Source: Fluviicola sp.
Lineage (GTDB): Bacteria > Bacteroidota > Bacteroidia > Flavobacteriales_D > Crocinitomicaceae
DNA: 33,465 bases
Assembly: GCA_002733985.1 (NCBI GenBank)
Contig: NVXP01000043.1
Coordinates: 3,809 to 37,273, forward strand
Reading direction: 5' to 3'
Below the pieces are notes generated by a model. The model searched no databases. It was given only the letters and a program-made list of their open reading frames with translations, and was not told where the DNA came from. Position numbers and translations under genes: made by a program. This document shows positions 1 through 33,465 of the stretch, one piece after another. Each line of letters opens with the position of its first letter. Position 1 is the stretch's first letter.

Positions 1-3000
1 TCCAAAAACAGATACTCCGCAAGAGCTTCTGCTTTTTCGCTTTGTGTTCTACCAGAAATCAATTCAGTTAATTCGAAACGAATATCACTTGGCACATCAG
101 AACTCTCAAAAGCAGAACGAACGAGGCCATACGCTTTCAGTCGTTTTTTCCAATTCTCCCGTTCAAGATCGTTTAATTCAAAGTTCCAGAAAAAGCGTGC
201 TTCAGCTCTAAGTGATGGCGAGAAAACCAAAAGATCGACCTCTTTCTGCATCGAAAGTAAGGCAGATAAAATTGTGGCAGCATCAACATCATGAATTCCT
301 TTAATATATCGTTCGTCGTAGCGATCATTCATGAATCGTTGGACAAGTTGCACTAGATCTTCCTTCGTTTTAGTTAAAACTCCATCCAAGCTCAGCTCTT
401 GATCGCCAAATTGACACGTGTTGTTCTCACTTAGCTGAAGAAAGATAATGTAGGCTAAATATTCAGCACGATAAACCGTTTCGTTTTCTGAAACAATTAA
501 TTGATCCCAAAACTTACGCGTCTGCAAGAAGGTTTCATCCTCAATTGGTTCAAAGAAACTTGTTCCTGTAAGGTGATAATTCATTTCATCCCCTCTTTGA
601 ACCAAGGTTACATCCAATTTTTTCGTGTTCACGGAGAAATGATGTTTCCCTAATTTAATGATATCATCTCCCTCAGCAAATAATTCCGATTTATCTCTTA
701 GTTGGCGTAATGCGTTTTCTTTAGCTGACTTTAACTGGCTTTTGAGATCATCCGCTTTCACAGAATCATCAATTGCTGTCAACTTCTCGATGTTATCTCT
801 CACCTTCTGTACCAGTGAATCTGATGCGAGGTAAGCATTTATTTCATCAACCGTTTTAAATTTCCCTAATCGTTTATTAATCCCTAGAATAATTCTTTCC
901 GCTGATCGTTGAATCGCAACAGCTTTGTTGTTTCTTTCCTCTACCAATGAGAGCTTATGGGACTCGAAAGCATTTGTAATTTCTTCACGAACATCAGTGA
1001 TCATCACACCGAATTCAGGAAAGTCGGAAAACTTACCTTCTAGATCTTCCAATTGGATAATCAATCGATTCAAATAGTCCTCACACTTTGTAGGAGTATC
1101 ACTAAGGTTGATGTAATTCGAGGCACCTTGTTGAATCAACTTCAAGTGACTGTTGAACTCATTCTCAGCTTCTGCTCCAAAAATATTCTTCCGTTTCTTC
1201 TTGAGATCTGCAATAATTCGATTGAAACGGTAGAAAATATCAGTGATATTATCGATGATCTTTGTCGTTACCGTACTGTCTTTAATGTCTAAAGAGTTTA
1301 CAATTTCAATCATCAGTTCCAATTCACCCGAAACCGTTGAAATTTGTACATCTAGCTCATCGGCTTGAATAACTTTGGTGATTTCTTTCAAAGAAGTTTC
1401 AATCTGATTCACTTTTTCCTCATAGGGTTTTAGTGCATCATCCGTCAATAAAAAGGTCACACATGACTCAGAATATTTCCCTTGAAGTTCCAAGACATTG
1501 CTTTCCATTTCGTCAATTTGACTGGTATCAATGTAACGTGTTTCTTTTGCTGAAATCAACTCACCGCGTAAACTCCGAAGACTTGTCAGCGTATCTACAA
1601 AATGTTGAACATTCGTATACGTAGCTGATTTAGCCGATTGGCGCACCAAATTGAACTTATCATCTAATACATCAATATCAGCCTCAGCCGTTTTCTTTAG
1701 ACCCAACACTTTATCAAACTCTGCAATCGCCGACTGTGCAGTCGATTCGATTTGTTCCAATGGAATTGAAAGTTCGTTTGCTTCCTGGTGTGAGACCCAA
1801 TGATACGCATCCAATGTAACGCGCGCCATTTTGGATAAATCAACGTATAAAGTACCGTATGCTTCTTCCCGTTGAATTAATTTCAAAATCGAACGGCATT
1901 CAGCCATAGCTGTCACCACTTCCTTGTTTCCTACTTTGAATAAATAGGCGTCTTGATTGGTATTTTGAATTCGATCTGCATGTGAGAATGGCGTTTCCCA
2001 AATTTGAATGCTGTGGTGTTTTTTAGCGACTGCTTCGGATCGAAACAAACACATTTCACCATTATCAAAAATGGAATATCCGTGACAATGAATCGGTGAT
2101 CCCAATTCTTGTTCAATAATATTGTAAAGCAACAGTGTATATCCTCCTTCTTCGGGGTTGTAGAATATGTATAGAAAATCTTCGCCATTGGACGACGGAA
2201 TACACTTAACAAACCCCAATCCATCGTAGGCAAAGTCGAACAGTTTATATTCGCCAGATTGCAAATAATATCCCTGCGGGAAAATGATCCCTTGATCTTC
2301 AGGCAAGAGAATACATGCTTCTTTGAGTCCATCAACTCTGATCGCTTCTTTTATTCGATCGTTGTAAATGATGAACCGTTCCTCTTTCTCTTGATACGGT
2401 ACAATTCGCAACACGATAATATCGCCGATAACGGCATATGACACTTCCGCATCATTTAAGGTTTGATCTTTTTGATCGACAGGTTCGGCATAAATTCCCA
2501 ATCCCGATTCTGTATTGTCCTCAATTTTTATCGTAAGATCTCCACCGACCGTCTCAACAAACACCTTGTTTTCAATCGAAATATGTGGATGTAGACCCGA
2601 TACATGATCATCGGCACTCGGTCTTTTCCAATCGAACCCATGCTGTTCCGGAAGTCGTACTTCATGTTCACTTCTAGCGTTTTCATACTTCAAGGTAGAA
2701 TCCGCTTGAATCAGCCATTTGAAGGTTTTAATATCGGTAATGCTCTTCCCTATTTGGAAAACAAAATAGAGGTAGCCATTTTTCTCTATGAACTGTGAGA
2801 AAGTTGCGGATCGATAATATTTATAGAGGTTTTTAAAGTCCTTGATGAAGGTATCGTCCTTCAAAAAAGAAGATGAACCAGGCTTAAAACTGCGCTCTTG
2901 GTATTCGTAAACGCTAAAAACGTCTTCAATAGCAGTTTCCGTTTTCAACCCAATGTGGACGTTGTATCCAAATATAAATCGATCACCAATAGGCACCATA

Positions 3001-3209
3001 TCCCGTGCTTCACAGGAATGCTGGGTTGTGATGTGTTCTGTCGCGATAAGCTGCGTTTCTACACCACCGAAAATTTCTTTCCGCTGCTCGTTTAATATTC
3101 CTAATCTAGATTTGAGGTCCGCCCCGTATTTATTCAATCGATTCCGAATGATCTCATACGTGCCTTGCTCCAGTTCCGATTGGTCCTGATTTTTTTGCTT
3201 TTCCGACAT
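1..3209 (-). CDS. Large ATPase-like protein, DUF3686 'DNA repair ATPase' type (C-terminus beyond window)
   Basis: The minus-strand frame is open from an ATG at 3207-3209 to the left edge, giving 1069 codons and no stop, so the C-terminus lies outside the window. The start (MSEKQKNQDQSELEQGTYEI) follows the flotillin stop by 24 bp. The first ~60 residues are helical and charged; residues ~60-450 look beta-rich and soluble; from ~450 onward there are long charged helices typical of coiled coil. No signal peptide, membrane segment or Walker A motif is visible. From memory of the family, Bacteroidota proteins with this N-terminus, annotated 'DNA repair ATPase' with a DUF3686 domain, reach roughly 1600-1800 residues and carry an AAA+ module at the far C-terminus, which would be outside this window. 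The association with PspA, flotillin and YqiJ-like genes supports the assignment and suggests a role at the membrane rather than in DNA repair. The ATPase activity itself is not shown by this sequence. Confidence 0.7.
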   Translation of the reverse strand, partial: MSEKQKNQDQSELEQGTYEIIRNRLNKYGADLKSRLGILNEQRKEIFGGVETQLIATEHITTQHSCEARDMVPIGDRFIFGYNVHIGLKTETAIEDVFSVYEYQERSFKPGSSSFLKDDTFIKDFKNLYKYYRSATFSQFIEKNGYLYFVFQIGKSITDIKTFKWLIQADSTLKYENARSEHEVRLPEQHGFDWKRPSADDHVSGLHPHISIENKVFVETVGGDLTIKIEDNTESGLGIYAEPVDQKDQTLNDAEVSYAVIGDIIVLRIVPYQEKEERFIIYNDRIKEAIRVDGLKEACILLPEDQGIIFPQGYYLQSGEYKLFDFAYDGLGFVKCIPSSNGEDFLYIFYNPEEGGYTLLLYNIIEQELGSPIHCHGYSIFDNGEMCLFRSEAVAKKHHSIQIWETPFSHADRIQNTNQDAYLFKVGNKEVVTAMAECRSILKLIQREEAYGTLYVDLSKMARVTLDAYHWVSHQEANELSIPLEQIESTAQSAIAEFDKVLGLKKTAEADIDVLDDKFNLVRQSAKSATYTNVQHFVDTLTSLRSLRGELISAKETRYIDTSQIDEMESNVLELQGKYSESCVTFLLTDDALKPYEEKVNQIETSLKEITKVIQADELDVQISTVSGELELMIEIVNSLDIKDSTVTTKIIDNITDIFYRFNRIIADLKKKRKNIFGAEAENEFNSHLKLIQQGASNYINLSDTPTKCEDYLNRLIIQLEDLEGKFSDFPEFGVMITDVREEITNAFESHKLSLVEERNNKAVAIQRSAERIILGINKRLGKFKTVDEINAYLASDSLVQKVRDNIEKLTAIDDSVKADDLKSQLKSAKENALRQLRDKSELFAEGDDIIKLGKHHFSVNTKKLDVTLVQRGDEMNYHLTGTSFFEPIEDETFLQTRKFWDQLIVSENETVYRAEYLAYIIFLQLSENNTCQFGDQELSLDGVLTKTKEDLVQLVQRFMNDRYDERYIKGIHDVDAATILSALLSMQKEVDLLVFSPSLRAEARFFWNFELNDLERENWKKRLKAYGLVRSAFESSDVPSDIRFELTELISGRTQSEKAEALAEYLFL

Positions 3210-3233
3210 GTGTTGGTTCGATCTTAACGAAAT

Positions 3234-5402
3234 TTATTCTCCTAATCCTAAACTTCCTGCATTTGTGCTCTCAATTCCAAAACGTTTTGCCATTGACAGT
3301 AATTCTGACAACATGGATTGATCATCGTCAGACTTAGCCGATTTAATCAATTTCATGAGTAAAGCCGAAACTGTCAGGTTTTTAACGTCTGCCGTTTTGA
3401 TATTTGATCCAGCAATTAGTCCACGAATCTTATCCAATACCGTCTCACCATTGGTAGATGACAATAATTGTTCTTTTACCGTATTGATAATTTCACTTTT
3501 ATCAGCGTACTGATCGATCACTTTCGCATTTGAAATAGCCCCAATGATCTTATCAAAGAACACTGGTTCACCACCAACAATATCAATCTTAGCTGATTGC
3601 AATGCACTCGAAAGAACAGTTGCTTGAGCCGCTGCGATGTCACTCTGAACATTAATTTGCGCCAATTCAACTTCTTTCTGTTTATCCAAGTTCAACTTGA
3701 ATTCTTCGTGATCTTTTCCAACACCATCCAGTTGCTTCATTGCTTCTGCCTTCTCCTTGATTCCTTCGGCTTCTGAACGTAACTTTTGTTCTAACACAGC
3801 TGCTTCAGCAAATCCTTTTTCTTTCTCGGCTGCAGCTCTCATGTTGATCACATCTGCATTTGCGCGACCAAGTTCTGTATCTCCAATAGCTTTTGCATGA
3901 GATCGAACCTGAACACCTTTTGCTTGTGCAATTGCCTCAGCCTCAAGCACAGCAGCTTCTGCTTCACCCTGCTTCTCTCTCGCCTCAGCTTTCGCCTCCA
4001 TTATTTTTGCTTCAGCTACTCCAACAGCCGCCTGTCTTGTTGCTTCTGCATCCGCTAAAATTATTATTGCTTCTGCTTCTTGAGTAGCCGCTTTTTGTCC
4101 AGCTTCAGCCTCGATCAATTTTTGAGTTGCAGCATGTTCAGCAGCGGTTTTCTTCGCCTCTGCCATTTTAATCTCCTGTACAAATTGCTTCTCAGCTTCT
4201 TGCTCTGCAGCAGTAATCGCTACTGTTTTTTCACGATCCGCTTGAGCAAATGCACGTGTATTCTTAATTTTTTCTTCTTCGTCAACAACCGTCTTTTCAA
4301 TTGCGATACGATCTCGAATGACTTCTTGAATGTTCCGTTTCTCAACCTCTACGACTTTCTCTTTCTCAATTTGAGCAAGTGTAACAACCCGTTGACGCTC
4401 ATTCAACTCAAGTTGTCTATCCTTTTCAACTCTTTCCGTTTCAACGGCCAACGTACGTTCCTTGTTCTTCTCAGCGGTAATGACTTGACGTTGCTTATTT
4501 TCTTCAGCAATCATCAATTCTTCCTCTGTATCGATTCGAGCGCGTTCCGATTTCAACCGTTCTTCTTCAGCCACTTTACTGATCTCTGCTCCTTCTCTCG
4601 ACTTAATGTTTGCAATTTCTCTCTTCTGCTTTTCTTCTTTCTCCGCCAATTGACGTTCCATCTCTAGAATCGCTTCACGGGCATCAACATCTTGTTGTTT
4701 AATGACCTTCTCTTCCTCTCGCTTAATACCATTTGACAATACATTTTGCCTTGCCGTCAATTCGTTAATTTTCTTGATCCCTTCAGCATCTAAAATATTC
4801 ATTGCACTCAATGAAGAAAGGTGCGTTTGCTCCAAGTAATCAATTGCGGCATCATCTAAAGCGTATCCGTTTAGATCTCTACCAATCAGGTTCAAAATCT
4901 CTTGACGGAATTCATCTCTTTTATTGTAGAGATCAACGAAATCAAATTGTTTCCCAACAGTCTTTAAAGCTTCAGAAAATTTCGCTTCGAATAATTCATT
5001 TAATGCCTCAGGATCTGACGCTCTTTCACAACCAACAGACTGCGCAACGCGCACAACATCATCTCTCATTTGATTTACACGAACGAAAAATGCTACTTTA
5101 ATATCTGCTCGCATATTATCGCGGCAAATTAAGCCATCCTTCCCCATTCGTTCAATGTTGATTGTTTTCAAGGAAATATCCATCCTCTCTAACCTGTGAA
5201 TTACTGGCCAAACCATCATTCCTGTAAATGAAACCTTCGTTCCACCCACTCCAGTTTTCACCAAGGCCTCACCTTGTATCGCTTTTTTGTAGAACTTGGC
5301 TAGCATAACGAGAATAATGACAATAACTACAGCTATAGTTACTCCAATAATAATTCCCATACTAGAGGCTAAACTGCCCGTTTCTACTGCTAGGTTGATC
5401 AT
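3234..5402 (-). CDS. Flotillin family protein (YqiK-type SPFH/band 7)
   Basis: The 722-residue protein has a short N-terminal outside segment, one transmembrane helix at about residues 15-36, an SPFH/band-7 domain at ~40-220 (containing TGVGGTKVSFTGMMVWPVIH), then a very long Glu/Ala/Lys-rich coiled coil at ~225-560 and a smaller C-terminal domain ending GSLGLGE. This is the architecture of YqiK-type bacterial flotillins, which oligomerise on the inner membrane and organise membrane microdomains and fluidity. It sits between the YqiJ-like gene (18 bp upstream) and the large ATPase gene (24 bp downstream), so it is almost certainly co-transcribed with them. The YqiJ-YqiK pairing is a known flotillin arrangement. 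The Ala/Glu-rich coding sequence creates long leucine-rich antisense open frames that are not genes. Confidence 0.93.
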   Translation of the reverse strand: MINLAVETGSLASSMGIIIGVTIAVVIVIILVMLAKFYKKAIQGEALVKTGVGGTKVSFTGMMVWPVIHRLERMDISLKTINIERMGKDGLICRDNMRADIKVAFFVRVNQMRDDVVRVAQSVGCERASDPEALNELFEAKFSEALKTVGKQFDFVDLYNKRDEFRQEILNLIGRDLNGYALDDAAIDYLEQTHLSSLSAMNILDAEGIKKINELTARQNVLSNGIKREEEKVIKQQDVDAREAILEMERQLAEKEEKQKREIANIKSREGAEISKVAEEERLKSERARIDTEEELMIAEENKQRQVITAEKNKERTLAVETERVEKDRQLELNERQRVVTLAQIEKEKVVEVEKRNIQEVIRDRIAIEKTVVDEEEKIKNTRAFAQADREKTVAITAAEQEAEKQFVQEIKMAEAKKTAAEHAATQKLIEAEAGQKAATQEAEAIIILADAEATRQAAVGVAEAKIMEAKAEAREKQGEAEAAVLEAEAIAQAKGVQVRSHAKAIGDTELGRANADVINMRAAAEKEKGFAEAAVLEQKLRSEAEGIKEKAEAMKQLDGVGKDHEEFKLNLDKQKEVELAQINVQSDIAAAQATVLSSALQSAKIDIVGGEPVFFDKIIGAISNAKVIDQYADKSEIINTVKEQLLSSTNGETVLDKIRGLIAGSNIKTADVKNLTVSALLMKLIKSAKSDDDQSMLSELLSMAKRFGIESTNAGSLGLGE

Positions 5403-5420
5403 AATTAATTATAGATTAGA

Positions 5421-6053
5421 TTAGATTTCAAAATGTTGTTCTACTAAATAGTAGTTGTCTTTATTGCCGTCATTAATGATCATGACTTTTTCACCAACGC
5501 TTGCTTTTCCTTCTTTTACTCGAATATCGAGTGTTAGAAAAGCTCCTCCCAATTTAAATTGCGCTTGCCCCGTTTTATCCGATGTAGCCATCATTCTGAC
5601 TTCCCCAACTGTTCCAAGAACATCGCGGTCCACATTTTCCTTATCCAAAGCATCAAATATTTTGACAAATGGAGTGGTTAAGATTTTCGCCACGAAAAGT
5701 GCTAGAAAAAACATCGGAACCGTTACTAATAACCCAGTAAGGAATCCTTCAAATCCAAGCCAGTGATTGACTAGAACCGTTCCAAACCACCAAGGTAAAA
5801 CAAGGAACGTCAGGAAAATCATGAATGGAACTCGCCCTAGGTTGAAGAAATAAAGAACTTTGTTGAGCCCAAAAATATTCGCACTATCCACATCTGCATC
5901 GACATCAACGTCTACATCCAGGTCTATGTCGAAGTCAAAATCGAAAGTATCGAAGTCAACGGCACCAAAGAGTACAACGAGCCAATAAATGATTATTACC
6001 AAAAATAATATAGTGACAAGAATGTTGGATGCTTGGAAGAATATGTGGATCAT
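5421..6053 (-). CDS. YqiJ/DUF1449-like membrane protein with NfeD/OB-type C-terminal domain
   Basis: A 210-residue membrane protein: helix 1 at ~10-31, an acidic stretch at 33-56 in which Asp alternates with another residue (12 Asp in 24 positions), helix 2 at ~74-97, helix 3 at ~103-127, then a soluble beta domain at ~143-210 (GTVGEVRMMATSDKTGQAQF and a following GEKVMI strand) that resembles the OB-fold of NfeD/YqiJ proteins. YqiJ/NfeD-type proteins are the usual partners of flotillins and are thought to bind them at the membrane. The gene lies directly upstream of the flotillin gene and 12 bp downstream of the PspA gene. The Asp run is probably on one face of the membrane between helices 1 and 2; divalent-cation binding is only a guess. 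Confidence 0.85.
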   Translation of the reverse strand: MIHIFFQASNILVTILFLVIIIYWLVVLFGAVDFDTFDFDFDIDLDVDVDVDADVDSANIFGLNKVLYFFNLGRVPFMIFLTFLVLPWWFGTVLVNHWLGFEGFLTGLLVTVPMFFLALFVAKILTTPFVKIFDALDKENVDRDVLGTVGEVRMMATSDKTGQAQFKLGGAFLTLDIRVKEGKASVGEKVMIINDGNKDNYYLVEQHFEI

Positions 6054-6065
6054 AGGAGGCTAAAG

Positions 6066-6794
6066 TTAAGAATTAGTTGACGAACTATCCGACTTAATTC
6101 CTAATCTCTCCTTCATTTTTTCCAATTCTTCGTTAGCCGAAATACGACTTTCACCTCCAATAGCGTTTTCTATCTCTTCATCAAGCGAACGGCTCTCACC
6201 TGCAATTTCACCATAGGACTCAGCCAAAGCTTCTTCCTGTGCTACTTTTTCTTTCATTCGCTCCAACATAGAAACAGTCCCTCCAGTATCTAATGCTGAC
6301 ATTTGACGGTTTATATTTTTAGTTGCAGTAGCAACTTTCACACGAGCTGTTAATGTTCTAAGCTCATTTTCATAGTGACTGATCTTAGATCGTAAGCCTT
6401 TAATATTGCCTTCTAGCTTACTTACTGAACTTTCGAACTTGTTCTTATCCTCCAGCGCATCAGAAGCATGTTTTACATTCTCTTGCTTCTTCAACAAAGC
6501 CTCCGAAGCCAACCTGTCTGATTCTCCAGAATCCATATCTCCAGATTGCCCTTTTTTCAATAGAAGCATTGCTTTTCGCTCATACTCTTCCGCTTTATGC
6601 GTGTATGATTCATGATCATTTCTCGAACGAATTGTCATTGCTTTAACTTCTGCTAATGCCTTGATACCGTTCCCCAAACTTTCTTTCAACTCTCGAATCC
6701 CCTGCTCGGTCATTTTAATTGGATTCTCCAATTTATCTAGCGCAGAATGAGCTTCTGCCTCACCGATTCTAAATAATCTCTTAAATATGTTCAT
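6066..6794 (-). CDS. pspA: PspA/IM30 (Vipp1) family protein
   Basis: A 242-residue, almost wholly helical protein without membrane segments. The N-terminus (MNIFKRLFRIGEAEAHSALD) is the membrane-binding amphipathic helix of PspA/Vipp1 and is followed by the family's helix start LENPIKMTEQGIRELKESL. Long coiled-coil helices run to ~190, then a Glu-rich tail and a Ser-rich end. PspA/IM30 proteins belong to the ESCRT-III superfamily: they polymerise on stressed or leaky inner membrane and preserve its integrity. In E. coli PspA works with PspF, PspB and PspC, none of which is present here; instead the partners are DUF2170, a YqiJ-like protein, a flotillin and the large ATPase. The symbol is used at family level only; the context is closer to yjfJ than to the classical psp operon. 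Confidence 0.92.
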   Translation of the reverse strand: MNIFKRLFRIGEAEAHSALDKLENPIKMTEQGIRELKESLGNGIKALAEVKAMTIRSRNDHESYTHKAEEYERKAMLLLKKGQSGDMDSGESDRLASEALLKKQENVKHASDALEDKNKFESSVSKLEGNIKGLRSKISHYENELRTLTARVKVATATKNINRQMSALDTGGTVSMLERMKEKVAQEEALAESYGEIAGESRSLDEEIENAIGGESRISANEELEKMKERLGIKSDSSSTNS

Positions 6795-6806
6795 TTCGTT
6801 TCTTTT

Positions 6807-7205
6807 TTATTTTTTTGAAAATGAGATGATTTCATCTGAAAACTCACTCAGAAGAAGACTAAGGGAATTAATCGACCCTTCTAGCTCATTCTTATCTAAA
6901 TTCTCTAACTGTAGCGTATCCCTGAAAATAACCTTTACTCCATCTTCATTAAGGACAAACGCACCATGGACAATGTCCCGGTTCTTTTTCAATAAAGCTT
7001 TATATGTACTCATTGAATCAGCAGGCATATCAAAGATGTGTTGCTCCATGATTAGTATTGGATCAGAACAACCAATTACAAGGTTATTTATCCCTTCCTC
7101 TTCCCTGTTCACCACGAACACGCCATTTTCTTCTTCTTCTAAGGAAATAATGTAATTTAGGTCGAGTAGATATTCCCGTACCTGATTAAAATATATATCC
7201 GTCAT
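6807..7205 (-). CDS. DUF2170 (YjfI-like) protein
   Basis: A 132-residue soluble protein of mixed alpha/beta character with no signal peptide. The central part (DPILIMEQHIFDMPADSMST, then YKALLKKNRDIVHGAFVLNE) and the final acidic amphipathic helix match my recollection of the DUF2170/YjfI family, small cytosolic proteins encoded beside PspA-type genes (yjfI-yjfJ in E. coli). It is the first gene of the five-gene operon, 12 bp upstream of the PspA gene. The biochemical role is unknown; a partner or adaptor of PspA is a reasonable inference. Upstream is the AT-rich divergent spacer shared with the XRE regulator. The family call rests on motif memory plus context. Confidence 0.72.
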   Translation of the reverse strand: MTDIYFNQVREYLLDLNYIISLEEEENGVFVVNREEEGINNLVIGCSDPILIMEQHIFDMPADSMSTYKALLKKNRDIVHGAFVLNEDGVKVIFRDTLQLENLDKNELEGSINSLSLLLSEFSDEIISFSKK

Positions 7206-7355
7206 ATTTTTAATTAATTTTCATGTATGATTAGGTGCAAAATGAATCGCACGTATAAAAGTAATTCTCCACCGTCGACATTTCAAATATACACATTTAT
7301 TTATTAAAAACTATTATTTTTAGCATTTTACTAAAAAAATAATTAGCTTTGACTT
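7206..7355. promoter_or_regulatory. Divergent control region between the Psp/flotillin operon and the XRE regulator
   Basis: This 150 bp spacer is very AT-rich. Facing right, TAGCTTTG at 7344-7351 fits the Bacteroidota minus-7 consensus TAnnTTTG and ends only four bases before the XRE ATG. Facing left, CAAATATA at 7284-7291 reads TATATTTG on the minus strand, about 80 bp before the DUF2170 ATG. Neither has a clear TTG at the minus-33 spacing. An inverted repeat TTTTTAG (7317-7323) / CTAAAAA (7331-7337), with a 7 bp spacer, sits between the two boxes and is a candidate operator for the adjacent XRE protein. The boxes are read directly; operator function is inference. Confidence 0.45.
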
Positions 7356-8090
7356 ATGCAAGCGATCAATAAGAACATAAAAAAACTTCGGAGTCTGAAA
7401 GGACTAAACCAAGGAGAATTCGCAAAACTCTTTGACTTAAGCCGAGCTAACATTGGATCATATGAAGAAGGAAGAGCGCAACCAAAAATTGACACCGCTA
7501 CGCGCATTGCTAATTTTTTTAGCATAAGTTTAGATGACTTTGTAAATAAGGAACTCAGTGTTAATGATCTTTCTGGTTTTTATGAATTAAAGGAAAACGA
7601 AATACACACCCCCACTTCGCATAAAAATGAAATGGTTTCTGTTTCTTATGTTGATTCAAGTGAAATACGGAAATTCCTTTTGTTAGGAAAAGCTAAGAAT
7701 CAAATTTCTATTCCAAAGCAGCATAGTGCAGACTTAGCTCTTTGTCATAAAGGTCATCACCTGGAAGGAAAGGATGGGATCTCAGAAGGAGATATCCTTT
7801 TGCTCAAACGAATTCAACCTTCCGAAATTCAACATGGATTCATTCATGCCTTCTGGAACAATGAGCAGATGACGGTCGGAATTTGTTTTCTGTACGGAAA
7901 AACAATTGAGCTCAAAGGAATTCAGGAAGAATCGTCGCTTGACAGTCTATCCTTAGATGAAGTTGGAAAAGTATGGCGCTTACAATCAGTGATCTCTTCT
8001 AAGCAAAGAAATTACGAATACATACTGTTGAATAATCGAATTTCAGAATTAGAAGAGACATTAAAGAGGTTCATCTCAGAACATAAATAA
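7356..8090 (+). CDS. XRE-family transcriptional regulator with S24-like, probably non-proteolytic C-terminal domain
   Basis: A 244-residue protein. Residues ~4-62 are a Cro/C1-type helix-turn-helix (LRSLKGLNQGEFAKLFDLSR then ANIGSYEEGRAQPKI). Residues ~115-190 resemble the beta fold of LexA/CI-type S24 domains (ALCHKGHHLEG ... ISEGDILLLKRI), but the position of the catalytic Ser in the usual G-[DE]-S-M motif is GHHL (133-136), so autoproteolysis is unlikely. The C-terminus (~222-244) is a short coiled coil that could support dimerisation. XRE proteins with an S24 fold are often repressors that respond to a signal. The gene is divergent from the PspA/flotillin operon and is its most obvious candidate regulator; that link is inferred from position only. 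Confidence 0.85.
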   Translation: MQAINKNIKKLRSLKGLNQGEFAKLFDLSRANIGSYEEGRAQPKIDTATRIANFFSISLDDFVNKELSVNDLSGFYELKENEIHTPTSHKNEMVSVSYVDSSEIRKFLLLGKAKNQISIPKQHSADLALCHKGHHLEGKDGISEGDILLLKRIQPSEIQHGFIHAFWNNEQMTVGICFLYGKTIELKGIQEESSLDSLSLDEVGKVWRLQSVISSKQRNYEYILLNNRISELEETLKRFISEHK

Positions 8091-8136
8091 TTCTATTTCA
8101 TCTGTAACGAATCAATAAACGTCTAACAGTTCAGGC

Positions 8137-8173
8137 TAGGAAACAGTCTAGAGTTTCTAGGCCTTGTTTCCTA
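8137..8173. terminator. Hairpin between convergent genes, possible bidirectional terminator
   Basis: TAGGAAACA (8137-8145) pairs perfectly with TGTTTCCTA (8165-8173), and inside it CTAGA (8148-8152) pairs with TCTAG (8156-8160) over a 3-base loop. It lies in the 158 bp between the convergent XRE and erythromycin-esterase-like genes, where a shared terminator is expected. No T-tract follows on either strand, so termination is uncertain. A 9 bp direct repeat TCTAACAGT (8122-8130 and 8192-8200) flanks it. Confidence 0.45.
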
Positions 8174-8248
8174 TTAAAATCAGGGATGATTTCTAACAGT
8201 GAATAACATAAAAGAGACAAAACCTCAATTTCACAACCAATATTAGCA

Positions 8249-9463
8249 CTAATCTTTTTTCAATAGATTTGTTGGGGTCGTTTCATTGATTACAATAAAA
8301 GCATCGTACGTCGCAACCCCATTCGCTAATGGTCTATATCTAGAAATTTTGTACCCACTTTCACTCTTCCCATAAATAGCTCCTATAAAAGTCATTAATA
8401 GCTTGTCGATATTAGGTATTTGTTCGCTCCGAACAAATTGAGAATGTGATTTGTTTTTTATCACTTGATATGCGATTGACTTTCGTTTGCTCGGTTTTAA
8501 TTGAAAGATCTCCATTTCATGTTCACCATCGACATAAGTAATTGCATTGAAGCTCCCCTTGTTTAAGTCTTGGGCTATACAAAAATATTCATCGTTGAGC
8601 TCTTCGAATAAGTAACGACCCGCCGATTTAGTATTGGGTAAATTATATTTATTGATTCGATTTGTTTTAGAAATATGCCAATTGTGAGCGAAATAGAAGC
8701 CCTTAGCATTTGGCTTAGCATTTAGGTAAGCAATCATATTAACAGCCATACAACTATCACGAAAGTTACCTCTGTAAGAAGTTGTTAATTCTCGCTCAAA
8801 CCATTGATCTATGCTTTGGCGCAACAGGCTATCGATTCTTGAGTTTAGAGATTTGGTCATTAATTTGAACTCATTCCATTCACTGAAGCTAGTTATTAAT
8901 GCTAAAGTGTCCGAAGGATCAATGTCGAACTCAGGTAATTTATCGTTGAGTAAGGAATCGCTATTTCTGGTATAGATTCGGCTCAACTCAATGCCATCAT
9001 CCTTTAGTAATTGCATGTCACATCCTACAAATTCAATCTTATTGTTGTTTTGCTCGTTTGAATTATATTCTTTCATCCATTCAACCAATTCAGTCATTTC
9101 CGTAGTTAACCAAGGCCAAAGTCTAATTTCGGTAACTGCAGGCAGAATACTATCTGGTTCACCATGAATATATCTATTGATTCGCCGACAAGCACCGACA
9201 TCAGCTTCAAGGAAAAATGTATTGTAATCATGGTTTTCAACCAGATACCTGAAAAGCCTATGTCTCATGATTGTAAATTCACTGGTACCATGAGTACTCT
9301 CCCCAACACCAATAATTTTCCGATTCATGAATAATGAATCTAATGCGGAAAGGTCATTTGTTTCTGCATCAGGAGACAAGGATAATAAAGAAGTAGAGCT
9401 TACTCCACTCTGACCAAAGCAATAGAGTTGAGCTAAAAAGAAGAGAAAAATAAAATACTTCAT
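8249..9463 (-). CDS. Secreted erythromycin esterase-like protein
   Basis: A 404-residue protein with a Sec signal peptide (residues 1-18, ending CFGQ) and an erythromycin-esterase-like domain over the rest. The family signature GVGESTHGTSEF places a conserved His at 58; Glu86 lies in FFLEAD; FAHNWHIS supplies His260/His263. These match the His/Glu/His positions important in EreA/EreC-type esterases that hydrolyse the macrolactone ring. Length is typical of the family. Many Bacteroidota homologues have no known substrate, so macrolide hydrolysis is possible but unproven; the signal peptide indicates action in the periplasm or outside. It stands alone on the minus strand, 65 bp downstream of the NhaC gene, and converges with the XRE gene. 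Confidence 0.85.
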   Translation of the reverse strand: MKYFIFLFFLAQLYCFGQSGVSSTSLLSLSPDAETNDLSALDSLFMNRKIIGVGESTHGTSEFTIMRHRLFRYLVENHDYNTFFLEADVGACRRINRYIHGEPDSILPAVTEIRLWPWLTTEMTELVEWMKEYNSNEQNNNKIEFVGCDMQLLKDDGIELSRIYTRNSDSLLNDKLPEFDIDPSDTLALITSFSEWNEFKLMTKSLNSRIDSLLRQSIDQWFERELTTSYRGNFRDSCMAVNMIAYLNAKPNAKGFYFAHNWHISKTNRINKYNLPNTKSAGRYLFEELNDEYFCIAQDLNKGSFNAITYVDGEHEMEIFQLKPSKRKSIAYQVIKNKSHSQFVRSEQIPNIDKLLMTFIGAIYGKSESGYKISRYRPLANGVATYDAFIVINETTPTNLLKKD

Positions 9464-9528
9464 AATTATTTTAACGAATAATACGGGTATTGATTTTCGT
9501 TACAGCCAAGTCCTCAACAAACTGGCAC

Positions 9529-11145
9529 TTACTGTTTGATCTTTTCTTTTATTTGTTTTGGATCAATTCGCTTGATTCGAATATTCAAATAACCATAAAG
9601 AACTGTCATCACTGGACTAATCAAATTGAAGAAGCAATACATGAAGTACTCACCTGTTGCGACGCCTAAAACCGTTGATTGAGCTGCCCCACATGTGTTC
9701 CATGGCACTAAAACAGATGTAACAGTACCAGCATCTTCAAGTGTTCGACTTAAATTCTCAGGTGCCAATCCTCTATCACGATACGTATCAGAATACATCC
9801 TTCCAGGAACCACGATTGCCAAGTATTGATCGGATGCAGTAATATTGAAGAAAACACACGTTGCCGCCGTAGTAGCGATTAGCGATCCTGCTGATTTTAC
9901 AATTGAAACAATTGATCTAGTAATTTTCTGAAGCAATCCGCAAGCCTCCATCATCCCACCAAAACACATGGCGCATATTATCAACCAAATTGTATTCATC
10001 ATCCCAGACATCCCCTTGGACTTAAAGAGTTTATGAATTGATCTGTAAGTAGTATGATCAGAAGCTAAGAGAGTCTTATACTCTTCCGAGTTAAACTCTG
10101 AATTTGCAATTAAGGTTTGAACTTTTGGATCACTTGATTTTAACTTAAAAACTTCGGGGTTTTCTGATTTGACATCAGCGTATACTTCGTAATCATCTCC
10201 AAGAATTGAAATCTCTCCAAACATTGAGTTTACCGAAGCTGTATAGCCAGCCAACGCATAATTCTCTTTCTCTCCAGAAATCTTTTTTATTAAATCAGGT
10301 TGAAATATAAGTGCGAAAATTGCACCAAGAATAACTCCGGCGAATAATGCAGGAATGGCTGGCACTTTCTTTACGATGAGAAAAATAACCAATGCAGGAA
10401 CAATAAAAAGAATCGGAGATATAAAAAAGTTAGATTCCAATAATGCTAAAATTCCATCAACCCCTTCCTGACTTGGCACAGAAGTAATAGAGAATCCCCA
10501 AATAAGAAAAATGATAAGAGTAATAACAATAGAGGGCACTGTAGTCAATCCCATGTAGCGTATGTGCGTAATCAAATCGGTCCCTGCCATCGCAGGCGCA
10601 AGATTAGTGGTGTCAGACAAAGGAGACATTTTATCTCCGAAGTAAGCTCCAGAAATAATAGCACCAGCAACGACGCCAACATCTATCCCCAATACAGTTC
10701 CTATTCCTAATAAAGCCAACCCCACAGTAGCAATGGTACTCCAAGAACTCCCTGTAGCCATAGCAACAATTGCGCTAATGATACAAGCTGCAAAAAGGAA
10801 TATTGTTGGATTCAGTATTTTTAATCCGTAAAAAATCATGGTAGGAACCACCCCTGAGATCATCCATGTACCGGCCAAGGCACCAATCAATAAGAGGATA
10901 ATTATTGCTGGTATAGCTGACTTGATGCTTTTCACAACACCTTTTTCGAGCTTCTCCCAAGAATAATTCAACCTAAAACCAATCACAGTAGCGACAGCTG
11001 CAGCAATTAACAAGGCTATTTGATTCGGTCCGTAAGTTGCGTCTTCACCATAAATCCAAACATTCATCCCCAATAAGAGGACGAGTACTGCAATTGGAAT
11101 AAGTGCGACTAAAAAATGAGCTTCTTTTTCTGACTTAGCAACCAT
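9529..11145 (-). CDS. nhaC: Na+/H+ antiporter, NhaC family
   Basis: A 538-residue polytopic membrane protein, about 11-12 hydrophobic helices. The diagnostic NhaC block GAYFGDKMSPLSDTTNLAPA is at ~167-186, preceded by the helix motif ATGSSWSTIATVG at ~130-142. NhaC carriers exchange cytoplasmic Na+ for external H+ and serve pH and sodium homeostasis, which fits a marine or brackish lifestyle. A hydrophilic region of ~100 residues (281-380) between two helices makes it longer than classical NhaC (about 460 residues). It lies 41 bp downstream of the MMPL transporter gene on the same strand and may be co-transcribed with it, though no direct functional link is evident. Confidence 0.92.
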   Translation of the reverse strand: MVAKSEKEAHFLVALIPIAVLVLLLGMNVWIYGEDATYGPNQIALLIAAAVATVIGFRLNYSWEKLEKGVVKSIKSAIPAIIILLLIGALAGTWMISGVVPTMIFYGLKILNPTIFLFAACIISAIVAMATGSSWSTIATVGLALLGIGTVLGIDVGVVAGAIISGAYFGDKMSPLSDTTNLAPAMAGTDLITHIRYMGLTTVPSIVITLIIFLIWGFSITSVPSQEGVDGILALLESNFFISPILFIVPALVIFLIVKKVPAIPALFAGVILGAIFALIFQPDLIKKISGEKENYALAGYTASVNSMFGEISILGDDYEVYADVKSENPEVFKLKSSDPKVQTLIANSEFNSEEYKTLLASDHTTYRSIHKLFKSKGMSGMMNTIWLIICAMCFGGMMEACGLLQKITRSIVSIVKSAGSLIATTAATCVFFNITASDQYLAIVVPGRMYSDTYRDRGLAPENLSRTLEDAGTVTSVLVPWNTCGAAQSTVLGVATGEYFMYCFFNLISPVMTVLYGYLNIRIKRIDPKQIKEKIKQ

Positions 11146-11186
11146 GGATAGAATTTAGTTTTCGATAGCCAAAAGTAAGGAAAATC

Positions 11187-13463
11187 TTACCCCTTCTTCT
11201 TTTTTGGGTTGTAGAAAATCAACAAGAGTACCGGTAAAATTGTTAAATCGGCGATAAGTGCCACAAACAATGTGATACAGAGCATTAGCCCCATGTGGAA
11301 AGTTCCTAGAAAACTTGAGAAAACAAGAAGTAAGAATCCAGCACACAAGATCAAAGTGGTCAAGATCATCGCTTTTCCTGTCGTTAAATAACTTCGTTTC
11401 AAAGCATACAATTTACTATGCCCCTTCATGAGTTCGTATTTAAACTTCCCAAGGAAGTGTATGGTGTCATCGACAGCGATACCAAACGCGATAGTAAAGA
11501 TGATTGCTGTCGAAGTTTTCAATTCAACCCCAAAGAAACCCATGATTCCTGCGATAAACAAAAGCGGGAGAACATTGGGCACGATACTGATCAGTAAAAT
11601 AGGAAGCGATCGATAAATCAAACCAATGATTAATGCAACGATTAAAATTGAAAGAGCCAATCCCATTACCAAGCTTGAAGACAAGTAACTAATGTTCTTG
11701 TCAATTAAGTGAGCGGTCCCAGTAAGCTGATAATCTACCAATCCACTCTTTTCTTTTTGATCAATGAACTCTTGGAGGGAAATATTTCGCTTTGTAATTT
11801 CTGTATTCCCTAGATCAGGAATCGATCCACTAATTCGCATGATGCTTTCAGATGAATCGACGAATTTCCGGATGAACTTTCCTCCGCCTGCTATTCTTAA
11901 AAAACGTCGGTATTTTCGAATCTTCCTTTTAGAAGTTGGTAATTCATAGAATTCTTTTTGCCCTGAATTCGCACTTCGATTGAACACTTTTAAGGTGCTT
12001 ACCAAAGACATTTTCACTTCTGCTTTGTAGATTTCTTGAATGTATTGCTCAACCGAGTCAACTTGCTGAAGCACTTCTAGATCCCAAACATTTTTAGAAG
12101 TATCCTTTACTGTCACTGACATCTCAAAAGGACGAACGCCGCCATAATGTTTGTCCAAGTAATCGAAATCGAGTTTTAGCGGTTCTTTTGGATTCAAATC
12201 ATCCATAATAAAATTGTTACTCGTCATCTGGAAGGTTCCAACAAGACTAATAGCAACAACAGCCAATCCACCGATCAATACTTTACCACGATTTTTTAGA
12301 ACGAATAGAAACCAAGTCTGCAGGTACTTTTTCCAGAAGTGATCTTTCTTTTTCTCACGAACGAACGTTGGTCCAGGAAAAAGATAAAACAGTGCAGGTA
12401 AGGTCAGAAATGTTAGCAAGAAAGCCACCAAAACACCTATTCCCATCACAATTCCAAAGACTTGAATAGGTTGAACACGAACGAAGTATAACGAGAAGAA
12501 ACCGATTGCTGTAGTGATTGACGTCAATAAAGTGGCCAATCCAACCTCTTTCACCGCGAGTTTAATTGCCTCAAACACTGAATCTTCTGTTCGCAGCGCA
12601 TCTAAATATCGAGAAACGAGGTGAATCACATCGGACATTGAAACAATGAACATGATTGATGGAAGAACGATTAGAATGATGTTAATCGGTTCGTCGAAAA
12701 GCCCCATCCCTCCTACTACCCAAAGCATAGAAGCAAAAATGACCACTTGCGGAATTAGCACCCCCCAAATTGATTTAAACGCTAGGAATAAGAAACCGAT
12801 AATTAAAATGGCACTCAACCCAACGAAAAAGAGCATCTCTTTGGACATCTTATCGATATAAAACTTTTGTCCAATTGATCGACCCGCAACTCTATAGTTA
12901 TCAAATTTGACAGTCTCTAATTGGGCGTAGATATTATCGATCAATAAATCACTCTTTTTCTTCGATAGGAAATCTTCGTGACGAATAAATAGGCAAATGG
13001 ATTTCCCATCATTCGCCACCAAGGAATTAATTAGTTCTTCCTTTTCAAATATTCGGGTTGAATCCCGTTTTCGATCGTAATTAGAAAAATCAATGTATTT
13101 TTTCTTGGTTGAACTTCCTCCCATGTGAAAGAAATGCTCTTCCATGGTGGTAATCGATGTAACAAATTGAACGTACTTCTCTTTGCTCAGCTTTTTTGTG
13201 AGAACGTCAACTTGTTTTAAGAAATCCTGTTCAAAAGCACCACCATTGTTCTCTATTGCAATGAGTAGGAAGTCGTTATCAGATTCAAACTTATCACGAT
13301 AATTGAAGAAAAAATCCGTTTCACTATCATCAATCGGGAAAAACTTCTCGAAATCGTAATCAAATTTCAAGTTGGTGATTTGTACACCAAAGAACATAGT
13401 TGCGGCTAAGAAGCAGATTAAACTGATCCAAACATATTTTTTAAAGGTAGATTCACCAACCAT
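11187..13463 (-). CDS. MMPL/RND-family transporter (HAE3-like)
   Basis: A 758-residue protein with two matching halves: one helix (~10-29), a large extracytoplasmic loop, a five-helix bundle (~208-363), then another single helix (~393-412), a second large loop and a five-helix bundle (~605-750). The paired motifs SDVIHL (277-282) and VDDTIH (664-669) at the start of helix 4 of each half are typical of the MMPL/HAE3 branch of RND permeases and are likely proton-relay positions. Substrates of this branch include lipids and hopanoids. There is no membrane-fusion-protein or TolC-like gene next to it, so it may be a stand-alone exporter or lipid trafficker. It is first in the minus-strand set with nhaC. 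Confidence 0.88.
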   Translation of the reverse strand: MVGESTFKKYVWISLICFLAATMFFGVQITNLKFDYDFEKFFPIDDSETDFFFNYRDKFESDNDFLLIAIENNGGAFEQDFLKQVDVLTKKLSKEKYVQFVTSITTMEEHFFHMGGSSTKKKYIDFSNYDRKRDSTRIFEKEELINSLVANDGKSICLFIRHEDFLSKKKSDLLIDNIYAQLETVKFDNYRVAGRSIGQKFYIDKMSKEMLFFVGLSAILIIGFLFLAFKSIWGVLIPQVVIFASMLWVVGGMGLFDEPINIILIVLPSIMFIVSMSDVIHLVSRYLDALRTEDSVFEAIKLAVKEVGLATLLTSITTAIGFFSLYFVRVQPIQVFGIVMGIGVLVAFLLTFLTLPALFYLFPGPTFVREKKKDHFWKKYLQTWFLFVLKNRGKVLIGGLAVVAISLVGTFQMTSNNFIMDDLNPKEPLKLDFDYLDKHYGGVRPFEMSVTVKDTSKNVWDLEVLQQVDSVEQYIQEIYKAEVKMSLVSTLKVFNRSANSGQKEFYELPTSKRKIRKYRRFLRIAGGGKFIRKFVDSSESIMRISGSIPDLGNTEITKRNISLQEFIDQKEKSGLVDYQLTGTAHLIDKNISYLSSSLVMGLALSILIVALIIGLIYRSLPILLISIVPNVLPLLFIAGIMGFFGVELKTSTAIIFTIAFGIAVDDTIHFLGKFKYELMKGHSKLYALKRSYLTTGKAMILTTLILCAGFLLLVFSSFLGTFHMGLMLCITLFVALIADLTILPVLLLIFYNPKKKKG

Positions 13464-13488
13464 TTAGATTCTTTCCTCGTTTAGGGGA

Positions 13489-13496
13489 CAAAGGTA
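13489..13496 (-). promoter_or_regulatory. Minus-7 box for the MMPL transporter gene
   Basis: On the minus strand this reads TACCTTTG, a match to the Bacteroidota minus-7 consensus TAnnTTTG, 25 bases before the ATG at 13463. No TTG is seen at the usual minus-33 distance, so the site is only moderately supported. Confidence 0.42.
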
Positions 13497-13532
13497 ATTG
13501 CTTTGTTGGATTTCACTTGTTTGATCCGGGCT

Positions 13533-13564
13533 TTTGTCTTTCTGATTTGAAATATATAAGTTTG
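13533..13564 (+). promoter_or_regulatory. Promoter of the T9SS cargo gene
   Basis: TTTG at 13533-13536 and TAAGTTTG at 13557-13564 are separated by 20 bp, matching the Bacteroidota sigma-A pattern (TTG near -33 and TAnnTTTG near -7). Transcription would start about seven bases later, giving a short leader to the ATG at 13580. It also shows that an upstream in-frame ATG at 13517 lies within or before the promoter and is not the start. Confidence 0.62.
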
Positions 13565-13579
13565 ACAAATTTTAATAAT

Positions 13580-14614
13580 ATGAAAAGAATATTACTCATC
13601 GCTACATTAGCAACTTCGTTTACTGGTTTGGCACAGAGTTTAACTCAAGCAAACGAACCTGCAATTGGTGAAACACAATCTATGTTTTTATGTGATTCAT
13701 TCGCTACGACATATGATGGAACAACAGGTGCAGGTGTCACTTGGGACTACTCAACATTAGCAAAATATGCAAATGTGATTCGTACAGTAACAATTGAAGA
13801 TGCAACAACGGCACCGAATGCGGCATCATTCCCAACTTCTACAAAAACAATTAAAGTAGAAAACTCACTTACGACTTATTTCAACTCAACATCAACTGAG
13901 CGTGTTTCTCAAGGATTCGTATTTAACGAGCCATCTTTTGGACAATTAGTTGCGGTTTTTGATACAGACGAAGAAAAATTAATTGACTATCCTTTTGCAA
14001 ACGGAAGTTCATTATCAGATGCGTACAATGGAACATTGTACTTCGAATTCAACGGTATCCCACAAAGTCCAGCAGCAGCAGGTAATTGCTACGCTTGGAT
14101 TGACGGACAAGGTACATTATTAATGCCTGATGGATCATCTGTTACTGATGTCATCCGTTACAAAATGATTGATACATCTACAACGAACATTATGTTGTTT
14201 GGAGATTTAGAGATTGTACGTACACAATATGAGTACTACGACGTTGCGAATTCAAATCTACCAATTTTGACACTTTCTCGTTTGTTGATTCAACAACCAG
14301 GAGGAGGACTTCCTTTGGCAGATAATTCAATCGTATTGTCTACTGTAGACCCATTGAACACTGTTGGTTTGTTCACAAACTCTTTGATCGAGTTTGAAAC
14401 ATATCCAAACCCAACAAACGGAAACATTACACTAAAAGGAGAATTTGATTCAAACGCAACAGCTTCGGTTTTTGACCAAAGCGGACGTTTGCTAATCACG
14501 CAAAAAGCTATCAATGGCTCGTCGATTGATCTTTCAAACTTTAACACTGGCATGTATCTTTTGAAAGTGACAAGTAATGGTGCTTCAGGAACGAAAACTA
14601 TCGTGAAGCAATAA
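13580..14614 (+). CDS. Exported protein with T9SS type A C-terminal sorting domain
   Basis: A 344-residue protein from the ATG at 13580. A Sec signal peptide covers residues 1-19 (MKRILLIATLATSFTGLAQS). The middle is Thr/Ser/Asn-rich, beta-strand-like and not assignable to a family. The last ~75 residues are a type A T9SS sorting domain: YPNPTNG, a hydrophobic strand with VFDQSGRL, then LSNFNTGMYLLKVTSNG and a basic terminus TIVKQ. Such domains direct proteins through the type IX system to the cell surface or medium, where the domain is removed. An in-frame ATG at 13517 would bury the signal peptide and precedes the promoter, so it was rejected. The gene is monocistronic, with its own promoter and terminator. 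Its cargo function is unknown. Confidence 0.88.
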   Translation: MKRILLIATLATSFTGLAQSLTQANEPAIGETQSMFLCDSFATTYDGTTGAGVTWDYSTLAKYANVIRTVTIEDATTAPNAASFPTSTKTIKVENSLTTYFNSTSTERVSQGFVFNEPSFGQLVAVFDTDEEKLIDYPFANGSSLSDAYNGTLYFEFNGIPQSPAAAGNCYAWIDGQGTLLMPDGSSVTDVIRYKMIDTSTTNIMLFGDLEIVRTQYEYYDVANSNLPILTLSRLLIQQPGGGLPLADNSIVLSTVDPLNTVGLFTNSLIEFETYPNPTNGNITLKGEFDSNATASVFDQSGRLLITQKAINGSSIDLSNFNTGMYLLKVTSNGASGTKTIVKQ

Positions 14615-14640
14615 TTTTTACTTAGACGACTAACTTCTAG

Positions 14641-14673
14641 CCCTGATCACGCATTGCGAGGTCAGGGTTTTTT
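14641..14673 (+). terminator. Intrinsic terminator after the T9SS cargo gene
   Basis: CCCTGATC (14641-14648) pairs with GGTCAGGG (14660-14667), eight pairs with one G-T wobble, and the 11-base loop holds a further CGC/GCG pairing. Six T follow (14668-14673). It lies 26 bp after the stop codon. Confidence 0.88.
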
Positions 14674-14759
14674 AATGCGCAATTAATTGTTAATAGATTC
14701 TAATTGCAGTGTGACATTTGGCTTGTTTTCTACTTATATTCGGGTAACGCAATTTATAT

Positions 14760-17048
14760 ATGGTAAAATATCTACTCTTTTTTATTCTTCTTTTTTCGAT
14801 TTCAAATCCCACTCAAGCGCAAGTAAATGAAGATTTAACGCCTGAAGAACGAGCTTACCTTTTTCACATCGTGAAGAAGAGCCCGATTCTCAATCAAAAT
14901 TTTGGACGCTATTTCGATTACCAAGGTCCAGAAATTAAATTTTCTAATGGAGCATTGAATTATGATTCCATCGAATTATTGATCATCAATCAACCAGAAT
15001 CCTTAGTCATCCGCAAGGAAGAAATTGCAAAATCGCCTAAAGGATTAATTGCTGAAGCAGCGAATAAGATGGCGCTCTGGGAATTGAACAAAACATTGCT
15101 CGCGAAGCGTTCAAATCCGGATGACTTGAAAGAATACCAAAATGAATACGATAAGTTTGAGCGTTTTTTAATAATGAACCTTCCTGCCAACACACTAAAA
15201 ATGAGTGACGGCAAACAAAAGCCTCATCCGAAATTACAACAAGTGATCAATCCAAGTCTAGCACTCGATGACAAAATCGCGATGCTCGAATCATTGCGAT
15301 TTCTAGACGAAAATGATCAATTAAACACCTTAAAAGCAATCAATTTTGCCATAGACAAATACATCGATGGACGGGCTGAAGAAATTTATCGTGCTCTGGG
15401 TGGCCAAGCAGATACATTTGTGAACGTTCTTGTCGCTGCGGGTGATGGAAGTAGCACAACAGGAATGCTCGAGGAACGCGAGAAAGACGAAAACGGTCAT
15501 TGGAATAAAGGTTTACCAAAAGCCGTTGGACTCTTCCCCTACTCGGTATACATTGAAAAAACGGAGACGAAAAAGAAAACCACTTCCAAAATTGAACCAA
15601 TGCGTTTCGTTACGAAGGATTTCAAAACGGTTGGAAAAAATCGACATACGAACATTCATTTCGACGTTTGGGGATACAACACTGAAAAGCAAACAACGGT
15701 CGTAGTCGAAAAGAACGGGCTCAGCTATCACTTGTTTGGGTCTGGTGAAACACGGTTTTTGTCTCCTGACTCTACCTTTTCAAGTGGAAAGACCTTCCAA
15801 ACTATCATCAACGATCTTGAATTCAATAAAATCGCGAAACTGAACGATCAAATCTATGGAAAGAAAGGTTTCGACTACTGGATTGAATACAACATCAAAA
15901 AGCGGGATCAAACGGAATTGAAAATTGTAAAAAAGGAAAAAGAATACTCGGATTTAGGATTCTCACCAATTTCCACTTCTAAAAAGCCCTCCCGAAGTGT
16001 GAAACGATCAAAGCGAAGAGCAATTAAAGCTGGAACAGGTGAGTTCGACGGAACACCGACTACTAATTCGAATAGAAAAACACGAAAAAAATACCAGAAC
16101 AGTATCGTCGGATTGTACGCTCAGTATGAAGGCTACAAGAGAAATATCGTTGAACTGGAAATCAGAAAAGAAGCAGCAATTGACCTCATGGCAATCTACC
16201 AGCGGAAATTAGATTCTTACAAAGCAGTGATGGGATTCAATTGGGCGAGTTATAAGGAGAAAGACGGATTGTATACATTTGAAGATTCTACAACCTTCGA
16301 TATCCTAACACAAGAATTTCAATTCAAGCCATCTGAAAAAGTTGAAGATTTTGAAATTCGATTGATTGCAATTCCAGAGTCGTCACTTTCAAAGAATGCA
16401 GATGAAGTCATGTTGCACATCAACCTAGTTGACGCAGCACCAAACTACAATGCCCGAATCAACTTAGAATTGAATGATGTTTTTGCCTCAGACAAATGGG
16501 AATTACCGAAAAAACTCTTTGCAGATAAAGACAGCGTTGCACTCCTCATCTTCTTTGAAGGATTGTTGGACAAGAAAGTTGACTTTGCAATCATCGGACG
16601 AGGACAAGGAATTGGCAATTGGAACGGAACGCAAACTGTCAAGGCATACAAGCCAGAAGAATTAGATCGCTATCCAGGAGAAGCAGCCATTACAAAAATG
16701 GATTCGAGTTTCCTTCGATTGCGCAAATCAGAACTGTTGATCAATATGGACAGGAATATTGTGGTAAACGTAAATTCCTATACCGATCCTGTTCGTTCTT
16801 CAATTGACATTTCAAATAGTGATATCAGTTCTGCCATGGCGAAATTTGGATTATCTAAAAACGATATTCTTTCGGCTTATCGAACACATTCAATTCTGAT
16901 GGAATTCAAGAGTGAAATCAATGTTTTGGCTGGAAAATACCTTTCGAGAGAGCAAGCAAGTACCGTTATTGATCGATTTAATAAACAATTGGCGAAGACG
17001 CGAGTTTCTGTTGGGAGAACATCGTTTAAGTTGAGTGAATTGGATTGA
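14760..17048 (+). CDS. Large exported protein of unknown function, cysteine-free
   Basis: A 762-residue protein with a clear Sec signal peptide (residues 1-20, ending TQAQ). I do not recognise a family. Residues ~20-400 are mixed alpha/beta, including GGQADTFVNVLVAAGDGSST at ~216-235; a highly basic Ser/Lys/Arg linker lies at ~408-440; residues ~450-490 are helical; then a beta-rich part and a helical C-terminus to 762. There is no cysteine anywhere and no C-terminal sorting domain, so it is probably periplasmic or membrane-associated rather than T9SS cargo. It is followed after 122 bp by the CAP-domain gene on the same strand. TATATTCG (14735-14742) is a weak possible minus-7 box. Confidence 0.8.
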   Translation: MVKYLLFFILLFSISNPTQAQVNEDLTPEERAYLFHIVKKSPILNQNFGRYFDYQGPEIKFSNGALNYDSIELLIINQPESLVIRKEEIAKSPKGLIAEAANKMALWELNKTLLAKRSNPDDLKEYQNEYDKFERFLIMNLPANTLKMSDGKQKPHPKLQQVINPSLALDDKIAMLESLRFLDENDQLNTLKAINFAIDKYIDGRAEEIYRALGGQADTFVNVLVAAGDGSSTTGMLEEREKDENGHWNKGLPKAVGLFPYSVYIEKTETKKKTTSKIEPMRFVTKDFKTVGKNRHTNIHFDVWGYNTEKQTTVVVEKNGLSYHLFGSGETRFLSPDSTFSSGKTFQTIINDLEFNKIAKLNDQIYGKKGFDYWIEYNIKKRDQTELKIVKKEKEYSDLGFSPISTSKKPSRSVKRSKRRAIKAGTGEFDGTPTTNSNRKTRKKYQNSIVGLYAQYEGYKRNIVELEIRKEAAIDLMAIYQRKLDSYKAVMGFNWASYKEKDGLYTFEDSTTFDILTQEFQFKPSEKVEDFEIRLIAIPESSLSKNADEVMLHINLVDAAPNYNARINLELNDVFASDKWELPKKLFADKDSVALLIFFEGLLDKKVDFAIIGRGQGIGNWNGTQTVKAYKPEELDRYPGEAAITKMDSSFLRLRKSELLINMDRNIVVNVNSYTDPVRSSIDISNSDISSAMAKFGLSKNDILSAYRTHSILMEFKSEINVLAGKYLSREQASTVIDRFNKQLAKTRVSVGRTSFKLSELD

Positions 17049-17133
17049 TGTATCGAGTATGTTTACAAATCGGGGAGAAATAGCACAAAATTATTTTTTC
17101 TTTGAAAAACACGTAACCAATTTCAGTGGACGT

Positions 17134-17151
17134 TATTATGTATACATAATA
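17134..17151. promoter_or_regulatory. Perfect 18 bp palindrome upstream of the CAP-domain gene
   Basis: TATTATGTATACATAATA is an exact palindrome ending 19 bp before the ATG at 17171. Its size and placement are those of a binding site for a dimeric regulator, in or just downstream of the promoter. The identity of any regulator cannot be told from the sequence. Confidence 0.5.
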
Positions 17152-17170
17152 TTTAATTAATCTCCACACA

Positions 17171-18163
17171 ATGAAAAAAGCAATCATCTTTCTCTTGCTC
17201 GTTTTACCATTTATGGCTCAATCCAACGACATGTTCTTCAGTCGTTTAGAAAAACTCAACAACAAAGACCAAAAGAAATGCTTGGAAGTGGCCAAACGTT
17301 ACATCAAGATTTTTCCTGAGAATGCATCAGCATATTACTTTTCAAGTATAATCTACAATGATCGAGCAGATAAATCGCGATCGACTAGTGGAAAATACCG
17401 CAATTTGAAACGTGCAATCAGTCATGCAATTACCTTTGAACAGAAAGACGATGGAACAATTGCTTCGAATGTGAATTGGAGCGACTACACCGCTGAATTG
17501 ACGGAACGGGCATATATTATTGCTGACAAACTCGAAGAAGAGAATGAAGAACGATACAGTACTGCCCTACTGGCTAATTTGGATAAACTCGATAAAACGA
17601 TTGAAATCAGACTAGATGATATAACCTTAGTGGAAACCAAAACTGAATCGGATGTTGTGAAGCTTTCACCAATATCCGCAGAAGTCAATTCAAATACTAA
17701 AATGGAGTACTTTGGTTTGCCTAGAGGGAATGAAATGATCACTTCGGCTAGTTTAACTGGAGAGCGTGATGTTCTGAAACTCATTAACGAAGCGCGTGTC
17801 AACAAAGGCATGTCTGAGCTAGAATGGGATGAAGATTTGGCGAATGCCGCAAGGTATCATGCATATGATTTGGCAACACAGGATTATTTTGATCATGCGA
17901 GTTTTGATCGATCTGGAGAAAAACTGGTGCAAGTCGGTGGTACATTTGATCGAATCAAGAAATTTTATTCGAAGTCATTCGTGAATTCAGAGAATATTGC
18001 TGCTGGAAATAAATCTCCTCAGGCGACGTATCAGCAGTGGTTTAACAGCCCTGGACATCACGATAACATGTTCAATGCTGCAAGCAAGAAAGTTGGATTA
18101 GGCGTTGTTTATGATGAGGACTCAACATTTGGTTACTATTGGGTATTCTGCACGGCGATGTAA
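17171..18163 (+). CDS. Secreted CAP-domain (SCP/PR1-like) protein
   Basis: A 330-residue protein with a Sec signal peptide (~1-18). Residues ~25-130 form a helical region resembling tetratricopeptide-like helices; ~130-195 is a linker. Residues ~198-330 are a CAP domain: LKLINEARVNKGMSELEWDE, DYFDHASF (His242), SENIAAG (Glu274), WFNSPGHHDNMFN (His297) and the final YYWVFCTAM. These give the conserved His/Glu/His cavity of CAP proteins. Bacterial CAP proteins are exported and mostly of unknown function; lipid or metal binding and peptidase activity have been suggested for the superfamily. The gene lies 122 bp downstream of the cysteine-free exported protein, with a palindrome in between, and converges with the helicase gene. 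Confidence 0.9.
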   Translation: MKKAIIFLLLVLPFMAQSNDMFFSRLEKLNNKDQKKCLEVAKRYIKIFPENASAYYFSSIIYNDRADKSRSTSGKYRNLKRAISHAITFEQKDDGTIASNVNWSDYTAELTERAYIIADKLEEENEERYSTALLANLDKLDKTIEIRLDDITLVETKTESDVVKLSPISAEVNSNTKMEYFGLPRGNEMITSASLTGERDVLKLINEARVNKGMSELEWDEDLANAARYHAYDLATQDYFDHASFDRSGEKLVQVGGTFDRIKKFYSKSFVNSENIAAGNKSPQATYQQWFNSPGHHDNMFNAASKKVGLGVVYDEDSTFGYYWVFCTAM

Positions 18164-18249
18164 ACTTAGGGCGATCTAATTTTTCATACGACCTTCATCG
18201 TGTTCATCTTTGATAAGAACAAATTCGACCATACCTTAAGAGTTGTTAC

Positions 18250-19680
18250 TCACTCGTCCTCAAAGAATTCATCCATGAAATTTACTAAGAACACTTTTTC
18301 TGTTCCTCGAGTTAGTGCTGTATATAGCCATCTGTAATAATCTGGCCCTAGAATATCGTCATTGATGAATCCTTGATCGATATAAACGTTAGCCCATTGC
18401 CCTCCTTGGGATTTGTGGCAAGTCACAGCATACGCATATTTCACTTGAAGTGCATTGAAGTATGGATCTGCCAATATAGCATCGTAGCGCTCTTTCTTAC
18501 TGCGAAGATGTGCATAGTCTCGCTCCACTTCATAGAATAAAGCCTTCGTGCGCTCACGCGTCAATGCAGGGCCATCTGAGGTCAAGGATTCCGTATGGAT
18601 AATTAATTCTACTTCCCCCAAATCTATGTAATCGATAAATTCGACGCTCACTCGGGCAAATTCAAAACCATAGATTTCTTCTCGTTTCAGAATCCGTTTT
18701 ACCCGGACTATTTCACCATTCGCGATAAATCCAATTCGATTATCGTCTCCAAGCCAGAAGTAGTTGTTTTTGACAACCATTAAGGAATCGCCCGAACACA
18801 ATTCCTCTTCGTACCATAAAATTCTTCCTCGGATTTGTTGATTGTAGAGATTTGCGTTCTTATTTGAACGAGTAATGACAATTGTTTCTTCCTGACCAAC
18901 ATTCGAATAGCTCGATTCCAGCTCATCTTGTAATTCGGCCCCTGTTATTCGAATCAAGTCTGATTTCGGACGAATATTGAACTTAGGGTAATCAATCCAA
19001 TCTGTATTTCGCAGGCGGGTTGCATTTCGCAAAATTTCAGAATCTTGAGCCTGACGCACGACTTCAGTCAATTTAAATGATGAAATATTCAACTCAAAGT
19101 AGTTATGCGTAAGGTATTCTTGGCTCAAAGCAGGAGAAGTATCACTACCAACGGGAGGAAGTTGACCGTCATCCCCCATTAAAATCAACTTACACCCATC
19201 ACCGGAAAAGACAAATTCAAATAAATCTTCCAACAAGTTTCTGGCGCTCACCGAACCATCTTTCTGCATCGTGTAATCACCAATCATGGATGCTTCATCT
19301 ACAATGAAGATCGTATTTTTAAATAAATTGGCTTGAAGACTGATGGGTGAACCTGCATCAATTTTAGACTTCCTACGATAAATCATTTTGTGAATCGTCA
19401 TGGCTTCCTGATTGGATTTATGACTAAACACTTTCGCTGCTCGTCCCGTTGGAGCGACTAATTTCGTTTTTACTTTATAATGATTCAATGCTTTTACGAA
19501 AGCTCCAAGTGCAGAAGTTTTCCCTGTTCCAGCATATCCTTTCAAAATAAACAGCTGTTTTCTCTCCTTATTTCGCGCAAATTTTTCGAGCGCAAGGAAG
19601 AGCCCTTCTTGACCATCATTTGGTTGAAGGTTGAAATACTCAAGTACGGTCGTGTAAAACGTCGTTTTCGGCTGATTCAT
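18250..19680 (-). CDS. RecD/Dda-like superfamily 1 DNA helicase
   Basis: A 476-residue cytosolic AAA/SF1B helicase. Walker A is GYAGTGKTS (48-56), motif Ia VAPTGRAAKV (75-84), Walker B FIVDEASM (125-132), motif III LMGDDGQLPPVG (167-178), and the C-terminal UvrD-like part has TCHKSQGGQW (420-429) and YTALTRG (453-459). This is the compact RecD2/Dda/Pif1-like form without RecB or RecC; such enzymes unwind DNA 5' to 3' in repair or replication-fork restart. The start (MNQPKTTFYTTVLEYF) is the first ATG of the frame and leaves a short divergent spacer to the next gene. The 86 bp between this gene and the CAP gene shows no convincing terminator. Confidence 0.9.
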   Translation of the reverse strand: MNQPKTTFYTTVLEYFNLQPNDGQEGLFLALEKFARNKERKQLFILKGYAGTGKTSALGAFVKALNHYKVKTKLVAPTGRAAKVFSHKSNQEAMTIHKMIYRRKSKIDAGSPISLQANLFKNTIFIVDEASMIGDYTMQKDGSVSARNLLEDLFEFVFSGDGCKLILMGDDGQLPPVGSDTSPALSQEYLTHNYFELNISSFKLTEVVRQAQDSEILRNATRLRNTDWIDYPKFNIRPKSDLIRITGAELQDELESSYSNVGQEETIVITRSNKNANLYNQQIRGRILWYEEELCSGDSLMVVKNNYFWLGDDNRIGFIANGEIVRVKRILKREEIYGFEFARVSVEFIDYIDLGEVELIIHTESLTSDGPALTRERTKALFYEVERDYAHLRSKKERYDAILADPYFNALQVKYAYAVTCHKSQGGQWANVYIDQGFINDDILGPDYYRWLYTALTRGTEKVFLVNFMDEFFEDE

Positions 19681-19776
19681 ACAATTCTAGTGCCTTGTAA
19701 AATTCAATTGTTTCAATCGTTGACTGAACGGTTAAAAAAAAGTACTGTATGACCGTCAGTAGAATTGAAAAAATTG

Positions 19777-19784
19777 TAGATTTG
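19777..19784 (+). promoter_or_regulatory. Minus-7 box of the membrane protein-DUF3822-rsmD-coaD operon
   Basis: TAGATTTG matches TAnnTTTG and lies 27 bp before the ATG at 19812. No minus-33 TTG is seen at the right spacing. If used, transcription begins downstream of the in-frame ATG at 19749, which supports 19812 as the start. Confidence 0.38.
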
Positions 19785-19811
19785 TTATCCTATAAAAGTA
19801 AAGAGATAATC

Positions 19812-20699
19812 ATGACAAACAATTTTTCAGTTCTTTTCAAGAAGTACTCCGTTCCTGTGTTGTTATTAATCCTTGGATTAACACTCCTCATTATTGGGGT
19901 TACTAAGAATCAAGGTTCAACATTTATGCTTTCAGCCTTACTAATGTTTATTGCAGGAGGCTTAAGTTTGCTATACAGTTCAGGGAAAATGAAAACAATG
20001 TTTTTAGTCATCTTTGGAATTCTGGCTGGAGCCGCAGGGGTTGTGGTACTTGCTATTTCATGGAATGAGGTAAGCAGCGAAATAAAAAGTCAAAATAGAA
20101 TTGAGCTTTCTGATAAAACAGCGAAGCAAAATCTTCGAGACATTATCTATATTCAAAAGGAATACCAAGAACGTAATGGAGTTTACGCTGGTACATGGGA
20201 TGAGATGACTGAGTTTATCAAAAATGGTAAAGTTGATTACGTATATTCTGAAGGAAGTGTTCCTGGTAGAAAATATACAGCCGAAGAACGTAATTTCCTT
20301 TACGGTGATAAACGTGCAATTGACGTTAACATGACTGAAGCGGAAGCATATCGCTTATCTAAATGGGCTGATGGTGCGAATTACACTGATTTTAAAAACT
20401 TCAGACGTGATACAACACAAGTAAGCCTTTTGTCTTCGAAGTTTAAAAGTAGATCATACCTAGAGGCTCGTAAGTTGAGTGGACTTGGGAAATTTTATCC
20501 AGATTCATTGCGATTTATTCCTTTCACAAAAGGAAAGCGCGAGTGGGATTTGCAAACAAGAGATTCTTTGGACGTTGGTGATGATCAGACTGCTCCTGCT
20601 ATCAAAGTGAGCGGTGTACTTGCATTTACGAAAGAGAAGATGTTTTTTGGGTCGTTAACTAAACCAAACGAACTAAGCGGTTCTTGGGAAAACAAGTAG
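19812..20699 (+). CDS. Membrane protein of unknown function
   Basis: A 295-residue protein from the ATG at 19812 (MTNNFSVLFKKYSVPVLLLI); a longer in-frame ATG at 19749 precedes the likely minus-7 box and was rejected. Three hydrophobic helices lie at ~13-31, ~38-54 and ~60-80, followed by a ~210-residue hydrophilic domain with motifs such as DIIYIQKEYQERNGVYAGTW and a YGDKR segment. The long C-terminal domain is presumably on one side of the inner membrane. I recognise no family. One base separates its stop from the DUF3822 start, so it is probably first in an operon with DUF3822, rsmD and coaD. Confidence 0.78.
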   Translation: MTNNFSVLFKKYSVPVLLLILGLTLLIIGVTKNQGSTFMLSALLMFIAGGLSLLYSSGKMKTMFLVIFGILAGAAGVVVLAISWNEVSSEIKSQNRIELSDKTAKQNLRDIIYIQKEYQERNGVYAGTWDEMTEFIKNGKVDYVYSEGSVPGRKYTAEERNFLYGDKRAIDVNMTEAEAYRLSKWADGANYTDFKNFRRDTTQVSLLSSKFKSRSYLEARKLSGLGKFYPDSLRFIPFTKGKREWDLQTRDSLDVGDDQTAPAIKVSGVLAFTKEKMFFGSLTKPNELSGSWENK

Positions 20700-20700
20700 G

Positions 20701-21462
20701 ATGAAAAAACACCTTGCGATTAATATCTCGCGATATGGTGCGTCGTTCGTTTCTTTGAATGATTCTCACATTCAACAAGAACAATTTGTTGTTTTTCATG
20801 GATTCAATTCGCAATCCGTCAAAGATTCTTTGAATCAGGCGTTTTCCGACTATGAATTTCTATCGGGTGATTTTGATGAAATAATCCTTTCTTGGAACAC
20901 AAATAAATCAACACTTGTCCCGAATTCCATTTTCGCGGAATCAGATGCTGTATCAATTTTTCGATTGTGCTTCGGTGATTCTGTCGATAAACATGAAATT
21001 GATTACAACCGTATTTCAGAAGCGGGTGTTGTGAATGTTTTTGAAATTCCCAATTGGATCAAATCATATTTCGTGATTAAGTTTCCTCGCATTGTTCTTC
21101 AACACTTAGGAACCCATGCTTTGAGAGGCTCTTTAGATAGTAATGCATTCAAATTGAAAGCGACGCTTATCATCAGTGAAGGATACTTTTACTTATCGAT
21201 GATCAAGCACAACCAACTGCAGTTCTATTCCTTCTTTGATACACAATCAACTGAAGATATTATTTATCACTTAGTATTTGCACTTCAACAGAAAGAACTG
21301 ACGAATGAAAAGGGTTCAATTGAACTCGTTCCAGGATCAGGACAATCTGAGGAATTCCTAACTGAAATAAAGTCAGGATTAGAGAAAATTAAAGATCTCT
21401 CTGGATTTAACGTTAACTTAGTGCCAGATTTCATCCCAAAAGCCCAACAACTGTGCGTATAA
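20701..21462 (+). CDS. DUF3822 family protein
   Basis: A 253-residue soluble protein with no signal peptide. The layout (an N-terminal strand-rich part with ISRYGASFVSL, and a second half with IISEGYFYLSMIKHNQLQFY) suggests a two-lobed actin-like ATPase fold; this is inference. It is recognised mainly by its place immediately before rsmD and coaD, where Bacteroidota carry a DUF3822 gene. Its 3' end overlaps the rsmD start by 10 bp, implying translational coupling. Function is unknown. Confidence 0.75.
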   Translation: MKKHLAINISRYGASFVSLNDSHIQQEQFVVFHGFNSQSVKDSLNQAFSDYEFLSGDFDEIILSWNTNKSTLVPNSIFAESDAVSIFRLCFGDSVDKHEIDYNRISEAGVVNVFEIPNWIKSYFVIKFPRIVLQHLGTHALRGSLDSNAFKLKATLIISEGYFYLSMIKHNQLQFYSFFDTQSTEDIIYHLVFALQQKELTNEKGSIELVPGSGQSEEFLTEIKSGLEKIKDLSGFNVNLVPDFIPKAQQLCV

Positions 21463-22004
21463 TTCGAGGAAAGTACAAAACCCGTAAATACGGCATTCCG
21501 AAAAAATTCCCATCCCGTCCAACAACAGATTTTGCTAAAGAAGGCTTGTTTAATGTCCTCATGCATAAAATGGAATTGGAAGATTTAAAAATTCTTGATC
21601 TATGTGCTGGAACAGGGAGCATTTCCATCGAGTTTTTATCCCGTGAAGCAGGATCTGTGATCGCAGTTGATCAAAATTACAACTGTGTACGGCATATCAA
21701 AGCAATGGCTGAACGATTTGAATGCACAGATGATTTAGTTGTTTACAAACAAGAACAACTACGTTTTTTAGAGAAAACAACACAGAAGTTTGATTTAATC
21801 TTCTCAGATCCACCTTACGAATACAGCCATCATGGACGTATAGCTGAATTGGTCTTCGAACGAGAGCTACTAGAAGAAGGTGGACTTTTGATTATCGAGC
21901 ACGGAAAGCAAACAGATTGTAGCGGTATACCCTATTATGATTGTTCTCGTATATATGGAAACGTACATTTTAGTTTTTTCCAAATAAAACAAGAAGATGA
22001 GTAA
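21453..22004 (+). CDS. rsmD: 16S rRNA (guanine966-N2)-methyltransferase RsmD
   Basis: A 183-residue SAM-dependent methyltransferase. The N-terminal block RIIRGKYKTRK and RPTTDFAKEGLFN (22-34) is typical of RsmD; the SAM-binding loop is DLCAGTGSISIE (49-60); the catalytic amino-methyltransferase motif is DPPY (119-122). RsmD methylates G966 of 16S rRNA in assembled small subunits. The start is a GTG at 21453 inside the end of the DUF3822 gene, chosen because it yields the expected N-terminus; its stop overlaps the coaD start by 8 bp. Both overlaps indicate tightly coupled expression. Confidence 0.93.
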   Translation: MRIIRGKYKTRKYGIPKKFPSRPTTDFAKEGLFNVLMHKMELEDLKILDLCAGTGSISIEFLSREAGSVIAVDQNYNCVRHIKAMAERFECTDDLVVYKQEQLRFLEKTTQKFDLIFSDPPYEYSHHGRIAELVFERELLEEGGLLIIEHGKQTDCSGIPYYDCSRIYGNVHFSFFQIKQEDE

Positions 22005-22455
22005 AATCGGTGTTTTTCCAGGTTCATTCGATCCATTAACAAAAGGACACGAAGCAATTATTCGCAAGAGTTTAAGCGTATTTGATAAGATTGTTGTTGC
22101 TGTAGGCGTGAATAGCTCCAAGGCATACATGTTTTCACTTGAAAAACGCATGTCACATATTAATGAGCTCTTCAAGAATGACGATCAGGTGGAAGTTCAA
22201 TCCTTTCAGAAACTAACGGTTGACTTTTGTAAAGACATCGGTGCAAACCATATCGTTCGTGGTCTTCGGGATTCAAAAGACTTCCAATATGAAAAGCCGA
22301 TTGCACACATGAATTTTGATCTTGCAGGAATTGATACTGTCTTCTTTCTGACCGAACTAAAATACAATGCCATCAGCTCATCAATTATTCGTGAAATCTA
22401 TAAAAACAATGGATCTATCGAACAGTTTGTAACGAAGCCGCATCTTCTCGTTTAA
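21997..22455 (+). CDS. coaD: Phosphopantetheine adenylyltransferase
   Basis: A 152-residue enzyme of the nucleotidyltransferase superfamily, catalysing the penultimate step of coenzyme A synthesis (4'-phosphopantetheine plus ATP to dephospho-CoA). Motifs: GVFPGSFDPLTKGH with the (H/T)xGH site at 15-18, the RGLRDSKDFQYE segment (88-99), and ISSSIIR (126-132), the ISSTxVR-type nucleotide-binding motif. Length is normal for CoaD (about 160 residues). It is the last gene of the operon. Confidence 0.95.
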   Translation: MSKIGVFPGSFDPLTKGHEAIIRKSLSVFDKIVVAVGVNSSKAYMFSLEKRMSHINELFKNDDQVEVQSFQKLTVDFCKDIGANHIVRGLRDSKDFQYEKPIAHMNFDLAGIDTVFFLTELKYNAISSSIIREIYKNNGSIEQFVTKPHLLV

Positions 22456-22482
22456 CTATTGGTACAATAAATGTAATTGAAC

Positions 22483-22530
22483 AACAAGCTGATCCTTAGC
22501 TAAGGGTTCAATACTTTAAAATCGCTTGTT
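22483..22530 (+). promoter_or_regulatory. Structured leader abutting the TlpA-like gene start
   Basis: AACAAGC (22483-22489) pairs perfectly with GCTTGTT (22524-22530), the latter ending at the base before the ATG. Within it lies a perfect 12 bp palindrome CCTTAGCTAAGG (22494-22505). No T-tract follows, so it looks less like a terminator of coaD than a leader hairpin that would place the start codon at the foot of a stem. Regulatory function is inferred. Confidence 0.4.
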
Positions 22531-23982
22531 ATGAATAAACTCATCATTTTCTTTTTGTTGATTTCTGGAGCTACTGTTGCGCAAACAGTTACTATCTCAG
22601 GGATTGCACCTGCGTATGTTGGTAAGGATATTGAAATCTATGAGATTGAAGATTATCTCAGCAATACAGAACGATTAATTACAAGTACCACGGTTCAAGC
22701 AGACAGCTCATTTTCCCTTAAGTTCTTCTCTCCTAACATTCAAAAAATCATTATCAAGGGTGTGAACAACAAAGGCCACATGTATGTTCAAGCCAAAGCG
22801 AAATACAACATTTTCATTCCAGAAAAGAACAAATTCGACCCTTACCGTCCAACTGGAAACAATATAGAAATTGGATTTTTATCGCTCGACAGCACAGATA
22901 TCAACTATAAGATTTTAGGGTTTCAAAGATGGATGGATCGATTCATTGGATTAAATTTTCACCTTCGTACATATGACAATGTGCTTTTCAACGAACGCTT
23001 GGAAGGATTCAAAACGAATGTAGAAAAAGCCTATGCTCCAGATACCTGTCAGTTTTTGAAAACATATGTTCGCTTCTCAATTGCAAGTTTGGACAATATC
23101 GAACAAGGTGCATCTAGAAATCGCTACGAAAAGCATGATTTTTATATCAAGCAATCAAAGGTCTCTTATCAGAACGATGCATACATGGATTACATTTCAG
23201 GTTTCTACCAAGAAATGATTCCACGTTTGTCGAATGAAACGAATCAAGCAGTTTACATGGGTGTTTTAAGAAGTAGCCCAATGGTAATCATGCAGGCTCT
23301 AGGAAAAGAATATACATTGATCAACCTTCGAATTCGCGAAATAGTTATGATTAAGTCTCTTGCCGATGAGTACTATTTATTTGACTTTCCGCAAACAAAC
23401 ATTTTAACGATTCTCGATAGCGTAGCAAACAATAGCCTATTCAAAGCGAACGCGGTTATTGCGAAAAATATGCGAAATCGATTGACTCAATTGGTACCGG
23501 GAGGAAAAGCTCCAGATTTCGTTTTAGCCCAACAAGGAATTGAAACTAAAACATTGTTTGGATTCAAGGACAAATACCTCTATTTGCATTTTATCGACCC
23601 TAACAATCAGCAGAGCATAAAAGAGCTTGAATTATTAGAACGAGTGTATAATTCGTACAGTGAATACGTTCAATTCGTGACTATTTATCGTGTGAATGAC
23701 GAACTAGAAATAGCTCCACTTGACCGTTTGAATCAACTCCCTTGGGATGTTTATGGTATTGCTCCTGGTAATTCACTTTGGAAAAATTACCAAATCGAGG
23801 CATTTCCGCACTTTGTATTAATTGATGCGACTGGAAATATTGTTGCAAGCCCGGCCCTTGCTCCTACTCCAAATGGACAATACGAAACGATTGATAAAAC
23901 CTTTTTTTCAATCAAGAAATTGGTCGATTACGAAAATAGAAAACCCGTAAATCCTTATGACGGGATAAATGGGGGTCAATAA
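22531..23982 (+). CDS. Exported TlpA/thioredoxin-like protein lacking the CxxC motif
   Basis: A 483-residue protein with a Sec signal peptide (~1-17, ending TVAQ). The N-terminal part (~19-110) resembles the beta-sandwich domain seen ahead of thioredoxin domains in Bacteroidota TlpA-type proteins; ~120-310 is helical. From ~322 (VPGGKAPDFVL) a thioredoxin-like domain follows with the usual strand-helix order and the cis-proline region AFPHFVLID. The place of the CxxC active site reads FIDPNNQQS, i.e. Asn359 and Ser362 instead of the two cysteines, so it is not a thiol oxidoreductase. It is the first gene after coaD with a 75 bp gap, and its last 7 bp overlap the convergent rhomboid gene. Confidence 0.8.
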   Translation: MNKLIIFFLLISGATVAQTVTISGIAPAYVGKDIEIYEIEDYLSNTERLITSTTVQADSSFSLKFFSPNIQKIIIKGVNNKGHMYVQAKAKYNIFIPEKNKFDPYRPTGNNIEIGFLSLDSTDINYKILGFQRWMDRFIGLNFHLRTYDNVLFNERLEGFKTNVEKAYAPDTCQFLKTYVRFSIASLDNIEQGASRNRYEKHDFYIKQSKVSYQNDAYMDYISGFYQEMIPRLSNETNQAVYMGVLRSSPMVIMQALGKEYTLINLRIREIVMIKSLADEYYLFDFPQTNILTILDSVANNSLFKANAVIAKNMRNRLTQLVPGGKAPDFVLAQQGIETKTLFGFKDKYLYLHFIDPNNQQSIKELELLERVYNSYSEYVQFVTIYRVNDELEIAPLDRLNQLPWDVYGIAPGNSLWKNYQIEAFPHFVLIDATGNIVASPALAPTPNGQYETIDKTFFSIKKLVDYENRKPVNPYDGINGGQ

Positions 23983-24530
23983 CGGCCAGCGGATCGATAG
24001 GAAAACCCAAAGATTCCTCCTAGAACTCCTCCACAAATGTGGGCGAATTGTGAAACTTGATCATCACCGAAGCTGCGCACCAATTCTTGTCCAATAAATA
24101 AGAACACAATAAGAATAAATGTGAGTGGAATCTCTTTTGATTTCAAGTCCACAAGTGAACTCAAGACAATCATCATAAATACAATCCCGCTTGCTCCAAT
24201 CAATCGGTGATCCCAAAAAACGATGTGAACTAATGCAGTGACTACTGCCGCCATGACAAACATAATCGCCAATCGCTTTGTCCCCCAGCGCTTCTCAATG
24301 AATGGCCCAATCAGTAAAAGGATCGAAATATTTCCAATTAAATGAGCAATACTGGCATGCCCCAAGGTATAGCCAACCAAGCTTATGTACCATTCCCAAT
24401 TTGAGAATTGAAAGTCTCCATGGAGGGTCAACATCCTCGGTATCGTTCCGTCAGCTTGAAATAAAAAATAAAGCGCTATCGCTGCGATAGAGAAGATTAT
24501 TGAAAATGGGGCATTAACGGTAACTCTCAT
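23976..24530 (-). CDS. Rhomboid-family intramembrane serine protease
   Basis: A six-helix rhomboid of 184 residues from the ATG at 24530 (MRVTVNAPFSII), or 191 residues from an in-frame ATG at 24551; the shorter form puts the first helix near the N-terminus and is preferred. Numbered on the longer form, catalytic Ser121 lies in GASGIVF, catalytic His171 in AHICGGVLGG, and the supporting His70/Asn74 pair in HLIGN. The enzyme cleaves membrane proteins within or near the bilayer; substrates are unknown. Its 3' end overlaps the convergent TlpA-like gene by 7 bp, and it is divergent from the nitroreductase gene. Confidence 0.92.
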   Translation of the reverse strand: MRVTVNAPFSIIFSIAAIALYFLFQADGTIPRMLTLHGDFQFSNWEWYISLVGYTLGHASIAHLIGNISILLLIGPFIEKRWGTKRLAIMFVMAAVVTALVHIVFWDHRLIGASGIVFMMIVLSSLVDLKSKEIPLTFILIVFLFIGQELVRSFGDDQVSQFAHICGGVLGGIFGFSYRSAGRY

Positions 24531-24575
24531 GTATATGAATTGATGCGACAAGATACATACTCTTTGAGATTTTCG

Positions 24576-24583
24576 TAAATTTG
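24576..24583 (+). promoter_or_regulatory. Minus-7 box upstream of the nitroreductase gene
   Basis: TAAATTTG matches the TAnnTTTG consensus 19 bp before the ATG at 24603. A minus-33 TTG at standard spacing is not evident. Confidence 0.38.
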
Positions 24584-24602
24584 ACCTCCAATTTCTATTA
24601 AT

Positions 24603-25190
24603 ATGCGCTTCAATTTATCCGAAATTAACGAACTCATCCGCGAACGGCGAACGATCTATCCTGAGCAATTCAGTTCAAGAAAAGTTCATCGAGAGCAAAT
24701 TGAGGTCATTCTGAACAATGCACAATGGGCACCAACTCATGGAAATACACAACCTTGGCGTTTCAAAGTCTTCATGGGTGAAGATCATCGTCAAGAATTA
24801 AGTCAATTTCTAGGGAAAACATACCAAGAAATAATTCCTGAGGATGCTCAAAGCGATATCAAGTTGGCAAAACTGATGCGTCGACCACTCATCACTTCAG
24901 CTGTGATAGCCGTTTGCATGAAACGCCAACCAGAAGAGAAAATCCCTGAAATGGAAGAGATTGAGGCTGTAGCTTGCGCGATGCAAAACATGCATTTGAC
25001 GTGTACTGCTTATGGATTAGGAGCATTTTGGTCAACACCGAAAGTCATTTACACGCAGCAAATGAATACTTATTTGGGCTTGGGCGAAAAAGATAAATGC
25101 CTTGGATTGTTTTATATCGGATATCCCGAAATTGAATGGCCCAAAGCGCATCGTCGACCAATTGACTACACCACAGAATGGAAACTATAA
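24603..25190 (+). CDS. Nitroreductase family protein
   Basis: A 195-residue cytosolic flavoprotein of the nitroreductase fold (YdjA-like short form). The FMN-phosphate-binding N-terminal block is ERRTIYPEQFSSRKV (14-28), followed by APTHGNTQPWRFKVF (43-57); the C-terminal part has the AYGLGAFWSTP segment (136-146) that packs on FMN. These enzymes reduce nitro compounds, quinones or other acceptors with NAD(P)H; the natural substrate is unknown. The gene is transcribed alone, divergent from the rhomboid gene. Confidence 0.92.
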   Translation: MRFNLSEINELIRERRTIYPEQFSSRKVHREQIEVILNNAQWAPTHGNTQPWRFKVFMGEDHRQELSQFLGKTYQEIIPEDAQSDIKLAKLMRRPLITSAVIAVCMKRQPEEKIPEMEEIEAVACAMQNMHLTCTAYGLGAFWSTPKVIYTQQMNTYLGLGEKDKCLGLFYIGYPEIEWPKAHRRPIDYTTEWKL

Positions 25191-25226
25191 ACCTGAATTC
25201 CATTAAAAATCAACTGATTCATTTCG

Positions 25227-25234
25227 TACCTTTG
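25227..25234 (+). promoter_or_regulatory. Minus-7 box upstream of the 136-residue membrane protein gene
   Basis: TACCTTTG matches TAnnTTTG, 19 bp before the ATG at 25254. The same octamer occurs on the minus strand ahead of the MMPL gene. No clear minus-33 element. Confidence 0.42.
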
Positions 25235-25253
25235 CAAAAATTGAATTGAACTT

Positions 25254-25664
25254 ATGGATAATCCAATAGATCACCCCATCGACTTAGGACTAGTGAACTA
25301 CGCACGACATCCAGCGAATACGGAGTATGTCGTTTACCGTTTTGCGGATGAACATCGTGCAAACTCCTTTGAAGAGGAGCTCATAGAAAAGGACATTCGA
25401 TTTGAGAAAGACACGCACGAAAAAAAACAAGTCACTTACTATTTGTTTGGAGTGCACAAAAACGATTATAAAATCACAGAAAAAATCAACTTTGCTGTTG
25501 AGGGGAAACACAGAAAACCGTTTATTCCATTTGCAGGATTTCGCTGGTTCTTAATTATTTTCTCCACTGTACTAATGGTTTTGGCGATAATTGGATATTG
25601 CAAAGCTCAGGATAAACTCACTTCCTTCGATGAAACATCCGCTTCAATCAATCACACAGATTAA
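25254..25664 (+). CDS. Small single-pass membrane protein of unknown function
   Basis: A 136-residue protein: a hydrophilic N-terminal domain (~1-90) with strand-helix-strand character (YVVYRFADEHRANSFEEEL then VTYYLFGVHKNDY), which faintly recalls DUF2007-type small domains, then one membrane helix at ~96-116 and a short polar tail. No family is assigned. Its last 29 codons are included in the downstream tandem duplication, and a decayed second copy of this 3' end lies at 26467-26526. It is followed at once by the outer-membrane protein gene and may be co-transcribed with it. Confidence 0.75.
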   Translation: MDNPIDHPIDLGLVNYARHPANTEYVVYRFADEHRANSFEEELIEKDIRFEKDTHEKKQVTYYLFGVHKNDYKITEKINFAVEGKHRKPFIPFAGFRWFLIIFSTVLMVLAIIGYCKAQDKLTSFDETSASINHTD

Positions 25665-26467
25665 TTGGAAAATAAACAGAAAATTATCCCGTTCTTAACA
25701 TCGAGCATGAAAATCAGTTTTTACATCATCATCATTCTATTATTCTCGCTAACAAGCTTTGCGCAAGAAAGGACGGATAAACTTCCAACTTATTTTGGTC
25801 TTCAGTTACGGCCAATATTTCCAACACAATTTATTGGAAATCCAACAACATCAATGAGCGGTGACGGTTTCGAAACGAGTATTACGCAGCGACTTGGATT
25901 TGGATTTGGAGGAACCGTTCGTGCGAGTGTTACTAAGTTAATTGCCATTGAAACCGGAATCAATTTTACGCAGCGCTATTTTAATCTATCTGTTGCACTT
26001 CCAGATTCAAATGTTTACGGTGAACAATCAATGACCTTCATTGAATATGATATCCCGATCAATGCATTGATCTACATTCAATTAAGCGATAACATTTTCA
26101 TGAATGCTTCACTGGGGGTTGCCATTAGTTACAAACCTACTGATACCCGTGTTCAAATTCGGCCTCAAGGCAAGCACTATTTTGCGCTCTATGGGATACG
26201 CGATAATAGCGTAGGATTAGATCTAAATGCCAATTTTGGCTTCGAATATAGAACACGAAAAAATGGTTTCTTCTACATCGGAGGATCAGCACGTGTTCCA
26301 TTCGCTCCACTCTTCAAGTATGCTGCCTTTTACAATTATGACGCCAACTCAATACTTCTCACAGGTGATGTCGACGGCTCATTCCTCACATTGGATTTCA
26401 AGTACTTCTTCCCACTGATTAAGAATAAGGGACAGCAATTCCTCAATGGCCCCATTGAATAGTTCAG
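25579..26467. repeat. Tandem duplication, copy 1 (889 bp)
   Basis: This unit runs from the membrane-helix codons of the 136-residue gene through the first outer-membrane protein gene. The following unit starts with a related sequence exactly 889 bp later, and both ATGs (25707 and 26596) are also 889 bp apart. Conservation extends into the non-coding leader (AATTATCCCGTTCTTA in both copies). Confidence 0.85.
25707..26462 (+). CDS. Outer-membrane beta-barrel protein (paralogue 1)
   Basis: A 251-residue protein from the ATG at 25707, which begins a Sec signal peptide (MKISFYIIIILLFSLTSFAQ). A TTG or ATT further upstream in the frame would add residues ahead of the signal and was rejected. The mature part is made of alternating amphipathic strands with glycine/aromatic turns (GFGFGGTVRASVTKLIAIET, EYDIPINALIYIQLS, FFYIGGSARVPF) and ends in an aromatic strand, FKYFFPLI, as expected for an 8-stranded porin-like barrel (outer membrane protein beta-barrel class). 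Function is unknown. A close paralogue lies immediately downstream. Confidence 0.82.
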   Translation: MKISFYIIIILLFSLTSFAQERTDKLPTYFGLQLRPIFPTQFIGNPTTSMSGDGFETSITQRLGFGFGGTVRASVTKLIAIETGINFTQRYFNLSVALPDSNVYGEQSMTFIEYDIPINALIYIQLSDNIFMNASLGVAISYKPTDTRVQIRPQGKHYFALYGIRDNSVGLDLNANFGFEYRTRKNGFFYIGGSARVPFAPLFKYAAFYNYDANSILLTGDVDGSFLTLDFKYFFPLIKNKGQQFLNGPIE

Positions 26468-26526
26468 TTTCGGTATCTTGGATGATTGCTTATCGCACAG
26501 AAAAGCTCACTTCATTCAATAAGTAA
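26467..26526 (+). pseudogene. Decayed 3' remnant of the 136-residue membrane protein gene
   Basis: Aligned at the 889 bp period with the end of the gene at 25254-25664, this stretch reads VSVSWMIAYRTEKLTSFNK then stop, against VLAIIGYCKAQDKLTSF in the intact gene. The KLTSF block is kept in the same frame. It has no start of its own and is a relic carried along by the duplication. Confidence 0.7.
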
Positions 26527-27353
26527 CCACCTTCAATCAATACTGCCGAAGAAAGGGAAAATGACACAGAAATTATCCCGTTCTTAGTATTGAGTATGAA
26601 AATCACTATTAACATCATTATTTTATTCTTGGCGCTTACGACCTTCGCACAAGAAAAGACGGATAAGCTTCCGACCTATTTTGGACTTCAAGTAAGATCC
26701 GTTTTCCCAACTAATTTTATTGGTAGTAAGACGACTTCGATGAATGAAAGTGGATTCGAAACGAGCATCACGCAGCGGCTTGGGTTCGGATTTGGAGGAG
26801 TTGTTCGTGCGAGTGTCACCAAATTAATCGCGATTGAAACTGGGATCAACTTTACACAACGCCATTTTGATATTTCGGTGGCTATCCCCGATTCAAATGT
26901 ATATGCTAAAGATTCAATGACTTTTGTAGAATATGACGTGCCGATCAACGCACTTATATACATCCAGTTGAGTGAGAAAATTTTCATGAATACATCGCTC
27001 GGTGTAACAGTCACTTACAAACCGACAAGCACCTGGGTTAAAATTAAACCCAAAGGAAAGCATTATTTTGACCTATTCGGAGCTCGAGGTGATCGTTTTG
27101 GGCTTGGATTTAACGCTAACATTGGCTTTGAATACCGAACAGAAAAGAGTGGATTTTTCTACTTTGGCGGATCTGCTCGAGTGCCGCTCACTTCCCTCTT
27201 CAAATATGCCGCTCATTACTCATATGATGCCAATGAGAGCATTCTAGTAGGTGATGTCGATGGATCGTTCCTTACGTTGGATTTTAAATATTTCTTCCCG
27301 CTCGTCAAAAATAAAGCCCCTAAATTCATGAAAGGTCCGATTGAATAAATCAA
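26468..27353. repeat. Tandem duplication, copy 2 (886 bp)
   Basis: The second unit carries the remnant, the duplicated leader and the second outer-membrane protein gene. It is 3 bp shorter than copy 1, equal to the one-codon difference between the two proteins. A further similar junction sequence (TTTCGGAATCTTGGAATAG) follows at 27354-27372, marking its right end. Confidence 0.85.
26596..27348 (+). CDS. Outer-membrane beta-barrel protein (paralogue 2)
   Basis: A 250-residue protein from the ATG at 26596 with signal peptide MKITINIIILFLALTTFAQ; an upstream TTG two codons earlier is not needed. It aligns end to end with paralogue 1, most residues identical by eye, including ETSITQRLGFGFGG, RASVTKLIAIETGINFTQR and the terminal strand DGSFLTLDFKYFFPL. 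Differences concentrate in what would be loops (around residues 100-110 and 155-175), the pattern expected for surface-exposed parts of a barrel under divergence. Function is unknown. Confidence 0.82.
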   Translation: MKITINIIILFLALTTFAQEKTDKLPTYFGLQVRSVFPTNFIGSKTTSMNESGFETSITQRLGFGFGGVVRASVTKLIAIETGINFTQRHFDISVAIPDSNVYAKDSMTFVEYDVPINALIYIQLSEKIFMNTSLGVTVTYKPTSTWVKIKPKGKHYFDLFGARGDRFGLGFNANIGFEYRTEKSGFFYFGGSARVPLTSLFKYAAHYSYDANESILVGDVDGSFLTLDFKYFFPLVKNKAPKFMKGPIE

Positions 27354-27390
27354 TTTCGGAATCTTGGAATAGTTTTTGGTCGGATTAGGT

Positions 27391-27398
27391 TAAATTTG
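27391..27398 (+). promoter_or_regulatory. Minus-7 box immediately before the lipoprotein start
   Basis: TAAATTTG matches TAnnTTTG and ends four bases before the ATG at 27403, so a transcript from it would have almost no leader. No minus-33 TTG lies at the usual distance. Confidence 0.33.
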
Positions 27399-27402
27399 AT
27401 CC

Positions 27403-27867
27403 ATGAAACCTATTTACTTTCTTGCCTTTATCGCCTCAACATTGCTTCTATCCTTATCTTCCTGTACCGCCAGTGGGTCGATTTCAAACGTAGAAGGGAA
27501 AATTATTGGTACTTGGGAATTCGATAAAGTAGAATTTAAACCAGATGGAAAATCCTCTTATTCGGATTACTCTGATGGTTTTCAAGGATCCAGTATGACT
27601 TTTAAGGAAGGTGGAATTTTAGAAGCTTACGACAAGGATTTGGACACGACTGCCTCTGGATTTTGGTACATCGATTATTACGAAGAATACGACAATGATG
27701 ACGATACCAAAAAGACCATTTATTATATGGTTGGGACACTAGACATTCCTGAGTTAGATATTTACACAGATCTGTTGTGGGATGAATTGAGTGTCTCTAA
27801 TAGCAAATTAAACGCCATCGAAAAAGATAAGAAAGGTGGTCGTTATCGATACAAATTGAAGCGTTAA
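27403..27867 (+). CDS. Lipocalin-like lipoprotein
   Basis: A 154-residue protein with a lipoprotein signal peptide: hydrophobic segment, then LSLSSC, making Cys21 the likely lipidated residue. After it, KIIGTWEFDKVEFKPDGKSS is the first strand of a lipocalin-like domain common in Bacteroidota, continued by MTFKEGGILEAYD and SGFWYID, and ending in a basic strand. The region EEYDNDDDTKK is strongly acidic. A ligand cannot be inferred. The gene has its own terminator at 27925-27944. Confidence 0.8.
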   Translation: MKPIYFLAFIASTLLLSLSSCTASGSISNVEGKIIGTWEFDKVEFKPDGKSSYSDYSDGFQGSSMTFKEGGILEAYDKDLDTTASGFWYIDYYEEYDNDDDTKKTIYYMVGTLDIPELDIYTDLLWDELSVSNSKLNAIEKDKKGGRYRYKLKR

Positions 27868-27924
27868 CTGGATTTTACACTTTGTGTTGGATTGATTAAA
27901 GAAAATCTTTGGTTCAGCATATGT

Positions 27925-27944
27925 ACACGTGTCGTGTTTTTTTT
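27925..27944 (+). terminator. Intrinsic terminator after the lipocalin-like gene
   Basis: ACACG (27925-27929) pairs with CGTGT (27933-27937) over a TGT loop, and T residues continue to 27944. Seven A follow directly (27945-27951), so the tract could also serve the convergent gene on the other strand, though no stem is seen for it. Confidence 0.6.
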
Positions 27945-28085
27945 AAAAAAACCGCTAAGGACGCAAAGAAAAGAAGGCGAGGTAATAATAACCTTAAGCG
28001 CGTTAGGGATTGAAGTGGAAACCCCACAAGGAGTTTACGACTGAGGAGTTGGAACGAAAAGCCCGCTCGAACGCCCATAAAAACT
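27945..28085. repeat. Probable Bacteroidota intergenic repeat element
   Basis: The gene-free stretch 27868-28101 contains AACCGCTAAGGACGCAAAG (27950-27968) and then GCGCGTTAGGGATTGAAGTG (27998-28017) followed by AAAAGCCCGCTCGAACGCCC (28037-28076 region). Such 'taaggacgcaaag' and 'gttagggattgaagtgg' phrases recur between genes in many Flavobacteriia genomes as far as I remember; this cannot be verified here. GC content is higher than in neighbouring spacers. Possible pairings are GTGG/CCAC in 28015-28027 and GCGTT/AACGC across the element. Short open frames in it look spurious. Confidence 0.4.
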
Positions 28086-28101
28086 TTCTGATCGTATTGA
28101 A

Positions 28102-29379
28102 CTACAAATTCTCGTTCACCAAAGCGACCCACAAGGTTATCAATCCATCATCCATTCGAGGCCAAATTGGGCGAATGACACCGTTGACAGCCGCAATGTT
28201 GAGGTAATCTCCGAAAAAGATATTATCTACTGGTGTAAATGGTGTTCTTGACAATTTTGTATCAACGAATGTCTTTCCTCCATCTTTAGACACAGACATG
28301 TAGACATCCGTCTGTGTATCTGAATGATTTCTGCGGTCGTAGTAGACGAAATAGATGTATCCAGTACTTTGATCGACATCCATCCATGTATAGAATTGAT
28401 GGTTTTGAGAGTCGTCCTGATTGACTTTGATTGCCTCACTCCAAGTTGTTCCTCCGTCAGCCGACTTCATGATGAAAACGTCTGTATTGTCCTCGCCATT
28501 TCGTTGATCACACCAATTCAGGTATAAGGTTCCACGGTTTGGTCCGTTACTAAGGTCGCACTTTAAAATAGGCAATCCATTTGCACGACTCATCCCTGGG
28601 ATTTCGAGTGTCCATCCACCCCACTGTTTCTCTAATTGAATTTCTTCAGAAAGCCATGTTGTTCCTCCATCAAGGGATTTTTGCATCACCAACCCCAGAG
28701 GACCAGTCCACGTAACGTAGAGCTCACCATTTGGCCCAACTGCCGGCACTGCACCTTCAACGGTTTCATCGTCATCAAGACAATCTCCACCAAACTTTGA
28801 GATTCGCAATGGATCAGACCATGTTTTCCCTTGATCTGAAGATTTTGAAAATACGATGATCGATGAGTCAGCAGGATTTGCTGAATTATATGCATCGAAT
28901 TGTGTCCATGTCATGTAAAGATCGTTCGTCTTTGAATTCACAACGATCCAATGCTTGTCTTGCACTTTTGTTCCATTCGGTTTAGGGAAAGTTCCTTTGC
29001 TGAATGTACCACACACTTTATCTGCAGATTGGCAAATAATTCGATCTAGGTGCGATGTTTCTTCATAGCTCGACAAATGAAAATAATATGGCCGACCGAT
29101 CGTGTCAAAAATCAGGACAGGATCTCCATACACTCCATAAGGACTTTTCAAAGATTTACTTTTCCACTTTTTCCCTCCGTTTTTCGAATAGTAATAATCG
29201 TTCAGGAGGGATCCCGCGATCATTATCTTCGGGTTTTTCGGATGAATTGCTATCGACGGCTCGCATTGAGCATATCGATATTCAGAACTCTTCGGAAGCG
29301 GAATTTGAACCACTTTGTAATCTTGCCCGAAGGAAAATGATCCCTGAACAAGTAACAAAACAAGCGCTAGTCTTTTCAT
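28102..29379 (-). CDS. Exported sialidase-fold (BNR/Asp-box) protein
   Basis: A 425-residue protein with a Sec signal peptide (~1-19, ending SFGQ). It contains five Asp-box repeats: SKNGGKKW (65-72), SSDQGKTW (180-187), SLDGGTTW (235-242), SADGGTTW (306-313) and SKDGGKTF (364-371), the hallmark of a sialidase-type beta-propeller. I do not see enough to confirm the sialidase catalytic arginine triad, so glycosidase activity is open; many such proteins are of other or unknown function. No C-terminal sorting domain is present. Its ATG overlaps the stop of the M61 peptidase gene by four bases, so the two are coupled. Confidence 0.85.
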   Translation of the reverse strand: MKRLALVLLLVQGSFSFGQDYKVVQIPLPKSSEYRYAQCEPSIAIHPKNPKIMIAGSLLNDYYYSKNGGKKWKSKSLKSPYGVYGDPVLIFDTIGRPYYFHLSSYEETSHLDRIICQSADKVCGTFSKGTFPKPNGTKVQDKHWIVVNSKTNDLYMTWTQFDAYNSANPADSSIIVFSKSSDQGKTWSDPLRISKFGGDCLDDDETVEGAVPAVGPNGELYVTWTGPLGLVMQKSLDGGTTWLSEEIQLEKQWGGWTLEIPGMSRANGLPILKCDLSNGPNRGTLYLNWCDQRNGEDNTDVFIMKSADGGTTWSEAIKVNQDDSQNHQFYTWMDVDQSTGYIYFVYYDRRNHSDTQTDVYMSVSKDGGKTFVDTKLSRTPFTPVDNIFFGDYLNIAAVNGVIRPIWPRMDDGLITLWVALVNENL

Positions 29380-31169
29380 TTGGCTAATGTTCGTAGCCAG
29401 AAATCATTCAATTTCTGTGTTTTCTTTTCATTTGAAAGTTCGTAGCTGAATTTTGGTTGTTCGTAAGGTGAAACTCCAATTGTTACGGAATACAATTCCT
29501 GATCACGTGCCACCAACAGATCCAACTCACTTCCAACATTCACAGATGCGAAGAATTTTTCCAAGGATTTCTTATTTACGCGTAATCCATTGCAACCAAT
29601 GATTTCATCGTTCACACTTAATCCACCATCTTCAGCAGAAGAACCACGACGAATTCTACTCACCGTTACTTTTCCACCAGATTCTCTCAACGAAATACCA
29701 ACACTTGGAACGGGTTGTCCAATGTATTCAACTGTTAATCCAATAGCAGCAAAAATTGTTTTGTAATCTGGCATCTCTGTTCCATTGATGTACTTCGCAT
29801 AGAACTCTGTCAAATCTTCTTTTAAGAAATCTTCCAATTCTTGTTTGAATTCATCTTCTGAGAATCCACGGTCTTTTTCAACGAAATATGTTTTGTAAAT
29901 GTGCTGCATGAAATCGTCCAAGGACTTCTTCCCTTTGTACTTCGTGATGATTTTCGAATCTAAAATTGCTGCAATTACGGCTCCTTTCGAATAATAAGAA
30001 ATCGTTGTGTTTCTACTATTTTCATTTGGGCGATACGCTTTAATCCATGCATCGAAACTCGCGTGAGCAACAGGCTGAACTCTAGCTCCTGGAGATCCTT
30101 CAACGTAGTTGAGTGAACTAAACAGTTTTTTGAGGTACTCATCTTTCGTGTAGTATCCAGCTCTCAATAGCAATAATTCATCGTAATACGAAGTGAAACC
30201 TTCCATCACCCATAATAAAGATGTGTAATTTTCATTGTCGTAATCAAACGGTCCTAATTCTACTGGTCGAATGCGTTTCACATTCCACAAGTGGAAATAT
30301 TCGTGCGCTACAAGCGATAAGAAGTTACGGTATTCGTTTCCACTGAATGTAAATCGATTGACACTTAATGTTGTTGAGTTCACATGTTCCAATCCACCTT
30401 GTCCATTTGTTACGTTGTGAATGATAAATGTATAATCCTTGTTTGGGTTTTGACCAAAAACGTCTGTTGCTGCTTCAACAATTCGCGCCATGTCCTTTTG
30501 AAGGTCTTTTACCGAGAAGTTCCCCGATCCATAAATTCCTACATGGTGCTTTACTCCTGCTGCGTCAAAATCAAACTCAATTTGATTTCCGATTTCCAAT
30601 GGGCAATCTACTAATTGATCATAATCAGCATAGATAAATGATTGTGACCCATCTCGAGCTACGCTTTCGCCTGCTCTTGGTAGTGCCGTCGTGATTTTTG
30701 AAAAAGTCTTGTATGGAAATACTTCTAAATTTCCTGACTTACTTTTCAATCCGTCCACATACATAAACACGCTTGGTCCACTCACAAATCCGTGAGTCAA
30801 GTCGAGAAAACTAGTTCTAACTGTTAGCTCAAATGCATAAACTTCATATTTAACTGTGAAATCGGCACCTTTTGCCTTGGTAATCTTCCAAGCATTTTTT
30901 GAAATCTTCTTTACTTCAAGAGATTTTCCTTTCTCATCAACTGCTTTGACGAGATCTAAATTTTTTGAAAACTCACGAACGAGGTATGATCCAGGAGACC
31001 AAACGGGCATTTTCACGATTACTTCCTCTTGATCTACATCATTCACAGTCATTTCGACTTGAAAATAATGGTTCTGAGGTCGCTCCATTTTTAGTTTATA
31101 ATTTACTTCTTGACCAAAACCAAGAAAAGTAATTGATGCAACTAGGATACTCGTCCAATATTTCAACAT
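29376..31169 (-). CDS. M61 family metallopeptidase with PDZ domain
   Basis: A 597-residue protein from the ATG at 31169, which starts a signal peptide (MLKYWTSILVASITFLGFGQ). An in-frame ATG at 31223 would add 18 residues ahead of the signal and run past the minus-7 box, so it was rejected. The N-terminal ~200 residues form the M61 beta domain; the zinc site is HEYFHLWNVKRIRP, with the first His at about residue 289, followed by EGFTSYYDELLL, which would supply the third zinc ligand and family motif. A C-terminal PDZ domain covers ~480-570. M61 enzymes are glycyl aminopeptidases; in this setting a periplasmic peptidase is likely. Coupled to the downstream sialidase-fold gene. Confidence 0.92.
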   Translation of the reverse strand: MLKYWTSILVASITFLGFGQEVNYKLKMERPQNHYFQVEMTVNDVDQEEVIVKMPVWSPGSYLVREFSKNLDLVKAVDEKGKSLEVKKISKNAWKITKAKGADFTVKYEVYAFELTVRTSFLDLTHGFVSGPSVFMYVDGLKSKSGNLEVFPYKTFSKITTALPRAGESVARDGSQSFIYADYDQLVDCPLEIGNQIEFDFDAAGVKHHVGIYGSGNFSVKDLQKDMARIVEAATDVFGQNPNKDYTFIIHNVTNGQGGLEHVNSTTLSVNRFTFSGNEYRNFLSLVAHEYFHLWNVKRIRPVELGPFDYDNENYTSLLWVMEGFTSYYDELLLLRAGYYTKDEYLKKLFSSLNYVEGSPGARVQPVAHASFDAWIKAYRPNENSRNTTISYYSKGAVIAAILDSKIITKYKGKKSLDDFMQHIYKTYFVEKDRGFSEDEFKQELEDFLKEDLTEFYAKYINGTEMPDYKTIFAAIGLTVEYIGQPVPSVGISLRESGGKVTVSRIRRGSSAEDGGLSVNDEIIGCNGLRVNKKSLEKFFASVNVGSELDLLVARDQELYSVTIGVSPYEQPKFSYELSNEKKTQKLNDFWLRTLAK

Positions 31170-31187
31170 AAATTTGTAATTTTCCTT

Positions 31188-31195
31188 CAAAGATA
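31188..31195 (-). promoter_or_regulatory. Minus-7 box of the M61 peptidase gene
   Basis: On the minus strand this reads TATCTTTG, matching TAnnTTTG, 18 bases before the ATG at 31169. A TTTG (plus-strand CAAA, 31221-31224) lies 25 bp upstream, longer than the ideal spacing. Confidence 0.42.
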
Positions 31196-31235
31196 AAATT
31201 TGCTTCATGGAAGCAGTTACCAAACAGCAAAAAAG

Positions 31236-32099
31236 ATGCCCAAATTCCTTTCCTTTTTATTCTTAGGCCTAATTCTAACAACGAGTTGCACTGAGAAAAC
31301 TGATTCTTCTGATACATTATCGGATTCTACAGACCCAATTGAATTGCAAAACCGAATCGATCAATTGGAATTAGACAATTCACTCAAAGATTCTGTGATC
31401 AATGAATCCTTGCTCTTTTTCAATGAGATTCAAACAAACTTGGAAGCAATTGGAATTCGAAGAAAGGAAATTCAAAACCTCACTTCAAATCCAGAGTTTT
31501 CACCAAGTGATAAAACATGGGTTTTGGAACAAATTCGCCAGATCAACTTCATGCGCGAGGACAATGCCGCGAAAATGAAGCAGCTGAGCGCAGAGATGAA
31601 GAAAAACCAATTCCAGATCAAGGAGTTGGAAACGATGATTGCGTCTTTGATGAAAGACATTGAATGGAAAGATGAACAAATTAATCTCCTACAAGACGAA
31701 TTGGAGCAGTTGGACAGTGAATACTCCAAATTATTTGATGCGTATCAAGAGAAAGCGATTCAGGTTGATCAATTGAAATCAAAAATCAACACTGTTTACT
31801 ACGCATATGGATCATCGAAAGAATTATCAGCAAACGGCGTAATCACAACCAAAAACGGATTTATTGGAATCGGACGAAAAATCAAACTTAAAGAAGAAAT
31901 CAATGATGACTATTTCACTAAGATCAATGCTCTGGAGAAAAAAGTAATCAACCTTGATGGCGAGCATCCTCACTTCGTTACTGTACATCCAAGTGGCTCG
32001 TATACTTTGAGTAGTACAAACGGTCGCACGAAACTGACAATTACTGATGCTTCTGAATTCTGGAAAATTTCTAAATACTTAGTGATCGTAGTTGATTAA
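31236..32099 (+). CDS. Coiled-coil lipoprotein, conserved Bacteroidota type
   Basis: A 287-residue protein from the ATG at 31236, beginning MPKFLSFLFLGLILTTSC, a lipoprotein signal peptide with Cys18 as the lipidated residue. An upstream TTG in frame (31200) lies within the divergent promoter region and was rejected. Residues ~30-190 are a long coiled coil, ending with LLQDELEQLDSEYSKLFDAY. The C-terminal ~100 residues form a small beta domain (VYYAYGSSKELSANGVITTK, GFIGIGRKIKL, VTVHPSGSYTL, SKYLVIVVD) that I recall from unnamed Bacteroidota lipoproteins. Role unknown; an envelope-spanning or scaffold function is possible. The next gene starts one base after its stop codon. Confidence 0.8.
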   Translation: MPKFLSFLFLGLILTTSCTEKTDSSDTLSDSTDPIELQNRIDQLELDNSLKDSVINESLLFFNEIQTNLEAIGIRRKEIQNLTSNPEFSPSDKTWVLEQIRQINFMREDNAAKMKQLSAEMKKNQFQIKELETMIASLMKDIEWKDEQINLLQDELEQLDSEYSKLFDAYQEKAIQVDQLKSKINTVYYAYGSSKELSANGVITTKNGFIGIGRKIKLKEEINDDYFTKINALEKKVINLDGEHPHFVTVHPSGSYTLSSTNGRTKLTITDASEFWKISKYLVIVVD

Positions 32100-32100
32100 T

Positions 32101-32709
32101 ATGGAGAACACCTACAGCGATAAATCGTCCGAGGGAACTGAAAAAACCACCAAGTTTCAGAGTCCAAAGCCAACATTGGTTCGAATGCGGAATGTTGTTT
32201 TCGGGAAGAAAAAACCGGACATCTACACACGTGTTACGTTCTATATCAACATGGTTTTATGGCTCAGCTTTATGTTGTGGAACATAATTGGGTATTTCGC
32301 GATCTCTTCTAGGAACATGATTTCTGAAATGAAAGGCATTAAAGTTGAAGAGATTATTGGGGCACGTGGAGTAGAATTGGGTTTTGAGCCTGGAGACTTC
32401 ATTACACGTCTAACGGTAGTTCACGGCGTAGGAATTCTCTGTTGGGGAGTGATTTTCTTCGGATTGGTTCTTCTTTATCGGAAGCGAAAGCAATTTGTTT
32501 ATTTCATCATAGGTGGTGTGATCTTCTATATTGGACTAAACGTCTTCTATCTGAGTTTTCAATTTTTCAGAGAAGATATAACTGGATTCGACAAAGTTTG
32601 CTTGCTGATTATTACATTAAGCACAGTAATTCATGCGGTTCTAATGAACAACGAACGTCGTGGTGGAAGTATTAGCTTTTTTGGAGATGGGGATGAAGAA
32701 GATTCGTAA
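32101..32709 (+). CDS. Four-helix membrane protein of unknown function
   Basis: A 202-residue protein from the ATG at 32101; a TTG three codons upstream would overlap the previous stop and is not needed. After a ~40-residue polar cytosolic N-terminus (Lys/Ser/Thr-rich) it has four helices, at ~48-70, ~105-126, ~132-152 and ~163-181, and an acidic tail (FGDGDEEDS). No motif identifies a family. It is adjacent by one base to the coiled-coil lipoprotein gene, so the pair is co-transcribed and may function together. Its last 38 bp overlap the convergent shikimate kinase gene. Confidence 0.75.
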   Translation: MENTYSDKSSEGTEKTTKFQSPKPTLVRMRNVVFGKKKPDIYTRVTFYINMVLWLSFMLWNIIGYFAISSRNMISEMKGIKVEEIIGARGVELGFEPGDFITRLTVVHGVGILCWGVIFFGLVLLYRKRKQFVYFIIGGVIFYIGLNVFYLSFQFFREDITGFDKVCLLIITLSTVIHAVLMNNERRGGSISFFGDGDEEDS

Positions 32710-33199
32710 GGTCTTCAATAACACTCACACTTTGATCATCTCTGTCTAATATCACATCCGCTGATTTGTAATATTCATCTCGGGCGCTAAGTCTTTCTTC
32801 AATAAATGAAACTAATTCCTCCTGTTCCATTCCATCAATTAATGGTCTTCTTGTTTTCGCGTTGCATAAGCGATTTGCAAGCTCTTTAGGTGACCTATCT
32901 AGGTAAAATGTAGTTCCTAGTTCATTGAGCAACTCCATGTTCTTTCCAAAGCACGGCATTCCTCCTCCTGTTGCAAGCACAAATTCCTCTTTATCCTTAA
33001 GTGATGTGATATATTCTGTTTCGAGCGTTCGAAAGAAGGACTCACCGTTCTCTGTAAAGATGTCTCCAATCGTTTTTTGGTGCCTTTTTTCGATTTCGCG
33101 ATCAGAATCTATGAAAGGAAGATCCATCTTCTTGGCAATTTTCTTGCCAAGCGTTGTTTTTCCTGATCCCATAAACCCGATTAAAATGATCCGTTTCAT
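32672..33199 (-). CDS. aroK: Shikimate kinase
   Basis: A 175-residue P-loop kinase catalysing ATP-dependent phosphorylation of shikimate in the aromatic amino acid pathway. Walker A is GSGKTT (11-16) in GFMGSGKTTLGKKIA; the substrate-binding DSD is at 31-33; Arg57 in FFRTLE and the GGG loop (78-80) are the expected shikimate contacts; the RRPL lid motif is at 117-120. Length and motifs are standard. The 3' end overlaps the convergent membrane protein gene by 38 bp. No other aromatic-pathway gene is nearby. Confidence 0.96.
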   Translation of the reverse strand: MKRIILIGFMGSGKTTLGKKIAKKMDLPFIDSDREIEKRHQKTIGDIFTENGESFFRTLETEYITSLKDKEEFVLATGGGMPCFGKNMELLNELGTTFYLDRSPKELANRLCNAKTRRPLIDGMEQEELVSFIEERLSARDEYYKSADVILDRDDQSVSVIEDLTNLLHPHLQKS

Positions 33200-33307
33200 A
33201 CTCCTAAAGATACTGATTTCTAATGTCTTTGAAAACTCTACGTTATCCAGATAAAATAGTTGCTAAAAAAAACTTCAAATTATTTTAAAAAAAGTGATCT
33301 GAGCCCA

Positions 33308-33337
33308 TTGCCAGAATAAATTTAGTACATATATTTG
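33308..33337 (+). promoter_or_regulatory. Promoter of the tRNA-Lys gene
   Basis: TTG (33308-33310) and TATATTTG (33330-33337) are separated by 19 bp, a close fit to the Bacteroidota -33/-7 consensus. Transcription would start near 33344, about 14 bp before the mature tRNA. Confidence 0.72.
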
Positions 33338-33357
33338 CACTCGCTAACGCGGAAAAT

Positions 33358-33430
33358 GATCCCTTAGCTCAGCTGGTAGAGCAACGCCCTTTTAAGGCGT
33401 GGGCCCTGGGTTCGAGCCCCAGAGGGGTCA
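33358..33430 (+). tRNA. tRNA-Lys (anticodon TTT)
   Basis: The 73-base sequence folds into a complete cloverleaf: acceptor GATCCCT/AGGGGTC (one T-G pair), D stem GCTC/GAGC, anticodon stem ACGCC/GGCGT with loop CTTTTAA giving anticodon TTT, variable loop GGGCC, and T stem CTGGG/CCCAG with loop TTCGAGC. The discriminator base is A. CCA is not encoded (the next bases are CAG). It would read AAA and AAG lysine codons. Confidence 0.97.
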
Positions 33431-33433
33431 CAG

Positions 33434-33462
33434 AAAGTCTTTCAGAAATGGAAGACTTTTTT
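33434..33462 (+). terminator. Intrinsic terminator of tRNA-Lys
   Basis: AAGTCTTTC (33435-33443) pairs with GGAAGACTT (33450-33458), one wobble, over an AGAAAT loop, extended by one A-T pair and followed by T residues to 33462. This suggests a single-tRNA transcript. Confidence 0.82.
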
Positions 33463-33465
33463 GTT

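What the first reader, a model, noticed from the sequence alone, without database searches (positions are those of the whole stretch)
1..8090. PspA-flotillin-YqiJ-DUF2170-giant ATPase operon with a divergent XRE regulator
Five genes on the minus strand with 12-24 bp spacing combine an ESCRT-III-superfamily protein (PspA/IM30), a flotillin, its NfeD/YqiJ-like partner, a YjfI-like small protein and a very large ATPase-like protein. In eukaryotes, ESCRT-III filaments are disassembled by the AAA ATPase Vps4. A PspA filament, a flotillin platform and a dedicated ATPase in one operon suggest a self-contained bacterial membrane-remodelling machine in which the ATPase would recycle PspA. The classical PspF/PspB/PspC partners are absent and an XRE protein takes the regulator position. 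Family associations of PspA with flotillin/YqiJ are known in general; the combined machine and the Vps4-like role are my inference.
Basis: partly seen in the sequence, partly recalled or inferred. Interest (0 to 1): 0.78.

Follow-up and report, generated by a model that had tools for sequence, protein, structure and literature searches.

The report
Known PspA–flotillin–ATPase membrane-stress operon
A Bacteroidota bacterium carries a six-gene cluster probably used to look after its inner membrane under stress; such a cluster was already described in 2024, and comparing genomes suggests that its giant motor protein belongs first to the flotillin membrane proteins and only secondarily to the ESCRT-like protein PspA.

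Summary
In detail: five minus-strand genes (CesT/Tir, PspA, YqiJ, flotillin, giant ATPase; gaps 12, 12, 18, 24 bp) and a divergent XRE gene. Two corrections: the small protein is CesT_Tir_1 (PF22550), not DUF2170; and the ATPase (1,632 aa, DUF3686) has its AAA domain outside the window. The operon is already in print: Ravi et al. 2024 describe this gene set, the ATPase architecture and an ESCRT-like reading. My survey weakens the Vps4-like role. Of 72 ATPase loci with enough upstream sequence, 70 have the flotillin and 67 YqiJ, but 32 have PspA, all from Bacteroidota; 15 of 44 genomes with a PspA-less locus show no PspA hit anywhere. The predicted AAA domain is closest to MoxR ATPases (CbbQ, NorQ), and no MIT domain was found. 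New details: XRE accompanies each of the 32 CesT-PspA sets; 21 of 35 XRE-operon promoter regions share an operator-like palindrome, though the window has only a degenerate form and the motif was read by eye. In passing: CesT-PspA without this ATPase sits behind a J-domain gene in 9 of 11 loci. A new member of a known kind.

The parts
1..3209 (-). DUF3686 AAA+ ATPase, first 1069 of 1632 residues: predicted beta-propeller (about residues 50-405), then long helices; the AAA domain lies beyond the window start (L003:7017-2119)
3234..5402 (-). flotillin/SPFH protein of the YqiK family (722 aa)
5421..6053 (-). YqiJ-like membrane protein (210 aa)
   Evidence: below cut-off; YuaF, E 0.17
6066..6794 (-). 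PspA/IM30 family protein (242 aa)
   Evidence: only E 0.023 to E. coli YjfJ by BLASTP
6807..7205 (-). CesT/Tir-superfamily protein, PF22550 (132 aa)
7206..7355 (.). divergent XRE-CesT intergenic region: TAnnTTTG-type element TATATTTG at 7284-7291 on minus; perfect 9-bp inverted repeat at 7313-7321 and 7335-7343
   Evidence: the relatives' operator-like consensus is present only with 3 mismatches
7356..8090 (+). XRE-family HTH regulator (244 aa), probable operon regulator

Best explanation
This is the Bacteroidota form of a widespread membrane-maintenance unit. Its core is YqiJ + YqiK-type flotillin + DUF3686 AAA+ ATPase; in Bacteroidota an XRE-controlled CesT/Tir-PspA pair is joined to the front of it. 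Most likely working (inferred): flotillin and YqiJ form a scaffold in the inner membrane; the ATPase, a MoxR-like remodelling motor with a beta-propeller and coiled-coil arm for binding partners, works on proteins held by or near that scaffold; the CesT/Tir protein keeps PspA soluble or controls its assembly; PspA is recruited to stressed membrane and stabilises it; the divergent XRE protein sets expression of the operon, probably as a repressor. Shown here: gene content, order, conservation, motifs, predicted folds. Inferred: every functional step.
For: Full set in 32 of 72 loci, flotillin in 70 and YqiJ in 67 of 72. ATPase residues in 94 proteins (two of them duplicates): SPPGYGKTT 94 of 94 (PPGYGKTT was a search pattern, so partly by selection), Walker B Asp-Asp 94 of 94, Asn1392 94 of 94, Arg1410 94 of 94, Arg1526 92 of 94 with 2 gaps. 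AAA model (mean pLDDT 83.4): ten MoxR rows (CbbQ, NorQ) at Z 15.3-17.8 (6l1q: Z 17.8, rmsd 3.7, 251 aligned), next Rea1 13.8, dynein 13.7, ClpC 13.5, Cdc48 13.1. N-terminal model (pLDDT 88.4) matches beta-propellers at modest Z (9b9h, DCAF1 WD40: Z 9.0, rmsd 6.0, 227 aligned). XRE beside all 32 CesT-PspA sets and kept in 2 Chryseobacterium loci without CesT-PspA. The P. aeruginosa bac operon, which also begins with a CesT-fold protein and a PspA homologue, is co-transcribed, and loss of its first gene raises the other products 6.1- to 13.5-fold (PMC10948618, passages). In B. subtilis an SPFH protein is needed to bring PspA to the membrane (PMC8581546, passages).
Against: I found no experiment on this operon in Bacteroidota. 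Walker A departs from the strict pattern: GxxGxGKT matched 0 of 16 proteins because the first residue is Ser; Walker B has Asp for the usual Glu, so hydrolysis could be slow or absent. By Foldseek E-value the best single hit is RuvB, not a MoxR protein. P. aeruginosa bacC-bacF were not compared by sequence, so their identity with this operon's genes is recall. The operator-like motif is not clean in the window. 2 of 72 loci have neither flotillin nor YqiJ.
Confidence: 0.6

Rival explanations
1. Vps4-like machine: the ATPase is a dedicated disassembly motor for PspA filaments, with the flotillin as platform.
For: Same operon as PspA with short gaps; AAA+ motifs present; PspA is an ESCRT-III superfamily member (PMC8281802, start of abstract); the 2024 survey also suggests ATP-dependent remodelling for PspA/AAA+ pairs; where PspA is present the set is kept together across Bacteroidota.
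Against: 40 of 72 ATPase loci have no PspA in the operon; 15 of 44 genomes with a PspA-less locus have no PspA hit at E <= 0.001: five not labelled metagenome assemblies (R. baltica BR-MGV, Acidaminobacter JC074, two Chryseobacterium, Dysgonomonas DSM 22835) and ten labelled so. The two Chryseobacterium loci keep XRE, YqiJ, flotillin and ATPase. No MIT domain hit in the ATPase or genome. Fold nearest to MoxR.
Confidence: 0.15
2. Two independent machines share one promoter: CesT-PspA (membrane protection) and YqiJ-flotillin-ATPase are only co-regulated by XRE and do not touch each other.
For: The blocks occur apart: YqiJ-flotillin-ATPase without PspA in 33 of 72 loci, and in 2 more with XRE; CesT-PspA without the ATPase in 11 of the 19 genomes with a PF22550 hit at E < 1e-40.
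Against: The joined set is kept from Crocinitomicaceae to Bacteroides and Hymenobacter; an SPFH protein binds PspA in B. subtilis.
Confidence: 0.2
3. The DUF3686 protein is a DNA-repair ATPase, as its Pfam description says, and the operon is not about membranes.
For: Pfam description 'ATPase involved in DNA repair'; RuvB is the first Foldseek hit by E-value.
Against: Partners are flotillin and YqiJ in 70 and 67 of 72 loci; by aligned fold MoxR ATPases stand above the rest. Genes outside the operon families were not identified, so a recurring repair neighbour is not excluded.
Confidence: 0.04

Closest known systems
CesT/Tir-PspA + YqiJ + band-7/flotillin + AAA+ operon of Ravi et al. 2024 (PMC11237479; example ANH61663.1)
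   Same: Same five genes and the same ATPase architecture as described; shortened forms without PspA are described too (passages)
   Different: Main text has 0 occurrences of 'XRE' and of 'DUF3686'; figures and supplements not seen. I saw nothing there on an operator, a MoxR-like fold or the Asp-Asp Walker B
Pseudomonas aeruginosa bacABCDEF operon (PMC10948618)
   Same: Begins with a CesT-fold protein then a PspA homologue; six genes co-transcribed by RT-PCR (passages)
   Different: BacA is DUF2170, not PF22550; a sigma-54 site is proposed; bacC-bacF not compared by sequence here
E. coli yqiJ-yqiK and yjfIJKLMC
   Same: YqiK 32% identical over 450 columns; YqiJ similar by profile; yjfI-yjfJ is a DUF2170/PspA pair
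   Different: Two separate loci, and the DUF3686 control search rang in 0 of 14 well-known genomes (one search shows E. coli among them)
B. subtilis pspA-ydjGHI (PMC8581546)
   Same: PspA with an SPFH protein that brings it to the membrane (passages)
   Different: 'ATPase' has 0 occurrences in the main text; sigma-W control
ESCRT-III / Vps4
   Same: PspA is an ESCRT-III superfamily member; an AAA+ protein nearby
   Different: No MIT domain found, MoxR-nearest fold, ATPase often found without PspA
MoxR AAA+ ATPases (CbbQ, NorQ)
   Same: Nearest predicted fold of the AAA domain
   Different: Those are small proteins working with VWA partners (recalled); DUF3686 proteins here are about 1,600-1,900 residues with propeller and coiled coil, Walker B ending Asp-Asp

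Membership tests
Ravi 2024 CesT/Tir-PspA-YqiJ-flotillin-AAA+ operon | CesT/Tir and PspA dyad | tested here: met
[quoted passage not shown]
   YqiK homology; no Pfam hit
Ravi 2024 CesT/Tir-PspA-YqiJ-flotillin-AAA+ operon | YqiJ/YuaF-type TM protein | tested here: met
   Pfam hit under cut-off
Ravi 2024 CesT/Tir-PspA-YqiJ-flotillin-AAA+ operon | AAA+ fused to N-terminal beta-propeller and coiled coil | tested here: met
   (propeller by predicted model, Z up to 9.0)
YjfI / DUF2170 | PF09938 match or homology to YjfI | tested here: not met
   matches PF22550 instead
Vps4 | MIT domain | tested here: not met
   no hit (control rang in Sulfolobus)
Vps4 | classical AAA fold of the Vps4 clade | tested here: inconclusive
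   Vps4 6oo2 at Foldseek rank 44 (TMt 0.35); MoxR rows TMt 0.42-0.62; one search lists MoxR first
Vps4 | works with an ESCRT-III protein | tested here: inconclusive
   genomic proxy only: PspA in 32 of 72 loci; 15 of 44 PspA-less loci lie in genomes without a PspA hit; Snf7 not searched
MoxR AAA+ | MoxR-type AAA fold | tested here: met
   predicted model only: MoxR rows Z 15.3-17.8, next 13.8
MoxR AAA+ | VWA-domain partner gene | not tested
   neighbours were not scanned for VWA domains
classical Psp system (pspF-pspABC) | PspB/PspC/PspF beside PspA | tested here: not met
   none in the locus; PspB no hit in genome; PspC elsewhere

The most novel reading that the evidence does not exclude
CesT/Tir-PspA is a portable ESCRT-III-like cassette that lineages of Bacteroidota plug into different ATP-driven machines: in the window's class and its relatives into an XRE-controlled MoxR-like ATPase on a flotillin/YqiJ scaffold, and in other classes into the Hsp70/Hsp90 system through a dedicated J-domain protein (9 of 11 loci, 2 of them with an Hsp90 gene downstream), much as chloroplast VIPP1 is handled by HSP70B with a J-protein (recalled). 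Bacterial PspA would then have several independently recruited substitutes for Vps4.
Probability: 0.25. Interest if true: 0.6.

Novelty: new member of a known kind. Interest (0 to 1): 0.32.

Why it matters
[quoted passage not shown] The locus gives a testable set: an ATPase that could act on PspA, flotillin or both; natural PspA-less relatives as controls; and a second context where a J-domain gene stands beside CesT-PspA. The survey shifts the prior from 'PspA recycler' towards 'flotillin/YqiJ remodeller'.

Tried and rejected
Rejected or uninformative: DUF2170 label. Defence-system reading: padloc gave HTH-type hits to XRE and one weak coiled-coil hit to PspA. Viral copies: a scan of viral contigs with the single PspA sequence, which finds close relatives only, confirmed none of 17 candidates. 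Sigma-70 promoter scan: 25 found, 31.9 expected. Unbiased dyad search of the promoter regions: best exact dyad in 6 of 35 loci, reached by 3 of 40 shuffles, so not significant. Only the motif that I read by eye from these same sequences, TTRCWAA-N5-TTWGYAA, stands out: at most 1 mismatch in 21 of 35 (shuffles mean 0.36, maximum 2 in 300), at most 2 in 22 of 35 (mean 3.6, maximum 11). Many of the 35 are related, and the window's region has 3 mismatches. Genome-wide the perfect motif is not enriched: 83 sites in 28 genomes against 79 for the reversed control (summed by me), and in the window's genome the one perfect site is on contig C44, not at the operon. PDB sequence searches: flotillin profile nothing at E 0.001, YqiJ only YuaF at E 0.17, AAA profile short stretches around Walker A (best 60 of 74 shown). 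Vps4 is not among the 50 rows; that excludes nothing. DUF3686 gave no paper; 'DNA repair ATPase' with flotillin none.

Rows dropped: of 96 loci, L076 and L113 (ATPase split into two frames, under 1,300 aa each) are not; L032 and L035, duplicates of L036 and L090, were dropped; 20 of the 92 left have under 5.5 kb upstream and were not counted, one of which (L029) has the full set. The PspA genome check was given 44 of the 59 named loci without PspA; the other 15 have at most 3.1 kb upstream. Of the 44, L052 and L069 also have short upstream stretches (L069 is among the 15 without a hit), L042 and L062 have no flotillin or YqiJ, and L076 and L113 are the split ones. Loci L036-L115 are the best 80 by similarity out of a capped list, so they lean towards Bacteroidota. 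In one search, 20 of the 39 genomes with a PF22550 match have only weaker hits (E over 1e-10) and were not examined.
Full report
What is there. The window's first 8 kb hold a divergent pair: an XRE gene on plus (7356-8090) and, on minus, a CesT/Tir protein, PspA, a YqiJ-like protein, a flotillin and a giant ATPase with gaps of 12, 12, 18 and 24 bp. The ATPase runs off the window. In the contig (L003) it is 1,632 aa, with two ambiguous bases inside it, followed after 34 bp by a 144-aa frame and then by a gene that I name Ffh by eye. Pfam: DUF3686 (residues 31-470), DUF7902 (591-675), AAA (1272-1392); PspA_IM30; CesT_Tir_1; HTH_3; YqiJ_N under cut-off; nothing for the flotillin. The flotillin matches E. 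coli YqiK at 32% over 450 columns; YqiJ matches by profile.

It is already described. Ravi et al. 2024 (PMC11237479; [quoted passage not shown] The P. aeruginosa bac operon (PMC10948618, passages) is a co-transcribed relative as far as its first two genes go; what its other genes are I know only by recall.

How conserved. PF12458 occurs in 8 of 296 genomes drawn from the phylum and in 9 of 60 near relatives, the window's own genome counted in both, so it is patchy. By the labels they lie in Bacteroidota, Planctomycetota, Verrucomicrobiota, Kiritimatiellota, Lentisphaerota, Thermodesulfobacteriota, Bacillota and one Pseudomonadota. Of 96 loci in all, 94 have an ATPase frame over 1,300 aa, 92 after two duplicates, and 72 of these have at least 5.5 kb upstream. 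Among the 72: flotillin 70, YqiJ 67, XRE 34, PspA 32, CesT 32; full set 32; YqiJ-flotillin only 33; flotillin only 3; none 2; XRE-YqiJ-flotillin 2. The 32 PspA loci are 21 named Bacteroidota and 11 from genomes of the window's phylum; 8 named Bacteroidota, all 31 named loci of other phyla and 1 without a phylum lack it. On a FastTree tree of the ATPases the PspA label needs 3 changes against about 24 in shuffles.

Test of the Vps4-like idea. If the ATPase existed to recycle PspA, it should not persist without PspA. 44 genomes with a PspA-less locus were searched with PF04012: 29 have a hit at E <= 0.001 (21 over the family cut-off) and 15 have none. Of the 15, five are not labelled metagenome assemblies (R. 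baltica BR-MGV, Acidaminobacter JC074, Chryseobacterium aahli and balustinum, Dysgonomonas capnocytophagoides) and ten are, where absence is weak. So in most of the 44 a PspA elsewhere could still be a partner, as the 2024 paper suggests. The two Chryseobacterium loci keep XRE, YqiJ, flotillin and ATPase with 180 and 154 bp between XRE and YqiJ. In the other direction, 11 of 19 genomes with a PF22550 hit at E < 1e-40 have CesT-PspA without the ATPase beside it, and these are not among the 8 genomes with PF12458. The two blocks are separable. The role is not excluded where both are present.

The ATPase itself. Over 94 proteins (two are duplicates): SPPGYGKTT 94 of 94 (PPGYGKTT was one of two search patterns; the 16 found through PF12458 were not selected on it), Asp1344-Asp1345 94 of 94, Asn1392 94 of 94, Arg1410 94 of 94, Arg1526 92 of 94 with 2 gaps. 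The strict Walker A pattern GxxGxGKT fails in 16 of 16 because of the first Ser. The usual Walker B ends Asp-Glu; Asp-Asp-Ile-Gln resembles DnaA (recalled). The AAA model (L036, 471 residues, 70 sequences, pLDDT 83.4, pTM 0.71) has ten MoxR rows at Z 15.3-17.8, then Rea1 13.8, dynein 13.7, ClpC 13.5 and Cdc48 13.1; by Foldseek E-value RuvB comes first with TMt 0.37, and MoxR rows reach TMt 0.62. The N-terminal model (window residues 5-560, pLDDT 88.4, pTM 0.83) is read as a beta-propeller at about residues 50-405; matches are modest (best Z 9.0), followed by long helices. These are predictions. No MIT hit in the ATPase or the genome.

Regulation. XRE is present in all 32 full sets and in 2 loci without CesT-PspA. 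In 31 aligned XRE proteins the HTH is conserved (invariant Y36, E37, E38, R40, P43) and the C-terminal part is not. An element of the Bacteroidota promoter type, TAnnTTTG (consensus recalled), is in 20 of 35 intergenic regions against 4.4 (maximum 10) in mononucleotide shuffles; in the window it is TATATTTG at 7284-7291. The palindrome TTRCWAA-N5-TTWGYAA occurs with at most one mismatch in 21 of 35 regions (shuffle mean 0.36, maximum 2 of 300) and perfectly in 14. Against it: read by eye from the same data, not strict in the window, not singled out by an unbiased dyad search, and not enriched genome-wide. Repression by XRE is an inference.

A second context of CesT-PspA. In 9 of the 11 loci without the ATPase a small protein with a J domain (PF00226 over cut-off in all 9) lies directly upstream of CesT; in 2 of them (L146, L148) an Hsp90 gene follows PspA (in L148 with one short frame between). 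No XRE-profile hit appears near any of the 11. By the labels the 9 come from two families and six genera of other classes, so the independent evidence is small. The other two look, by eye, like the spermidine-synthase type operon of the 2024 paper. 'DnaJ', 'J-domain' and 'Hsp70' have 0 occurrences in that paper's main text, and a search for PspA, DnaJ, CesT and gene neighborhood gave no other relevant paper. That chloroplast VIPP1 is disassembled by HSP70B with the J-protein CDJ2 is recalled; one search shows only papers holding these terms. This is the part I would follow first.

Verdict. Real, conserved, correctly spotted; already in print as an operon; the specific Vps4-like claim is weakened, not excluded; added details are the XRE association, the MoxR-like fold, the Asp-Asp Walker B and the J-domain context.

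Noticed in passing
L146-L150, L152-L155 (unnamed Bacteroidota genomes): J-domain gene directly upstream of CesT-PspA in 9 of 11 loci without the DUF3686 ATPase; Hsp90 gene downstream of PspA in L146 and L148.
   Followed up: partly
L004:4336-5046 (G000 contig C67): A second PspA in the window's genome, without a CesT/Tir neighbour, near a transporter-like gene and an ABC transporter-like pair (neighbours named by eye).
   Followed up: no
L003:3799 and 3808: Two ambiguous bases (N) inside the ATPase gene, just outside the window start.
   Followed up: no
L003:2119-7017 minus, ATPase residues 1344-1345 (outside the window): Walker B with Asp-Asp instead of Asp-Glu, in 94 of 94 DUF3686 proteins examined.
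   Followed up: partly
window 8249-9463 minus; 9529-11145 minus: Erythromycin-esterase family protein and Na+/H+ antiporter beyond the XRE gene; a relative of the former was found in none of the 15 other ATPase loci, the latter was not sought.
   Followed up: no
window 28102-29379 minus: BNR-repeat protein with a match to a T6SS immunity family (Tli3), perhaps only through its repeats.
   Followed up: no
G000:C48:10836-11006: PspC domain within a 541-aa frame elsewhere in the genome.
   Followed up: no
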